Shown here: positions 1-58,380 of the stretch, piece after piece
How positions within the stretch are numbered: the first letter of the stretch is position 1
How the letters are laid out: each line of letters begins with the position of its first letter
DNA from: Chitinophaga pinensis
GTDB taxonomy: Bacteria > Bacteroidota > Bacteroidia > UKL13-3
Direction of reading: 5' to 3'
DNA: 58,380 nt
Assembly: GCA_945898275.1 (NCBI GenBank)
Contig: CAMDHZ010000018.1
Coordinates: 1 to 58,380 of the forward strand
The notes under the pieces: generated by a model
Told to the model about the DNA's origin: nothing
What the model saw: the letters and a program-made list of their open reading frames with translations, nothing else
Database searches by the model: none
Position numbers and translations under genes: made by a program

Positions 1-1154
1 AACTTGCTTTCGCAGGTTTCACTAAATAGTTCATCAATCAATTTTCCTTTCCCCATGCTTGGTTCGGTATGTATATTTAATTTTTGACAAACAGACCTTA
101 TTGCTTCTTCATCCATCTGACTTACATCAAATCCAGTGTAATCAAGAATGGCTTCAAATATTGAAATTCGTTTGAAAGGTGCTTTGAACTCAATTTGATT
201 TTCGCCCAATTGAACGCTAGTTGTGCCATGTAATTCCATTGCTACCTTTTCTAACATTCGTTCAGTAAAATCCATCATCCAATAATAATCCTTGTAGGCC
301 ACATAGAATTCAAGAATAGTAAATTCAGGATTATGGGTTCTATCCATTCCTTCATTTCTAAAATTGCGCGAGAATTCATAAACCCAATCAAATCCGCCTA
401 CAATTAGTCTTTTTAGATAAAGTTCATTTGCAATTCTTAAATAGAAAGGTATGTCTAAAGCATTATGATGAGTAATGAATGGGCGCGCTGCTGCACCACC
501 TGGGATATTTTGCAAAACAGGCGTATCCACTTCCATGGCGCCATGATCATTTAAAAAATCTCTAATTGAGCGAATGATTTGTGTGCGTTTGCGGAAAGTA
601 TCTTTTACATGCGGGTTAACAATAAGGTCGGCATAACGCTGACGATACCTAAACTCAGGGTCTGTTACAGCATCAAAGGTTTCACCTTCTTTTTCTTTAA
701 CAATTGGCAAAGGCCTTAATGCTTTTGAAAGAATTGATAACTCGTTGGCATGAATTGATACTTCTCCAGTTTTAGTTATAAATATAAAACCTTTAATGCC
801 TATGATATCACCTATATCTAATAATTTCTTAAATACAACATCATAAAGCGATTTATCCTCATTTGGGCAAATATCATCTCTTCTAACATAAACCTGCACT
901 TTACCTAAATCATCTTGGATTACCACAAATGCTGCTTTTCCCATGTCTCTAACACCCATAACACGGCCTGCAATTGCAATTTCCTTCCACTTTTGATTTT
1001 CCTTATCGGCTTCAAAATTCGACTTAATGTCGGTTGCAGTAATATTTACAGGAAAAGCTTCAGCTGGATAAGGATTAATCCCCATCTCTTGAAGCTCTAT
1101 TAATTTTTGACGACGCAGCCTTTCAGGCTCACTTAAATGTAATTGATTTTCCAT
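1..1154 (-). CDS. lysS: Lysyl-tRNA synthetase, class II (3' part missing)
   Basis: This enzyme charges tRNA-Lys with lysine in the cytoplasm. The reading frame runs off the left edge, so about 384 N-terminal codons are present, starting at an ATG at 1152-1154. In my translation an OB-fold anticodon-binding domain spans about residues 55-150 (IAGRVMGVRDMGKAAF). Class II motif 1 follows at about 188-213 (TQIIRSIRDFLNDHGAMEVD) and motif 2 at about 260-280 (FSRNFRNEGMDRTHNPEFT). Motif 3 and the C-terminus lie outside the window. A TAnnTTTG promoter element lies 10-17 nt before the start, so the gene probably has its own promoter, although a receiver gene sits 42 nt upstream on the same strand. 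Confidence 0.95.
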   Translation of the reverse strand, partial: MENQLHLSEPERLRRQKLIELQEMGINPYPAEAFPVNITATDIKSNFEADKENQKWKEIAIAGRVMGVRDMGKAAFVVIQDDLGKVQVYVRRDDICPNEDKSLYDVVFKKLLDIGDIIGIKGFIFITKTGEVSIHANELSILSKALRPLPIVKEKEGETFDAVTDPEFRYRQRYADLIVNPHVKDTFRKRTQIIRSIRDFLNDHGAMEVDTPVLQNIPGGAAARPFITHHNALDIPFYLRIANELYLKRLIVGGFDWVYEFSRNFRNEGMDRTHNPEFTILEFYVAYKDYYWMMDFTERMLEKVAMELHGTTSVQLGENQIEFKAPFKRISIFEAILDYTGFDVSQMDEEAIRSVCQKLNIHTEPSMGKGKLIDELFSETCESK

Positions 1155-1163
1155 AAAGAGCCG

Positions 1164-1171
1164 CAAAAGTA
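1164..1171 (-). promoter_or_regulatory. Bacteroidota -7 promoter element for lysS
   Basis: TACTTTTG fits the Bacteroidota -7 consensus TAnnTTTG. TTTA lies 19 nt upstream, close to the -33 consensus TTTG. The lysS ATG begins only 9 nt downstream, so the leader would be very short. Confidence 0.5.
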
Positions 1172-1196
1172 AGCGAAGCAAAGGAGAACTTAAAAA

Positions 1197-1556
1197 TTAA
1201 ACTTTTTCTAGCTCAGTTCGCGTAATTCGTGAATTCAAAGGTTTTACAATAAAACCTTCTACACAATCATATGCTAAGGCTCTTTCTTTGTCGGTTGGAT
1301 CAATAGAGGAGGTTAGGATAACAATCTTAGATTTATTAGGAAAGTGCTGATATTGATGCAAAAACTGCCATCCATTGATATGTGGCAAGTCTATATCTAA
1401 AAAAATTAGGTCTGGTGTATTCTCTTTTAAATAATTAAGGGCCTGCCCAGCTTCTAAGAACTCAGTAACATCAGAGCCCGGGTGGGTTTTCTCAATAAAC
1501 TTTTGATTTACATAATTATTAATAGGATCATCATCGAGTAATAAAATCTTCTTCAT
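1197..1556 (-). CDS. Single-domain response regulator (CheY-like receiver)
   Basis: A 119-residue protein consisting only of a receiver domain, so it acts by phosphorylation-dependent protein contact rather than by DNA binding. The acidic pocket is D8-D10 (LLLDDDP), the phosphoacceptor is D54 (IFLDIDLP), the switch residue is T82 (ILTSS) and the conserved lysine is K105 (IVKPL), so all key residues are present. Single receivers of this type are common in Bacteroidota, usually beside or responding to hybrid kinases. No kinase is adjacent here. The gene is followed 42 nt later by lysS and is preceded by a good promoter. Confidence 0.9.
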   Translation of the reverse strand: MKKILLLDDDPINNYVNQKFIEKTHPGSDVTEFLEAGQALNYLKENTPDLIFLDIDLPHINGWQFLHQYQHFPNKSKIVILTSSIDPTDKERALAYDCVEGFIVKPLNSRITRTELEKV

Positions 1557-1572
1557 AAGCGATAGGATTACT

Positions 1573-1602
1573 CAAATTTATTAATTCATACTTAAAAATC
1601 AA
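1573..1602 (-). promoter_or_regulatory. Promoter of the CheY-like gene
   Basis: On the minus strand TTG is followed after 19 nt by TAAATTTG. This matches the TTTG-N19-21-TAnnTTTG housekeeping promoter of Bacteroidota. The ATG lies 17 nt beyond the -7 element. Confidence 0.65.
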
Positions 1603-1606
1603 GAAA

Positions 1607-1636
1607 AGAGCCGAGACTCCTAGGAATCTCGGCTCA
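1607..1636 (-). terminator. Rho-independent terminator after the first LruC gene
   Basis: A near-perfect stem pairs GAGCCGAGA with TCTCGGCTC around a short loop, flanked by a T-rich tract on the minus strand. It lies just past the stop of the LruC gene and before the promoter of the receiver gene. Confidence 0.8.
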
Positions 1637-1656
1637 AAAAAAATCTCTTTTAAGAA

Positions 1657-3669
1657 TTATGGTTTTCTATAAATCTTAGCATTGTTTCTATTTCCACTTT
1701 GGTTTTTATACCAATCTGGGAATTGAACACCCCCACTTTGCACCCAAGTTGCAAATTTTAAATGAGCATGAATAATCTGTTCTCTTTCTAATGGATATTC
1801 AAAAGTCTCAGGAATTGAAATGGCGAAAGGTAAACCATTTGCAGTTTTGTAATAGATACCAGCAACAGGGTTTGTTGCATCTGATTTTGTTCCTAAAATG
1901 CTTGCATTTACTAAAGAGCTAGGCATTTTTCCTGGTAAATGAACTTCAAATCCTCTTCCCTTTCCAGTTTCATTAATATAGATAAATGGATTAAAGGTTC
2001 CTAGTGTTGTGGCTTCAGGGTTTGTTAAAGTTATTTTTGCAATAAGCGTATCTGTTTCAACAAAAGATTTTCCTTCCATGGTATTATAAGTACCAATAAG
2101 TGCTTTTGAATTATTAAAAACTTTAAAAATCGCTTCATTTGCTTCGGCTTCAAGACCAATTATAGTAGTACCTTCCTTGATAGTAACATTGCTACGATTA
2201 AAAGGAAATGCTACTGAAAATCCATTTTTAAATGAGCCACCTGCTGCTCTTAATTTGTATTTAGCATTAAGATCTTTTATTTCATTGTTTCCATTGGTCA
2301 CTGCATGGTACTGATAATCTACCACTACATCATTCAAATCATAGTCGCCTTTGCTTGGCCATAAATCTTCAAATGCAACAGTAGCCATGGTAGATTGTGA
2401 AGGGTAATAAATATTGAATGCCCTTGCTGGATCATTAGGATATTCATCATAAGTATCACTTACACCATCGTCATCTGCATCATTTGAAGGCGTAACAGGT
2501 GGAATATTGGTAGTTTGAATTGCTTTTACAGGATTTGCTGTAGCATAAATAATTACATCGTTAAAGTCATTATCAGAGCTCATGCTCGGCATTCTATTTA
2601 TGTCTTCAAATCCAATTAAAAACCTTTGGGTTGGGTTATCATACAACAACACCACATGTTCTTGTAAAGCAGGATTAGTCTCTGGATTCATAGATTTTAT
2701 AGAGGTGTATAAACCATAACCATTTCCTACCTTTGAGCCATTCCAACCATTGGCCGCAATTGCAAATCCTATAGCAGTGTCGGCACCAAATCTGCCTATA
2801 TATACTTTATTTCCAGAGTTAAGTCCACCTCCACTGCCACTGTAAGAAGCATTAGGAAAAATTGCAATAAATGAATCCACCTGCGAAATACTAGTTGGTT
2901 TATTATTTTTATTGTAAATAAAATAGAATAAACTGTTGGTATAACCAGCTCCTTCATGCACAAAAGTTATCCAAACATCACATTGCTCTTTCAGAATTAG
3001 ATTTTTCTCTGCATTACTAGTTAGGTACTCAGGTTTAAACTGAGGCACAGATTGTCTTTCTGGCAAAGAGGTATTTATATCCGCTAAGAAATTTGCACTA
3101 ATCACATCATTGGTAGGCATTAAATAATTTGGAATACCTACACCAGTTGAGAAGGAACCTAATCTAAAAGAAAATTTATTAGCATTTTTACCTAAAGGTG
3201 CTACAGACCTATTTAAATTAACATCTGCTGTTGTAATTCTTTGTGGATTCCTACCACCAAACACAACCACACCTTTGCCAGATTCCAAATTCATGATAAC
3301 ATTGTTAGGTAAACCGATGTAGTCTGTATTTACAATTACTTGCTTAACATCTAAAGGCATTTCGCGCTTAACTAGCATTTTTCCAGTAGCATCTGTGCTT
3401 CCAGTATAAATAATTTTACCGCCTTCTTCAGGTGTGTTATCCATAATATCTACTCTAATGCCAGCAAGAGGTTGATCAGCATTGTTAAATAAGGAAACTG
3501 AAAACTCAACTGGCTTCGAAGTTTCATAATTAAAATTAGGAGGTGCAACTATTTCATTAATGTCTGAAATAGTTGTTAGTGGGGGTTGGAATTCTTCTTC
3601 CTTAGTAGTTGTTTTTTTGCAGGCAGCTAAAGATAAACCTAGCATTAAAATTAAAATATACTTTTTCAT
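1657..3669 (-). CDS. LruC domain lipoprotein (copy 1)
   Basis: A 670-residue predicted lipoprotein: the signal peptide ends in a lipobox (LSLAAC, Cys17), followed by KKTTTKEEE. The acidic run after Cys resembles the surface-export signal of Bacteroidota lipoproteins. After an Ig-like N-terminal part (about residues 45-150) comes a DUF4114-like segment ending near FLIGFEDINR and DNDFNDVIIYATANP (about 350-385). Next is a calcium-type Asp stretch (DADDDGVSDTYDEYPND, about 397-413). The LruC domain follows to about residue 655, with its typical VAFEDLWPSKGDYDLNDVV. The role is unknown; the family is a cell-surface type. It is closely similar along its whole length to the next gene, showing a tandem duplication. 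Confidence 0.85.
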   Translation of the reverse strand: MKKYILILMLGLSLAACKKTTTKEEEFQPPLTTISDINEIVAPPNFNYETSKPVEFSVSLFNNADQPLAGIRVDIMDNTPEEGGKIIYTGSTDATGKMLVKREMPLDVKQVIVNTDYIGLPNNVIMNLESGKGVVVFGGRNPQRITTADVNLNRSVAPLGKNANKFSFRLGSFSTGVGIPNYLMPTNDVISANFLADINTSLPERQSVPQFKPEYLTSNAEKNLILKEQCDVWITFVHEGAGYTNSLFYFIYNKNNKPTSISQVDSFIAIFPNASYSGSGGGLNSGNKVYIGRFGADTAIGFAIAANGWNGSKVGNGYGLYTSIKSMNPETNPALQEHVVLLYDNPTQRFLIGFEDINRMPSMSSDNDFNDVIIYATANPVKAIQTTNIPPVTPSNDADDDGVSDTYDEYPNDPARAFNIYYPSQSTMATVAFEDLWPSKGDYDLNDVVVDYQYHAVTNGNNEIKDLNAKYKLRAAGGSFKNGFSVAFPFNRSNVTIKEGTTIIGLEAEANEAIFKVFNNSKALIGTYNTMEGKSFVETDTLIAKITLTNPEATTLGTFNPFIYINETGKGRGFEVHLPGKMPSSLVNASILGTKSDATNPVAGIYYKTANGLPFAISIPETFEYPLEREQIIHAHLKFATWVQSGGVQFPDWYKNQSGNRNNAKIYRKP

Positions 3670-3815
3670 TGTTTGGTGTTTTCACTAGAATTACAAACTA
3701 GTTGCCAAAATACAATAAACTCATTATCTTATATTTAAAAATATTCAAACGTTCATGTTTGAACCTTTTTGAAACACATTCCCATTTTGAGTTAAGATGC
3801 TTTTTATTACAAAAA

Positions 3816-3849
3816 AAACAGCCATGCTTCTTTTGAAACATGGCTGTTT
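3816..3849 (-). terminator. Rho-independent terminator between the two LruC genes
   Basis: An 11-bp perfect stem (AAACAGCCATG / CATGGCTGTTT) with a 12-nt loop is followed on the minus strand by a T tract. It lies just downstream of LruC copy 2, so the two copies are separate transcription units. Confidence 0.85.
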
Positions 3850-3878
3850 GTATAGATTAAGATTGCCTCTTTATTTAA

Positions 3879-5888
3879 TTATGGCTTTGTATAGATTTTA
3901 CTATTATTTCTATACCCATTTTTAATTTTATACCAATCTGAAAATTGCGATCCACCACTTTGAACCCAAGTGGCAAACTTTAGGTGGGCAAAAATAATTT
4001 GTTCCTTTTCGTAAGGATATTCAAATTTCTCAGGTACCGAAATTGCGAAAGGTAATCCATTTGCAGTTTTATAATAAACACCTGCAGCTGGGTTAGTTGC
4101 ATCGGCATTTGTTCCTAAAATTGAGTTATTAACGAGAGAAGTTGGGACTTTCCCAGGCAAATGAACTTCATACCCTCTTCCCTTTCCAACTTCATTAATG
4201 TAAATAAATGGATTGAACACGCCCAAACCAACTTCAATTGGTGTGGTTAAAGTTAACTTAGCAAAAATGGTATCAGTTTCAATAAATGCTTTTGCAGGAA
4301 GGGTATTATAAGTATTTATTAAGGTCTTTGAATTAGCAAAGACATTTAGAATTGCTTCAGTTGTGCCAGATTCAAGTCCAATGATTGTTGACCCTTGCTT
4401 CACAATTATGTTGTTCCTATTAAAAGGTAGCATTACTGAAAAGCCATTTTGAAAACTTCCACCTGCAGCTCTTAGTTTGTATTTGGCATTTAAATCAACA
4501 ATTTTATTGGTTCCATTAGTAACTGCATGATAATTATAATCTACAACCATATCATTCAAATCGTAATCACCTTTACTTGGCCATAAGTCTTCAAAGGCAA
4601 CTGTTGCCATGCCATTTTGTGATGGGTAGTAAACATTAAAAGCACGTGCTGCGTCATTTGGATACTCATCATATTCGTCATTAACGCCATCATCATCTGT
4701 ATCTTGGGAAGGTGTAGTTGGTAAAATATTGGTTGTTTCAATTGCCTTAACCGGATTTGCAGTTGCATAAATAATTGCGTCATTAAAATCATTGTCAGAA
4801 CCTTGATCTCTATTGATATCTTCAAAACCAATTAAAAATCTTTGTGTAGGGTTATCATACAACAAAACAACGTGTTCTTTATTGGCTGGATTTGTTTCTG
4901 GGTTCATTGAACTGATAGAGGTGTATATGCCAGCACCAGCAGTTGGTGTTGTTCCATTCCAAGCATTGGCTGCTAAGGCAAAACCAATTGCTGTATCTGC
5001 ACCAAATCTGCCAATATAAACTTTGTTTCCAGAGTTCATTCCTCCCCCACTGCCACTGTAAGAAGCATTAGGAAAGATTGTTATGAAAGAGTCGATTTGA
5101 GTAATTGAAGTAGGTTTATTGTTCTTATTATATACAAAGTAAAACAAAGAATTTTTGTATCCAGCTCCCTCATGTACAAAAGTAATCCAAACATCACATT
5201 GCTCTTTCAAAATTAAATTTCTCTCTATTCCAGGATTTAAATATTCAGGGTTATGTTTAGGAACAGGTAAATATTCGGGCAAAGAAGCATTAACATCATC
5301 TAAAAATGCACTACTAATGACATCATTTGTTGGCAATAAATAAAGCGGCACACCACCATTTGACCCAGTAGTAAATCTTCCTAATTTGTAAGAATATCTA
5401 GCTGGATTCTTGCCTAATGGAGCAGTTGGATAAATTTTATCTGCATTGGCTGTTGTAATTCTTTGCGGATTTCTACCTCCAATGGTAACAGAACCTTTGC
5501 CAGACTCAATTGGTAAAATTACATTATTAGGCAAACCAATATAATCGGTATTAACGATAACCTCTTTCATATCTAAAGGCAACTCACGTTTTACAATTAA
5601 TTTGCCTTGTTCATTGGTACTTCCTGTGTACAAAATAACACCTCCATCTTCAGGAGCTTTGTCCATAATATCGACCCTAACTCCACCTATTCCTAAATCT
5701 TCATTACTTAATAAAGTAACTGAAAATTCAGCAATTTTAGATGTTTCATAGTTAAAACCTGGAGGCGCAATTAACTGATTGATATCAGTAATTTCGGTCG
5801 GGGTAGTGTTCTCGTCCTGTGGATTGCTGTTCTTTTTACAAGCAATTAAGGACAGGGCAGTTGCGATGTATATTATTGTCTTTTTCAT
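3879..5888 (-). CDS. LruC domain lipoprotein (copy 2)
   Basis: A 669-residue paralogue of the neighbouring gene with the same layout: lipobox at Cys17 (ALSLIAC), an acidic stretch soon after (NPQDEN), an Ig-like N-terminal region, a DUF4114-like part (FLIGFEDINR, DNDFNDAIIYATANP), an Asp-rich DTDDDGVNDEYDEYPND segment, and a C-terminal LruC domain with the same VAFEDLWPSKGDYDLND core. The copies differ most in the N-terminal 45 residues and in the middle segment around residues 160-220, where copy 2 has a short insertion (TTGSNGGVP). I infer outer-membrane surface exposure. Function is not known. Confidence 0.85.
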   Translation of the reverse strand: MKKTIIYIATALSLIACKKNSNPQDENTTPTEITDINQLIAPPGFNYETSKIAEFSVTLLSNEDLGIGGVRVDIMDKAPEDGGVILYTGSTNEQGKLIVKRELPLDMKEVIVNTDYIGLPNNVILPIESGKGSVTIGGRNPQRITTANADKIYPTAPLGKNPARYSYKLGRFTTGSNGGVPLYLLPTNDVISSAFLDDVNASLPEYLPVPKHNPEYLNPGIERNLILKEQCDVWITFVHEGAGYKNSLFYFVYNKNNKPTSITQIDSFITIFPNASYSGSGGGMNSGNKVYIGRFGADTAIGFALAANAWNGTTPTAGAGIYTSISSMNPETNPANKEHVVLLYDNPTQRFLIGFEDINRDQGSDNDFNDAIIYATANPVKAIETTNILPTTPSQDTDDDGVNDEYDEYPNDAARAFNVYYPSQNGMATVAFEDLWPSKGDYDLNDMVVDYNYHAVTNGTNKIVDLNAKYKLRAAGGSFQNGFSVMLPFNRNNIIVKQGSTIIGLESGTTEAILNVFANSKTLINTYNTLPAKAFIETDTIFAKLTLTTPIEVGLGVFNPFIYINEVGKGRGYEVHLPGKVPTSLVNNSILGTNADATNPAAGVYYKTANGLPFAISVPEKFEYPYEKEQIIFAHLKFATWVQSGGSQFSDWYKIKNGYRNNSKIYTKP

Positions 5889-6006
5889 ATTTTTAATTCA
5901 CCTTTTCAAAGTATACTCCAAACTCCATACCATTGATTATCTTTAACTTATCAAATTATCTAACCCTTTTTTATTCTCAAAAAAAGTCCAAATTCCCGAT
6001 TTGAAT

Positions 6007-7491
6007 CTATTCGATTTGGTTCAAACCAGCCTTAGCTTTTTGTTTGATACTATCCTCGTAATCGTAATCTTTAAAAGCACTCACTTCATTAAAATAATCC
6101 TTTGCCAAATTTACATAACCCATTTGTTTGTAAATAAGCCCTAATTGCAAGCAAGCATTTGGTTTAAAATAAGTATTTATTGTTTCACCAACCACCAAAC
6201 ATTCCTTATACATTTTTAGCGATTCAGCAATATTATTCATCTCGTGATAAACCCTAGCCAATCTGTAATAATACTCAGTTTTCTGGTAATTACTTGTCAA
6301 ATTCTTAACATCAACTTGTTTAAGCTCATGGAGCGCCTGCTCAAAATAGCCACCATCAAAAAGAAACCTAGCCTTTAATAAGTTCTTATTTAAATAAATT
6401 TTTTGATGCAAATCTGCATTCACTAATTTTTGCTCTGAACCTAAATGGGCCTGCAATTTTTCGGACATGCTTTTATAAAGTAAATACTTTTCGGTATCGT
6501 TTTGAACCAAAGAAATCCATGAAAGCTTTTGATAGGCTTCCTTAATTGAACCTTTGCTTTCACTTGTATAAATATACTTCTTATACCAAATGGAGGCATC
6601 AAAATTCAATTGGTGTAATAAAAACTCTCCCTTCAAAAAATTTAGATATGGGAGTTGTTCATAATCTTGGCTTTTAGGACGGTTTTCTAAAGCGGCTAAA
6701 GCCTCTTTGTTATGTCCAGATTTGCCTGCTACAAAGGCAGTAACATATGCTTGCATTAAATTAGTCTCTATATTTTGAGCATAATCTTTATAAAAGGTCC
6801 AAGCCTTTTGTTTGTCGGCAAAATTAAATTGAATCAAGGTCAAATAAATCGAAGCTTGTTGCTGTTCAATCATTGGTTCAAACCGACTTTTAGAAAGATA
6901 CAACTCAATTTTACTAATCCCGCCAGCAATGGTGCCTTTTAAACCCAAAGCACTAATTATCCAATGATATTGTGAAGGCATGCTTCCTATCATTGCCTCT
7001 AAAGCACCGAGTTCTTTTAAATTGGAAAGGAAAGTTGGGAATTTCTTTTGGTTTTCAGAAAGCACCAAATAGGCTGAACGAAAACCACTTGCTGCCTCTA
7101 TGTATTTATTAAAAGCCCCAGAAACAATGGCTTTCATTAAAAGTGCGCTGCCTTTTGAATAGTTCTTTTGGGGCGATGAGTTTGGTAAAAGTTGATTAAC
7201 TTTTAGAAAGTTTTCATATGCTACATTAAACGCAACCAAATATTTTTCGTCAAGATGCACTAAAACCTTATAATAGGAAGTATAAAGTTGTAAAAAATCT
7301 ATGGTAGCATTTTTTTTATCACTAATCTTTAGTTTGGCTAGCTGCTCTTTCGCAAATTGAAGTCGAAGCTCACAAATAGCCTTTTGAATTTCTAAATGTT
7401 CAGGTTTATGCGCAAAATAAATTTCATCTTTGGCTCGTGCAAATAGCAAATTTGCAACACAAACGAAAAAGATAAAGATTGAACTTCTCAC
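6007..7491 (-). CDS. Secreted tetratricopeptide-repeat protein, function unknown
   Basis: A 494-residue protein with an N-terminal signal peptide (SIFIFFVCVANLLFARA) and helical repeats throughout. TPR-like units are clearest at the C-terminus (YYYRLARVYHEMNNIAESLKMYKE and ACLQLGLIYKQMGYVNLAKDYFNE). It should act as a protein-protein scaffold in the periplasm or at the outer membrane. The start is a GTG directly after TAACTTTACAAA; there is no nearby ATG. Two copies of the GGTTTGAACC repeat lie inside it, one at the last codons (GLNQIE) and one at about residue 204 (RFEPMI). It has its own terminator-bounded upstream limit and is not obviously in an operon. Confidence 0.75.
   Translation of the reverse strand: MRSSIFIFFVCVANLLFARAKDEIYFAHKPEHLEIQKAICELRLQFAKEQLAKLKISDKKNATIDFLQLYTSYYKVLVHLDEKYLVAFNVAYENFLKVNQLLPNSSPQKNYSKGSALLMKAIVSGAFNKYIEAASGFRSAYLVLSENQKKFPTFLSNLKELGALEAMIGSMPSQYHWIISALGLKGTIAGGISKIELYLSKSRFEPMIEQQQASIYLTLIQFNFADKQKAWTFYKDYAQNIETNLMQAYVTAFVAGKSGHNKEALAALENRPKSQDYEQLPYLNFLKGEFLLHQLNFDASIWYKKYIYTSESKGSIKEAYQKLSWISLVQNDTEKYLLYKSMSEKLQAHLGSEQKLVNADLHQKIYLNKNLLKARFLFDGGYFEQALHELKQVDVKNLTSNYQKTEYYYRLARVYHEMNNIAESLKMYKECLVVGETINTYFKPNACLQLGLIYKQMGYVNLAKDYFNEVSAFKDYDYEDSIKQKAKAGLNQIE
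6018..6027 (+). repeat. GGTTCAAACC dispersed repeat, copy 1
   Basis: Exact copy inside the end of the TPR gene, read there as Gly-Leu-Asn. Confidence 0.85.
6875..6884 (+). repeat. GGTTCAAACC dispersed repeat, copy 2
   Basis: Exact copy in the middle of the TPR gene, read in a different phase from copy 1 (Arg-Phe-Glu-Pro). Confidence 0.85.
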
Positions 7492-7520
7492 TTTGTAAAG
7501 TTAGAAGTTTCTTTAAAAAA

Positions 7521-7542
7521 AAAGCTGTCCTAAGACAGCTTT
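7521..7542 (-). terminator. Rho-independent terminator after the zinc-ribbon gene or leader of the TPR gene
   Basis: A perfect 9-bp stem (AAAGCTGTC / GACAGCTTT) with a CTAA loop and A/T tracts on both sides. It lies directly downstream of the zinc-ribbon gene stop and 30 nt before the TPR gene start. Confidence 0.85.
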
Positions 7543-7545
7543 TTT

Positions 7546-8310
7546 TTAAATTTTTGATTCTTCAACAACTTCTTCGGCAAGTTGTGCATCCGTGAGCACT
7601 CGTCCGCAATTTTCGCATACTATGATTTTCTTGCGTTGCTTAATATCACTTTGGCGTTGTGGTGGAATTCCAGCATAACAGCCACTGCAACTTTCTCTTT
7701 CAATGGTTGCAACCCCGATGCCATTTTTTACACTCTTTCTAATTCTATCGTAAGAATGTACCAATCTTTCATCTGCTACTTTAACAGCATTTGCGCGTAC
7801 TTTTAACAATTCATCTTCCTCTTTTTGAGTTTCTTCAACGATATTGCTAAGTTCAGACTTTTTAGTTTGTAAGTCTACTTTTCTGCCCTCTAACTCAAGT
7901 TTAGAAGCTTCAATAGCTTGTTTCTTTTGCTCAATGTCAAATTGAGTATTTTTTATACGCTTCTCAAGCGCTTGTTGCTCTAAACCTTGGATTTCAATTT
8001 CCTTGTTTAGCGCATCAAACTCTCTATTATTTTTAACGTTCTCAAGCTGCTTTTCATATTTTTTTGAAAGAGCTTTTGAGTCTGTAATTTTTGATTTATT
8101 AGCTGAAATTGACTCTTCCATTCGCTTAACCTCAGCCAAAATATTATTTAACCTGGTTTCATACCCTATGATTTCATCCTCCAAGTCGCTCACCTCCATG
8201 GGTAATTCGCCTCTCACTGCAGTTAATTTGTCAATTTTACTGTCGATGAGCTGTAGCTTATAAAGCGCCCTCAATTTTTGTTCTATGCTAGTCTCTGTTG
8301 CTCCTGCCAT
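7546..8310 (-). CDS. Coiled-coil C4 zinc-ribbon protein (CT398/FlgZ-type family)
   Basis: A 254-residue cytoplasmic protein: about residues 10-190 are a long charged coiled coil with heptad patterns, and the C-terminus is a four-cysteine zinc ribbon (CSGC about 25 residues before CENC). This layout matches the family that includes chlamydial CT398 and Helicobacter HP0958, which act as regulatory or chaperone-like adaptors. In Bacteroidota the gene is frequently found next to nif3, as here with one small divergent gene between. The exact partner is unknown. The ATG start follows a typical AT-rich spacer and gives the family's usual length. Confidence 0.85.
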   Translation of the reverse strand: MAGATETSIEQKLRALYKLQLIDSKIDKLTAVRGELPMEVSDLEDEIIGYETRLNNILAEVKRMEESISANKSKITDSKALSKKYEKQLENVKNNREFDALNKEIEIQGLEQQALEKRIKNTQFDIEQKKQAIEASKLELEGRKVDLQTKKSELSNIVEETQKEEDELLKVRANAVKVADERLVHSYDRIRKSVKNGIGVATIERESCSGCYAGIPPQRQSDIKQRKKIIVCENCGRVLTDAQLAEEVVEESKI

Positions 8311-8535
8311 ATTGCTTTACCTAAAGTAATTAATTGGATTTGTATTTTTTCCCGATAAAAGGATTGCAAAAGTAGGAATTTTTTTGAGAATCAACTCACT
8401 TGTTTAGATTTAGTTAATTTAAAAGGCTTATAAACAAAAAATTATTTTAAATTAATCAATTTATATCCATAAAGTTAACAAACTTTTCCTTTTTTAAGAA
8501 ACATTCTATAACATTGTTTATACAAAAAAAATATA

Positions 8536-8967
8536 ATGAAAAATTTATTTAAATTAACCCTTGCTTTATTAGTTGTGTTTCTTTTCGCATGTAAAAAAGA
8601 TGAAAATACTAATAAAACCACTAGCACTAAAGACCTTATTACTGCAGGTGCTTGGAAAGTAACTGGCTACAGTTCATCAGCAACTGATCCTCTTACCGTT
8701 TCTGTTATAAAAGGATGGAATGATGACCTAAAAGCCGGTGAATTGTTTGTAACATACAGTTCAAATGGCAGCTATATGTACAGTGATAGTTCAGAATTTG
8801 GAACCTGGGAATTATCTGGAGACAAAACAATCATTTTTGAAAAAGGTACCGCTGACGAACTTACCTCAACCATTGATAATATTACCACAAACAGCCTTGT
8901 AATCACCTACCCTTGGGAAATGAGCGACTCTTTAACTGTAAATGTTACAGAAACAGCTTCAAAATAA
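8536..8967 (+). CDS. Small lipocalin-like lipoprotein
   Basis: A 143-residue predicted lipoprotein with lipobox VFLFAC (Cys19) followed by KKDEN, a good match to the lysine-plus-acidic surface-export signal of Bacteroidota. The body has the lipocalin-like pattern: a start such as LITAGAWKVTGY, then repeated beta strands with SNGSYMYSDSSEFGTWELSGDKTIIF. Such proteins are common, unassigned lipoproteins, possibly binding a small hydrophobic ligand. The gene is monocistronic: a 225-bp spacer lies upstream and a strong terminator directly follows. It is inserted between genes of the opposite strand. Confidence 0.75.
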   Translation: MKNLFKLTLALLVVFLFACKKDENTNKTTSTKDLITAGAWKVTGYSSSATDPLTVSVIKGWNDDLKAGELFVTYSSNGSYMYSDSSEFGTWELSGDKTIIFEKGTADELTSTIDNITTNSLVITYPWEMSDSLTVNVTETASK

Positions 8968-8987
8968 TCTAAACTATATTAACTTTT

Positions 8988-9020
8988 AAAAGGCTGCTTC
9001 TAAACTAGAGGCAGCCTTTT
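8988..9020. terminator. Bidirectional terminator between convergent genes
   Basis: A 14-bp stem (AAAAGGCTGCTTCT / AGAGGCAGCCTTTT, one wobble pair) with a 5-nt loop, A-rich before and T-rich after. It serves the lipocalin-like gene on the plus strand and the lipoprotein-glycosyltransferase-nif3 unit on the minus strand. Confidence 0.85.
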
Positions 9021-9033
9021 TTATTTAACCCAT

Positions 9034-10128
9034 TTAGGTAAAATATTGTATAGGATTGGTAACTACTTGAGATAATCTAACAATTTGATTAGAAAATTTC
9101 TTGATTATCAACTCACTTAAAAGATTTTTAGTGAATTTTTCACTTTCATAATGCCCAATATCAGCTATCATTAGCTTTTCTTCGGCATCAAAAAATTCGT
9201 GATATTTAAAATCTGCCGACACAAATGCATCTGCCTTTTTAGCAATAGCTGTTTTCAAAAGAAAGCTACCTGCTCCGCCGCAAATGGCCACTTTTCGTAT
9301 GGGTTTATCAATAGGTGTGAACCTAATCACTTCAAGCTCCATGTTTTCTTTTAGTAATTTAAGAAAACCTTTCGAATCTAATTCTTCTGGTAAATTTCCA
9401 ATCATGCCAGCTCCTGCCGACGACAGTTCGTTTTTAATTGGATACAACTCAAAGGCAACTTCTTCGTATGGATGTGCCTTTTTTAAAGCTTCAACTACTT
9501 GCTTTTGTAACCAACTTGGCAAAACTACTTCCAGTTTAATTTCTGCTTCAGTATGTCTTTCTAAGGTCTTTCCCAAAAAAGGATTAGCCTGTTCATTTGC
9601 TTTGTAAGTGCCACTTCCTAATACTTCAAAGGAACATTCACTATAATTGCCAATATTCCCGGCACCTGCTTCAAAAAGTGCGGACCTCACAAACTCCAAT
9701 TGTGCAAGCGGAACGTAGGTGGCCAACTTAATCAAACTATTTTTGGTTTCAGCCAATATTTCGGTTTGAACCAAACCCAATTTTTCAGCAATTTTAGCAT
9801 TAACTCCCATCCCCCAATTGTCTAAATTAGTATGAATGGCATAAATAGCTACATTATTTTGTATGGCTTTTATAACTGTTCTTTCGACATAATTAGCGCC
9901 ATTGAGCTTTTTTAAGCCTCCAAAAATAATTGGGTGATGAGCAATGATTAATTCACAACCATTTGAAATTGCCTCTATCACAACCGCTTCGGTGCAATCA
10001 AGCGTTATAAGTATTTTGCTAACTTCCTGCTCATGATTTCCAACCAATAATCCGCAATTGTCATAAGATTCCTGCAAGGCCAAAGGCGCCAATGATTCCA
10101 AATAATTTGTAATTTCTTTAATTTTCAT
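9034..10128 (-). CDS. Nif3-like dinuclear metal-centre protein
   Basis: A 364-residue member of the Nif3/YbgI (DUF34) family, which forms toroidal hexamers with two metal ions per subunit. Metal-binding motifs are visible: AHHPIIFGGL at about residues 64-73 and IGHYESE near residue 327. Between the two Nif3 halves (about residues 1-125 and 240-364) lies the PII-like insert present in the long forms (AHPYEEVAFELYPI). The biochemical role of the family is unsettled, although databases often label it GTP cyclohydrolase 1 type 2. The start is 7 nt after the stop of the glycosyltransferase gene, implying one transcript. Confidence 0.9.
   Translation of the reverse strand: MKIKEITNYLESLAPLALQESYDNCGLLVGNHEQEVSKILITLDCTEAVVIEAISNGCELIIAHHPIIFGGLKKLNGANYVERTVIKAIQNNVAIYAIHTNLDNWGMGVNAKIAEKLGLVQTEILAETKNSLIKLATYVPLAQLEFVRSALFEAGAGNIGNYSECSFEVLGSGTYKANEQANPFLGKTLERHTEAEIKLEVVLPSWLQKQVVEALKKAHPYEEVAFELYPIKNELSSAGAGMIGNLPEELDSKGFLKLLKENMELEVIRFTPIDKPIRKVAICGGAGSFLLKTAIAKKADAFVSADFKYHEFFDAEEKLMIADIGHYESEKFTKNLLSELIIKKFSNQIVRLSQVVTNPIQYFT
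9763..9772 (-). repeat. GGTTCAAACC dispersed repeat, copy 3
   Basis: Lies in nif3, read as Val-Gln-Thr; its flanks match the full 15-base form TTGGTTCAAACCGAA. Confidence 0.85.
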
Positions 10129-10135
10129 TTCAAAA

Positions 10136-10942
10136 CTAGCTTTGTTTAAATTTCCATTTTCGGTAAGCCTTGAACCAAGGCGTATGCTGAAAGCCTCTAA
10201 TCAACTTAACTTTAATCCAAATTAGCGGATAACTCAAGAAATTAAGCAATGCTATGTGCAAAGGGAAATGACTAAAACTTGCATGAATATACTCTCGCAT
10301 TCCCAACATTCTTTTTTGATAAGTAGCGCCTGTTACGTCGTAAAATGCCACCACCGCGTTCATAAAATGAGTTTTAAGTTCCTTTTTTTTAAATAACCTA
10401 ATGAACCATTCTGTATCTGATATTAATTGGTAATTGGTGTTGAATATTCCTACTTTATTGAATATTTCCCGCTTTGCAAAGGTAGCCTGATGACAAATAG
10501 GATACTTATGCCAAAAATCCTTTAAAGTTACTGCTTCACCAGCCACATAATCTATGCCTGTTGGTTCGTTTAAGGTTTGAACCTTGGCATATAAAAAATC
10601 TGGCAATGCCGTATCAATTTCATTAAATACATTCGCTAAAACTAAATCATCAAAGAATGCGTCACCAGCATTTAAAAAGTAAACCCACTCCCCTTTTGCT
10701 AGATTTACACCTTTGTTCATCGCATCATAAATTCCATTATCTTTCTCTGAAACAAGTTGTCCAATTTTACTTTGAAATGGCTGAAGTAGGGCCAAGGTAT
10801 TGTCTTTAGAACCACCATCTACTATAACCAATTCAAAATCTTGAAAGGTTTGATGGAGAGCTGAAAAAAGGGTTTTTTGAATCAAAGGCGCGGCATTGAA
10901 ACAAACAGTTATAATGCTGAGCTTTGGGGCAACCTTATCCAT
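10136..10942 (-). CDS. Glycosyltransferase family 2
   Basis: A 268-residue GT-A fold enzyme that transfers a sugar from a nucleotide donor, probably to a cell-surface glycan. The N-terminus has the family signature LSIITVCFNAAPLIQKTLFS. Donor-site residues follow (LVIVDGGSKDNT and DNGIYDAMNKG), and the metal-binding DXD position is occupied by NAGDAFFDD. No membrane segment is evident, so it should act at the inner face of the inner membrane. It resembles colanic-acid WcaA-type enzymes in general form. Its ATG overlaps the stop of a 39-codon lipoprotein gene (TAATG), implying translational coupling. Confidence 0.9.
   Translation of the reverse strand: MDKVAPKLSIITVCFNAAPLIQKTLFSALHQTFQDFELVIVDGGSKDNTLALLQPFQSKIGQLVSEKDNGIYDAMNKGVNLAKGEWVYFLNAGDAFFDDLVLANVFNEIDTALPDFLYAKVQTLNEPTGIDYVAGEAVTLKDFWHKYPICHQATFAKREIFNKVGIFNTNYQLISDTEWFIRLFKKKELKTHFMNAVVAFYDVTGATYQKRMLGMREYIHASFSHFPLHIALLNFLSYPLIWIKVKLIRGFQHTPWFKAYRKWKFKQS
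10574..10583 (-). repeat. GGTTCAAACC dispersed repeat, copy 4
   Basis: Lies in the glycosyltransferase gene, read as Val-Gln-Thr; flanks deviate from the extended form. Confidence 0.85.
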
Positions 10943-11061
10943 TAAAACTTGGGACAGTTACATTTTTTATCTCGAGCAATTCCTTTGTGGCTGCTACAAG
11001 AAGTACCCAATAATAGGAAGCTAATGAGCAATATCATTAATATGTTAAGCTTTTGTCGCAT
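10942..11061 (-). CDS. 39-residue lipoprotein, function unknown
   Basis: A short gene easily missed by automatic calling. The ATG is followed by a lysine and a hydrophobic stretch (ILMILLISFLLLGTSC) ending in a lipobox with the acylated Cys at residue 22. Only 17 residues then remain, ending in KKCNCPKF with two more cysteines. A TAATTTTG promoter element lies 4 nt before the ATG, so the transcript would be nearly leaderless. The stop codon TAA shares its last base with the ATG of the glycosyltransferase. The promoter, signal sequence and coupled stop together make a real gene likely. What it does is unknown. Confidence 0.7.
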   Translation of the reverse strand: MRQKLNILMILLISFLLLGTSCSSHKGIARDKKCNCPKF

Positions 11062-11065
11062 GATA

Positions 11066-11073
11066 CAAAATTA
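11066..11073 (-). promoter_or_regulatory. Promoter element of the small lipoprotein operon
   Basis: TAATTTTG matches TAnnTTTG; TTTA lies 21 nt upstream as a weak -33 element. The ATG begins 5 nt downstream. Confidence 0.5.
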
Positions 11074-11120
11074 AAAAAACCAACGGGATTTTAGTAAACT
11101 TGCACTTTATTTTAATACAA

Positions 11121-11777
11121 ATGGGAATTATTGAAATTTTAAAAGAGTTGCTTACCAACACAAAACCTTTTTTAGAGCAATTTGTAGCAAATCATGGTTT
11201 ATGGCTGTATGGCCTGCTATTTTTAATTGTCTTTTGTGAAACTGGTTTGGTTGTGCTACCCCTTTTACCAGGTGATTCTTTATTATTTACAGCAGGTGTT
11301 CTTGCAGGCAATCCAAATAATCAGTTAGATGTTGCGTTGATTATAATTCTATTAATTACGGCAGCTTTAATGGGTGATAATACCAATTATTTCATAGGTA
11401 AATTTTTAGCAAAAAAAGGAGAAGGCGCAAAGCTTTTCGGCATTTTCACAATTAAGAAAGAGTATATTAAAAAGACTGAAGATTTTTATGAAAAGCATGG
11501 TAGTGTTGCCATTATTATCGCCCGATTTGTACCGATTGTAAGAACATTTGCGCCATTTGTGGCAGGTGTTGGCAGCATGAAATACAGTAAATATATTACC
11601 TTTTGTGTAGTGGGTGCCATTTTATGGGTAACCAGCATTACCCTTGCAGGATACTTTTTAGGTAGCAATGAATGGGTTCAAAAAAACTTTGAAAAGGTAG
11701 TTCTAGGAATTGTTGGTTTATCTGTCTTGCCCATATTCTTTCAAATTATCAAACACCAATTTGCTCCTAAAAAATAG
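11121..11777 (+). CDS. DedA family membrane protein (VTT domain)
   Basis: A 218-residue inner-membrane protein of the DedA/VTT family, whose members include lipid-carrier flippases. The family motifs are present: FCETGLVVLPLLPGDSLLF in the first re-entrant region and ARFVPIVRTFAPFVAG in the second. Several membrane helices follow (about residues 25-45, 75-95, 165-190, 195-212). I place the start at the ATG giving MGIIEILKELL; the frame is open further upstream only through a TTG codon. Its stop lies inside the beginning of the next gene, suggesting coupling. Confidence 0.9.
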   Translation: MGIIEILKELLTNTKPFLEQFVANHGLWLYGLLFLIVFCETGLVVLPLLPGDSLLFTAGVLAGNPNNQLDVALIIILLITAALMGDNTNYFIGKFLAKKGEGAKLFGIFTIKKEYIKKTEDFYEKHGSVAIIIARFVPIVRTFAPFVAGVGSMKYSKYITFCVVGAILWVTSITLAGYFLGSNEWVQKNFEKVVLGIVGLSVLPIFFQIIKHQFAPKK

Positions 11778-12495
11778 TTTTCTACTATTCGTTTTGTGCC
11801 TATTGGTTCAAACCGAACTATTTGCTGAAAGAACCGCTGGACATTGCAACCTTTCTGAAGATGAAAAAGGAAGACCCGTTTTAGCTTTGCTTCCTAAAGT
11901 AGAATTTTACATAGCAGCACCTGGCCAAATTAAAGTTAGAATTTGGTTAGAGGCATTTGTAAAAACAAAAGATTTATATGATGAAATTAGGTTCAATTCT
12001 GGAGCATCTATTTATGATAGGAACAGGAAATTGATTGGAAAGGTATTAGAGCCGTTTAATCCGATGCAAAGTTTTGAACCCATTGACAGCTTAACACCGG
12101 TTATCATTTGGGGATATTTAGAAAACAGCTGCCTAGACAATACACATTTGCCAGAGGAAGAACTCAGTAAATTGCTTCTCAAAACAGGCGACAATGAAAA
12201 ACTGGAAACTTTTATACCATTTATTCAAAAATTTGAGTTAAAACCTCAAATCGAGCAAGGAGACTATGCTTCATACTTGTTGGTTCAACCCGAATTTACC
12301 TTACAAAAACTAGAGCCAAGGATATTATTAGTTTTTTACAAAAAAGAACTCATTGCAATTTTTCATACAAGAAGCATAAAGGTTAGGCACTATGATTCTA
12401 TTGAAATGGGAAAGCAATATAAAATGATTTACAACTCTAAATTTTCTGAGCATACTAAATCAGAAATGGTTAATATTTTCAGAAAAAAGCTTTAA
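11761..12495 (+). CDS. Secreted protein of unknown function
   Basis: A protein of about 244 residues. No ATG exists near the beginning; a TTG at this position gives a proper signal peptide (LLLKNSFLLFVLCLLVQTELFA) and overlaps the end of the DedA gene by 17 nt, so a TTG start is the best choice. The mature part begins ERTAGHCNLSEDEKGRP and contains predicted beta strands without a domain I recognise. One copy of the 15-base TTGGTTCAAACCGAA repeat forms the end of the signal peptide (LVQTE). It is probably exported to the periplasm. The neighbour DedA does not define its job. Confidence 0.6.
   Translation: MLLKNSFLLFVLCLLVQTELFAERTAGHCNLSEDEKGRPVLALLPKVEFYIAAPGQIKVRIWLEAFVKTKDLYDEIRFNSGASIYDRNRKLIGKVLEPFNPMQSFEPIDSLTPVIIWGYLENSCLDNTHLPEEELSKLLLKTGDNEKLETFIPFIQKFELKPQIEQGDYASYLLVQPEFTLQKLEPRILLVFYKKELIAIFHTRSIKVRHYDSIEMGKQYKMIYNSKFSEHTKSEMVNIFRKKL
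11805..11814 (+). repeat. GGTTCAAACC dispersed repeat, copy 5
   Basis: Lies in the signal-peptide coding part of the secreted unknown (Val-Gln-Thr-Glu); exact 15-base extended form. Confidence 0.85.
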
Positions 12496-12555
12496 TAATA
12501 AAATAATTCCCAAATTTGGAAATTTCCTTGCATATTTGTTTTGTCAGTAGACCCT

Positions 12556-13929
12556 ATGGCAAACGAAAAAAATAATTATAAAATTTTTGTAGTTGAAGAT
12601 GATACGTGGTATAGGAATTTCCTAACCTATACCATTCAATTAAATCCCGATTACGAAGTACTAGCATTTGAGAATGCTAAGGATTGTTTATCAAATTTGC
12701 ATTTGAAGCCTGATTTAATAACTATTGATTATTCTTTACCAGGCATGAATGGTGCTGAATTGATTAAGAAAATCAAGGAGGTAGACGATCAAATTCAGTT
12801 AATAGTAATTTCTGGGCAAGAGGATGTTTCTACGGCTGTAGAACTTTTAAAATTGGGCGTTTTTGATTATTTGATAAAAAACGAAGACACTAAAAACCGT
12901 TTGTTGAACTCGGCTCGTAATGCGCTTATCAATACTAATTTAAAAACTCAAATTGTAGAGCTAAAAGAAGACCTTGGCAAAAAGTATGATTTTAGTAAAA
13001 CCATTATTGGGAATAGCGATGCCATAAAGAAAACCTTTTCTTTGATTGAAAAGTCGGCAAATAGCAAAATTACAGTTTCAATAACCGGAGAAACTGGCAC
13101 AGGAAAAGAGTTGGTTGCAAAAGCGATACATTATCATAGTGATAGAAAAAAGTCATCCTTTGTAGCGGTTAATGTTGCTGCAATTCCGAAAGATTTAATA
13201 GAAAGTGAATTATTTGGCCATGAGAAAGGCGCATTTACGGGTGCTGATGCTAGACGAATAGGAAAATTTGAACAAGCAATTAAAGGAACCATTTTTTTAG
13301 ATGAAATTGGGGAACTTGATTTGAACCTACAAGCTAAATTATTAAGGGTTTTGCAAGAACGTGAAGTGACAAGAATTGGCAGTAATAATGCTATACCAAT
13401 TGATGTAAGGATTATAGTGGCCACGCATAAAAACTTAGCCTTAGAGGTTCAAGAAGGCAGATTTAGAGAAGACTTGTACTATAGGTTATTGGGGCTACCG
13501 ATACACTTACCACCGTTAAGAGAGCGTGGCAATGATGTGGTGCATTTGGCCAAGTATTTTATAGATGAGTACATTAAAGAAAACAAGACTGGTAAGATAA
13601 CTTTATCAAGCGAGGCTCAAAAAAAATTGTTGGAATATAGTTTTCCTGGTAATATAAGGGAGTTAAAAGCAATCATTGAATTAGCTTGTGTGCTTTGTGA
13701 ACAACAGGTTATTGCTGCAGATGATATCACCTATAACAATGAAAAATCGATTAATAATATCATGTCGCAAGAAATGACATTTGATGATTATACAAATCTT
13801 ATCATCAAATTCTACTTAGAAAAATATGATGATAATGTAATCATAGTTGCTAAAAAATTGAATATCGGGAAGTCTACCATTTACAGAATTGTTAAGACAG
13901 ATAGTTTCCAAAAATTATTAAAAAAATAA
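12556..13929 (+). CDS. Sigma-54-dependent response regulator (NtrC type)
   Basis: A protein of about 457 residues with three domains. The receiver (1-120) has acidic residues EDD and phosphoacceptor D58 ([10 protein letters not shown]). The AAA+ activator domain (about 145-380) has Walker A GETGTGKE, the sigma-54-contacting loop GAFTGADA, Walker [11 protein letters not shown] and the R-finger region. The C-terminal helix-turn-helix is [16 protein letters not shown]. It should activate sigma-54 promoters when phosphorylated. I start at ATG (MANEKNNYK); the frame extends five codons upstream only through TTG. It heads a three-gene set with a receiver protein and a sugar transferase, so exopolysaccharide control is a reasonable inference. 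Confidence 0.92.
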
Positions 13930-13951
13930 CTTCAGCTTCACAAATTAAATT

Positions 13952-14332
13952 ATGAAAAAGACACTTTTAGCCTTAGATGATGAATTAAGTATCTTGAAAA
14001 TTCTTGACTTTTATTTTAACAAAACATACACCGTGGTTGCAAAACAAAACGGTAAGGAAGCATTAGAGTGGATGCAACAAGGGGTAATTCCAGATGTTAT
14101 TATTGCAGATGTTAATATGCCTGAAATTAATGGACTAGAGTTTATTAGACAAATTCGTGCCAGTGGATTTTTCAAAGATGTACCGCTTATCATGTTATCA
14201 GGAAATGAAGGTTCAAGTGATAAGATAAAATGTTTAAAGGCAGGTGCAGATGATTATTTGATAAAGCCATTCAATCCAGAGGAGCTTGAGGCAAGAATTG
14301 ATAATATATTTAGAAGATTAAAAAAATTATAG
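13952..14332 (+). CDS. Response regulator receiver protein
   Basis: A 126-residue single receiver domain. Acidic residues D9-D10 (LALDDE), phosphoacceptor D53 (IIADVNMPEINGLEF), the switch serine (IMLSGNEGS) and the lysine (YLIKPFNPEEL) are all present. No output domain follows. It lies 22 nt after the sigma-54 activator and 2 nt before the sugar transferase, so the three genes are most likely one transcript. It may relay phosphate to, or compete with, the activator upstream, or act on the receiver-like N-terminus of the sugar transferase; the sequence does not decide. Confidence 0.92.
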   Translation: MKKTLLALDDELSILKILDFYFNKTYTVVAKQNGKEALEWMQQGVIPDVIIADVNMPEINGLEFIRQIRASGFFKDVPLIMLSGNEGSSDKIKCLKAGADDYLIKPFNPEELEARIDNIFRRLKKL

Positions 14333-14334
14333 GG

Positions 14335-15525
14335 ATGGAATCAATTAAAAATAGAATTGCTTTCATAGCTTCTAGTCCTGATGCAATTGTAGAGTTTTCA
14401 CATTCTTTTAGGGAGGAGTTTGAAATATTTCACTTTGACAATATCTTTCAATTCATTCAATGGACCAATGTAAACGATACCGTAAAATTGGTTGTAACTT
14501 ATTCTGATTTATTGGGTGCAAACGGTATTACCTTAAGAAAAAACTGTAAAAATGTTCCTAAAATTGCTAATGTACCTTTCGTCTTAATTGTTGATAGGAT
14601 TACAGATGCTAACAAGAACATTGCCTTGATGGAGCAGTTTGCAGAAATTTTCGAAAGGCCAGTAAAACAAGATGAGTTCTTAACAAGAGCTATTTTCTTA
14701 ATTGAAAACCCTCCTCGTTATCATAAAAGCATTGTAACTGCTTCAAATAATTTTCCAAAATATAGCATCCCCTTAGCGAAGAGAGTTTTTGATATTGTAT
14801 TTGCAAGTTTAGCCTTGCTGTTTTTACTGCCTTTCTTTATCATTTTTGCAATCATTATTATGCTTGAATCCAAAGGTCCAGTATTTTATGCGGCAAAGCG
14901 AGTTGGAACTGGGTATACTCCTTTTGACTTCTACAAGTTTCGCTCGATGAGACAAGGAGCAGATGCTATGTTAAAGAACCTAAAGCACTTGAATCAATAC
15001 AGTAATACTTCCGATGCAAAATCACTTGAAGATTACAAAAATTTTGTATGTGAAGAATGTAAAACAGCAAACATAGCCTGTAAAAACAGCCTTTACATGG
15101 ATGGAGAGAGAATTTGCGAAAAAGTATTTGCCGATTATAAGCGTGTGAAAGAAGGTTCTAAATTCATTAAAATTGAGAATGACCCAAGAATAACCCGTTT
15201 TGGAAAAATCATGCGCAATACCAGCATAGATGAATTGCCTCAGTTGTTTAATGTGTTAAAAGGGGACATGAGTATTGTTGGAAATAGACCATTACCAATT
15301 TATGAAGCAGAAAAACTCACTACAGACCAATTTGCCCTGAGGTTTCTAGCACCCGCAGGAATAACGGGTTTATGGCAAGTTACCAAACGTGGAAAAGGAG
15401 GCCAAATGAGTGAAGAAGAACGCATGGAACTTGATAATGAATATGCTAAAAACTACTCCTTGTTGAATGATATAAAGATTATTTTGAGAACTATACCAGC
15501 TTTGTTTCAAAAAGAAAACGTTTAA
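14335..15525 (+). CDS. Sugar transferase fused to a receiver-like domain
   Basis: A 396-residue protein. Residues 1-130 have the length and pattern of a receiver domain but no clear phosphoacceptor aspartate, so I read it as a pseudo-receiver. A membrane hairpin follows at about 155-175 (FASLALLFLLPFFIIFAIII). The rest is the catalytic domain of polyprenyl-phosphate sugar phosphotransferases, which start exopolysaccharide repeat synthesis: KFRSM, then NDPRITRFGKIMRNTSIDEL, and LKGDMSIVGNRP (usual form VGPRP). Between KFRSM and the DPR motif lies an insert with cysteines in CEECKTANIAC and ERICEK, a possible metal site. Both the fusion and the link to two regulators suggest signal control of the first step. 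Confidence 0.85.
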   Translation: MESIKNRIAFIASSPDAIVEFSHSFREEFEIFHFDNIFQFIQWTNVNDTVKLVVTYSDLLGANGITLRKNCKNVPKIANVPFVLIVDRITDANKNIALMEQFAEIFERPVKQDEFLTRAIFLIENPPRYHKSIVTASNNFPKYSIPLAKRVFDIVFASLALLFLLPFFIIFAIIIMLESKGPVFYAAKRVGTGYTPFDFYKFRSMRQGADAMLKNLKHLNQYSNTSDAKSLEDYKNFVCEECKTANIACKNSLYMDGERICEKVFADYKRVKEGSKFIKIENDPRITRFGKIMRNTSIDELPQLFNVLKGDMSIVGNRPLPIYEAEKLTTDQFALRFLAPAGITGLWQVTKRGKGGQMSEEERMELDNEYAKNYSLLNDIKIILRTIPALFQKENV

Positions 15526-15537
15526 AGGGTTAATCTT

Positions 15538-15580
15538 AAAAAAAGCCCCTTGGTGCATTTGTCATCAAGGGGCTTTTTTT
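15538..15580 (+). terminator. Strong terminator after the sugar transferase gene
   Basis: A 15-bp perfect stem (seven A then GCCCCTTG, pairing with CAAGGGGC then seven T) with a 13-nt loop. A copy of the GGTTTGAACC repeat begins 6 nt beyond it. Confidence 0.9.
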
Positions 15581-15864
15581 GTTTCGGTTTGAACCAATAA
15601 GAATAGAATTATCAATCTTAATAAAAGAATAAGCATATAGCCAAATGCAAACGCATTAATGGACATGAGACATTTATTAATTACTAAATGATTTGTTGGA
15701 TGAGTTTGTACCAATGGCAACAAATTCCTTTTCTAAAAAGGGCTTATTGAGTTTAAAAAGTATTACTGCTATTTTGATTTCAGATTTTGGGGTCATTTTA
15801 AAAGGCATAGGCTTTATAGTTGCTTGGGGTCAAACCAAAACTATTTGAAGATACATATAAAATA
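15581..15864. other. Intergenic stretch without a convincing gene
   Basis: This part of the 393-bp gap between convergent genes holds one full copy of the 15-base repeat near its left end and two short minus-strand open frames (33 and 43 codons) with no recognisable product. It could contain a gene remnant, but I see no proof. Confidence 0.4.
15586..15595 (-). repeat. GGTTCAAACC dispersed repeat, copy 6 (intergenic)
   Basis: Exact 15-base extended form directly behind a terminator hairpin, one of two copies outside annotated genes. Confidence 0.85.
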
Positions 15865-15898
15865 AAAGAGGCTGCCTCAAGATTGAGACAGCCTCTTT
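15865..15898 (-). terminator. Terminator of the giant surface-protein gene
   Basis: A 15-bp stem (AAAGAGGCTGCCTCA / TGAGACAGCCTCTTT, one wobble) with loop AGAT, 20 nt past the stop codon; A/T-rich on both sides. Confidence 0.85.
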
Positions 15899-15918
15899 AA
15901 AGTTAATTTGCTAGCGTA

Positions 15919-18900
15919 TTACTGCTTTATTACTTTTCTAACTACCCATTCGTTGTTCATTTGAACACGAATCATATAAACACCAGCAGGAAGATTTGAA
16001 AGTTCAGTTAAACTAACTTTATCTCCATCAGCTTTAATTGTAAAAGATGATTTGTGACAAATAGAACCCATAACATTTACAACTTCAATATTTCCATTTC
16101 CAGCCTCATTAGCTGCGATGAAAATTGAAATTTCATTGTTAAACGGAACAGGGAAAACAGTAACATCTGTTTCAGTATCATCTCCAAAACGAACCGTTCT
16201 AACTTGGCTGTACTCGAAAGTTCCATCCAAATCAACCATTTTTAAGCGGTAGAAAACTACATTAGTATTTAATACCTCTGCAACATTTGCATCTTTAAAT
16301 TGGTAGCTAATCATTCTATTGCTGTTTCCAGCAGCTTTTACTTTATCAATAGCTTCAAACTTGCCATATTCTACGGCTCTTTCTATAATAAAATGACTGC
16401 TTCTTATTTCAGATGCAGTATTCCAATACAAACCAGCATTTGTACTGCCTTCCTTAACAGCTTCAAAGCTTGAAAGCGCAACAGGAAGTGGAGAGATATC
16501 AGTTGTACCGGTAAAATCAGAGAAATCTGACAAGCCAGTTACACCAAAGTCCATTGCAACAGTATCAACAGTTGTAGCAGTAGAACCATAATGTACCCAA
16601 TATCCAGAACCAGTTGGTTTCTTAGCCATTTTTAAATCAGATGCAAATGGCACGGTTCCTAACATATTAGGATCATAAATAAGATCTAAATCGTAGTTAA
16701 AGAAAGATCCACCTGTTGCATTAATTCTCCAGAACACATCCATGTAATGTGCGCCCGTAATTGTTCCATTATTTGTAGGATTACTGATTAAAGCGCCTGA
16801 ATGATATGTTCCTGAAATTGCTGAAGGTAAAGTACCTGAAAAGCCCCATACTAATTTACCAATGGTATCACCGTAAAGCAACATATGTTGTGTGTTTCCG
16901 CCACCAATTGAACCAGTAAAGGTTACAGCAGGAGGAGTTGAAGTTGGTGTAAATTCAAATGCACCAATATCTGTTGCACCTGTTGCTACCATTGTACTTC
17001 TGTTTGCACCGTTGAAATCATTGGTTACAAAAGTAGATTGCACACCGCGACCATTAGATGCCCAAGCATTAGATGCAGTTACCAATGGTGATAAATTACT
17101 ACTAGAAGTAAAGGAAATGTTTGAAGTTAATGACCTTCTATCTGACCCAGCATAAATTGCATTTCTGAAAGTTAAGAAAGCTGCAGGTGTATAATTCAAA
17201 CCATTTGAGTAAATCAAGTTGGTTCCACCTGTGTAGTATAAATTATTATCCGATTGAGGGGTACCGGTTATTGCTTGGAAATTTGCATAGTAAGCTGCAT
17301 ATCCAGTATTTGACCACAAAATGTTATTGAAAAGTCTAACATTATTAGAGGCTGTAACTTGCGGAACAGCTGGTGTGGTAGAGTGACCAGAATAATAATA
17401 AGCATATGAGGTTGCAGAAGAATTCAAACGAACCGTATTATTCATGGTATACAAATTCGAAGTATTAAACAATGCTATTCCGTACTGTGTGCCTGTTGAA
17501 AGCATATTAATAACATTGTTCTTAATTTGACCAACCCCAGTTTCGCCATAGTATCCATTAGTTGCCATATAAATACCATATGTAGAGAATGGCAACTGGA
17601 AGTTATTTCTGCTAATTTCTGTATTACCAGAAGTGCTTGCTAGGAAAATACCATAATATCCTTGAGAGGTATTACCATCGAAGAAGTTGTTTCTAATTTT
17701 GGTTTCGGCGCGGCTAGTTAAGTTAATAGAAGCCCAATAAGCCTGAACAAAGTTATTAGAGTCAATCTCTAAGCCTGGAGAAAACTGGTTGATGATGTTT
17801 TGTCCACCCATCCAAACGCCATAAGAACCTTGGCGTATTTGGTTATTAACAATTCTGATATTGGTAGCATTATCTCCATTTGGTCCATAAACAACGGCCA
17901 ATAAATCACTAGTACTTGTAGTGGTAATTCCCTCTAAAATACAGTTTCTGATAATTAAATTATTCGTATTTGTATTGGTTGGTGTCCATTTGTTAATTGA
18001 AAAAACCCTGCCATTTGTAACATTTGTATTTCTAATAGTTAAGTTAAGGAAAGTAGCAAAAGAAACACCTCTTAAACGAATGGTGTAGTTATCTGCTGGC
18101 GTGGCAGTAGCAGAAGTGATAATAACATTTGCAGGGTTACCTGTAAGTGAACGGAATAAAATTCGTGAAGTATCATTGGTACCTGCAATTGGTGACATAT
18201 CAAACTGCCCTGTATAAGTGCCAGAGGCAATATTAAAGATTACATTTCCAGCAACACCGCCACAAGTTAATCTATTAATCGCATCACCAATAGTTAAAAA
18301 GTTATTGGCACCTGAACCGCTTGGATTGATAGTGTAGGTTCCAACCAAAGCACCACAGATGTTTAAAAAAGCAGTATCATTTAGGTTTTGAGGATCAACA
18401 ACAGTATTAGGTTGCGAAGTATATGCCTTAAATGTAATTAATCCGCCAACAAAGTTAAACCTTTGGTTGGTTCCACCTGGGCCACTTGTACTGTCAAAGG
18501 TAACTGTATCGGTTGCGCCTGGCAAAATAGTGCTAGTAATAGTTCTAGTAACTGGAGTAGAACCACCGTTGTAATGTACATTAAGAGAAGTGATTGTGCT
18601 TATTCCAAAGTTTCTTACAACCACTCGAACATTGGTTAAACCAGAAAGCGTTGGTTGAGAAGGCTGCAAAATTGCAATCACACCAGCATCGTCATTTGGC
18701 TTAGCGAATTCATTAACACCCGCATCAGGAGCAACTGTACTTCTTGTAACTCCGTCTATATCATCCACAACTGTTGCAATTGGAATACCAATTGAATCTA
18801 ATTGAGGATTAATAGAACGTAAATTTGTCGCTGATAAGAAACTTGGATTTGTCCAAATACTTAATGAATCTAAACCTGGCACAAATACAGCCATAGCAGT

Positions 18901-21900
18901 TACATAATTTGCCAAGGCTGGGTAAATGGTGTTTATAATCCTATATGGATAGGTTGAAGTTGAAAAATAAACGTTGTTGTTTGCAAGAATTGAGCTGATT
19001 GATAGAGAACCAGTTGATGGAATCCATGAAGCCATAGCGCCATTAGGAGAAGCAAACACATTATTAACTAATCTTAAGTTATTTGAGGTTGAAACGTTAT
19101 TGTAATTTAAATAGAGGGCACAACTAACATAACTAGCATCTCCAGAAGTATTATGAACAGAATTATGAGCAATGTCTGTGAATGCATTTCCTGCATCATA
19201 AATTCCATAAGTAGTATAGGTGATTGCACCTAACTGGAACATGTTATTAGCAATAACATTTCTATTTGTTGAAGTTCCAAAGTTCTGAGTTAAGAAGATA
19301 CCATAACCTCCCAATTGATTACTTGTTTGATTTTTGGTTACAATGATACCATTATCACACAAAGCATAATAAAGTGGACAAGCAAAAGTATTAATTCCGT
19401 TGCCAGAACCAGTAATAGTATTTCTTGTGGTTACAATGCCATTTTGTGCGTAGGCATAAACGCCATAATAGAAAGGATTAATAAAGTTTGAGTTTCTAAT
19501 CACATTACCAACTGATTTTGTTGTGGTGTTATTAAAGAAGTTCACACCATAGTAACCACCAATGATTGTGCAACTGTCTACCAGCAAAACATTACCATTA
19601 TTACCGGCAAAGTTTAGGTTCAAAGCGTTACCACTAGAAGCTATACCTGCAAAAGTTGTAAAACCTATTGTTAACTGCGCTACTCTTACAGTAGAACGAA
19701 TTACACTGTTACTATCAGCACTGTTTGTAAATAGAACACCATAACCGCCACCTGAAAGCGCATTTGATTCAATTGTTAGGTTTCTAAATACTAAATATTT
19801 GGCACCATCCACTAATATCGTAGCTCTTTGACCGGAGGCCGTGTGAACGATTTTGGTAGAAGATGAATCAGCACCTCTGTAGGTAATCGTATTGATTGGG
19901 GAAGACCCAGGTATTTTGCCAGTAAATGTTAAAGAACCATTGTAAGTACCTGGAGCTATATTTACTACAACTGGTCCATTAACACCGCAAGTTTGAAGCA
20001 ATTGCGTTACGGCTGTAATTGAGTTGAAGGTAGAATCATTTGTAGGAATGGCAGCATTTACAAATAAGTTACCAGAAAGTGCTGTACAAACAGTAATACT
20101 AGCTGTGTCATTTACTGGGAAACTATCCGATGTAGAATTTGGCATCGAAGTCCAAGCTTTAATTCTGTAAACACCTGGATTTAAAAAATTAAAGGTTCCA
20201 GCAGAAGTAGTAACGGTATCATCCTTTGCTAAAAGTCCACTCCAAAGATTTGGTGATTGAACGGAATCATTAACCGTCCAATTAATAAAGGATGTTGTTA
20301 ACGTATTTGTTCCAAAGTTCTTCAATAATACATTTACATTTTGTGTACCTAATGAAATTGGATTAATAGGTGAAGTAATACGAGTTAAACCTGCATCATC
20401 ACCATATATTCCAAATTCATATGCACCTGGATCTGGTGTAATAGCATTTCTTAACGCACCTGTTACATCTCTAGGAACATCCGCTGTAACAAAACCGATG
20501 TTATTAACAGTATCGCTGCCTGGCATGTAATATTCAGGACCAACAGACAATCTGAATAATGGATCAGCACTCACGCTGTTTTGGTCGTATGCACTAGCAT
20601 TTACAGCCCTCCAAGCAGTGAATGTGGTAATATTTCCTCCATGGAAGCCTACAAAATTATTGGTACCAGTTTGTTTTAAATGTACTACGTTGTTATTGAT
20701 AACATAACCTGCACCCGTTGTGGCTAAATAGTAAATATACTTCGCACCAGAACCTCCTCTATTTAAAAACCAGATATTGTTTCTAATTGTAGTAGTAGTA
20801 GGCGTGCCAGAATTATAATATAAATAAGTAACACTAGTAGAAGTTGAAGTAGGATGGTCAACCACAAAAATATTGTTGAACAACCTTATGTTACTAGCAC
20901 TTAATTGGTAGAACCCATAAATAGTACCATTGAACCTAATATCATACATTTGGTTGTTGCGAATGATAATTGGTCTATTAGTTTGTGTATTGGTAGCAAT
21001 CAAAAAATAGCCATAGAATGTACCAGTTGTTGTTTGTAAAGCTTGATATGGTTGTTTAATCACATTATTTTCAATGGTATCTTGGTTAACACTATTTACC
21101 ATATAAAATCCATAAAAAGTAGTTGGAGATGTTTTTGTTGGACGAGATAATACATTTCCAGAATAAGTGGTTCCGGCGCTATATGCTACATAAAATCCGA
21201 AAACTGTAAAATCTCTTAAAATATTATTTTTAAACACATTGAAGGTGTTTACTCCATTATTAACCGCTTGTGGCTGGTATGCAATGGCGTAATAAGGACC
21301 TCCAGTAGAATTTCCGATGATTTGGTTGTTTTCAATTAAGTTATTGCTACCATTGATGCCGGTTGTTGTTGGATTGCCCAAACTACCAGTAAATGCAATA
21401 CCAGCTGACAATGAACTTCCTGTTACCGAACCAATGTCTATGGTATTGTTCAAAATTTTATTAAAATCTGCACCAGCAGTAAAGATGTATCCAATGCCAT
21501 AAGATGCATTTAATGAACGAACAGTTAGGTTATTAAATGTAAAGTAATCTGCTCCAATTAGGTTAATGATACCAATGTTTGAAGGGTCGATATTATTGAA
21601 TTGAATTGTATTGCCGTTGCCATTTACAACGATATTATTGGTAGCGCTTACACCTGGAATAGTTCTAAAAAATAATTGTTCTGTGTAAGGGCCAGAGCCT
21701 GTTACAACATTAATAGTAACAGGACCAGAAACTCCTCCTACAGATAATAGTGTTGCCACATTGGTGAAATTTTGAAAAACTCCCGCACCAGTTCCTGCTG
21801 CATTAACCGTTAAAGTGCCAGCAGAAGCTGGTGCTGTAACGCTAGATAAAGAATTATTATCTGGATTTGGGTCAGCACTACCATTAACATTTCCTAAAGT

Positions 21901-24537
21901 TGCAGTGATATTGAACAAGGTGTTGACAGTTAAGTTAACACTACCCAATAAGATGTTTCCGGAAACTGCTCCGCCTCCAAGTGGACCAGTGTACATAACT
22001 GGCGTTTGGGGTACTCCGTTAACTGACCAATTAATCATGGCACTGTCAATGGTATTTATACCAGCATTTCTAATCTTAACATTTATATTTTGTAATCCAG
22101 CCAAATATGGCGTTGCTGGTACTACAATTTCTGCCATCGCTCCATCTACTGAAATAGGGGAAGCTTCCCATGCGCCAATATCCATTGGGTTGGTTCTAGT
22201 GGCACCTGTAAAATCAACAGGTACAGTTGCAAGTAAGGTTGTATCTCCACTACCATTGTAGGCACCATCTCGAGGTGAATAAACATTTGAAGCAGGATTT
22301 GTAAAGTTAGGTGAAACCTCAATACTTTGTTGGTCTGCAACAGTTAGTGCAGCTCTCCATTGGGTCAAGCCTAAATAATTAACGCCCAAATAATTTGCTA
22401 AGTTGTAATTGGAAGCATTTCCAAAATAAGCATTTCTATTAACAGTTGCACCAGTTGCCCAGCTACCAGTGACATTTAAAGCTAATTTTTGACCAGTTCC
22501 ACCTCTAGTGATTGCAATTAAGTTGTTTCTAAAATCAATAGTTGAGAAAGCGGAGGTTCCTCCAGTAAAATACAAACCCCAAGTTTGACTAGTTGTTGTA
22601 TTGTTAATATTATCAAACAAGAGCGTATTATTATAAAAACGGTTATTGAAAGATGTAAGGAGGTAAAATCCATATTGGGGTCCATTTCCATTGATTTTAT
22701 GGAGTAAGTTATTGGTAAACAAATTGCTTTCTGTTGTGCTATTGGCTCCAGAATAGTTAATCATATACCATCCAAAGAATGTACCTGTATAGGTTGGAGA
22801 ACCGTTGAATATATTAGTGATTTCATTTCTATCAAAGGTTTCAAACCTTGATTGAGAAGAAAGGTAGAAACCATATACTGTAGTTTGTTGAACTTTTGTA
22901 GCCCTTGTTAAAACATTTCCTCTAAAAACAGTTCTATTACCATTTTGCCAATAAATGCCAAATTGGAAAAAGTCTTCAATGCGATTATTGATAAACTGAT
23001 TACCAGAATAAGTATTAAAAGAACTTTGGGGGAACCCAACAATACCATAATACAAACCAAAACTTGCTGTACTACCTTTAATAACATTATTTTGAAATAG
23101 GTTTCCAGCACCATTATTTCCTGAAGTTAAGACTGATGTTAAACTACTTGAAAAAACAATACCCGCAGAGTTGTTAGAGGTGCTTGAGGTAACATTTGTA
23201 ATTTCAATTCTTCCATTTTTGAAAGTATTTGAATCTGCATTTGATAAGAAGTGCAAACCCCAACCAAAAGTATTACTAGTTGAGCGAACAGTTAAACTAT
23301 CAAAAGTTATATGTTTAGCACCTTGAAAACGAATGAGTGCAGGATTTGCAGCAGTACAATTAAATTCCATTGTACTACCAGCACAATTAAATACAACATT
23401 GTTGGTTGCGCTTGCACCAGGAACGGCAAAGAAAGTAACTTGCTCATTGTATGTTCCAGGGCTTACATTAAATACTACTGGAGCAGAAACACCACAAGAA
23501 GTAATAGCAGAGTCTGCAGCACCAAAAGTTCTAAAATTTGTTGCACCAGAACCAGCGGGGTTAATGGTGTAAGTTCCTGCTAAAGGTCCTGAACAATAAG
23601 TAGCTAAACTTCTACAAATGGTATCATTTCCTGGTGTGTTATTACCTGCAAAATTGGGATTATCTGTCCAAGTTCTTAATAAGTAAGTTCCTACTGCTGG
23701 TATACTAACCTGAGTAGTAAATGTGGCTGTATAAGTTGCTCCAGGAGCAATAGATAAACTTGACAAAGATTGAGAAACAGGCGTATTATTATTTAATTGA
23801 TAATATATATCGACACTGGTAATTGTAACAGTTGAAAGATTAGTAAAATTAAATGCAACAGTATTATTACCTACGAAAGGAGAGGCAGGTTGAGTGATGG
23901 TTCCACTGATTAAATCAGCGGTAGAAGAAGGCACTAATAAAGTATAATCCTCATACTCCGCAGAGTAAAAAATAGGTCCACATGGAGAAGCAATTTGATT
24001 TAAGCCGTCGCTAGCAATTCTAATTCTATAAGCTCCAGCAGCCAATGTTGAAGGCAAAATAAATGAACCATTAACAAATAGGTTTGCATTTGTTTGAGGT
24101 GAAGTTAAAACTAACTCTGGGGCTGTTGTAGCAAATGTGCCATCATTGTTATAATCTATATAAATTCTGAAGGTAGTACTATTACCAGCTCCCACTCTAA
24201 TGCTATAATTTATTGTGTCGGAGGCAAGTGCGCGCACAATTAAATTGGTGTAATTAAAATAGATGGGAGCACCAGTCCCGCTGGCAGTTAAATTATTGAT
24301 TTGAGTTGGTAAGGTGGAGGTTCCAAGTGTAACTTGCTGAATACCCATTTGGTAGTTGGCAACATTTGTTGCACCAATGCTGGTACAATAGTTTGGAGGC
24401 GTATAACATTGGGCATTTGTTTTGAAAGTAGCAAAAACTGCTACAAACAATAAAAATGAACCAATCAATGCTGATCCAAATTTTCTTCGAATACTAAAAT
24501 CTAAAGATAATAGTTTTGATAAGTAATAATTTGTCAT
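15919..24537 (-). CDS. Giant T9SS-secreted beta-helix surface protein
   Basis: A 2872-residue exported protein. The signal peptide ends at about residue 43 (ATFKTNA/QCYTPP). A GEVED-type domain follows (about 90-205, IYIDYNNDGTF and SAEYEDYTLLV), then a CARDB-like Ig domain. Four modules start at about residues 318, 908, 1484 and 2061 with a shared opening (GTYTINPAGSGATNF-like, then CGV..PVVFN and GTYNEQ). Each is a right-handed beta-helix rich in Asn ladders, closed by a motif such as MDIGAWE, PDPGAYE, PDAGVNE or TDIGAFE and separated by CARDB-like linkers. The C-terminal 80 residues (FPVPFNNEISI to GVYMIRV and VVRKVIKQ) are a T9SS type A sorting domain. Likely an adhesin or a glycan-binding/cleaving surface protein. 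No catalytic site was identified. Confidence 0.9.
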   Translation of the reverse strand: MTNYYLSKLLSLDFSIRRKFGSALIGSFLLFVAVFATFKTNAQCYTPPNYCTSIGATNVANYQMGIQQVTLGTSTLPTQINNLTASGTGAPIYFNYTNLIVRALASDTINYSIRVGAGNSTTFRIYIDYNNDGTFATTAPELVLTSPQTNANLFVNGSFILPSTLAAGAYRIRIASDGLNQIASPCGPIFYSAEYEDYTLLVPSSTADLISGTITQPASPFVGNNTVAFNFTNLSTVTITSVDIYYQLNNNTPVSQSLSSLSIAPGATYTATFTTQVSIPAVGTYLLRTWTDNPNFAGNNTPGNDTICRSLATYCSGPLAGTYTINPAGSGATNFRTFGAADSAITSCGVSAPVVFNVSPGTYNEQVTFFAVPGASATNNVVFNCAGSTMEFNCTAANPALIRFQGAKHITFDSLTVRSTSNTFGWGLHFLSNADSNTFKNGRIEITNVTSSTSNNSAGIVFSSSLTSVLTSGNNGAGNLFQNNVIKGSTASFGLYYGIVGFPQSSFNTYSGNQFINNRIEDFFQFGIYWQNGNRTVFRGNVLTRATKVQQTTVYGFYLSSQSRFETFDRNEITNIFNGSPTYTGTFFGWYMINYSGANSTTESNLFTNNLLHKINGNGPQYGFYLLTSFNNRFYNNTLLFDNINNTTTSQTWGLYFTGGTSAFSTIDFRNNLIAITRGGTGQKLALNVTGSWATGATVNRNAYFGNASNYNLANYLGVNYLGLTQWRAALTVADQQSIEVSPNFTNPASNVYSPRDGAYNGSGDTTLLATVPVDFTGATRTNPMDIGAWEASPISVDGAMAEIVVPATPYLAGLQNINVKIRNAGINTIDSAMINWSVNGVPQTPVMYTGPLGGGAVSGNILLGSVNLTVNTLFNITATLGNVNGSADPNPDNNSLSSVTAPASAGTLTVNAAGTGAGVFQNFTNVATLLSVGGVSGPVTINVVTGSGPYTEQLFFRTIPGVSATNNIVVNGNGNTIQFNNIDPSNIGIINLIGADYFTFNNLTVRSLNASYGIGYIFTAGADFNKILNNTIDIGSVTGSSLSAGIAFTGSLGNPTTTGINGSNNLIENNQIIGNSTGGPYYAIAYQPQAVNNGVNTFNVFKNNILRDFTVFGFYVAYSAGTTYSGNVLSRPTKTSPTTFYGFYMVNSVNQDTIENNVIKQPYQALQTTTGTFYGYFLIATNTQTNRPIIIRNNQMYDIRFNGTIYGFYQLSASNIRLFNNIFVVDHPTSTSTSVTYLYYNSGTPTTTTIRNNIWFLNRGGSGAKYIYYLATTGAGYVINNNVVHLKQTGTNNFVGFHGGNITTFTAWRAVNASAYDQNSVSADPLFRLSVGPEYYMPGSDTVNNIGFVTADVPRDVTGALRNAITPDPGAYEFGIYGDDAGLTRITSPINPISLGTQNVNVLLKNFGTNTLTTSFINWTVNDSVQSPNLWSGLLAKDDTVTTSAGTFNFLNPGVYRIKAWTSMPNSTSDSFPVNDTASITVCTALSGNLFVNAAIPTNDSTFNSITAVTQLLQTCGVNGPVVVNIAPGTYNGSLTFTGKIPGSSPINTITYRGADSSSTKIVHTASGQRATILVDGAKYLVFRNLTIESNALSGGGYGVLFTNSADSNSVIRSTVRVAQLTIGFTTFAGIASSGNALNLNFAGNNGNVLLVDSCTIIGGYYGVNFFNNTTTKSVGNVIRNSNFINPFYYGVYAYAQNGIVTTRNTITGSGNGINTFACPLYYALCDNGIIVTKNQTSNQLGGYGIFLTQNFGTSTNRNVIANNMFQLGAITYTTYGIYDAGNAFTDIAHNSVHNTSGDASYVSCALYLNYNNVSTSNNLRLVNNVFASPNGAMASWIPSTGSLSISSILANNNVYFSTSTYPYRIINTIYPALANYVTAMAVFVPGLDSLSIWTNPSFLSATNLRSINPQLDSIGIPIATVVDDIDGVTRSTVAPDAGVNEFAKPNDDAGVIAILQPSQPTLSGLTNVRVVVRNFGISTITSLNVHYNGGSTPVTRTITSTILPGATDTVTFDSTSGPGGTNQRFNFVGGLITFKAYTSQPNTVVDPQNLNDTAFLNICGALVGTYTINPSGSGANNFLTIGDAINRLTCGGVAGNVIFNIASGTYTGQFDMSPIAGTNDTSRILFRSLTGNPANVIITSATATPADNYTIRLRGVSFATFLNLTIRNTNVTNGRVFSINKWTPTNTNTNNLIIRNCILEGITTTSTSDLLAVVYGPNGDNATNIRIVNNQIRQGSYGVWMGGQNIINQFSPGLEIDSNNFVQAYWASINLTSRAETKIRNNFFDGNTSQGYYGIFLASTSGNTEISRNNFQLPFSTYGIYMATNGYYGETGVGQIKNNVINMLSTGTQYGIALFNTSNLYTMNNTVRLNSSATSYAYYYSGHSTTPAVPQVTASNNVRLFNNILWSNTGYAAYYANFQAITGTPQSDNNLYYTGGTNLIYSNGLNYTPAAFLTFRNAIYAGSDRRSLTSNISFTSSSNLSPLVTASNAWASNGRGVQSTFVTNDFNGANRSTMVATGATDIGAFEFTPTSTPPAVTFTGSIGGGNTQHMLLYGDTIGKLVWGFSGTLPSAISGTYHSGALISNPTNNGTITGAHYMDVFWRINATGGSFFNYDLDLIYDPNMLGTVPFASDLKMAKKPTGSGYWVHYGSTATTVDTVAMDFGVTGLSDFSDFTGTTDISPLPVALSSFEAVKEGSTNAGLYWNTASEIRSSHFIIERAVEYGKFEAIDKVKAAGNSNRMISYQFKDANVAEVLNTNVVFYRLKMVDLDGTFEYSQVRTVRFGDDTETDVTVFPVPFNNEISIFIAANEAGNGNIEVVNVMGSICHKSSFTIKADGDKVSLTELSNLPAGVYMIRVQMNNEWVVRKVIKQ

Positions 24538-24601
24538 AGAAGTTTAGTTAGTTTTTTTAGAATATTTTCCGATTCAATTAATGTAATTTTTTCATAAAAA
24601 A

Positions 24602-24628
24602 AAAGCGAGCCTTTTAAAGGTTCGCTTT
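24602..24628 (-). terminator. Terminator of the trans-sulfuration gene
   Basis: A 12-bp stem (AAAGCGAGCCTT / AAGGTTCGCTTT, one wobble) followed on the minus strand by a long T tract; 37 nt past the stop codon. Confidence 0.88.
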
Positions 24629-24665
24629 CTTAAGATAAAATTAAGTTTTAATTTCAGGTTAAAAA

Positions 24666-25808
24666 TCAGGCAGATAAGGCCCTTTCCAGGTCAGTTAATA
24701 GGTCTTCTATATCCTCAACTCCTACGCTAATCCTCAATAAGTTATCTACCACACCCGCCTTTTCTCTTTCAGCTTTCGGAATAGATGCATGTGTCATTGT
24801 AGCTGGATGATTTATTAAACTTTCTACTCCTCCAAGACTTTCTGCAAGGGTAAAAATGCTAAACGAAGAAGCTATCTTAAAAGTTTTCTCTAAATCTGCG
24901 TCTTTAAGCACGATAGAAATCATACCACCAAAACCTCTCATTTGTTTTTTTGCAACATCATGGTTTGGATGTTCTGGGAAGCCTGGCCAATATACCTTTT
25001 CGATTGCAGGATGATTTTTTAAATAATGCGCTATTTTTTCTCCATTCTCGCAATGTGCTTTCATTCTTAAATGAAGTGTTTTTAAACCTCGTAATACCAA
25101 GAAACTATCTTGTGGGCCTGGAGTTGCGCCACAAGAATTATGAATAAAGGCTAATCTATCATGTAAATCTTGATTGTTTGTAATGAGAGCACCCATTACA
25201 ACATCACTATGCCCACCCAAATATTTTGTTACGCTGTGCATCACAATATCAGCACCTAAATCAATTGGATTTTGAAGGTATGGTGATGCAAAAGTATTAT
25301 CTACTGCTAAGATTAAATTGTTAGCTTTTGAAATAGCTGCACACCTTTCAATATCAACAATTTGCATGGTAGGATTGGTGGGTGTTTCAATCCAAATTAA
25401 TTTTGTTTTATCATTCAAATAATTCAAAATATTATTTGGATCAGCCAAATCAATAAAATGAAATTTAATACCTATTGGTTCATAAATTTTAGTAAACATT
25501 CTATAGGTACCACCATATAAATCATTTCCGGTAATTACTTCATCTCCAGGCAGCAAAAGTTTAACTACAGCATCTGTTGCGCCCATTCCGCTTGAAAAGC
25601 AAAGTCCGTGATTAGCATTTTCAAGTGCTGCCAAACATTTTTCTAAAGCTGTTCTGGTAGGGTTTTTTCCACGCGCATATGCATAACCTTTGTGTTTTCC
25701 TGGACTTTCTTGCCAGAAAGTACTCGTTTGATAAATGGGTGTCATAACTGCTCCTGTAGTTGGGTCTGGTTCTTGACCTGCATGGATGGCTTTTGTTGCA
25801 AACTTCAT
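24666..25808 (-). CDS. Cystathionine gamma-synthase/beta-lyase family enzyme
   Basis: A 380-residue PLP-dependent enzyme of the Cys/Met metabolism family. The PLP lysine is in SVTKYLGGHSDVVMG (about residue 195) and the phosphate-binding part is CFSSGMGATDAV (about 75). Other family signatures are YARGKNPTR, IETPTNPTM and AVDNTFASPYLQNP. The C-terminal substrate part has SLGGVESLINHPATMTHAS and LRISVGVE. The sequence is typical of bacterial cystathionine gamma-synthases, but beta-lyase and gamma-lyase members look alike, so the exact reaction is not settled. It has its own promoter and terminator, so it is monocistronic. Confidence 0.9.
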   Translation of the reverse strand: MKFATKAIHAGQEPDPTTGAVMTPIYQTSTFWQESPGKHKGYAYARGKNPTRTALEKCLAALENANHGLCFSSGMGATDAVVKLLLPGDEVITGNDLYGGTYRMFTKIYEPIGIKFHFIDLADPNNILNYLNDKTKLIWIETPTNPTMQIVDIERCAAISKANNLILAVDNTFASPYLQNPIDLGADIVMHSVTKYLGGHSDVVMGALITNNQDLHDRLAFIHNSCGATPGPQDSFLVLRGLKTLHLRMKAHCENGEKIAHYLKNHPAIEKVYWPGFPEHPNHDVAKKQMRGFGGMISIVLKDADLEKTFKIASSFSIFTLAESLGGVESLINHPATMTHASIPKAEREKAGVVDNLLRISVGVEDIEDLLTDLERALSA

Positions 25809-25824
25809 TTTATAAATATTTTGA

Positions 25825-25855
25825 CAAACTTACAGCAGTGAATAACAATTACAAA
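25825..25855 (-). promoter_or_regulatory. Promoter of the trans-sulfuration gene
   Basis: A full-consensus Bacteroidota promoter on the minus strand: TTTG, 19 nt, TAAGTTTG, with the ATG 17 nt further on. Confidence 0.75.
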
Positions 25856-25936
25856 GGCAAGCTTATAGAATAAATAATTTGAAAAATTTGGCATTAAAAG
25901 AATTTAAATTACCTTTCTACCAATATAAACACCCGG

Positions 25937-26302
25937 ATGAGAACGCAATTTATATCCAAAATGAATAAGACTGAAGCAGGTTTTCACCTCTTGATGACCT
26001 TAAGCTTAGCAGATGGATCGATACAAAAGGCAGAAAGCTCTATAATATTAGATTTCCTTGAAAAAAGTTTTCATGAGCCAATAGAAATTATTAAGGAACA
26101 AGCTTTTCTAAGAGCTTGCCCAACGGAAGAACTTATCAATCACTTTACTGAAGTGGCTCATCAATTTTATGTAATGAGTACTGAAGAAGAAAGAAATAGT
26201 TTAATTTCCTTTGCTATGAAGGTTGTTATGGCTGATAAGAAAATGGAGATTGAAGAGAATCAGTTTATTCACTCCCTGTTTGATGCTTGGGCAATCGATT
26301 GA
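25937..26302 (+). CDS. TerB-like helical protein
   Basis: A 121-residue all-helical protein with the two-repeat pattern of the TerB/DjlA-like fold: LLMTLSLADGSIQKAESSII at the start and KVVMADKKMEIEENQFIHSL at the end, each with acidic residues after the helix. This family is named after tellurite resistance but occurs widely as small stand-alone proteins with unclear roles. Two starts are possible, this ATG or one eight codons downstream (MNKTEAGFH), which would fit the domain boundary equally well. It is a single gene between two minus-strand units. Confidence 0.7.
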   Translation: MRTQFISKMNKTEAGFHLLMTLSLADGSIQKAESSIILDFLEKSFHEPIEIIKEQAFLRACPTEELINHFTEVAHQFYVMSTEEERNSLISFAMKVVMADKKMEIEENQFIHSLFDAWAID

Positions 26303-26313
26303 TTAGATTTTTG

Positions 26314-27168
26314 CTATTTACCTGAGACAACTTTGTCTTTTATAGCCTTTAATTCTTTCAAATCTTTGGCATTGCATTTACATTTTTCTGCGCCATCAGA
26401 AGTGTAATAAAGCAACTCACTATTGGCAGCGCTTACAAAAAGTTTGTTACAAAACTTTTCATCTTTGGAGTAATAAAAATAAACCAATGAATTGTCTTGC
26501 CATATTATAGATTTCTGAATTTCCTCAATATCAACTTCTTCTACATCACCATTGAACAAAGTCATTGCATCTTCTTTTCCTTTTAAATCTAATTGTTTGT
26601 CTTCAATCAACAGCTTTTTGTCAACCAACTGACTTTTGTCAGAAGGGTAATTGTTCATCATTCGGCTTGCAGAAATCTCACCATCAGATGTTGCTTGAAT
26701 TGCATAATTAAAATAATTATTTAAAAGCTGAATTCCTCTTGTGGCTTCTGCATCCCAATCTGCAGTATCTATTCTATTTCCTGCATAAGCATATGCCAAC
26801 AAAATATCTGGTGTGATGCGGCGTGAAAATTTCTTTGTAATTACAAATGCATTCATGTCCTCTTCTGAACTAGCTACCTTAGCCTTAATTTTTGAACCTT
26901 TACTTTTACTAAAATAAAGGAAAGCAAAGTCTCCTTTTTTGAACCTATACAAGGCAGTATCTTCTGCAAAATCATAACCAGTATAGGTCCAATAACGCTC
27001 TACTGCGGCAATAACAGAAGCATTGTATGCGCTATCTTGTAATAAAACAATAATTAACCTTGTGTCCTTAAACTTTTCAATATCAGCACGTTTCTTAAAA
27101 CTTCCGAATTGTGCAAAGGCTCCTAAACTTAGGAGAATGAATACCGCAGTGTTAAATAGCTTTCTCAT
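26314..27168 (-). CDS. Exported protein of unknown function
   Basis: A 284-residue protein with a clear signal peptide (LFNTAVFILLSLGAFAQ) and no domain I recognise. The mature part is mixed alpha/beta and charged, with a C-terminal CNKLF...EKCKCNAKDL segment containing three cysteines. The general style matches conserved periplasmic proteins of Bacteroidota. Its stop is 9 nt from the convergent TerB-like gene with no clear terminator between. A TAATTTTG element lies upstream, and the sigma-factor terminator separates it from the next gene. Confidence 0.6.
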   Translation of the reverse strand: MRKLFNTAVFILLSLGAFAQFGSFKKRADIEKFKDTRLIIVLLQDSAYNASVIAAVERYWTYTGYDFAEDTALYRFKKGDFAFLYFSKSKGSKIKAKVASSEEDMNAFVITKKFSRRITPDILLAYAYAGNRIDTADWDAEATRGIQLLNNYFNYAIQATSDGEISASRMMNNYPSDKSQLVDKKLLIEDKQLDLKGKEDAMTLFNGDVEEVDIEEIQKSIIWQDNSLVYFYYSKDEKFCNKLFVSAANSELLYYTSDGAEKCKCNAKDLKELKAIKDKVVSGK

Positions 27169-27193
27169 AATATTGGTTCAACACACAATCATA

Positions 27194-27201
27194 CAAAATT
27201 A
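27194..27201 (-). promoter_or_regulatory. -7 promoter element of the exported unknown
   Basis: TAATTTTG fits TAnnTTTG, 25 nt before the ATG; no good -33 element is seen. Confidence 0.45.
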
Positions 27202-27211
27202 AGCGCAAAAA

Positions 27212-27237
27212 AAAGCAGTTTATTGCTAAACTGCTTT
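27212..27237 (-). terminator. Terminator of the ECF sigma-factor gene
   Basis: A perfect 11-bp stem (AAAGCAGTTTA / TAAACTGCTTT), loop of 4 nt, then an eight-T run on the minus strand, 20 nt after the stop. Confidence 0.9.
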
Positions 27238-27256
27238 CAAAAAAATTTGGTTATTC

Positions 27257-27799
27257 TTAGGCTGCTTCCATTTCTGAATTACTGTAACCATACATTTTCC
27301 CATACATAGAAAGACTATTCCTAAGTTGTCTTCTAGCTACAAATATCCTCGTCTTTACAGTACCAATTGGTATTCTAAGAATTTCCGCAATCTCATGATA
27401 CTTAAAGCCCTTTACATTCATTGTAAATGGTTTACTCAAACTCATAGGTAATTTACTTATTGCAGATTCTATATCGGTTCGAACAAACTTTTGCTCCCCG
27501 TCATTTTTTACAAGTGGTGCAACACTGTCTAAATAAAAATCATTATCAGTTTGATCGATAAAAGTATTACGCTTAACCATCCTGCGATAGTTATTAATAA
27601 ATGTGTTCTTCATAATTGTGTACAACCATCCCTTTAAGTTTGTACCACTTTCAAATTTATCTTGATATGTAAAAGCCTTTAACATTGTTTCTTGAACAAG
27701 GTCATTAGTGTCTTCTACATTTCTTGTTAATTGATAAGCATATTGTCTTAAAGGCTTTGCTTCTCTTTCAACCATTCTTTTGAATTCTATTGCAGTCAT
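27257..27799 (-). CDS. RNA polymerase sigma factor, ECF type
   Basis: A protein of 180 residues with sigma region 2 (about 15-85: NDLVQETMLKAFTYQDKF, LKGWLYTIMKNTFINNYRR) and region 4 (about 115-165: FTMNVKGFKYHEIAEILRIP then GTVKTRIFVARRQLR). It should direct RNA polymerase to a small set of promoters. I start at ATG (MTAIEFKRMVE): the open frame reaches 11 codons further only through TTG, and that extension would run into the promoter. No anti-sigma gene is adjacent, so it may be controlled by transcription or by a distant anti-sigma factor. Confidence 0.93.
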   Translation of the reverse strand: MTAIEFKRMVEREAKPLRQYAYQLTRNVEDTNDLVQETMLKAFTYQDKFESGTNLKGWLYTIMKNTFINNYRRMVKRNTFIDQTDNDFYLDSVAPLVKNDGEQKFVRTDIESAISKLPMSLSKPFTMNVKGFKYHEIAEILRIPIGTVKTRIFVARRQLRNSLSMYGKMYGYSNSEMEAA

Positions 27800-27829
27800 G
27801 TTGTTTAGGTTTTCTTTCGATTTGTTAAA

Positions 27830-27861
27830 CAAAGATATGATGATAATAATGAGAGATGCAA
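27830..27861 (-). promoter_or_regulatory. Promoter of the ECF sigma gene
   Basis: TTG, 21 nt, TATCTTTG on the minus strand, with the ATG 31 nt beyond the -7 element. This supports the internal ATG as the true start. Confidence 0.65.
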
Positions 27862-28118
27862 GCGATTTTGTTTAACCAATAAAACTTTTTGTTAAACAAA
27901 ATATAAAATGCTGATTTTCAATCAATAAATTTTCTAAATTTACCTAACAACTGTTAGAATGTCAAATTTTTTGATAATAAACAGACATTTACAATAGATA
28001 TTTAGTTGTTAAAAGGACATTTTTGAACCCTAAAAAAACATTTTGTACAACTCTTAACTTATAACATTAAACAAAGCCTGTAGGGAAAATTAAAACTACA
28101 TGCCGCGTTCAATCCTAT
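27862..28118. other. Intergenic region between divergent genes, nothing further seen
   Basis: An AT-rich spacer between the divergent sigma-factor and pterin genes. Apart from the two promoters at its edges I see no hairpin of note, no small open frame worth calling and no RNA gene. Confidence 0.5.
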
Positions 28119-28126
28119 TACCTTTG
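28119..28126 (+). promoter_or_regulatory. -7 promoter element of the pterin genes
   Basis: TACCTTTG fits TAnnTTTG exactly; the ATG starts 8 nt later, so the mRNA is probably leaderless or nearly so. No -33 TTTG is seen. Confidence 0.5.
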
Positions 28127-28133
28127 TATAATT

Positions 28134-28544
28134 ATGGAAATTGCAGTTTCAAGAAAAGCTCACTTTAACGCCGCACATAGATTACATGTTCCTCTTTGGA
28201 CGGATGAAGAAAATTTTGCCTTTTTTGGCAACTGTAATAACAAAAATTATCATGGACATAATTATGATTTGATTGTAACTGTTATTGGTGAAGTTGATCC
28301 AATTAGTGGTTATCTTATCGACATGAAACAACTAAGCACTTGGATAAAGCAAGAAGTAGAGGATGCCTTTGATCATAAAAATCTCAATCTCGATTGTGAT
28401 GAGTTCAAAAACCTCAACCCTACAGCAGAAAACATTGCAGTGGTAATATGGAATAAATTACGTTCTAAAATTCCAACACACCTTAAACTTAAAGTAATTC
28501 TTTATGAAACAGAAAGAAACTTCGTTGAATACAACGGAAATTAA
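28134..28544 (+). CDS. queD: 6-pyruvoyl-tetrahydropterin synthase / 6-carboxytetrahydropterin synthase
   Basis: A 136-residue T-fold enzyme that acts on dihydroneopterin triphosphate, the product of FolE. Zinc ligands are visible in KAHFNAAHRL and YHGHNYDL, the catalytic cysteine region is FFGNCNNKNYHGH, and the C-terminal glutamate that anchors pterin is in ETERNFVEY. In bacteria the usual role is QueD in queuosine (7-deazaguanine) synthesis, but a tetrahydropterin role cannot be excluded. The last 41 nt overlap the start of folE in another frame, so the two are translated together and act in sequence. Confidence 0.88.
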   Translation: MEIAVSRKAHFNAAHRLHVPLWTDEENFAFFGNCNNKNYHGHNYDLIVTVIGEVDPISGYLIDMKQLSTWIKQEVEDAFDHKNLNLDCDEFKNLNPTAENIAVVIWNKLRSKIPTHLKLKVILYETERNFVEYNGN

Positions 28545-29205
28545 AGACCAGCAAATAACCCATGTTGAAATGGGAGACAGCCACGCAGGTTTTTCAATGG
28601 AAACACCTCTTCGCGAAGATGCCTTTGCATTGGATGATGAGCTAAAAATTGAACTCATTGAAAAACATTTTAAAGAGATTATGCTCATACTTGGTCTAGA
28701 CTTAAACGATGATAGTTTAAGTGGAACGCCGCACCGAGTTGCTAAAATGTATGTAACAGAAATGTTTAAAGGGCTTGATCCAAAAAACCTACCTATTGCC
28801 AAACTATTCGACAATAGATACCAATATAAAAACATGTTGGTAGAAAAAAACATCTCCTTTCATAGTGTTTGCGAGCACCATTTCGTGCCAATTATTGGTA
28901 AAGCCCATGTGTCTTACATTCCAAATGGTAAGGTTGTGGGATTATCTAAGCTAAACCGCATTGTTAGGTACTTTGCACAACGTCCGCAGGTGCAAGAACG
29001 CATGACAGTGCAGATTGCAAACATGCTAAAAGAGGCTTTAGGAACAGATGATGTTGCTGTTATTATTGAAGCAGATCATATGTGCGTTGCCATGCGTGGT
29101 GTGCAAGATGTTACAAGCAGCACCGTTACTTCTGATTACTCTGGAAAGTTCTTAGATATGAAAACCAGAGAAGAATTTATTAAAATGATTGCTTTGCAGA
29201 AATAA
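28504..29205 (+). CDS. folE: GTP cyclohydrolase I
   Basis: A 233-residue enzyme that converts GTP to 7,8-dihydroneopterin triphosphate, the entry to folate, queuosine and biopterin pathways. The conserved core is complete: GTPHRVAKMYVTEMF, the zinc Cys/His motif SVCEHHFVPIIGKAHVSY, and ADHMCVAMRGVQDVTSS with its second zinc cysteine. The N-terminal 45 residues are a poorly conserved extension. The start overlaps queD by 41 nt. The end overlaps the convergent hutI gene by 26 nt, leaving no room for a terminator. Confidence 0.96.
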   Translation: MKQKETSLNTTEIKDQQITHVEMGDSHAGFSMETPLREDAFALDDELKIELIEKHFKEIMLILGLDLNDDSLSGTPHRVAKMYVTEMFKGLDPKNLPIAKLFDNRYQYKNMLVEKNISFHSVCEHHFVPIIGKAHVSYIPNGKVVGLSKLNRIVRYFAQRPQVQERMTVQIANMLKEALGTDDVAVIIEADHMCVAMRGVQDVTSSTVTSDYSGKFLDMKTREEFIKMIALQK

Positions 29206-30439
29206 GCTTTCCTGCTACAATTACATTTTCAATTAGGTTTTCACCAAAACTATAAGGCAAATAAGCCAACCCATTAACCTTTTTGGTTATCATGAGGTTG
29301 GCTTTTTTGTTTCTACTAATAGAGCCATGTGTTTCACTTAATTCAAGTGCATAAGCAGCATTGATGGTCATTGCATTCATGGCCTCCTCTGGTGTTAATT
29401 TCATTTGTGCACAAGCCAAACTTAATACAAAGCCCATTCTGCCATTTGGTGTGCTACCTGGATTATAATCACTTGCCAAACAAACTGGCAAACCTGCGTC
29501 TATCATTTTTCTAAGTGGCGCATAAGGAATTCCAAGAAAGAAAGAGCAACCTGGTAAAGCTACTGGCATGGTTTCACTTTGCAACAAACAAGCAATTTCA
29601 TCTTCTCCTGTATACTCCAAATGGTCTACACTCAAAGCATTATGTTTGACCGCGACTTGCACGCCACCTGTATACCCAAGCTCGTTGCCATGAATTTTTG
29701 CTTTTAGTCCGTATTTTGCTGCGGCTACTAATAACTCCGAGGTTTCTTCAGGTGTAAAAAATCCTTTATCACAAAAAACGTCCATGTAGTCTGCAAGATT
29801 TTCTGCATGAATAAGTGGTAGCATTTCGTCGATTATCAAATTAATATAGGCATTACGGTTTTGTTTGAACGCTATGGGAATGGCATGAGCCCCTAAAAAT
29901 GTTGCCTTAACTGGGATATCGCTCGCTTCCTTAATTCTTTTTATAACTCTTAGCATTTTTAATTCATCTGCTACGCTAAGTCCATAACCACTTTTAATTT
30001 CTATGGCGCCTGTACCCCAAGCAATAAGCTGTTGCAACCTGCTGAAAGCGGCTTCAAAGAGTTCGTCTTCTGACATCTTGCTTAATTTTGCAGCAGAATT
30101 TAAAATACCCCCTCCAGCTTCAGCAATTTCTTCGTAGGATTTCCCCTTGATGCGCATTACAAATTCTTCTTCTCTACTCGCCGCAAATACAATGTGAGTA
30201 TGAGAATCTATAAACGAGGGAAGTACTAATTTTCCGCTACAATCAATGGTTTCAATACCTTCTGGCAAGGCTGGTATTGCTGCCATTTTTCCATAGTCTA
30301 TTATTTGGTCGTTTTGAACCAAAAGCCAAGCGTCACTAAGGGTTTGCCAATCTTGCATTTCTTTTCCTTTCTTAAGCAACACTTTACTTTCATCTAATCC
30401 CTCTAGTGACTTTATGTTTATCAATAATAAATCTGCCAT
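29180..30439 (-). CDS. hutI: Imidazolonepropionase (histidine breakdown)
   Basis: A protein of 419 residues from ATG (MADLLLINIKSLEG); upstream codons in frame lack support. It hydrolyses imidazolone-5-propionate to formiminoglutamate. It has the amidohydrolase metal site: HTH in FIDSHTHIVFAASR, the histidines of GAHAIP, KIHGNELG and SVDHLEY, and the aspartate of LASDYNPGS. The motif IEIKSGYGL is characteristic of HutI. No other hut gene lies in the window, so the pathway is split. A PIG-L gene starts divergently about 60 nt away. Confidence 0.95.
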   Translation of the reverse strand: MADLLLINIKSLEGLDESKVLLKKGKEMQDWQTLSDAWLLVQNDQIIDYGKMAAIPALPEGIETIDCSGKLVLPSFIDSHTHIVFAASREEEFVMRIKGKSYEEIAEAGGGILNSAAKLSKMSEDELFEAAFSRLQQLIAWGTGAIEIKSGYGLSVADELKMLRVIKRIKEASDIPVKATFLGAHAIPIAFKQNRNAYINLIIDEMLPLIHAENLADYMDVFCDKGFFTPEETSELLVAAAKYGLKAKIHGNELGYTGGVQVAVKHNALSVDHLEYTGEDEIACLLQSETMPVALPGCSFFLGIPYAPLRKMIDAGLPVCLASDYNPGSTPNGRMGFVLSLACAQMKLTPEEAMNAMTINAAYALELSETHGSISRNKKANLMITKKVNGLAYLPYSFGENLIENVIVAGKLISAKQSF

Positions 30440-30479
30440 GTTGCGAAAATAGGTAATGAACTTTAGTAACACATCGCCA

Positions 30480-30487
30480 TATTTTTG
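30480..30487 (+). promoter_or_regulatory. -7 promoter element of the PIG-L gene
   Basis: TATTTTTG fits TAnnTTTG, 12 nt before the ATG. Confidence 0.4.
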
Positions 30488-30499
30488 TTTATTTGCTTT

Positions 30500-33010
30500 A
30501 TGAAATATTCAAAGCCATTTCTAACAGTCGCCTTTTCCTTTCTTTTATGTATCCATTCCTTTGGGCAAGCGCCAAGAAATCTAAATTCATCAGAAATTGA
30601 ATTAGAGATAAAAAAGTTAAAAACAAGTGGCTCCGTTTTATACATTGCTGCACATCCAGATGATGAAAACACAAGGCTGATTTCTTGGTTGGCAAATGAT
30701 AAATGTGTGAGAACGGGCTACCTAAGTTTAACAAGAGGCGATGGTGGCCAAAATCTAATTGGTTCAGAACAAGGCACAGAACTGGGTGTAATTCGTTCTC
30801 AAGAATTATTAGCAGCTAGAAGAACAGATGGTGGTGAACAGTTTTTTACAAGGGCATTTGATTTTGGCTACAGTAAAACACCACAAGAAACTTTCGAAAA
30901 ATGGAATAGAGAAGCAATCCTAGCAGATGTGGTTTATGTGATTAGGCATTTTAAACCAGATGTTATTATTACCAGGTTTTCTACAGATGGAAGTGGCGGA
31001 CATGGCCATCATACAGCTTCTGCAATGCTGGCAGAAGAGGCTTTTGAAGCGGCGGCAAATCCAAAAAAGTTCCCAGAACAGTTGAGTACAGTAAGTGTGT
31101 GGCAAGCCAAAAGATTGCTGTATAATTCTGCTGCAAGGTTTTGGAACCCCAATGCAGACATGAGTGGTCATTTAAAAGTGGATGTTGGCACTTATAATGT
31201 TTTACTTGGAAAAAGCTATGGCGAAATTGCTGCAGAAAGCCGCAGCATGCACCGCTCACAAGGTTTTGGTTCAGCCAAACAAAGAGGTGAACTATTTGAA
31301 TATTTTAAACCCATTAAAGGCGATACCACAAATTTAAAGGATATATTTCAAGGAATAGACTTAAGCATTCGTAGGTTCAAAACAGGTAAAAAACTAGAAG
31401 ACTTACTGGTTGAATTGCTAGAAGTTTGGAAGCAAAACGATTTGGATGCTTGCAACAGGTTATTGAAAAAAGCCATTGTTTTATGCCAATCGAATGACAA
31501 TGATATTCCGACTTACCATAGAGAAAAACTTTACAGATTGCTTTTACATATGTATGGCATTCATTTGGAAGCCACCGCTGAAAACGCGGGTATTACTGCT
31601 GCTGGAGATTCGTTAAAGATAAAAGTAACAGCACTCAATCGCTCGAATGCAGCCATACAGCTTGAATCTATAGGCGTGTTTTTAAATGGAGGAAAATTAC
31701 CCGAATGTAAACCGGGTGCTTACAATGAAAATAATAAACAGGTATTGTCTACCAATAAACCCTATCAAAAGGTAATCAGTTTTGTTACTTGCAAAGATGC
31801 TTCTTCTAGCACGCTTTATTGGCTAGAACAACCTATTAAAAACAATAAATTTAACCATCTTCCTATTTTAGAGCCATGGGGATTGAGCACAAATTATTCT
31901 GTAATTTTTGACATTAATATTGGCGGGGAGAGCTACCAGTTTTCTGAGGTACTAAAATACAAATGGGTTGATCCGGATAAAGGCGAGCAATATCGGGCAC
32001 ATTTAATTGTTCCACCCGTTACCGTAAAACTTCCCGCATCGATAGTGATCATGAATGGTCAAGGTTCGAAAAAAATGAAAGTATTGTTACAAGCCCAAAA
32101 AAATCAAGTGAAAGGGGTATTGACATGTGGCGAAAAAAGCTACCCTTTTGAAATAGCCAAGAAAGGAGAAATTCAAGAGATGACGATACTGCTAAGTGCC
32201 AAGGATGCAGATATGCAAACTGGCAAAGTAAACTTGAAGTTAAGGGTAAATGACTATCCACAAGTATTTAGTGTTGGGTACGATGAAATTAAATATGATC
32301 ATATTCCAGTTCAAGGTTTGTTTCCAGATGCCTCAATCAAATTGGTTCAAACCGAAATAAAAAAGAAACTTAAAAAAATTGGCTATTTGCCGGGTGCAGG
32401 AGACGAAGTTGCAGCATGTTTGGAGCAGTTGGGATATGAAGTGGTGATGATTACAGACGAGCGATTGAAAAAAGGAAAGTTGTCTGAATTTCCTGCTATC
32501 ATTACAGGTGTGAGGGCATTTAACACCAATGAAAATCTTACGATATATAAATCTAAATTAATGGATTATGTGCGTAATGGAGGCAACTTAATTGTGCAAT
32601 ACAATACCAATAGTTTTGCAGGACCATTTAAAGGAGAAATTGGACCCTATCCATTTAAGATTTCGCGCAATAGGGTAACCAATGAGCAAGCAATGGTTAA
32701 TTTGCTAGAGCCGCAACATCCAGTGTTTAATGTACCGAACAAGATTAAAGAAGCCGACTTTGAAGGTTGGGTGCAGGAGCGTAGTATTTATGAAGCCACG
32801 GAAATCGACAGCAATTATAAGCAGTTATTAATTATGGGCGATGTAGGCGAAAAACCTAGCACTGGCAGCTTAATCACAACTAAATTTGGCAAAGGTTATT
32901 ATACTTATACAGGCTTGGTATTTTTTAGACAATTGCCCGCAGGAAATGCAGGCGCGTACAAGCTGTTTGTAAATTTGATTGAGCAGGGGAAGCATTTAGT
33001 GAAGAAGTAA
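30500..33010 (+). CDS. Secreted PIG-L family deacetylase
   Basis: A protein of 836 residues with a signal peptide (LTVAFSFLLCIHSFGQA). The N-terminal catalytic domain (about 45-290) has the PIG-L/LmbE metal motif AAHPDDE and the second motif GHGHHTASA, with LTRGDGGQNLIG and GVIRSQELLAARR. It should remove an N-acetyl group from an amino sugar, outside the cytoplasm. About residues 340-590 look like Ig-type beta domains. The last part (about 610-836) resembles a ThuA/glutamine-amidotransferase-like Rossmann domain (KKIGYLPGAGDEVAACLEQL, MDYVRNGGNLIVQYN). I start at ATG rather than the upstream TTG. The substrate is unknown. Confidence 0.85.
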   Translation: MKYSKPFLTVAFSFLLCIHSFGQAPRNLNSSEIELEIKKLKTSGSVLYIAAHPDDENTRLISWLANDKCVRTGYLSLTRGDGGQNLIGSEQGTELGVIRSQELLAARRTDGGEQFFTRAFDFGYSKTPQETFEKWNREAILADVVYVIRHFKPDVIITRFSTDGSGGHGHHTASAMLAEEAFEAAANPKKFPEQLSTVSVWQAKRLLYNSAARFWNPNADMSGHLKVDVGTYNVLLGKSYGEIAAESRSMHRSQGFGSAKQRGELFEYFKPIKGDTTNLKDIFQGIDLSIRRFKTGKKLEDLLVELLEVWKQNDLDACNRLLKKAIVLCQSNDNDIPTYHREKLYRLLLHMYGIHLEATAENAGITAAGDSLKIKVTALNRSNAAIQLESIGVFLNGGKLPECKPGAYNENNKQVLSTNKPYQKVISFVTCKDASSSTLYWLEQPIKNNKFNHLPILEPWGLSTNYSVIFDINIGGESYQFSEVLKYKWVDPDKGEQYRAHLIVPPVTVKLPASIVIMNGQGSKKMKVLLQAQKNQVKGVLTCGEKSYPFEIAKKGEIQEMTILLSAKDADMQTGKVNLKLRVNDYPQVFSVGYDEIKYDHIPVQGLFPDASIKLVQTEIKKKLKKIGYLPGAGDEVAACLEQLGYEVVMITDERLKKGKLSEFPAIITGVRAFNTNENLTIYKSKLMDYVRNGGNLIVQYNTNSFAGPFKGEIGPYPFKISRNRVTNEQAMVNLLEPQHPVFNVPNKIKEADFEGWVQERSIYEATEIDSNYKQLLIMGDVGEKPSTGSLITTKFGKGYYTYTGLVFFRQLPAGNAGAYKLFVNLIEQGKHLVKK
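32344..32353 (+). repeat. GGTTCAAACC dispersed repeat, copy 7
   Basis: Lies in the PIG-L gene, read as Val-Gln-Thr-Glu; exact 15-base extended form. Confidence 0.85.
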
Positions 33011-33090
33011 AATTGGCTCACAGATAGCACAGATGAACACAGATTTTTTAGCACATGAAAAATACAACTTTACTCAATTCAATCTTCATT

Positions 33091-34293
33091 TTATTCAATG
33101 ATTAACTTTTGTATGCTTGCAAATTGGCCAGCACCGAGCTTTACAATATAAACACCTGATTGGGTAATATTTGTATTACAAACAAAGTTATCAGTGGTGT
33201 TATTTTGGGAAACTTGATTTTCCCAAACCAATTCTCCTTGCGAATTATAAATGGATACAATTAAGTTGGGTTCATTGAATCCATTTAGGTCAAGGTAAAA
33301 TATACCTTTGGAAGGGTTTGGGTATAATTTTATTGATTGATGTTGCAGGCTATTTTTGTTTATCCCAACTCCTAGTAAACTTGGGTCAAATTCCCACCAA
33401 TCAGAAAACTTTTTATTACCATCATAACCAGTTCCAAAAAATGCTTTATTATCAGCAGTAAATCCAAAACCATAAATCCTACTAGTAAATTCTTTTGAAA
33501 GTGGAAATTCTTCCCAAGTATCCGATTGTACATTGTACCTATAGACATCTTGCCCACCCAGAACATAAGGCTTGTTATTAATTACTAAAGCTATTGCTCC
33601 AAAAACAGGTGCAGGGAGATTTGCCTTTTGAGTCCAAGTATCATTTAATGAATTATACTCCCAAAAATCATTCAAGTAGGGTGCCGATTTTAATCCTCCT
33701 CCAATATATCCTTTATTGTTCAAAGTAAAGGCGAAGGCTCCGAACCTTTCAGTGCCTGGAAAGTCGGCTTTATTATTCCATTGGTTGCTTTGAGGATTGT
33801 ATTCCCAAAAACTTGAAAGAGGATTACCCATAGGATCTCCTAGGCCAACGTAAAGTTTATCATTAATTACAAAGGAAGAGGCTAAGGCCCTTCTATCGCC
33901 TGAGAAATCAGCCAATCTATGCCAAACGTTACTGTCTAAATCATATTCATAAAAATCATGTTCACCTTTAACGCCATTTTTTATTCCTAAACCGTAATAA
34001 ACTTTTTGGTTGATTTTCTCGCAAATCGGTGAGTGTCTGCTAGGGAATGGAATGGTATCCATAAATTGCCATTCATTTGATGTGAGGTTATATCGCCAAA
34101 TTTCATTATTAAGTAAATCATTTTGTCCACCTATCAAATAGCCAAAGGTTCCATCAAAAAATCCATTTGCAGAGGTAATTTGGCCAAACCCGAAATTGTC
34201 TCCCTTGTAAGTTAAGCCATTTTGGGCGAATGAAATTTGAGAGAAAAAGAAGTTTAATAAGCAGAAATTTAAAAAAAATTTATTGAGGTTCAT
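33091..34293 (-). CDS. Kelch-repeat protein with T9SS sorting domain
   Basis: A 400-residue exported protein: signal peptide (LLNFFFSQISFAQ), then about six kelch blades of about 48 residues with the Gly-Gly / Tyr / Trp pattern (GYLIGGQNDLLNNEIWRYN, GYIGGGLKSAPYLNDFWEYN, PYVLGGQDVYRYN), which should form a beta-propeller. The last 80 residues are a T9SS type A sorting domain (KLYPNPSKGIFYLDL to SGVYIVKLG and IQKLIIE). It is probably secreted or surface-bound. The ligand is unknown. A TATATTTG promoter element precedes it. It converges on the PIG-L gene without a visible terminator. Confidence 0.88.
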   Translation of the reverse strand: MNLNKFFLNFCLLNFFFSQISFAQNGLTYKGDNFGFGQITSANGFFDGTFGYLIGGQNDLLNNEIWRYNLTSNEWQFMDTIPFPSRHSPICEKINQKVYYGLGIKNGVKGEHDFYEYDLDSNVWHRLADFSGDRRALASSFVINDKLYVGLGDPMGNPLSSFWEYNPQSNQWNNKADFPGTERFGAFAFTLNNKGYIGGGLKSAPYLNDFWEYNSLNDTWTQKANLPAPVFGAIALVINNKPYVLGGQDVYRYNVQSDTWEEFPLSKEFTSRIYGFGFTADNKAFFGTGYDGNKKFSDWWEFDPSLLGVGINKNSLQHQSIKLYPNPSKGIFYLDLNGFNEPNLIVSIYNSQGELVWENQVSQNNTTDNFVCNTNITQSGVYIVKLGAGQFASIQKLIIE

Positions 34294-34321
34294 AGGTTTA
34301 AAAATTTAATTTTCTGATAAT

Positions 34322-34329
34322 CAAATATA
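34322..34329 (-). promoter_or_regulatory. -7 promoter element of the kelch gene
   Basis: TATATTTG fits TAnnTTTG, 28 nt before the ATG; no clear -33 element. Confidence 0.45.
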
Positions 34330-34432
34330 AAATATAACTACTAAATTTTTAATTTTTTTAACAAACATACATACCTATTTAAGTATGTTTAGGAAAAGTC
34401 AAAACTAGATTCTTACTAATCCAGAAGCTAGT

Positions 34433-34669
34433 CTACTCCACCGCAGTTACTCTCGTAATTTGTGGCAAAGCGTTTCTGATGCCGTTTTCTATACCTGCTT
34501 TCATGGTCATTGAACTCATAGAACAACTACTGCAATTGCCAACCAAACGCAGTTGCACTTCTAATTCATCGGTAATGTCTACCAATTGAACATCTCCCCC
34601 ATCTGCTTGCAAAAATGGTCTCATCCCATTTAAGGCTATTTCAACTTTTTCTGCCAATTCTTGGTTCAT
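34433..34669 (-). CDS. NifU C-terminal-domain Fe-S scaffold protein
   Basis: A 78-residue protein equal to the NifU C-terminal (Nfu) domain, which carries and hands over iron-sulfur clusters. The cluster-binding pair is CSSC in VGNCSSCSMSSMTMKAGIE, and the start MRPFLQADGGDVQLVDI is typical of the family. It lies 16 nt behind the Mrp gene and should be in the same transcript, so the two probably work together in Fe-S protein maturation. Confidence 0.93.
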   Translation of the reverse strand: MNQELAEKVEIALNGMRPFLQADGGDVQLVDITDELEVQLRLVGNCSSCSMSSMTMKAGIENGIRNALPQITRVTAVE

Positions 34670-34685
34670 ACTTCAAAAATAAAAA

Positions 34686-35765
34686 TTAATTAGAATTCGC
34701 AACCATTGGGTTAGCATTCAGCACTGCTATTTGTTGCGCCACGCGCTCTGCAATTTGCTTAAATGACTTCTGCGCAGGCGTATTCTCTTGCAGGGCAGCC
34801 GGCACTCCGGCATCGCCTCCTTCTCTTACGCTCATATAAATAGGTATTTCTCCAAGAAAGGGAACATTTAACACATTGCTCATGGTTTTTCCGCCACCAT
34901 AGCCAAAAATATGGTATTTATTGTCGGGTAACTCGGCAGGGGTAAAATAGGCCATGTTTTCAACAATGCCTAAAATTGGCACTTTAACAGGTGTCATGCC
35001 AAACATTGTTGCAGCTTTGTAGGCATCAGCCAAAGCAATTGCTTGCGGGGTGGTAACCATCACAATGCCCGTTAAAGGAACTACTTGCAACATGGTTAAA
35101 TGTATGTCGCCAGTACCAGGAGGTAAATCTAAAATTAGGTAATCTAATTCGCCCCAATCGGTATCATTCACAAACTGACGCAAGGCAGACGAAACCATTG
35201 GCCCACGCCACACCACGGCTTGTTCTGGCTTAATTAAAAACCCAATGGATAGCAATTTGATTCCAAATTTTTCGATAGGAATCATAAGAGATTTGCCGTC
35301 CACGTCTTTCATCATGGGCTGGCTATCCATTTCGCCAAACATCATGGGTACAGAAGGACCATGAATGTCTGCATCTAATAAACCCACTTTTGCACCAGTT
35401 AAGGAAAGGGCAATTGCGAGGTTACTGCTAACGGTTGATTTTCCAACTCCACCTTTTCCACTGGCTACAGCAATGATGTTTTTTACACCCGGAAGGGTTA
35501 ATTTATCTGGCCTGTTGCTGGTAACATTGGCGGTCATTTCTATTTTCACCTCGGCATTTTCATCCACTAAAGCATGAATTGCTTGGATGCAATCTTTTTC
35601 AATTTTATCCTTCATAGGGCATGCAGGCGTGGTTAATACCACTGTAAAACTAACATCCTTTCCTTCTACCACTACATTTTTAATCATGTTAAGGCTCACT
35701 AAATCTTTCCTTAAATCTGGCTCCTGCACGGTACTTAAAGCCTTTATGATATCATTTGCGTTCAT
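34686..35765 (-). CDS. Mrp/ApbC-type Fe-S carrier ATPase
   Basis: A 359-residue P-loop ATPase of the Mrp/NBP35 family. Residues 1-85 are a MIP18 (DUF59) domain with a conserved cysteine in TPACPMKDKIEKDC. The ATPase domain follows, with the deviant Walker A GKGGVGKSTVSSNLA at about residue 105 and switch motifs LLDADIHGPSVP and LILDLPPGTGD. The C-terminal CXXC of many Mrp proteins is not obvious here. It should bind and transfer a 4Fe-4S cluster together with the downstream Nfu protein. Confidence 0.93.
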   Translation of the reverse strand: MNANDIIKALSTVQEPDLRKDLVSLNMIKNVVVEGKDVSFTVVLTTPACPMKDKIEKDCIQAIHALVDENAEVKIEMTANVTSNRPDKLTLPGVKNIIAVASGKGGVGKSTVSSNLAIALSLTGAKVGLLDADIHGPSVPMMFGEMDSQPMMKDVDGKSLMIPIEKFGIKLLSIGFLIKPEQAVVWRGPMVSSALRQFVNDTDWGELDYLILDLPPGTGDIHLTMLQVVPLTGIVMVTTPQAIALADAYKAATMFGMTPVKVPILGIVENMAYFTPAELPDNKYHIFGYGGGKTMSNVLNVPFLGEIPIYMSVREGGDAGVPAALQENTPAQKSFKQIAERVAQQIAVLNANPMVANSN

Positions 35766-35858
35766 TAAATTTACTTCTTTTATAATTCAACAAATATCGT
35801 GTGTTTTTGTTGCAGTGCAAGAATACTCAAGTTCATCCTATAAACTTTCTGCTTTATC

Positions 35859-35868
35859 GGTTCAAACC
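35859..35868 (+). repeat. GGTTCAAACC dispersed repeat, copy 8 (intergenic)
   Basis: Lies in the short spacer between the Mrp and LytS-like genes, about 38 nt before the kinase start; followed by GAA and a long A tract. Confidence 0.8.
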
Positions 35869-35905
35869 GAAAAAAAAAGAAACAAACCTAGATATTTGTA
35901 GCACC

Positions 35906-36937
35906 ATGCAGCATTTTTTTGACAAAAGAGATATTCTTATTAGGCACAGCATCATCTTGATATTATCTATGTTGTTTGGGCTAAGTATGGTTTCTGACGA
36001 CCCAGCATTATTCACTTTGGAGGGTTGGTTAAAGGCATTGACTTGGAACTTCCTTTTCATTTCTTTTATTTGGAACGGCAATATGGCCTTATTCAAAATT
36101 GGGCCTTTTGAAAAACTAAGTTGGGAAACAGAACCAAGAAAGAAGATTTTAGTAGCCTTAGTTGTGGCGTTATTTTGGCCAATTTTGTGCTACTATTTAT
36201 TTAATATATATTTTTATGAACCTATTCTTGGATACCCATGTGAGTTAGGTTCAAAAGAGAATGTTATTTTTTTGATTATTACCGTAAACATTACCTTACT
36301 TATTAATGCAATTATGGTAGCCAATGAGTTTTTTGTGCATTGGCGTAAGTCTAAACTTGAGAAGGAAGCTTTGAAAAGAATTACCATTAGTGCAGAATTT
36401 GAAAGTTTAAAAAACCAGGTAAACCCTCATTTTTTGTTTAATGCGCTAAATACTTTATCTGGATTAATAGATGAAGAGCCCAAAATTGCATCCAGATTTG
36501 TCCAAAAATTATCTTCGGTTTACCGCTATTTACTTTCTCAAAAAGATAAAGAAATTGTTAGTTTAGGCGAGGAACTTGAATTTCTAAGAAGTTATATTTT
36601 CCTTTATCAAATTAGGTTTGGAGAAAACTTTAAAGTAGAAATTGATATTCCTTCCAATTTGATGCACAAAGAGATTGTAACCTTAACGCTTCAAATGTTG
36701 TTTGAAAACGCCATAAAGCACAATGTCATTAGCAAAGAAAAACCTTTAACAGTTAGCATTTATGGCAAGGAAAATAAGCTTTGTGTGAGTAATAATTTAC
36801 AGCCCAAAACCATTCTAACCGAAAGCAATGGCATAGGCCTCGAAAATATCAAAAACAGGTATGCAATTGTGAGTGAAGAGTTGGTTGAAATTAGCAAAAC
36901 AGCAAGTACATTTTCGGTTTGTATTCCTTTAATTTAA
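35906..36937 (+). CDS. LytS-like sensor histidine kinase
   Basis: A protein of 343 residues starting at ATG (MQHFFDKRDILIRH); 35 more codons upstream are open but only through GTG/TTG and lack family similarity. Four membrane helices (about residues 13-30, 40-60, 75-95, 115-140) form the sensor. The His-kinase part has the phosphorylated histidine in NQVNPHFLFNALNTL, and the ATPase part has LTLQMLFENAIKHN and GIGLENIKNRY. Its partner is the LytTR regulator 4 nt downstream. The signal is unknown. Confidence 0.92.
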   Translation: MQHFFDKRDILIRHSIILILSMLFGLSMVSDDPALFTLEGWLKALTWNFLFISFIWNGNMALFKIGPFEKLSWETEPRKKILVALVVALFWPILCYYLFNIYFYEPILGYPCELGSKENVIFLIITVNITLLINAIMVANEFFVHWRKSKLEKEALKRITISAEFESLKNQVNPHFLFNALNTLSGLIDEEPKIASRFVQKLSSVYRYLLSQKDKEIVSLGEELEFLRSYIFLYQIRFGENFKVEIDIPSNLMHKEIVTLTLQMLFENAIKHNVISKEKPLTVSIYGKENKLCVSNNLQPKTILTESNGIGLENIKNRYAIVSEELVEISKTASTFSVCIPLI

Positions 36938-36941
36938 TCGT

Positions 36942-37700
36942 ATGAAATTAATCTTAATTGAAGATGAATTGCCCGCTTTAAGGCGATTGAGTAAAATGTT
37001 ATTGGAGCTCATGCCTGAGGCAGAAATTCTAGGTTCTGCAGATACCATTGACGACGCCGTTGCCTTGTTTCAGCAGCATAAAGACGCGCAATTAGCATTA
37101 ATGGACATAGAGCTTGCAGATGGACAAAGCTTTGAAATTTTTAATCGCATTGCGGTAACAATTCCAATTATTTTTACAACTGCTTATGACGAATTTGCCT
37201 TAAAAGCTTTCAAGGTAAATAGCATTGATTATTTGTTAAAACCCATAGACCCTGATGAGTTAAAGCAAGCTTTGGAAAAATTTAAAAAGCTGCAAACGCC
37301 ATCAAATTCGGTGAACTTACAAGAATTACTGGTTTCATTTAACCAGAAAACTGAGGCTAATTTTAAGCAACGCTTTTTAGTGAAAATGGGTCAGAAATAC
37401 CTATCCATTAACATCTCAGAAGTGGCGTATTTTAACGCGAATGAAAAGGTGGTGTATTTGGTAACCAAAGACCAAAAGAAGTATATTATAGATTATACCT
37501 TAGATGAATTAGAAGGTATGGTTGAACCAAAAGCATTTTTTAGGTTGAACCGACAATATCTTTCAAAAATTGACGCAATAGAGAGTATTTCAAGCTATTT
37601 TAATGGTAAGCTAAAAATTCAATTGAATCCTAATGTAGTTGATGAAATTTTGGTAAGCAGAGAGCGTGCCTCGGAATTTAAACAATGGTTGAACCAATAA
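36942..37700 (+). CDS. LytTR-family response regulator
   Basis: A 252-residue DNA-binding regulator. The receiver (1-115) has D8/D-pair EDE, phosphoacceptor D55 (LALMDIELADG), switch threonine (IFTTAYDEFA) and lysine (YLLKPIDPDEL). The LytTR DNA-binding domain (about 145-252) has the usual FFRLNRQYLSKIDAIESI near its middle. It pairs with the LytS-like kinase. Three copies of the 9-bp inverted repeat GGTTGAACC lie in its last 180 bases, one overlapping the stop region. The stop codon is 4 nt from the convergent radical SAM gene. Confidence 0.94.
   Translation: MKLILIEDELPALRRLSKMLLELMPEAEILGSADTIDDAVALFQQHKDAQLALMDIELADGQSFEIFNRIAVTIPIIFTTAYDEFALKAFKVNSIDYLLKPIDPDELKQALEKFKKLQTPSNSVNLQELLVSFNQKTEANFKQRFLVKMGQKYLSINISEVAYFNANEKVVYLVTKDQKKYIIDYTLDELEGMVEPKAFFRLNRQYLSKIDAIESISSYFNGKLKIQLNPNVVDEILVSRERASEFKQWLNQ
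37520..37695. repeat. Three GGTTGAACC inverted repeats in the 3' part of the LytTR gene
   Basis: Perfect 9-bp inverted repeats at 37520-37528, 37543-37551 and 37687-37695. They are one base shorter in the centre than the dispersed GGTTCAAACC family. Confidence 0.7.
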
Positions 37701-37704
37701 CTAA

Positions 37705-38724
37705 TTAGGCCCAAACCTTAGTGCCTTCGGTACAATTGGTGCAAATGTCTATTTCTTTTCTACCTCTCAAAATTGCCGAACGAAAATTATAATAGGCTTT
37801 ACTTTTCCAGACCCTTTCAAAGCTGTCGACACTCACATCCCCAAAACGATGGGTAGCATCTTTGTCGAAACAGCAAGGCACTACAAGTCCGTCCCAAGTA
37901 ATAACAGAACCGCGCCACATGCGCCAGCATTGGTTCAACAATTCATTTTTAATGACATACCCTTCCTCCGTTTTTTTGTAACGGCTAAACTTATCGGCTT
38001 CAGGAATTAAGTCATCCGTATGTTTGTAATCATAAATTTGGGCTGTTTTAATTCCCAATTCATCGACCCCTAATTCTTTGGCTTTCTTTTTTAATGCTGG
38101 AATTTGGTGCTCATTGTGTTTGAAAGCAATGAATTGCCAAATGATATTTGGAGTAGTTTTGCCAAGCTTCTTTTTCCAATAAACAATTCTTTCAGTGCCT
38201 GCTAAAACCTTTTCTAAGTTACCTCCTACTCTGTACTTTTCGTAAGTTTCTTGAGTTAGGCCATCCATAGAAATGATGAGTCTATCTAAACCACTTTCAA
38301 CAGTTGCTTTGGCCATTTCATCTGTAAAATAATGACCATTGCTAGAAGTTGCAGTATATACATTTTTGGAGGCGGCATATTTTACAAATTCAAGAAAGTT
38401 TTTGTTAAGAAAAGGCTCCCCTTGAAAATATAAAATTAAGTACATTAAATCTCCATGAAGCTCATCAATTATTTTTCTATACAAAGGTAAATCTAGCATT
38501 CCCGTACTTCGCGAAAACTCCCTCAAACCGCTTGGACATTGGGGGCACCTGAGATTACAACTTGTGGTTGGCTCAATCTCCATAACAACTGGGTTTCCCC
38601 AATGAATAGGGCTTTTCAGTAAAAGAGAAAACTTATAACTCAAGTATAGTTTGATTGCATTTGCAATTTTTCTATTGTTGAGCTTAGAAAAGAAATTTAT
38701 ACCATCAGCAAAGTTTAGGTTCAT
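37705..38724 (-). CDS. Radical SAM/SPASM domain protein
   Basis: A 339-residue radical S-adenosylmethionine enzyme. The 4Fe-4S motif CxxxCxxC is in TTSCNLRCPQCPSGLREF (about residues 52-68), followed by the TIM-barrel signatures FQGEPFLNK and GLDRLIISMDGLTQETY. The C-terminal SPASM-type cysteines are in NQCWRMWRG, VVPCCFDKDATH and DICTNCTEG, which suggests further Fe-S clusters. The substrate is unknown. The start lies 3 nt after the ftsZ stop, so it appears to be the last gene of the dcw operon, which is unusual. Confidence 0.88.
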   Translation of the reverse strand: MNLNFADGINFFSKLNNRKIANAIKLYLSYKFSLLLKSPIHWGNPVVMEIEPTTSCNLRCPQCPSGLREFSRSTGMLDLPLYRKIIDELHGDLMYLILYFQGEPFLNKNFLEFVKYAASKNVYTATSSNGHYFTDEMAKATVESGLDRLIISMDGLTQETYEKYRVGGNLEKVLAGTERIVYWKKKLGKTTPNIIWQFIAFKHNEHQIPALKKKAKELGVDELGIKTAQIYDYKHTDDLIPEADKFSRYKKTEEGYVIKNELLNQCWRMWRGSVITWDGLVVPCCFDKDATHRFGDVSVDSFERVWKSKAYYNFRSAILRGRKEIDICTNCTEGTKVWA

Positions 38725-38727
38725 TGT

Positions 38728-40344
38728 TTAATCTACATTATCATGTAGGAAGGTGTTGTTGCTTTTAATTTCCGGTCTACCAGACTCGTCATCAAACAAA
38801 CTCAACCTAGAAACTTGAGAGGTTGAAGAATGTGGTACTTCGTTTAAACGTTTCATTTTACGTTTGTAAGCAGGTTCCTTTTCCATATCTCGCAATCCTT
38901 GAGGAGATTTAATACTAACATTCAGCTCCATTAAAGTCTTGATGCGATGTACTTTGCTTTCAATTTTACGTTCTTGGTCTTCAATTGAGGCATTGTTTAT
39001 GGGTCTGGCATAAGACTCATTTGAACTTGTCTTCAAAGACATTTCATTTGGGTTTTCTTCGGCAGTTGGTTCAAAAAAGGGCTCTGAATATTCTGTTTCA
39101 TAAAAATCTTCCTCTTCAATGCGAAGGTTCATTTCCAAAGGGTCTAATATTTCTTCTGACCTAATTTCATTCATGATTTCATCGAGGTTAAATCTAACCT
39201 CGACAGGCGGAACTGGCAATTTAGTTTCAGCTACAGGAACTGAAGCAGGAGGAGTTGTGGATTGAACACTTGGAGGCAAGACATCTTCAATTTCCTCTTC
39301 ATATAAATTAGCTTTATGGTTGAGGGGTGCTGTTTCTACTTTCCCAACAATGATTTTATTTTCTTTGGGTGCAGCTTCAAAACCTGTAGCAATGATTGTA
39401 ACAGAGATATTATCTTCTAAGGTATCATCATAACTGGTTCCAATGATCATTTCGGCCGTAAAGCCACTCTCTTCTTGTATGTAATCAGAGATTAAGCTAA
39501 ATTCATCCATTAACAATTCATAAGCACCTTGAGAAGTGCTGATGTTAAGTAATATATTTTTAGCACCAGTGATTCTGCTATCATTTAACAAAGGTGAACT
39601 CAAAGCTGTTTTAACTGCTTCAAGCGCACGGTTATCGCCTTTTGCTTTTGCAGAGCCCATAAGCGCAACGCCGCTAAAACGCATTACTGTTCTAACGTCT
39701 TCAAAATCTACGTTGATATCGCCTGGGTAGGTGATTACCTCGGCAATACCTTTAGCAGCCGTATTTAATATTTCGTTAGCATGACCTAAAGCTTGGCGCA
39801 TTGGAAGGTTTCCATACATTTCCTTTATCTTATCATTTGAAATAATAAGTAAACAATCAACACTGTTTTTGAGTGCTTCAATACCTTCTTTTGCATATTC
39901 AATTCTTCTTTTGCCTTCAAAGGCAAATGGGGTGGTAACAATACCCACTGTTAAAATACCCATTTCCCTTGCGGTTTTTGCAATGATTGGAGCAGCGCCA
40001 GTTCCAGTTCCACCGCCCATTCCGGCAGTTATAAAAACCATTTTGGTATTTACCCCTAACATTTCAATGATGTCTTCAATTGCTTCCATCGCAGAGTTTT
40101 TGCCAACTTCTGGGTTTGAGCCTGCACCTAATCCTTCAGTTAGGCTTGCACCCAATTGAATTTTTGTTGGAATTGGGCTGGCTTCTAAGGCTTGTAAATC
40201 CGTATTACAAACCATAAAATCTACACCCTTAATGCCTTGGCTATACATATAGTTGACAGCATTTGAGCCACCACCACCAACGCCCAATACTTTTATTATT
40301 GAAGCCCTATCTTTTGGCAAATTGAATTTTAATAAACTTTCCAT
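38728..40344 (-). CDS. ftsZ: Cell division protein FtsZ
   Basis: A 538-residue tubulin-like GTPase that forms the division ring. The GTPase core (about 1-325) has GVGGGGSNAVNYM, the signature GGGTGTGAAPIIAKTARE and the T7 loop region NVDFEDVRTVM. An acidic, proline-containing linker of about 200 residues follows, longer than in E. coli FtsZ. The extreme C-terminus (NNTFLHDNVD) corresponds to the conserved peptide that binds FtsA. It lies 25 nt downstream of ftsA. Confidence 0.97.
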   Translation of the reverse strand: MESLLKFNLPKDRASIIKVLGVGGGGSNAVNYMYSQGIKGVDFMVCNTDLQALEASPIPTKIQLGASLTEGLGAGSNPEVGKNSAMEAIEDIIEMLGVNTKMVFITAGMGGGTGTGAAPIIAKTAREMGILTVGIVTTPFAFEGKRRIEYAKEGIEALKNSVDCLLIISNDKIKEMYGNLPMRQALGHANEILNTAAKGIAEVITYPGDINVDFEDVRTVMRFSGVALMGSAKAKGDNRALEAVKTALSSPLLNDSRITGAKNILLNISTSQGAYELLMDEFSLISDYIQEESGFTAEMIIGTSYDDTLEDNISVTIIATGFEAAPKENKIIVGKVETAPLNHKANLYEEEIEDVLPPSVQSTTPPASVPVAETKLPVPPVEVRFNLDEIMNEIRSEEILDPLEMNLRIEEEDFYETEYSEPFFEPTAEENPNEMSLKTSSNESYARPINNASIEDQERKIESKVHRIKTLMELNVSIKSPQGLRDMEKEPAYKRKMKRLNEVPHSSTSQVSRLSLFDDESGRPEIKSNNTFLHDNVD

Positions 40345-40369
40345 ATCCTTTTTTCCTTAAGGTTAATAA

Positions 40370-41686
40370 TTAGAAATCGCTAAGGTCTTTATCATCATTT
40401 AGCCAATTTTTACCCTTTTCTACTAAACGTTTTAGAAACCCAACTCCTGTTTTCCCTTCCTCATCAGTATCCATCTTTTTGCGGCCTGTTTCATCCTTTG
40501 AATTGCTAATGGCGAGTCTTTCCTCTTCTGCCAAAAGGCCTTTGATTACTAGTCCAACCCCAGTTGCATATATTGGGCTTTTGATTTCTTCTACAAATGT
40601 TTTTCCAATATGTTCATTGGCATATCCAATTCTGGCATCCAAGCTAGTAACGTATTCTGCTAATTTATCAATATGTTTAAGCTGAGAACCTCCACCAGTA
40701 ATAACAACACCTGCATTGAGTTTGCGTTCTAATCTTGAACTTTTTATTTCATACAAAACCGACTCAAAAATTTCTTCAACTCTCGCTTGAATAACCATGG
40801 CTAAATTTTTTACTGCAACTTCTTTTGGAGGCCTTCCATGAAAACTAGGAATACATACTATTTCATTTTCTTTATTTTCTTCGGCTAGGGCTGAACCAAA
40901 CTTTACTTTTAACGCTTCAGCTTGGTTTTTTAGCACATTGCAGCCTTCTTCTACATCTTTGGTAATGATATTTCCGCCAAATGGAATAACAGCAGTATGT
41001 CTGATAATACCATTTTTAAAGATAGCAACATCGGTAGTACCTCCACCAATATCTACTAAACAAACACCAGCTTCCATTTCTTCTGGTGTAAGCACTGCTT
41101 CGGCAGAAGAAAGCGGTTCAAGAATTAAATCGGCCACCTCTAAGCCAGAGCGGTCAACACTTTTATAAATATTTGTGATGGCATCTACATTACCAGTGAT
41201 AATGTGAAAATTAGAGGACAAGCGAACGCCAGACATGCCAATTGGATCAAGCACATCTCCCCAATCATCTACAGCATATTCTTGAGGTAGAACATGGATT
41301 ATTTTATCTCCCGGAGATAGGGCAAGTTTATTGGTATCCGCAATTAAACGCTTAACGTCTTCGCGGCTTACTTCAACTGCCTCTGTACCTAAGCTGATGC
41401 TATTTCTATGTTGTAAGCTTTTGATATGTTGACCTGCAATGCCCACATGCACGCTATGCAAAACCAATTTAATTTCGTTTTTCAATAAGGATTGACGCGC
41501 TTTTTCAATGGCCTCATTGATGGCTTTCACCGTCTTTTCAATGTTGCGCACTTCGCCCCTGATGACACCAAGGCTTTCGGCTTTCCCCATGCCGAGCACT
41601 TCAATTTTGCCACCTTCATTTCTTCTACCTACAATGGCGCAAACCTTTGTGGTACCTATATCTAATCCTATAATTACACTTGACAT
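40370..41686 (-). CDS. ftsA: Cell division protein FtsA
   Basis: A 438-residue actin-like ATPase that links FtsZ filaments to the membrane and recruits later division proteins. The phosphate-1 loop is IIGLDIGTTKVCAIVG, the phosphate-2 region is CLVDIGGGTTDVAIFKNG and the adenosine loop is GVVITGGGSQLKHID. The C-terminal 40 residues contain the amphipathic stretch GFLKRLVEKGKNWL, the membrane-targeting helix. It sits 8 nt after ftsQ. Confidence 0.96.
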   Translation of the reverse strand: MSSVIIGLDIGTTKVCAIVGRRNEGGKIEVLGMGKAESLGVIRGEVRNIEKTVKAINEAIEKARQSLLKNEIKLVLHSVHVGIAGQHIKSLQHRNSISLGTEAVEVSREDVKRLIADTNKLALSPGDKIIHVLPQEYAVDDWGDVLDPIGMSGVRLSSNFHIITGNVDAITNIYKSVDRSGLEVADLILEPLSSAEAVLTPEEMEAGVCLVDIGGGTTDVAIFKNGIIRHTAVIPFGGNIITKDVEEGCNVLKNQAEALKVKFGSALAEENKENEIVCIPSFHGRPPKEVAVKNLAMVIQARVEEIFESVLYEIKSSRLERKLNAGVVITGGGSQLKHIDKLAEYVTSLDARIGYANEHIGKTFVEEIKSPIYATGVGLVIKGLLAEEERLAISNSKDETGRKKMDTDEEGKTGVGFLKRLVEKGKNWLNDDKDLSDF

Positions 41687-41694
41687 GTTCCTAA

Positions 41695-42495
41695 TTATTT
41701 TTTTCCAATTACCTGACCTTTAAATCTTAAATCTATACTTCTATACTTGTTCCAGCCAATTCGGTTCAAACCTTCTTGACAAAAAACAAGCATCATTTCA
41801 AACTTTTCTTCGAGGTTCTCAGTAGTCCCAAAAATGAAATAGGCTCGTCCAACTTTTGGGACCAGCACAAGTTCATTATCGGCTCTTACAAATATCTGTT
41901 CAATAAATGCATTCAAGAATGGGTCTTTATCAACATAAGAGGCCATATCATATAGTTGCTTTCCTACAAAAGAGTACACCGTGTCTCCCTTCTCATATCT
42001 TTCAAAAATATTACCATTAGCCACAGGTACATGGGCAGTGTATGCATCACTAATAGGTATTTTGAACCCTTTTTTATCCAAATAGTATTGTGTGCCATCA
42101 AATCGAATTACCCTTAATATAGGGACTCTTTGAACCACCTTTATGTTCATTTCACCATGGAGGTCTATGTAAACATCTGCCTTTTCTATGTGTACTTGTT
42201 TGGTTAATTTTTGTTCAAATTTTGAAACATTAATTTCTTTCATTGGCAATCCAATGAGCTTTTTGCCCTCACCAATTTCATGTCTAATGACGTCGAAAAC
42301 ACTTTGCCTGTTAAAGAACCTTACATCAAGTGGATAAATACTGATATTAACTTTTTTACATTTAAGTTCTTGCTCTTGCTTGTTTACAAAAGCAAGCGCA
42401 AATACAAGTCCGCCCAACATGCCAACCCAAGCAGTAATGAGCAAGCCTTTTTTAAGCAGCTTTAGCCATTTATCATATTTAGGCTTATCTGTCAT
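41695..42495 (-). CDS. ftsQ: Cell division protein FtsQ
   Basis: A 266-residue bitopic protein: a short cytoplasmic N-terminus, one membrane helix at about 17-36 (LLITAWVGMLGGLVFALAFV), then POTRA-like and FtsQ domains in the periplasm (KKVNISIYPLDVRFFNRQSV, QRVPILRVIRFDGTQYYLD). It helps assemble the divisome. Sequence similarity to proteobacterial FtsQ is low, as usual, so the call rests on topology and on the position between murC and ftsA. Its start overlaps murC by 4 nt. Confidence 0.88.
   Translation of the reverse strand: MTDKPKYDKWLKLLKKGLLITAWVGMLGGLVFALAFVNKQEQELKCKKVNISIYPLDVRFFNRQSVFDVIRHEIGEGKKLIGLPMKEINVSKFEQKLTKQVHIEKADVYIDLHGEMNIKVVQRVPILRVIRFDGTQYYLDKKGFKIPISDAYTAHVPVANGNIFERYEKGDTVYSFVGKQLYDMASYVDKDPFLNAFIEQIFVRADNELVLVPKVGRAYFIFGTTENLEEKFEMMLVFCQEGLNRIGWNKYRSIDLRFKGQVIGKK
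41763..41772 (+). repeat. GGTTCAAACC dispersed repeat, copy 9
   Basis: Lies near the end of ftsQ, read as Gly-Leu-Asn. Confidence 0.85.
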
Positions 42496-43883
42496 TTAAG
42501 TTTTAAACGAATAGGTTCAACCAAAGTATCTATATCCCCTGCGCCTAAGGTTAAAAACAGGCTAGGTTGCAAAGCACCTACTCTTTCAATAAGTTGTTCT
42601 TTGGTGCATAATTCAATCTCATTACACTTGATATTTTCGAGCAACATGGCAGAGCTTATTCCTGGAATTGGCAATTCACGTGCTGGGTATATATCCAATA
42701 AAAGAAGGTGGTCTATTAATGAAAGGCTTTCTGCAAATCCTTCTGCAAAATCTCTGGTTCTTGAGTATAAATGGGGTTGAAAAGCCACCACCAATTTATG
42801 ATTCGGGTACATACGTTTTACCGAGGTAAGAATGGCTTTAAGTTCTTCTGGATGATGCGCATAATCATCAATAAAGACCCTGTACTTTTCTTTGATGATG
42901 TATTCAAAACGTCTTTTTACACCTGAAAAAGATGCAAGTCCTTCCTTAATTTCCTCATGCGACAACCCAGCTTTTAAGGCAATGGCAGCAGCGGCAATGG
43001 CATTTTCTACGTTGTGCAAACCTGGAATTCCCAAAGAAACATCCGAGATAATTTGATGGTTCAAACTCAAATCAAAAATATGTTCAGCTTCGTTTATTCT
43101 AATGTTATAAGCAAAATTATCTGCAGCTTCTGTTAGTCCATAAGTTTGAAATGGCACCTTTAATCTATCTATGATATCTAATCCAATTTTGATAAATAAC
43201 ATTCCGCCAGGCATGATTCTTTTGGTGTATTGCACAAAAGAATCTTTCATGGCATCATGCTCCCCGTAAATGTCTAAATGGTCGGCATCTGTTGAGGTAA
43301 TAACCGCCAAGGTGGGAGACAAAGTTAAAAATGAGCGATCAAACTCATCGGCCTCTACCACATTATATTGGTTATAAGTAGGTATTTCTGCGGCCTTTTG
43401 ATGCAGCAAAAGGTTGCTATTATAATTGCTCGAAATACCCCCTAAAAATGCATTACAACCCACGGTACTTTGCGCCAATAAATGAGCAACCATTGTAGAA
43501 GTAGTTGTTTTACCATGCGTGCCCGCAATCCCAATAGTTTTATAGGCTCTACTTATAGTGCCTAAGACCTCTGAGCGCTTTTGAATTTCAAATTTATTTG
43601 CTTTAAGCCAAGCCCACTCTTGATGATTAGCAGGGATAGCCGGTGTTAACACAATTAAAGTATCTTTAACACCTAGGTTTAAGGTTTGAACCAAAGTGGG
43701 AGTATCTTCATAATGAATATACATGCCTTCGTCTACTAATTTTTTAGTAAGAGGAGTTTCAGTTTTATCATAGCCTAGTACTGTAATTCCTAAGTGGTTA
43801 AAATACCTAGCGATAGCACTCATTCCAATACCGCCAATCCCTAAAAAATACGCAATTCTTATTTCTTTTAGTTCCATACTCAT
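42492..43883 (-). CDS. murC: UDP-N-acetylmuramate--L-alanine ligase
   Basis: A 463-residue cytoplasmic Mur ligase that adds L-alanine to UDP-MurNAc. Seen are the N-terminal dinucleotide-like fold (FLGIGGIGMSAIARYFNHLG), the ATP-binding loop GIAGTHGKTTTSTMVAHLL, the middle-domain motif NVVEADEFDRSFLTL and the C-terminal DDYAHHPEELKA. The THGKT form distinguishes MurC from MurD/E. It overlaps both murG and ftsQ by 4 nt. Confidence 0.97.
   Translation of the reverse strand: MSMELKEIRIAYFLGIGGIGMSAIARYFNHLGITVLGYDKTETPLTKKLVDEGMYIHYEDTPTLVQTLNLGVKDTLIVLTPAIPANHQEWAWLKANKFEIQKRSEVLGTISRAYKTIGIAGTHGKTTTSTMVAHLLAQSTVGCNAFLGGISSNYNSNLLLHQKAAEIPTYNQYNVVEADEFDRSFLTLSPTLAVITSTDADHLDIYGEHDAMKDSFVQYTKRIMPGGMLFIKIGLDIIDRLKVPFQTYGLTEAADNFAYNIRINEAEHIFDLSLNHQIISDVSLGIPGLHNVENAIAAAAIALKAGLSHEEIKEGLASFSGVKRRFEYIIKEKYRVFIDDYAHHPEELKAILTSVKRMYPNHKLVVAFQPHLYSRTRDFAEGFAESLSLIDHLLLLDIYPARELPIPGISSAMLLENIKCNEIELCTKEQLIERVGALQPSLFLTLGAGDIDTLVEPIRLKLK
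43683..43692 (-). repeat. GGTTCAAACC dispersed repeat, copy 10
   Basis: Lies in murC, read as Val-Gln-Thr. Confidence 0.85.
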
Positions 43884-44980
43884 TTTCTTAATGATAATAA
43901 TTCCGTGGCAATTTTCTCCGCCGCCTGATGAACAGCCATCTTAGCAATTTGCGCTGAAAGCAAATCTCGCCTACCCTTATCTTCCATTAAATCTATAGCG
44001 GTTTGAACCAAGGTATTGAGCGCTTCATTATCTTTTACTAAAACGGCTGCATTATTTTTGGTTAAAGCCAATGCATTTTTTGTTTGATGGTCTTCGCTCA
44101 CGTTTGGAGAAGGAACCAGAATAGTAGCTTTTCCTGTAAGTTGAAGTTCTGCTATGGAGAGTGCTCCAGCCCTGCTAATAACCAAATCTGCTGCAGCATA
44201 AGCCAAATCCATTTCGTAAATAAAAGGAGAGATTAAGAGTTTGCTTTTTGTAATTACCTTTTCACTTTCCTTGCTAATAAAATTCTTACCCGTCTGCCAA
44301 ATGATGTTATAATCCATTTGACATAAAGTATGCAGTCCCTTTTCCATGCTTTGGTTAATAGTTCGAGCACCAAGACTTCCACCAATAATTAGGAGTGTTG
44401 GGCGGCTTGGGTTCAAACCGAAAAAAGAAATAGCAACCTCCCTTTTTTGGTTAGCTGTTAAGATGTCTTGGCGGACAGGATTACCAGTTAATACGAGCTT
44501 TGAAGCAGGAAAAAACTTTTCCATTCCTTCGTAAGCAACAGCAATTTTATTGACCCTATTTTTAAGGATTTTATTGGTGATCCCAGCATAAGAATTTTGC
44601 TCATGAATCATAGATGGAATTCCTTTAAGTGTGGCAGCATACATCATGGCACCGCTGGCATAACCTCCAAAACCAATTGCAAGATGGGGTTTGAAATTAT
44701 GAATGATACTTAAAGAACGCCAAACACTTGATATAACCTTAAAAGGAAACAGCAAATTTTTGAAACTTAAACTACGTTGAAACCCACTAATCCAAAGGCC
44801 TTCTATGGCATAACCCGCCTTAGGCACTTTCTCCATTTCCATTCTATCAGCCGCACCTACAAAGATAAATTCTACTCCATTAGGAAGCATTTTCTCTAAA
44901 GCTTGTGCCACAGCAATTGCCGGATAAATATGACCTCCAGTGCCACCTCCACTTATAATTACTCTTAAGTTTTCTGTCAT
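43880..44980 (-). CDS. murG: UDP-GlcNAc:lipid I N-acetylglucosaminyltransferase
   Basis: A 366-residue GT-B enzyme at the inner face of the membrane that converts lipid I to lipid II. The N-terminal glycine loop is ISGGGTGGHIYPAIAVAQAL and the second is LIIGGSLGARTINQSM. The donor-site motif is ISRAGALSIAELQLTGKATI. Two copies of the dispersed repeat lie in the gene. It starts 3 nt after ftsW. Confidence 0.97.
   Translation of the reverse strand: MTENLRVIISGGGTGGHIYPAIAVAQALEKMLPNGVEFIFVGAADRMEMEKVPKAGYAIEGLWISGFQRSLSFKNLLFPFKVISSVWRSLSIIHNFKPHLAIGFGGYASGAMMYAATLKGIPSMIHEQNSYAGITNKILKNRVNKIAVAYEGMEKFFPASKLVLTGNPVRQDILTANQKREVAISFFGLNPSRPTLLIIGGSLGARTINQSMEKGLHTLCQMDYNIIWQTGKNFISKESEKVITKSKLLISPFIYEMDLAYAAADLVISRAGALSIAELQLTGKATILVPSPNVSEDHQTKNALALTKNNAAVLVKDNEALNTLVQTAIDLMEDKGRRDLLSAQIAKMAVHQAAEKIATELLSLRK
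44000..44009 (-). repeat. GGTTCAAACC dispersed repeat, copy 11
   Basis: Lies near the end of murG, read as Val-Gln-Thr. Confidence 0.85.
44410..44419 (+). repeat. GGTTCAAACC dispersed repeat, copy 12
   Basis: Lies in murG, read as Gly-Leu-Asn-Pro; opposite orientation to copy 11 in the same gene. Confidence 0.85.
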
Positions 44981-44983
44981 AAT

Positions 44984-46162
44984 TTAAGCTGGTTTTAAAT
45001 CATTTGAATCTTCTGTTTCTACATATCTGCTTACACTCATGATGAGTCCAAAGGCAATACTTGTCATTAAAATAGAGGTTCCACCCATGGATATAAACGG
45101 CAAGGTTAGACCCGTATTAGGCACAATATTTACAGAGATGGCCATATGGATTAGCGCTTGCATGATAAAGGCAAAGGACAACCCTATGGCTAAAAGAGCA
45201 CCAAAAGCTTTGGGACTTTTAAGTAAAATTCGAAAGGCTCTATACATAAACAATAAATACAAAGACATAAGAAACAAAGCGCCAAACAAACCATATTCTT
45301 CAGCAAAAATTGCATAAATAAAATCGGAGTAAGCATGAGGCAAAGAGTTTCTTTCTATGCTGCCTCCGGGGCCCTTTCCAATAAGGCCACCGGTTGCAAT
45401 AGCCATTTTTGCATGGTCATTTTGAAAGGTTACATCACGGTTATCTGAGCCATTAGAAAAGTTCTCAATACGGTGCTTCCAGGTCTTCACCCTACCCAAG
45501 CCACTTAGGTGTTTGTCTGGCGTATTAATTAATAAAAGAACTAAAAGTGCAATCACGGCAAAGATGGGACCACCCACATAAAAAATATGTTTAACACTAA
45601 CCCTTCCAATAAACATAATAACCATAGATGTGCTTAAAATAACCAGTGAGGTGGAAAGGTTAGATGGAGCAATGAGCAAACAAGTTAGGCCAACATGAAT
45701 GATAATAGGTAAAAACCCCTTTTTAAAATCCTTAATATCATCCTGTCGAAATGCCAATTCTCTCGCCAAAAATAAGACCAAAGCCACCTTTGCAAAATCG
45801 GACGGTTGAAACTTTATACCAATGATCGGAATCCTAAGCCAACGTTGGGCTTCATTGGTGTTTGAACCAAAAAACATGGTTAAAAATAAAAGTATATAAC
45901 TTAAATATAGAAGCGGTTTAGAGAACTTAATAAAGTACTTATAATGTATACTGTGTACTAAAAGCATGAGCAAAAAACCTGCACCAAGAAAAATCATTTG
46001 ATTGAACAAGAAAAGCTCAGGGCTACCACCATGTCGCTTATAAGCCAAGGCACTTGTTGAGCTATAAACAGATAGCAATCCAAGTACCATAAGCACAATG
46101 ATAACCAACCACATGATGCGATCGCCTGAAGGCTTTATACGTGACCAAGCAAACAGTAACAT
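44984..46162 (-). CDS. ftsW: Peptidoglycan glycosyltransferase FtsW (SEDS)
   Basis: A 392-residue SEDS membrane enzyme that polymerises septal glycan with FtsI. About ten membrane helices are seen. Family signatures are AQRWLRIPIIGIKFQPSDFAK in the middle, HAYSDFIYAIFAEEYGLFG in the large outer loop, and NTGLTLPFISMGGTSILMTS near the end. RodA is similar, but position in the dcw cluster supports FtsW. It lies 6 nt after murD. Confidence 0.95.
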   Translation of the reverse strand: MLLFAWSRIKPSGDRIMWLVIIVLMVLGLLSVYSSTSALAYKRHGGSPELFLFNQMIFLGAGFLLMLLVHSIHYKYFIKFSKPLLYLSYILLFLTMFFGSNTNEAQRWLRIPIIGIKFQPSDFAKVALVLFLARELAFRQDDIKDFKKGFLPIIIHVGLTCLLIAPSNLSTSLVILSTSMVIMFIGRVSVKHIFYVGGPIFAVIALLVLLLINTPDKHLSGLGRVKTWKHRIENFSNGSDNRDVTFQNDHAKMAIATGGLIGKGPGGSIERNSLPHAYSDFIYAIFAEEYGLFGALFLMSLYLLFMYRAFRILLKSPKAFGALLAIGLSFAFIMQALIHMAISVNIVPNTGLTLPFISMGGTSILMTSIAFGLIMSVSRYVETEDSNDLKPA

Positions 46163-46168
46163 AGTTAA

Positions 46169-47512
46169 TTATAAATTCTTAACAGCAGCTTTAAATTGTC
46201 TACCGCGGTCTTCGTAATTTTTAAACAAATCAAAGGATGCACAAGCAGGAGAAAGCAAAACAGCTTCACCAGGTTTTGACATTTTTGCAGCAACATGAAC
46301 GGCTTCTTGTGCACTACTCGTATTAAAAATCATGTCAACATCTTTACCAAATGCCTCATGAATTTTGGTATTATCAAGGCCCATACAAACAATGATTCTA
46401 ACTTTTTCTTTTACAAGTTCACTTAACATTGCATAATCATTTCCTTTGTCTACACCCCCAACAATCCAAATGGTTGGCTTATCCATGCTTTCAAGCGCGT
46501 ACCAAGCCGAGTTCACATTTGTGGCTTTTGAATCATTGATATAATCCACGCCTCTAATGGTTGCCACCTGTTCTAGTCGGTGTTCTACATTTTGAAAATC
46601 TGTTAAGCCTTCTCTGATAACATCCTTACGAATGTCTAGTGCATTAGCGATAATGGCTGCTGCCATTGAGTTGTAGGTGTTGTGACGACCTCTAAGTACA
46701 AGTTCTGAAGTATACATATTAAAAGGGTTTATTTGATTATTTTGGGTGGTGATAACGATTTGACCATCGTTTAAATAAGCACCTGGTATTTCTGCTTTTA
46801 GCAATGAAAATGGCAAGTGCATCGCTTTTCCTTGTATTTGATTTAGGTTCTTTAAGGTTAACTCATCATCAGAGCAATAAATGAAGTAATCATTTTCAGT
46901 TTGATTTTGGGTTATTCTAAACTTCGCGTTGATGTAATTCTGAAGTTCATAATTGTATCTATCTAGGTGATCTGGCGTGATGTTGCATATGACAGCCATC
47001 TCTGCTTTAAAATCATACATATCATCCAATTGAAAGCTGGATATTTCTAAAACAAAATAGTCGTAATTGCCAGTAGCCACTAACCTGCACATGCTAATAC
47101 CAATATTACCTGCAAGTCCAACATTTAGTCCAGCCTTCTTTAATAAGTGGTAGGTTAATGAGGTTGTTGTTGTTTTTCCATTAGTGCCTGTGATACATAT
47201 CTTATAAGCAGAAGTATACCTAGAAGCAAACTCGATTTCATTGATGATAGGAATATTTTTTGCGCGAAGTGCTTTTACGATTTCTGCCTTTTCTGGAATT
47301 CCAGGACTTTTAATTACTTCATCTGCATTTAAAATTAACTCCTCAGTATGTTGATTTTCTTCGAAAGGAACCTTCCATTCATTAAGCTCATTTTTATACA
47401 AATCACTAATGGCTCCTTTGTCTGAAACAAAAACATCGAATCCTTTAACCTTGGCTAGAATTGCAGCCCCTGTACCACTTTCTCCACTACCTAAAATTAC
47501 TATTCTGCTCAT
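46169..47512 (-). CDS. murD: UDP-N-acetylmuramoylalanine--D-glutamate ligase
   Basis: A protein of 447 residues from ATG (MSRIVILGSGESGTG); the frame is open 17 codons further but that part lies in mraY and has no family match. The enzyme adds D-glutamate to UDP-MurNAc-Ala. The ATP loop is CITGTNGKTTTTSLTYHLL. ISSFQLDDM and NITPDHLDRY mark the middle domain, and NDSKATNVNSA and LLSPACASFDLF mark the C-terminal domain. One base separates its ATG from the mraY stop. Confidence 0.96.
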   Translation of the reverse strand: MSRIVILGSGESGTGAAILAKVKGFDVFVSDKGAISDLYKNELNEWKVPFEENQHTEELILNADEVIKSPGIPEKAEIVKALRAKNIPIINEIEFASRYTSAYKICITGTNGKTTTTSLTYHLLKKAGLNVGLAGNIGISMCRLVATGNYDYFVLEISSFQLDDMYDFKAEMAVICNITPDHLDRYNYELQNYINAKFRITQNQTENDYFIYCSDDELTLKNLNQIQGKAMHLPFSLLKAEIPGAYLNDGQIVITTQNNQINPFNMYTSELVLRGRHNTYNSMAAAIIANALDIRKDVIREGLTDFQNVEHRLEQVATIRGVDYINDSKATNVNSAWYALESMDKPTIWIVGGVDKGNDYAMLSELVKEKVRIIVCMGLDNTKIHEAFGKDVDMIFNTSSAQEAVHVAAKMSKPGEAVLLSPACASFDLFKNYEDRGRQFKAAVKNL

Positions 47513-47513
47513 A

Positions 47514-48770
47514 CTATCTAACTTTAAGGGTAATAATGGTAATGATGGCCAATAGAATTCCAATAATCCAAAAACGGGTTACAATTTTAGATTCATGAAA
47601 ACCCAGCTTCTGATAGTGATGATGCAGTGGGGACATTTTAAAAATCCTTCTGCCTTCGCCATACTTCTTTTTAGTATATTTAAAATAAGAAACCTGCATA
47701 ACAACCGATAAATTTTCTACTAAGAAGATTCCGCATAAAATGGGAATGAGTAACTCTTTGCGTACCATAATTGAAAAGGAAGCTATGATACCGCCTAAGG
47801 CTAAACTGCCCGTATCGCCCATAAAAACTTGCGCTGGAAAGGCATTGTACCAAAGAAAACCTATACATGCACCAACCAAAGCTCCAGCAAATATTACCAT
47901 CTCTTCAAGGTGAGGGATGTACATAATATTTAGATACTTAGAAAATATGATATTGCCACTTACATAAGCGAAAACTCCTAAAACAAAGGAAATAATTGCT
48001 GAAGTACCCGCTGCTAATCCATCTATTCCATCTGTTATGTTAGCCCCATTAGAAACAGCAGTAATGATAAAAATTACGACAAATAAATAAATGATGAAAT
48101 TATAATCTTTATAGCTAGTTCCAATCCAGCTTAACAAACTTACATAATCAAATTCTGAGCGCTTAAAAAATGGGATGGTAGTAGTAGTAGCCTTGCTTTC
48201 TTTAACCAACATTAACTCATTATTTACCAACTGCGGATTTAAATTATGTTCTTTAATAAACGCTTCATTTACCTCGCTTGGTTTGTAAAACTCTTTCGTT
48301 TTTACATGCTGATTAAAATACAAAGTAGTAGCAACTATAACACCTAAACCAACTTGGCCTAGCACTTTAAATCTACCTGCCAAACCTTCCTTGTTCTTTT
48401 TAAAAACTTTAATATAGTCGTCTAAGAACCCCACCAAACCTAACCAAACAGTTGAAATAAGGATGAGAATTATATAGACATTGTTTGTCCTAGCAAACAA
48501 TAAAGTTGGAATGATGATAGCAGCAAGAATGATGAGTCCACCCATTGTTGGGGTTCCCTTTTTCTGTTGTTCACCTGCTAAACCAAGGTTTCTAATTTCA
48601 TCACTAACTTGTAATTGATGAAGCTTATTGATGAGGGTTTTTCCATAAACAAGGGATATAAACAATGACAAAATAATTGCCATAGCTGCCCTAAAGGAGA
48701 TAAACTGAAACATACCAGCTCCAGGGAAATTGTAGGCTTTGTCTAAGTAATCAAATAAATAATATAGCAT
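47514..48770 (-). CDS. mraY: Phospho-N-acetylmuramoyl-pentapeptide-transferase
   Basis: A 418-residue polytopic enzyme that attaches the UDP-MurNAc-pentapeptide to undecaprenyl phosphate, giving lipid I. Key motifs: GTPTMGGLI, the aspartates in [32 protein letters not shown] and [11 protein letters not shown], and HHHYQKLG near the end. It is about 55 residues longer than E. coli MraY because of an extended loop (about 155-210), the form usual in Bacteroidota. It follows murE by 13 nt. Confidence 0.97.
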
Positions 48771-48783
48771 AAGTTATATTTAG

Positions 48784-50247
48784 TTAAGCTTCAAAAATTT
48801 TAAACATTTCATTCAAAATGGCTTTATCATCAAAGGGGTATTTTACACCTTTAACCTCTTGATAAGTCTCATGGCCTTTACCAGCAACCAAGATGATATC
48901 ACCTTTATTGGCTAAAGAAACAGCCATTTTGATTGCCTCTCTTCTATCTGTAATTCGGGTAGTTTTTTTATAGTGTAAAGGGGGTACACCAGTCATCATT
49001 TCATCAAGTATTAATTCTGGGTCCTCATTTCTTGGATTATCTGAAGTTAGAATTACACGTGTACTTTTTTCACAAGCCACCTTTGCCATGATAGGGCGTT
49101 TTGCAGCATCCCTATTGCCACCGCAACCCACAATTGTTATTAAGGCTTCATTCCCAGTTCGGGTTTGATTAATGGTGTCCAATACATTTTCTAAGGCATC
49201 AGGCGTGTGAGCATAATCTACTATACCCACAACACCAGTGCTAGAACGTAGGTATTCAAATCTTCCTCTTACTGCATTCAAACTACTTAAATGGGTAATT
49301 ACTTCTTGTTTATCCTTGCCTAACAAACAAGCTACCCCATAAACTGCCAAAAGGTTGTAAGCGTTAAAATTCCCAACCAATTTAAACCATGCTTCATCCC
49401 CATCAATATTGAGTAGCATACCATTAAAATCACTTTCAATGATTCGTGCTTTAAAGTCGGACATGTGCTGCAAACCATAAGAATATCTGGTGGCTTTTGA
49501 ATTTTGAAGCATCACCATACCATTTTTATCATCCTTATTGGTTAAAGCAAATGCATCTTCATTTACCTCATCAAACAATTGCTTTTTTGCTTTAATATAT
49601 GCATCAAATGTTTTATGATAATCCAAATGGTCATGCGTAATATTTGTAAATGCTACACCAGCAAAATGTAAATGTTTTATCCTATTTTGATGGATGGCAT
49701 GTGAACTGGCCTCCATAAAACAATAAGCACAACCTTCATCCACCATTTGTCTTAATAAAGCATTTATTTTTATGGCATCTGGTGTTGTATGTGTGGCTGG
49801 AATTACAGCTTCATTAATTTGATTTTGAACCGTAGAAAGCAAACCCACAGAATACCCAAAAGACCTAAATAGGTTAAACAATAAAGTGGCAACAGTTGTC
49901 TTCCCATTGGTTCCAGTAACCCCAACCAATTGCAATTCTTTGCTTGGTTCATCATAAAACTTATTTGCCAAACTTGCCATGGCAGCAGAACTATTATCTA
50001 CAAGAACATAAGTTACATTGGCATCGCAATGGGCAGGTAAACTTTCACAAACAATTACTTCACATTCCTTCTCAATCACTTGTGAAATAAAATTATGTCC
50101 ATCAACTTGTGTTCCTTTGATGGCAAAGAATACAGCATTACTTTTAGCCTCTCTGCTATCAAAGGTTAGCATATCAATTTCCTTTTGGTTTGAACCAAGG
50201 AGTTTGATAAAGTTTAGGTCTGATATAAGTTGTAATAAGGTTTTCAC
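48784..50247 (-). CDS. murE: UDP-MurNAc-tripeptide synthetase
   Basis: A 487-residue Mur ligase that adds the third amino acid, most likely meso-diaminopimelate. The ATP loop is GVTGTNGKTTVATLLFNLF; THTTPDAIKIN and FTNITHDHLDYHKTF are middle-domain motifs. The C-terminal specificity loop reads TSDNPRNEDPELI, whose DNPR is the marker for diaminopimelate-specific enzymes. The start codon is GTG placed directly after the ftsI stop (TAAGTG), implying re-initiation. One dispersed repeat lies near its start. Confidence 0.96.
   Translation of the reverse strand: MKTLLQLISDLNFIKLLGSNQKEIDMLTFDSREAKSNAVFFAIKGTQVDGHNFISQVIEKECEVIVCESLPAHCDANVTYVLVDNSSAAMASLANKFYDEPSKELQLVGVTGTNGKTTVATLLFNLFRSFGYSVGLLSTVQNQINEAVIPATHTTPDAIKINALLRQMVDEGCAYCFMEASSHAIHQNRIKHLHFAGVAFTNITHDHLDYHKTFDAYIKAKKQLFDEVNEDAFALTNKDDKNGMVMLQNSKATRYSYGLQHMSDFKARIIESDFNGMLLNIDGDEAWFKLVGNFNAYNLLAVYGVACLLGKDKQEVITHLSSLNAVRGRFEYLRSSTGVVGIVDYAHTPDALENVLDTINQTRTGNEALITIVGCGGNRDAAKRPIMAKVACEKSTRVILTSDNPRNEDPELILDEMMTGVPPLHYKKTTRITDRREAIKMAVSLANKGDIILVAGKGHETYQEVKGVKYPFDDKAILNEMFKIFEA
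50187..50196 (-). repeat. GGTTCAAACC dispersed repeat, copy 13
   Basis: Lies near the start of murE, read as Gly-Ser-Asn, a phase not used by the other copies. Confidence 0.85.
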
Positions 50248-52383
50248 TTAGCTTAATTCTATTTGGATTGATTTATACTTTTTTGAATTTGTCCCAGGGG
50301 CAATAGATTGACGCTTTACTTTTCCAACACCTATTACAATCACATTTAATCCCTTTTTCTCCAATAAATAAACGGCATCTCTCACGCCCATTCCTACAAC
50401 ATTTGGAACACCCGCACCCTCCATTTTAATTGGTGCTAAGGCCAATGATTTATCTTGAGGCAAACCTGCTACCCAATCTGTTTCTTCTTGGTGAATGGAA
50501 TCATTATGAAAATGAGAGGAGAGAGATACATTATTTAGAATTGTTTGTATTTGCTCCTTATCTGCTTTAGGGATAATTGGCAAATCAGCGGTAGAATGCT
50601 TCATGGCAAACTTTAACTCCTGATGTAAAGACAAGGCACTTGCATAAACCTTATCAGCAATTTCCTTGAAAACAGGCAGGGCAACTTTTGAGGCATAATA
50701 GTTATCTTTTCTAGGACGACTTATCACCACTAAGCATGAGTATTTGGGATTCTCTGCTGGAAAATAGCCACAAAAAGAAGCTCTATATGCCTTGATACCA
50801 GCAACATTTAATGCACTGTTTTTATCAATTACCGCTGTACCTGTTTTTCCAGCATAACTATAATGATCACTTCTCAATTCAGAAGCCGTGCCTCTTAATA
50901 CCACACCTTCCAGCATACTTTGCAGTTGCTTTACTACCTCTGGTTTGCAGATTTGTTTATTTAAAACTTTTGTAGAAAATGTTTCAATAACTCTTCCTTC
51001 TTGCTCAATTCTTTTCACCAATAAGGGATTAACCATCACACCATTATTTGCAACAGCATTGTAAATGGTCAACAATTGAAGTGGGGTAAATTCTAGCTCA
51101 TACCCAATAGCCATCCAAGGCAAACTGGTACATGACCATCTTTTGTTATCTGGACTTTTAACATCAGGAATGCCAGCTCCTTCAACCTGCAGAGACAAAG
51201 GCTTTGTTAAACCAAGCGATTTGTAAAAATCATATAACTGATGCGGATTTTTAGCATAGTATTGGTTAATCTGTTTAGCAAATGCAACATTGGAAGAATG
51301 TTCAAAAGCATATTGCATGTCAATTAAGTTATTACCCAGATGAGAGTCTTGCATGGTAGCTCTACAAAAAGTTTTCACTCCTCCTTCAACGTCAACATTA
51401 TCCTTTGGAGTGGTGTATCCATCATTAAGCAAAGCCATCATAGAAATTAGCTTCATAGTAGAACCGGGAGCAACTTTTTCACCCACAGCATAATTGTATC
51501 TTTCGGCATATACGCCAGGAGAAATACGTGTAAGATTTGCGATAGCTTTTAACTCGCCAGTATTTACTTCCATTAATATCGCAGTTCCGTATTCTGCATC
51601 ATTTTCAACAAGTGTTTTCATGAGTGCATGTTCTGCTACATCTTGCAGGTTAATATCAATGGTAGTGATAAGGTCTTTCCCTTGTTGTGCATCAATCACT
51701 GATTCATCGTCTATAGGGATCCAAGAGTTACCAGCAATTCTTTGAAGCACTTGCTTTCCACTCTTACCCTTTAGAATCGTATCAAATGCTCCTTCCAAAC
51801 CAACAGGAGCCACACCATATCTCGAGAACCCAAGAGTTCTTTCTGCCAATAAATCAAAAGGCTTTTCACGTTTACTTTTAGGTACAGCAATAAATCCGCC
51901 TTTATTCTTACCTTTTCTAAAAATAGGAAAACCTCTCATGGCCTTCATTTGTCGGTAACTAAGTTTTGATTTAAACAAAGTATATCGACTGCCGGCTAAT
52001 TTAATTTTGGTTAATTGCTGCTTATAGCTATCAACTGATTTATCCTTAAATAAATTTGCCATACTAATGGCAAGGGAATCTACATAAAGTTGAAAGGTAT
52101 CACTATTTACAAAACCCTGTGTTTTTGCATCTATATAAATATCATAAATAGGAATAGAGGTGGCCAATAGATTGCCTTTACAATCAAAAATATTCCCTCT
52201 TATAGGTTCGATATCGTCCTCCTTAATGGTGAAATCTTCAGACATTTTACGCCATTTATCTCCCTCAACAAACTGTATTACGACGATGTTGTATGCAATC
52301 CAAATAGCAAAAAGCAGCATACCCGAAAACACAATCATGCTTCGGATAAAAATTGCTTTTCTTGTATTTGTATTACTTGCCAC
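50248..52383 (-). CDS. ftsI: Penicillin-binding protein, division transpeptidase (FtsI type)
   Basis: A 711-residue bitopic enzyme that cross-links septal peptidoglycan. One N-terminal membrane helix (about 12-31), a pedestal domain, then the transpeptidase with active serine in GSTMKLISM (about 308), SSN in HSSNVAFAKQ and KTGT in AGKTGTAVID. About 60 C-terminal residues form a PASTA domain (VPNVVGMGVRDAVYLLEKKG). The start overlaps the FtsL-like gene by 11 nt; the stop touches the murE start. Confidence 0.96.
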   Translation of the reverse strand: MASNTNTRKAIFIRSMIVFSGMLLFAIWIAYNIVVIQFVEGDKWRKMSEDFTIKEDDIEPIRGNIFDCKGNLLATSIPIYDIYIDAKTQGFVNSDTFQLYVDSLAISMANLFKDKSVDSYKQQLTKIKLAGSRYTLFKSKLSYRQMKAMRGFPIFRKGKNKGGFIAVPKSKREKPFDLLAERTLGFSRYGVAPVGLEGAFDTILKGKSGKQVLQRIAGNSWIPIDDESVIDAQQGKDLITTIDINLQDVAEHALMKTLVENDAEYGTAILMEVNTGELKAIANLTRISPGVYAERYNYAVGEKVAPGSTMKLISMMALLNDGYTTPKDNVDVEGGVKTFCRATMQDSHLGNNLIDMQYAFEHSSNVAFAKQINQYYAKNPHQLYDFYKSLGLTKPLSLQVEGAGIPDVKSPDNKRWSCTSLPWMAIGYELEFTPLQLLTIYNAVANNGVMVNPLLVKRIEQEGRVIETFSTKVLNKQICKPEVVKQLQSMLEGVVLRGTASELRSDHYSYAGKTGTAVIDKNSALNVAGIKAYRASFCGYFPAENPKYSCLVVISRPRKDNYYASKVALPVFKEIADKVYASALSLHQELKFAMKHSTADLPIIPKADKEQIQTILNNVSLSSHFHNDSIHQEETDWVAGLPQDKSLALAPIKMEGAGVPNVVGMGVRDAVYLLEKKGLNVIVIGVGKVKRQSIAPGTNSKKYKSIQIELS

Positions 52384-52756
52384 TGTAGGTTATCTTTTGA
52401 GGAGGTGTGGTTAATTCTTTAATTCCAATTGACTTTAACTTTGAAGCAACAGCACTTTGCTTGCTCGCGCGCATTAATTCACTAGAAACAGATACATATT
52501 CGCTACGTAATTCTTTTAATTCTCCATTTAATTTATCCGTTCTTCTGATGAGTTTTTCTGCTCTATGACTGCTATAGATAAATAGGATTACCCAAAAAAG
52601 AAGGTATAAGATAAAAGGTGTTTGCTTGCGTAAAACATCTGGATTAATCTTAAAATCATAATCTGCCAGCTTACGCACCCTTTCTGTGAACTTCTTAGTT
52701 TCTAGATCAGGCATAGCAGCTTCTTTACTTTCTTCTTCTGTTATTATCCTATTCAT
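52373..52756 (-). CDS. ftsL: FtsL-like cell division protein
   Basis: A 127-residue bitopic protein with one membrane helix at about 47-63 (TPFILYLLFWVILFIYS) followed by a coiled coil (KLIRRTDKLNGELKELRSEY). This is the topology of FtsL, which activates FtsW/FtsI. FtsL sequences are poorly conserved, so the call rests on size, topology and position between rsmH and ftsI. The N-terminal cytoplasmic part is longer (about 45 residues) than in E. coli. Confidence 0.88.
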   Translation of the reverse strand: MNRIITEEESKEAAMPDLETKKFTERVRKLADYDFKINPDVLRKQTPFILYLLFWVILFIYSSHRAEKLIRRTDKLNGELKELRSEYVSVSSELMRASKQSAVASKLKSIGIKELTTPPQKITYSGK

Positions 52757-52759
52757 TGT

Positions 52760-53674
52760 TTAACTATTAGTTTTTTCTGCTATTCTCAACTTTGCACTTC
52801 TTGAACGTGGGTTTTGAGCCAACTCTTCTGAAGAAGCGGTTATTACTTTTCTAGAAATAGGTTGCAAGGGTCTATTTACATTTCCATATAAATCCTTTTC
52901 AGCTTCACCGTTAAAATTACCTGTCTGAATAAAGTTCTTAACCAATCTATCCTCTAGGGAATGGTAACTCATTACTACCAATCTTCCACCAGGTTTTAAA
53001 ACTTGTGGCACTTGCAATAAAAACGACTTAAGCACTTCCAGTTCATGGTTTACTTCAATTCGCAAAGCTTGAAATACAGGGGCTAGAAATTTATAGTCGC
53101 CAAATTTTGGGGTATGCTTTTTTAAGGCATCTTTTAATTGCCCAACAGTTTCAATGGGGCAAGCACTTCTATATGCAACAATCTCTCTGGCTAAAGAACG
53201 TGCATTACTTAATTCACCATACTGATAAAGTATATCGGCAATTGCAGCCTCAGGCAAGGCATTTAATAATTCTGAGGCAGATTTACCTGCATTTCTATCC
53301 ATGCGCATATCCAATTCAGCCTCATCAAACCTAAAAGAGAATCCTCGTTCAGCTTCATCAAATTGGTGAGAGCTCACACCTAAATCTGCCAAAATTCCTG
53401 CTACTGGCAAAAGGCCTTGATAATCGAGATGATTGCGTATAAACTCAAAATTCTGATCGATAAAATATAATCGCTCATCTTCTGGTAAATTTGCTTTAGC
53501 ATCCTCGTCTTGGTCGAAAGCAACCAGTTTTCCTTTTGGACTTAATAAAGATAAAATTGCATTGGAATGCCCACCTCCACCAAATGTCACATCCACATAA
53601 GTAGCATCTGTATTTATAGCCAATCCTTCAAGACACTCTTTTAGCATAACAGGGGCATGATATTTATTTTCCAT
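52760..53674 (-). CDS. rsmH: 16S rRNA (cytosine(1402)-N(4))-methyltransferase
   Basis: A 304-residue SAM-dependent enzyme that methylates N4 of C1402 in 16S rRNA. The SAM-binding motif is YVDVTFGGGGHSNAILS (about 24-40); GILADLGVSSHQFDEAERGFSF and LDMRMDR are family markers, and VMSYHSLEDRLVKNF lies near the end. It overlaps mraZ by 11 nt and precedes the FtsL-like gene by 3 nt, the standard start of a dcw cluster. Confidence 0.97.
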   Translation of the reverse strand: MENKYHAPVMLKECLEGLAINTDATYVDVTFGGGGHSNAILSLLSPKGKLVAFDQDEDAKANLPEDERLYFIDQNFEFIRNHLDYQGLLPVAGILADLGVSSHQFDEAERGFSFRFDEAELDMRMDRNAGKSASELLNALPEAAIADILYQYGELSNARSLAREIVAYRSACPIETVGQLKDALKKHTPKFGDYKFLAPVFQALRIEVNHELEVLKSFLLQVPQVLKPGGRLVVMSYHSLEDRLVKNFIQTGNFNGEAEKDLYGNVNRPLQPISRKVITASSEELAQNPRSRSAKLRIAEKTNS

Positions 53675-54134
53675 CTTCAGCCTCCTTTCTTCTATTGCCC
53701 ATCACTTCTTCGGCTAAAGCACTAAAATCAGACGGCTCTTCATTGAGCATCTTATTGTATTCTTCTTTGTTCCAAAGCTCTACTTTGTTGCCATATGCAA
53801 GCAAAACCAATTCGCCATTGAGTCCAGCATATTCTTGCAACTGCTTTGGAATAAGAACACGCGCGGCGCTATCCATCTCTAATTGCGAGGCGCCTCTTAA
53901 AAAATACCTTTTGAAGGTTCTTTCTTTTTGTACAAAATCTGAAAGCTTGTCAATTTCTGCTGCAATAGATTTCCATTCATTACTTGGATAAAGAACACAG
54001 CACTTTTCAAAACCACGGTTGATAAAGAAGGAATCTTTTGCCGCTTCGGGCAACTGCTTTTTAAGAGCAGCCGGAATCATGACCCTTCCTTTGGTATCCA
54101 TTTTTACTTCATATTCTCCGTGGAGTTGTGTCAT
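53664..54134 (-). CDS. mraZ: Transcriptional regulator MraZ
   Basis: A protein of 156 residues with two SpoVT/AbrB-like repeats: GEYEVKMDTKGRVMIPAALK at the start and MDSAARVLIPKQLQEYAGL in the second half. MraZ is a ring-forming DNA-binding protein that represses its own dcw operon. I start at the ATG giving MTQLHGEYEVK: the open frame is 32 codons longer, but that stretch would cover the GTGG operator boxes and lacks family similarity. Confidence 0.94.
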   Translation of the reverse strand: MTQLHGEYEVKMDTKGRVMIPAALKKQLPEAAKDSFFINRGFEKCCVLYPSNEWKSIAAEIDKLSDFVQKERTFKRYFLRGASQLEMDSAARVLIPKQLQEYAGLNGELVLLAYGNKVELWNKEEYNKMLNEEPSDFSALAEEVMGNRRKEAEDGK

Positions 54135-54175
54135 TCCTTTGCTGCAGCGATTACAGCGTAAAAGTAAATTCTTTT

Positions 54176-54201
54176 CGCCACTTTTCACCACTTTCTCCCA
54201 C
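54176..54201 (-). promoter_or_regulatory. Probable MraZ operator (three GTGG boxes)
   Basis: On the minus strand GTGGGA, GTGGTG and GTGGCG follow one another with 4-nt spacers of A/G, a 10-bp period. MraZ is known to bind direct repeats of TGGG/GTGG type at this spacing upstream of mraZ. The array ends 42 nt before the ATG. Confidence 0.75.
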
Positions 54202-54297
54202 TTTGTTAAAAAAATGCGACATTTCCACATTATTGTGGATAGAATTAAACCCTCTAAAGCCTTGCTAATTATAGTGCTGAGAACATTTTAAACTTTA

Positions 54298-54350
54298 GTG
54301 GGAAGAAATAAGGATGTTCAAAACTGTTTAGAATATGTGGATTAGTGTGG
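54298..54350 (+). promoter_or_regulatory. Additional GTGG boxes facing the protease gene
   Basis: Plus-strand GTGG occurs at 54298-54302 (GTGGG), 54337-54340 and 54347-54350; the last two are exactly 10 bp apart, the MraZ-type spacing. A further GTGG at 54235 and CCAC at 54225 form a small inverted pair. Overlap with DnaA-box-like TGTGGATTA is possible. Confidence 0.35.
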
Positions 54351-54409
54351 AAAACTTAACCATTTAAAGTTTGTCTTTCGTATAGTTGAATTCTAATACT
54401 TATTGATTA

Positions 54410-54838
54410 ATGCCCATTTTTTCTATTCCTATTGAACCGATAGCCTTAGAGGCAGACAATTATCATTTTTTTATTGCTGTAAAAATTGGGGTTAAATCTG
54501 CGCGACTATTACTCGACACTGGGGCTTCAAGAACGGCCTTTGACAATGAGAAATTCTTAAAATTTACCAAAGGAAAACACTTTAATCCCTTGGAAGTACA
54601 ATCGGTAGGATTAGGCTCAAACGAAGTTTTTACAACTATAAGCAGCCTAAGTTCAATAAAATTTGGGGAATTAAAACTAACACATGTTGAGGTTGCAGTG
54701 CTTAATCTTTCACATGTGAATGCAGCATACCAAAATATCAATGTTCCTGAAATTGATGGGGTTTTAGGAGCAGATTTGCTGATGAAACTTAAAGCCACAA
54801 TCAATTTAAAAAAACTAGAACTAAAGTTAATTGGCTAA
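54410..54838 (+). CDS. Retropepsin-like aspartic protease domain protein
   Basis: A 142-residue protein with the fold signatures of clan AA single-domain aspartic proteases: the catalytic motif in LLLDTGASRTAFD (about residues 39-51) and the second hydrophobic-hydrophobic-Gly-like motif EIDGVLGADLLMKL near the end. Like retropepsins it would need to dimerise to form an active site with two aspartates. No signal peptide or membrane helix is seen, so it should be cytoplasmic. It is transcribed divergently from mraZ and lies 54 nt before the carboxylase gene. Its substrate is unknown. Confidence 0.85.
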   Translation: MPIFSIPIEPIALEADNYHFFIAVKIGVKSARLLLDTGASRTAFDNEKFLKFTKGKHFNPLEVQSVGLGSNEVFTTISSLSSIKFGELKLTHVEVAVLNLSHVNAAYQNINVPEIDGVLGADLLMKLKATINLKKLELKLIG

Positions 54839-54861
54839 ACTCAAGAAATCAATAATTTCAA

Positions 54862-54869
54862 TACATTTG
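54862..54869 (+). promoter_or_regulatory. -7 promoter element of the carboxylase gene
   Basis: TACATTTG fits TAnnTTTG, 23 nt before the ATG; no good -33 element. Confidence 0.45.
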
Positions 54870-54892
54870 CCACAAAGCAAGCCCCAAAATAT

Positions 54893-56512
54893 ATGCAACA
54901 ATTAGTTGAACAATTAAACGAAAGACTTACCAAGATTTACGAAGGTGGTGGACAAAAAGCAGCAGCAAAACAGAAAGAAAAAGGCAAGATGCTTGCCCGT
55001 GAAAGGGTTTCCTATTTATTAGATGAGGACAAGCCTCAGCTTGAAATTGGCGCTTTAGCTGGCTATGAAATGTATGAAGAACATGGTGGATGCCCTGGGG
55101 GCGGTGTGGTTGTTGTAATGGGTTATGTAAGTGGACGACAATGCATCGTGGTAGCCAATGATGCTACCGTAAAAGCGGGCGCATGGTTTCCAATCACAGG
55201 AAAAAAGAATTTAAGAGCACAAGAAATCTCTATTGAAAATAAGTTGCCAATTATCTATTTGGTGGACAGTGCAGGAGTTTACCTGCCTATGCAGGATGAA
55301 ATTTTCCCTGATAAAGAACATTTTGGAAGAATTTTTAGAAACAATGCGGTGATGAGCAGCATGGGCATTACCCAAATTGCAGCGGTAATGGGCTCTTGTG
55401 TGGCAGGTGGAGCATACTTACCAATAATGAGTGACGAGGCGATGATAGTAGATAAGACTGGCTCTATCTTTTTAGCAGGTTCTTATCTTGTTAAAGCAGC
55501 TATTGGCGAAGACATAGACAACGAAACTTTAGGAGGCGCCTCTACTCATTGTGAGATTAGTGGCGTAACTGATTATAAATTTGAAAACGATGCGGCATGC
55601 TTGGATAGAATTAAGCGCATCATGGATAAAATTGGAGATTTTGATAAGGCAGGTTTTAACCGCGCTGCCCCTGTAGCTCCAGCCAAAGACATGGCAGATA
55701 TTTACCCAGCTGTAAATAATTTTACCAAACCTTTTGATGTCATGGAAATTATAGAAAGGCTAGTAGATGCTGGTAGTTTTGACCCGTATAAAGAACTTTA
55801 TGGAAAAACCATTACTTGCGGCTATGCGCGCATTGATGGCTGGGCTGTAGGAATTGTGGCCAATAACAGATTAGTGGTTAAGGCTAAAAAGCCTAAACAA
55901 AGTGCCAATGACAATCCTATGGAAATGCAAATTGGTGGGGTTATATACAGCGATAGTGCTGATAAGGCTGCCCATTTTATCATGAATTGCAATCAAAAGA
56001 AAATTCCTTTGGTTTTCTTGCAAGATGTAACAGGATTTATGGTAGGCTCGCGCAGCGAGCATGGCGGAATTATCAAAGATGGTGCTAAATTGGTTAATGC
56101 TCAAGCTAACTCAGTTGTGCCTAAATTTACCATTATTACGGGCAATAGTTATGGCGCAGGGAATTATGCAATGTGTGGCAAAGCCTACGACCCTAGATTA
56201 ATTGCTGCTTGGCCTAATGCTAAAATTGCGGTAATGGGTGGTGCACAAGCAGCTAAGGTTTTACTTCAAATTGAAGAAGCTGCGTTAAAATCTCGTGGAG
56301 AAGTGATTGATGAGGTAAAACAACAAGCTTTACTAGAAAAGATTACCGAAAGATACGAACGTCAAACGGAACCATATTATGCTGCAGCGCGTTTGTGGGT
56401 GGATGCAATTATCAATCCAATAGAAACCCGCAAATGGATTAGTATGGGCATTGAAGCGGCAAATCATGCACCACTTACTAAAGAGTTTAGACCAGGTGTA
56501 ATTCGCGCTTAA
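54893..56512 (+). CDS. Acyl-CoA carboxylase carboxyltransferase subunit (methylcrotonyl-CoA type)
   Basis: A 539-residue carboxyltransferase of the crotonase-like fold, the beta subunit of a biotin-dependent acyl-CoA carboxylase. Features: YLVDSAGVYLPMQDEIFPD, GSCVAGGAYLPIMSDEA with its oxyanion-hole glycines, SIFLAGSYLVKAAIGE, LGGASTHCEISGV and, in the second half, GSYGAGNYAMCGKAYDPR-like NSYGAGNYAMCGKAYDPR and AVMGGAQAAKVL. The overall pattern is nearer to methylcrotonyl-CoA carboxylase (leucine breakdown) than to the propionyl-CoA enzyme. The biotin-carrying subunit is not in the window. It converges on polA, the two stops sharing TTAA. Confidence 0.88.
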   Translation: MQQLVEQLNERLTKIYEGGGQKAAAKQKEKGKMLARERVSYLLDEDKPQLEIGALAGYEMYEEHGGCPGGGVVVVMGYVSGRQCIVVANDATVKAGAWFPITGKKNLRAQEISIENKLPIIYLVDSAGVYLPMQDEIFPDKEHFGRIFRNNAVMSSMGITQIAAVMGSCVAGGAYLPIMSDEAMIVDKTGSIFLAGSYLVKAAIGEDIDNETLGGASTHCEISGVTDYKFENDAACLDRIKRIMDKIGDFDKAGFNRAAPVAPAKDMADIYPAVNNFTKPFDVMEIIERLVDAGSFDPYKELYGKTITCGYARIDGWAVGIVANNRLVVKAKKPKQSANDNPMEMQIGGVIYSDSADKAAHFIMNCNQKKIPLVFLQDVTGFMVGSRSEHGGIIKDGAKLVNAQANSVVPKFTIITGNSYGAGNYAMCGKAYDPRLIAAWPNAKIAVMGGAQAAKVLLQIEEAALKSRGEVIDEVKQQALLEKITERYERQTEPYYAAARLWVDAIINPIETRKWISMGIEAANHAPLTKEFRPGVIRA

Positions 56513-58380
56513 TGCGCTTCTAACCAGTTTTCGCCAACCCCAACTTCTGCTACCACAGGAGTTAACAACTGCATGGCCGATTCCATATTGGATGTAACCA
56601 ATGGTTTTAGCAATTCTATTTCGCTCTTATGTGTATCAAAAATAAGTTCATCATGCACTTGTAAAACCATGCGCGAATGTACTATGCCATTGGCAGGGTC
56701 TTTCATGGCTAAGTGGATTTTAATCATAGCCATTTTAATCATATCGGCAGCAGAGCCTTGTATAGGCGCATTGATTGCGTTTCGCTCTGCAAAACCCCTA
56801 ACCGTAAAATTAGCAGAATTGATGTCCCTTAAATACCGTCTTCTGCCCATGATGGTTTCTACATAACCATTTTCTTTGGCAAAGTTGATGGTATCATCCA
56901 TGTATCTTTTGATTCCCGGATACGACTTAAAATATTCTTCAATAATTTGTGCAGCTTCCTTTCTGCTAATGCCTAAGTTTTGGCTCAACCCAAAAGCACT
57001 TTGGCCGTATATAATTCCAAAATTAACGGCCTTCGCATTGCGCCTTTCCTCTGGTGTTACTTCTGCCAATGACTTATTATAAACTCTAGCAGCAGTTGCA
57101 GCATGAATGTCGAGTTTATTCTCAAAAGCGTCTATCATGGCCTCCTCTTTTGCAACCGAAGCAATAATTCTAAGTTCTATTTGAGAGTAATCTGCACTTA
57201 ATAATACATACTCTTCATTGCGGGGAATAAAGGCTTTTCGCACCTCTTTGCCTCTATCTGTTTTGATTGGTATGTTTTGCAGATTTGGATTGGTAGAACT
57301 TAATCTACCAGTTGCAGCAACCGCCTGGTTAAAGCTGGTATGCACCCTTCCTGTTAAAGGATTAATCATGGTTGGCAAGGCATCTACATAAGTAGATTTT
57401 AACTTTTGCATTTGCCTTACGGTTAAAATCTTTTTTACAATTTCATGTTCAGACAATCCTAGTAAAACGTCCTCGTCTGTTTTATACTGGCCAGTTTTGG
57501 TTTTCTTGGCTTTTGGGTCAAGTTTTAAATGGTCAAATAAAACTTCGCCCAGCTGTTTTGGTGAGCTAATGTTAAAAGGAACTCCTGCAAGTGCTAAAAT
57601 ATCTTTTTCTAAAATATGCAGTTCTGCTTCTAGTTCTTTAGAGTAATCATTTAAAAATGCCTCATTAATTTTAATGCCTTCAATTTCCATGTCACTTAAC
57701 ACATCAATTAGAGGGAGTTCCAAATTTTCTAATAAATCAAACCCATTTTTTTCTAGTAACTCTGGTGCTAGCTTTTGTTTTAATTGAAGGGTAATATCTG
57801 CATCCTCGGCAGCGTATTCTTTCACTTTCTCCAAGTCAACATCGCGCATGCTCAATTGGTTTTTTCCCTTTTTGCCAATGAGTTCTGTTATGCTAACAGG
57901 CTGATAACCGAGATAAATTCCACTTAAGTAATCCATGCCATGTCTAAGGTCTGCATCAATTATATAATGCGCCAACATGGTATCAAATAACTTTCCTTTA
58001 AGTGTAAGTCCGTAGCGCTTTAAGATATTAAGATCATACTTAATATTCTGACCAATTTTTGTAATGGTTTCACTTAGGAAAATGGGTTCAAATCTTTTCA
58101 ATATTTGCTGTGCGGCTTCGAAGTTTTCTGGGCAGGGTATGTACCAAGCATGGTGAGACTTAACTGCGAAAGAGAGTCCAACAATATCGGCTTCTGTACT
58201 TTCTAGTTGAGAGGTTTCTGTATCAAAACACACTTCTGTGTATTGCAGGAGTTCTGTTAAACAGTTATTTATTTCTTCTTCGGTTTGAACCAAAAGATAT
58301 TGATGCGGTGTATCTAGGATAGATGCAAAGTTTTGGGGTTGGTCTTCTGTGCTGGGTAGGTGATCTAGGCGCGGGGGGGG
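56509..58380 (-). CDS. polA: DNA polymerase I (5' part missing)
   Basis: The frame enters from the right edge, so the 5' nuclease domain is missing; about 624 C-terminal codons are present. The 3'-5' proofreading domain has all three exo motifs: VCFDTETSQLE, KIGQNIKYDLNIL and YAAEDADITLQL, so proofreading is probably intact. The polymerase domain has motif A (LLSADYSQIELRIIAS), motif B (RRNAKAVNFGIIYGQSAFGL) and motif C (VLQVHDELIFD). The frame stays open through the window end; the apparent TTG start near 58293 is not a real start. The last 8 bases are all G and would encode a proline run. Confidence 0.96.
   Translation of the reverse strand, partial: PPPRLDHLPSTEDQPQNFASILDTPHQYLLVQTEEEINNCLTELLQYTEVCFDTETSQLESTEADIVGLSFAVKSHHAWYIPCPENFEAAQQILKRFEPIFLSETITKIGQNIKYDLNILKRYGLTLKGKLFDTMLAHYIIDADLRHGMDYLSGIYLGYQPVSITELIGKKGKNQLSMRDVDLEKVKEYAAEDADITLQLKQKLAPELLEKNGFDLLENLELPLIDVLSDMEIEGIKINEAFLNDYSKELEAELHILEKDILALAGVPFNISSPKQLGEVLFDHLKLDPKAKKTKTGQYKTDEDVLLGLSEHEIVKKILTVRQMQKLKSTYVDALPTMINPLTGRVHTSFNQAVAATGRLSSTNPNLQNIPIKTDRGKEVRKAFIPRNEEYVLLSADYSQIELRIIASVAKEEAMIDAFENKLDIHAATAARVYNKSLAEVTPEERRNAKAVNFGIIYGQSAFGLSQNLGISRKEAAQIIEEYFKSYPGIKRYMDDTINFAKENGYVETIMGRRRYLRDINSANFTVRGFAERNAINAPIQGSAADMIKMAMIKIHLAMKDPANGIVHSRMVLQVHDELIFDTHKSEIELLKPLVTSNMESAMQLLTPVVAEVGVGENWLEAH
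58282..58291 (-). repeat. GGTTCAAACC dispersed repeat, copy 14
   Basis: Lies in polA, read as Val-Gln-Thr-Glu; exact 15-base extended form. Confidence 0.85.

Follow-up and report, generated by a model that had tools for sequence, protein, structure and literature searches.

A conserved CxCP micro-lipoprotein family, encoded by probably leaderless genes near glycosyltransferase, iron-uptake and lipid-carrier genes

Background

Leaderless polycysteine upstream ORFs exist in mycobacteria. The gene described here resembles them as a short, probably leaderless frame with cysteine codons near its end and a coupled next gene. It differs in that it encodes a lipoprotein signal and a mature peptide under selection, and occurs in contexts without a constant downstream gene. 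Among assembly factors, the nearest in plan is LptM, a very small lipoprotein with a conserved segment after the lipid cysteine; LptM, however, is not known to have a CxC, and members of the present family give weak scores with its profiles. LptM is reported to promote oxidative maturation of the LPS translocon (PMC10567701).

By neighbourhood, the nearest known family is that of the FeoB-associated cysteine-rich proteins (PF12669), also tiny cysteine-containing membrane peptides linked to feoB. These proteins are described as predominant in Firmicutes and Bacteroidetes, with genes downstream of feoB and the motif Cx3-5Cx2-3Cx6-8C (PMC8749426), and a Bizionia gene with this annotation is reported under an iron regulator (PMC9478572). 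In contrast, the micro-lipoprotein gene precedes feoA, and its product has a lipobox and a C...CxCP pattern. Finally, the DAG-RiPPs (DybA/ChrA-like) are described as Bacteroidota micro-lipoproteins with a signal peptide, a lipobox and a C-terminal Cys/Pro motif (PMC12636315). According to the same source their motif is CPxCGxG and is MNIO-modified, whereas the product of the gene considered here ends in CNCPKF.

Results

The reading frame and its product

The window (the whole stretch of DNA analysed, 58,380 nucleotides) contains a minus-strand frame encoding MRQKLNILMILLISFLLLGTSC followed directly by SSHKGIARDKKCNCPKF (Table 1). On the plus strand the same interval has no open frame on translation, as stops are present. 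The sequence-only reading of the window, which named no strand, had described this frame as a lipoprotein gene with a promoter element 4 nt before the ATG, a textbook lipoprotein signal, a cysteine-bearing tail of 17 residues and a TAATG overlap with the start of a glycosyltransferase (GT) gene. The promoter element is indeed found at this distance. The tail is also as described, 17 residues following the lipid cysteine (residue 22) with two further cysteines and the end CNCPKF, and base 10942 belongs both to the TAA stop and to the ATG of the GT gene.

Table 1. Features of the micro-lipoprotein locus in the window
Feature	Positions	Strand	Basis or remark
Micro-lipoprotein gene	10942..11061	minus	39 codons and TAA stop; conservation upstream of GT, dN/dS
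Signal peptide, residues 1-21 (MRQKLNILMILLISFLLLGTS)	10999..11061	minus	sequence; hydrophobic though fast-evolving in relatives
Probable lipid-attachment Cys22 codon	10996..10998	minus	Cys in 24/24 A1 rows
Mature part, C-SSHKGIARDKKCNCPKF	10945..10998	minus	dN/dS 0.16; 0.21 without the three Cys codons
CNCP motif, C34-P37	10951..10962	minus	CxCP, x = D or N, in out-of-family members
-7 promoter element TAATTTTG	11066..11073	minus	ends 4 nt before ATG
-7-like element TAAACTTG of divergent dedA	11095..11102	plus	one mismatch; putative function
Family 2 glycosyltransferase (GT)	10136..10942	minus	1-base overlap with lipoprotein stop
DUF34/NIF3 protein	9034..10128	minus	downstream neighbour in 13/30 f1 loci
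DedA (VTT-domain) protein, divergent neighbour	11121..11777	plus	Pfam/NCBIfam, tblastn

The signal peptide is sound but less than textbook. The lipobox, L-G-T-S-C, is usable, and falls short of the standard because of the glycine at -3; the window protein has no match to Pfam LPAM_1 at E<=1, and those relatives whose scores were seen remain under the 20-bit cut-off. In alignment A1, whose 24 rows were all picked from the position upstream of GT, the hydrophobic core and the cysteine occur in every row, and the n-region, core and lipobox cysteine of an SPII signal are found, with the window lipobox relaxed at -3. Thus Cys22 is predicted to be lipidated and the product to reside in the envelope. 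In Bacteroidota, acidic residues right after the lipid cysteine are the export signal of surface lipoproteins; the mature start of the window protein, C-SSHKGIAR, contains none.

Selection was measured in the family of the window genome (f1), on the 28 of 41 loci that have the 18-codon mature form with three cysteines in place (27 unique). For 123 pairs with mature pS below 0.6, dN/dS was 0.163 in the mature part against 0.627 in the 13 codons before the lipid cysteine, the ratios being rough because synonymous sites are well diverged. As the set had been chosen by its three cysteines, the calculation was repeated without these codons, giving 0.212. Over all 351 pairs, pN/pS was 0.170 for the mature part (0.210 without cysteines) and 0.834 for the signal part. 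Purifying selection acts on the mature part, and the frame is a genuine gene; equal synonymous and nonsynonymous rates, the outcome that had been named as counting against it, were not observed.

A family of CxCP micro-lipoproteins

The window protein belongs to a family, defined here by a signal peptide, a lipid cysteine, a basic linker and CxC(P), which is mostly single-copy and occurs across the class of the sampled genomes, probably Bacteroidia. A wide profile, A2, was made of 33 rows chosen for CxC. At E<=0.01 it matched 313 of 395 class genomes, many of the matches stopping before the CxC. At E<=5e-5 there were 107 places, one in each of 107 of the 395 genomes and 93 of them outside f1; at most 18 candidates were scored per genome, so second copies are possible. 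A decoy with the mature tail reversed gave six matches at E<=5e-5, all at A2 loci and adding no locus, a partial control because signal peptides and CxC are common to both profiles. The window protein, itself a profile row, scored E 1.4e-14 and has all the features of the family; its genome yielded a single match at E<=0.001 when all 109 candidates were scored.

The lipid cysteine, basic linker and CxCP are kept across members. CxC was present in 82 of 83 out-of-family places read, which span 24 further families (the exception is L097), and of the 78 out-of-family CxC members read by script, 74 had CxCP with D or N as the middle residue, although these counts lean toward CxC because the A2 rows were chosen for it. 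Some relatives have His-rich variants, KHHHHKKGCGCP and HKSHSKKKCNCP, and many extend at least 10 residues beyond CxCP. The 83 places are 82 of the 93 outside f1 at E<=5e-5 plus G222, just above this threshold. Left out of the reading were four places of genus g86 in family f53 (G154, G270, G380, G417; no CxC where read) and three whose match covers no more than model positions 1-33 (G102, G089, G351); G431, G415 (both unclassified), G160 and G118 were left out of the context tally. A different small lipoprotein, of the CKSGGGIRKKDKCPGLRM type and without CxC, was seen in genus g86 beside an OsmC-like gene named by eye (L090, L093, L109, L113); it resembles the micro-lipoprotein mainly in the signal peptide.

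Neither Pfam nor NCBIfam assigned a family to the members scanned, which makes the family easy to miss, and we found no report of it in open-licence PMC text, which cannot be searched by motif. PF12669 matched three of 33 members at E<=1, the window protein not among them. The best of these, L092 (genome G021; E 1.8e-4, 22.1 bits), lies about 34 kb from feoB, and neither of the two members whose scores were seen reached the 27-bit gathering cut-off. Membership in PF12669 was rejected on this score and, for the window gene, on feoB adjacency, although 33 of 82 relatives precede feoAB. Membership among the MNIO-modified DAG-RiPPs was rejected as well: the MNIO enzyme PF05114 was found in none of 16 genomes, the window's own counted, and there is no CPxCGxG.

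Promoter position

Upstream DNA was sufficient at 40 f1 loci. In 33 of these an exact TAnnTTTG is separated from the start codon by 1-7 nt, the spacing being 4 nt in 24 of the 40. The remaining seven have a one-mismatch element 4-5 nt before the start. As a background, an exact element ends within 11 nt of 134 of 11,355 ATG triplets (1.2%; 20 loci). Outside f1, the exact element lies within 8 nt of 16 of 45 starts, and an element with at most one mismatch of 25 of 45, both starts and loci being hand-chosen here. In Flavobacterium johnsoniae, many transcription start sites are reported 4 or 5 nt past the -7 element (PMC6847099). Given this distance and an element ending 1-7 nt before the start codon, the transcript probably begins at or beside the start codon, that is, a leaderless mRNA is probable. 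The leaders predicted in F. johnsoniae are reported to be longer than 10 nt in 87% of cases (PMC6847099).

The 59-bp gap between the start codons of the lipoprotein gene and dedA (11062-11120) seems to be home to both divergent promoters. Many f1 loci visibly contain a CAAGTTTA block, the complement of the dedA -7-like element.

The glycosyltransferase neighbour

The best NCBIfam match of the GT is WcaE, far under its cut-off. Used as a query, the GT had a match at E<=1e-10 in 89 of 98 genomes, with at least 50% identity in 42, the window's own counted both times. In all these 42 genomes the micro-lipoprotein gene lies directly upstream of GT, so the proposed tie between a conserved micro-lipoprotein and this GT holds within f1. 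The 42 loci comprise 29 of the first 30, recognised by the motif, the 30th with a GTG start, eleven more, and G052; the G008 GT is 96% identical to that of the window. TAATG occurs at the lipoprotein stop in 23 of 41 f1 loci, and by tblastn the GT match starts 0 to 50 nt past this stop.

Twelve further genomes have a best GT of 37-44% identity, and a 450-nt scan found no lipoprotein in them. A profile search found members in six of them: G030, G039, G021, G042, G029 and, weakly (E 2.4e-4), G020. In G030 and G039 (f1 genus g13, a sister genus to that of the window) the order is aroE-dedA<->lipoprotein with GT about 1.2 kb away, and in G021 and G042 (f1 genus g4) the lipoprotein gene precedes rsmI-like and lnt-like genes, named by eye, rather than GT. 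The profile matches of G040, G047, G051 and G054 sit in longer frames (199 to 707 aa) with partial model coverage, and G031 and G033 have no profile match at E<=0.001. In G028 of f1 the lipoprotein gene is also apart from GT. No GT match was found by tblastn in the fetched flanks of the 82 out-of-family relatives.

We conclude that GT is a lineage-specific operon partner. The partnership looks local, because proteins of the same build are widespread in the class, often beside iron-uptake or lipid-carrier genes. The suggestion that the lipoprotein heads a glycan gene pair did not hold as a general role, nif3 being a downstream neighbour in 13 of 30 f1 loci and GT missing from the relatives' flanks.

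Elsewhere in the window, a 143-aa lipoprotein gene without a Pfam family above cut-off lies on the opposite strand between nif3 and a zinc-ribbon gene (8536-8967). A 2872-aa secreted protein with repeats (15919-24537) has a C-terminal tail resembling, by eye, a type IX secretion signal.

Iron-uptake and translocase neighbourhoods

For the 82 out-of-family contexts, representatives of FeoB, FeoA, SprT-like, MlaE, ABC ATPase, nucleotidyltransferase, AroE and PF04018 were confirmed with Pfam and the rest were assigned by tblastn to these; four were read from frames (L101 feoAB, L123 SprT, L096 DedA and aroE, L103 other). The commonest context is feoAB downstream (33, in 12 families). It is followed by the mlaEF/sprT/GMP locus, or its sprT part, without feo (19, of which 12 are from genus g22), a 143-aa gene upstream (7), DUF368 and aroE divergent (6), DedA and aroE divergent (2) and mlaEF only (2); the other 13 are unclassified. 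The lipoprotein gene keeps its locus where feoAB is missing (the 19 above), so iron is not the whole story. Indeed, feoB is present in 18 of 18 f1 genomes tested, in the window genome on another contig (C4), and a regex scan of 1.5-kb flanks found no lipoprotein beside it in any of the 18.

DUF368 (PF04018) is absent from 18 of 18 f1 genomes tested. It adjoins the lipoprotein gene in six of nine tested genomes that have it (G095, G167, G244, G131, G119, G360); in G103, G067 and G300 it is located elsewhere, with no lipoprotein beside it by regex scan. DedA is divergent from the lipoprotein gene in 22 of 30 f1 loci, whereas in L139, L140, L142-L145, L161 and L164 there is no DedA match nearby. 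Proteins of the COG0586 DedA group and DUF368 have been proposed as undecaprenyl-phosphate (UndP) flippases (PMC10127716). The window DedA is probably of the COG0586 type, given that it scores 227.8 bits against E. coli DedA (cut-off 236).

The gene order of genus g13 recurs with DUF368 in families f38, f53 and f56 and with DedA in f38 and f60, which ties the window gene to the group of members with translocase contexts. Common ancestry of these members and those with feoAB is proposed more tentatively, from the motif of about 18 residues, the copy number and the promoter position. DUF368 or DedA was seen at the same place by aroE and the lipoprotein gene in L091, L094, L096, L100, L107, L188, L201 and L225, and the swap looks like a non-homologous replacement of undecaprenyl-phosphate translocases. 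In G006 and G007 the lipoprotein, GT and DedA genes are absent together, but nif3 reaches the contig end there (G007:C197 has 8964 bases with the match to 8962, G006:C56 has 14790 with the match to 14788); this is an assembly gap, and the absence was rejected as a sign of a functional unit and not used as evidence.

Two further arrangements were observed. In L092, L292 and L122, from two families, the lipoprotein gene is upstream of an lnt-like gene (apolipoprotein N-acyltransferase, by eye). In family f28 (L121, L122, L210, L220, L221, L237, L240), the gene of a 143-aa secreted-looking protein abuts or overlaps the lipoprotein gene upstream; at E<=0.001 the representative of this protein matched no Pfam family.

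Discussion

Our preferred reading, held tentatively and at somewhat less than even confidence, is that the gene encodes an envelope micro-lipoprotein of the CxCP family that presents a thiolate ligand at the membrane surface, binding a metal or exchanging disulfides, with GT as a lineage-specific partner. The probably leaderless gene would give a 39-residue prelipoprotein, which, going by the lipobox, would be exported, lipidated on Cys22 and cut. The product would be an 18-residue lipid-anchored envelope peptide, a basic linker followed by the thiol pair C[ND]CP, in our judgement too short to fold alone. The CxC pair, aided by nearby Lys or His, might hold a soft or ferrous metal ion or exchange disulfides for envelope proteins. 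Neighbours more widespread than GT are feoAB together with mlaEF/sprT, or else aroE and a translocase of undecaprenyl-phosphate (DedA or DUF368). The His-rich variants would fit metal binding; on the other hand, the CxC pair offers few cysteines for a metal site, which counts against that role. A wider proposal is possible but doubtful, namely that the C[ND]CP lipoprotein, made from leaderless mRNA, serves two seemingly unrelated systems, feoAB import of ferrous iron and undecaprenyl-phosphate recycling by DUF368 or DedA, through a common envelope activity.

Two alternatives appear unlikely, to about the same degree. One is a partner of the undecaprenyl-phosphate translocases, helping or regulating DedA or DUF368 on the periplasmic side, so that the lipoprotein stays when one translocase type replaces the other. 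It agrees with the eight out-of-family members, from four families, that are divergent from a translocase beside aroE, and with f1, where the divergent gene is mostly DedA and DUF368 is lacking. However, three DUF368 genes have no lipoprotein beside them, eight f1 loci have no DedA nearby, the joint absence in G006 and G007 is a contig break, and the COG0586 assignment of the window DedA depends on the E. coli match. The other is an LptM-like assembly chaperone, whose lipid-anchored segment would dock on an outer-membrane machine while the CxC steers its disulfide formation. The plan is the same, a tiny lipoprotein with a short conserved segment after the lipid cysteine, but LptM is not known to have the CxC. 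Moreover, Pfam LptM_cons (PF13627) matched one of 33 members (E 0.54; 10.6 bits against 27.3) and the NCBIfam LptM model (NF047847) seven of 33 (best E 0.0061), with no match to the window protein, and membership was rejected.

A translated leader peptide is less probable again. Here ribosome pausing at the cysteine codons would set the level of GT (or feoA) in a cysteine-sensing attenuator, and the product would be unimportant. The start adjacent to the promoter in f1, the cysteine codons near the stop, the frequent TAATG and the mycobacterial precedent are all in its favour. However, selection is not confined to the cysteine codons, the rest of the mature part being constrained as well, many members continue well past CxCP, the DUF368/DedA contexts have no constant downstream gene, and in the seven f28 loci another gene abuts the lipoprotein gene upstream. 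RNA folding at the GT junction is not unusual (z -0.54), and an attenuator fold there was rejected.

Still less probable is an anchor or regulator dedicated to GT, as the sequence-only reading had proposed. The linkage in all 42 f1 genomes, with genes overlapping or nearly so, is what it would predict, but the 82 out-of-family members have no GT match nearby, and f1 genomes G021, G042 and G028 carry the lipoprotein gene away from GT; as a general role it was rejected. A chance reading frame, suggested by the shortness of the gene, is refuted by the dN/dS and conservation tests, with the promoter position also against it, and can practically be dismissed.

At the strict threshold, roughly one in four of the sampled class genomes has a match to the micro-lipoprotein family. 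The family also supplies a group of probable leaderless genes; in F. johnsoniae, of the same phylum, most predicted leaders are longer than 10 nt (PMC6847099). Its recurring neighbourhoods open direct genetic tests under iron limitation and undecaprenyl-phosphate stress. If the wider proposal is true, iron import and lipid-carrier recycling would draw on one shared envelope activity, for example the loading of metal or the control of thiol redox state on the periplasmic side.
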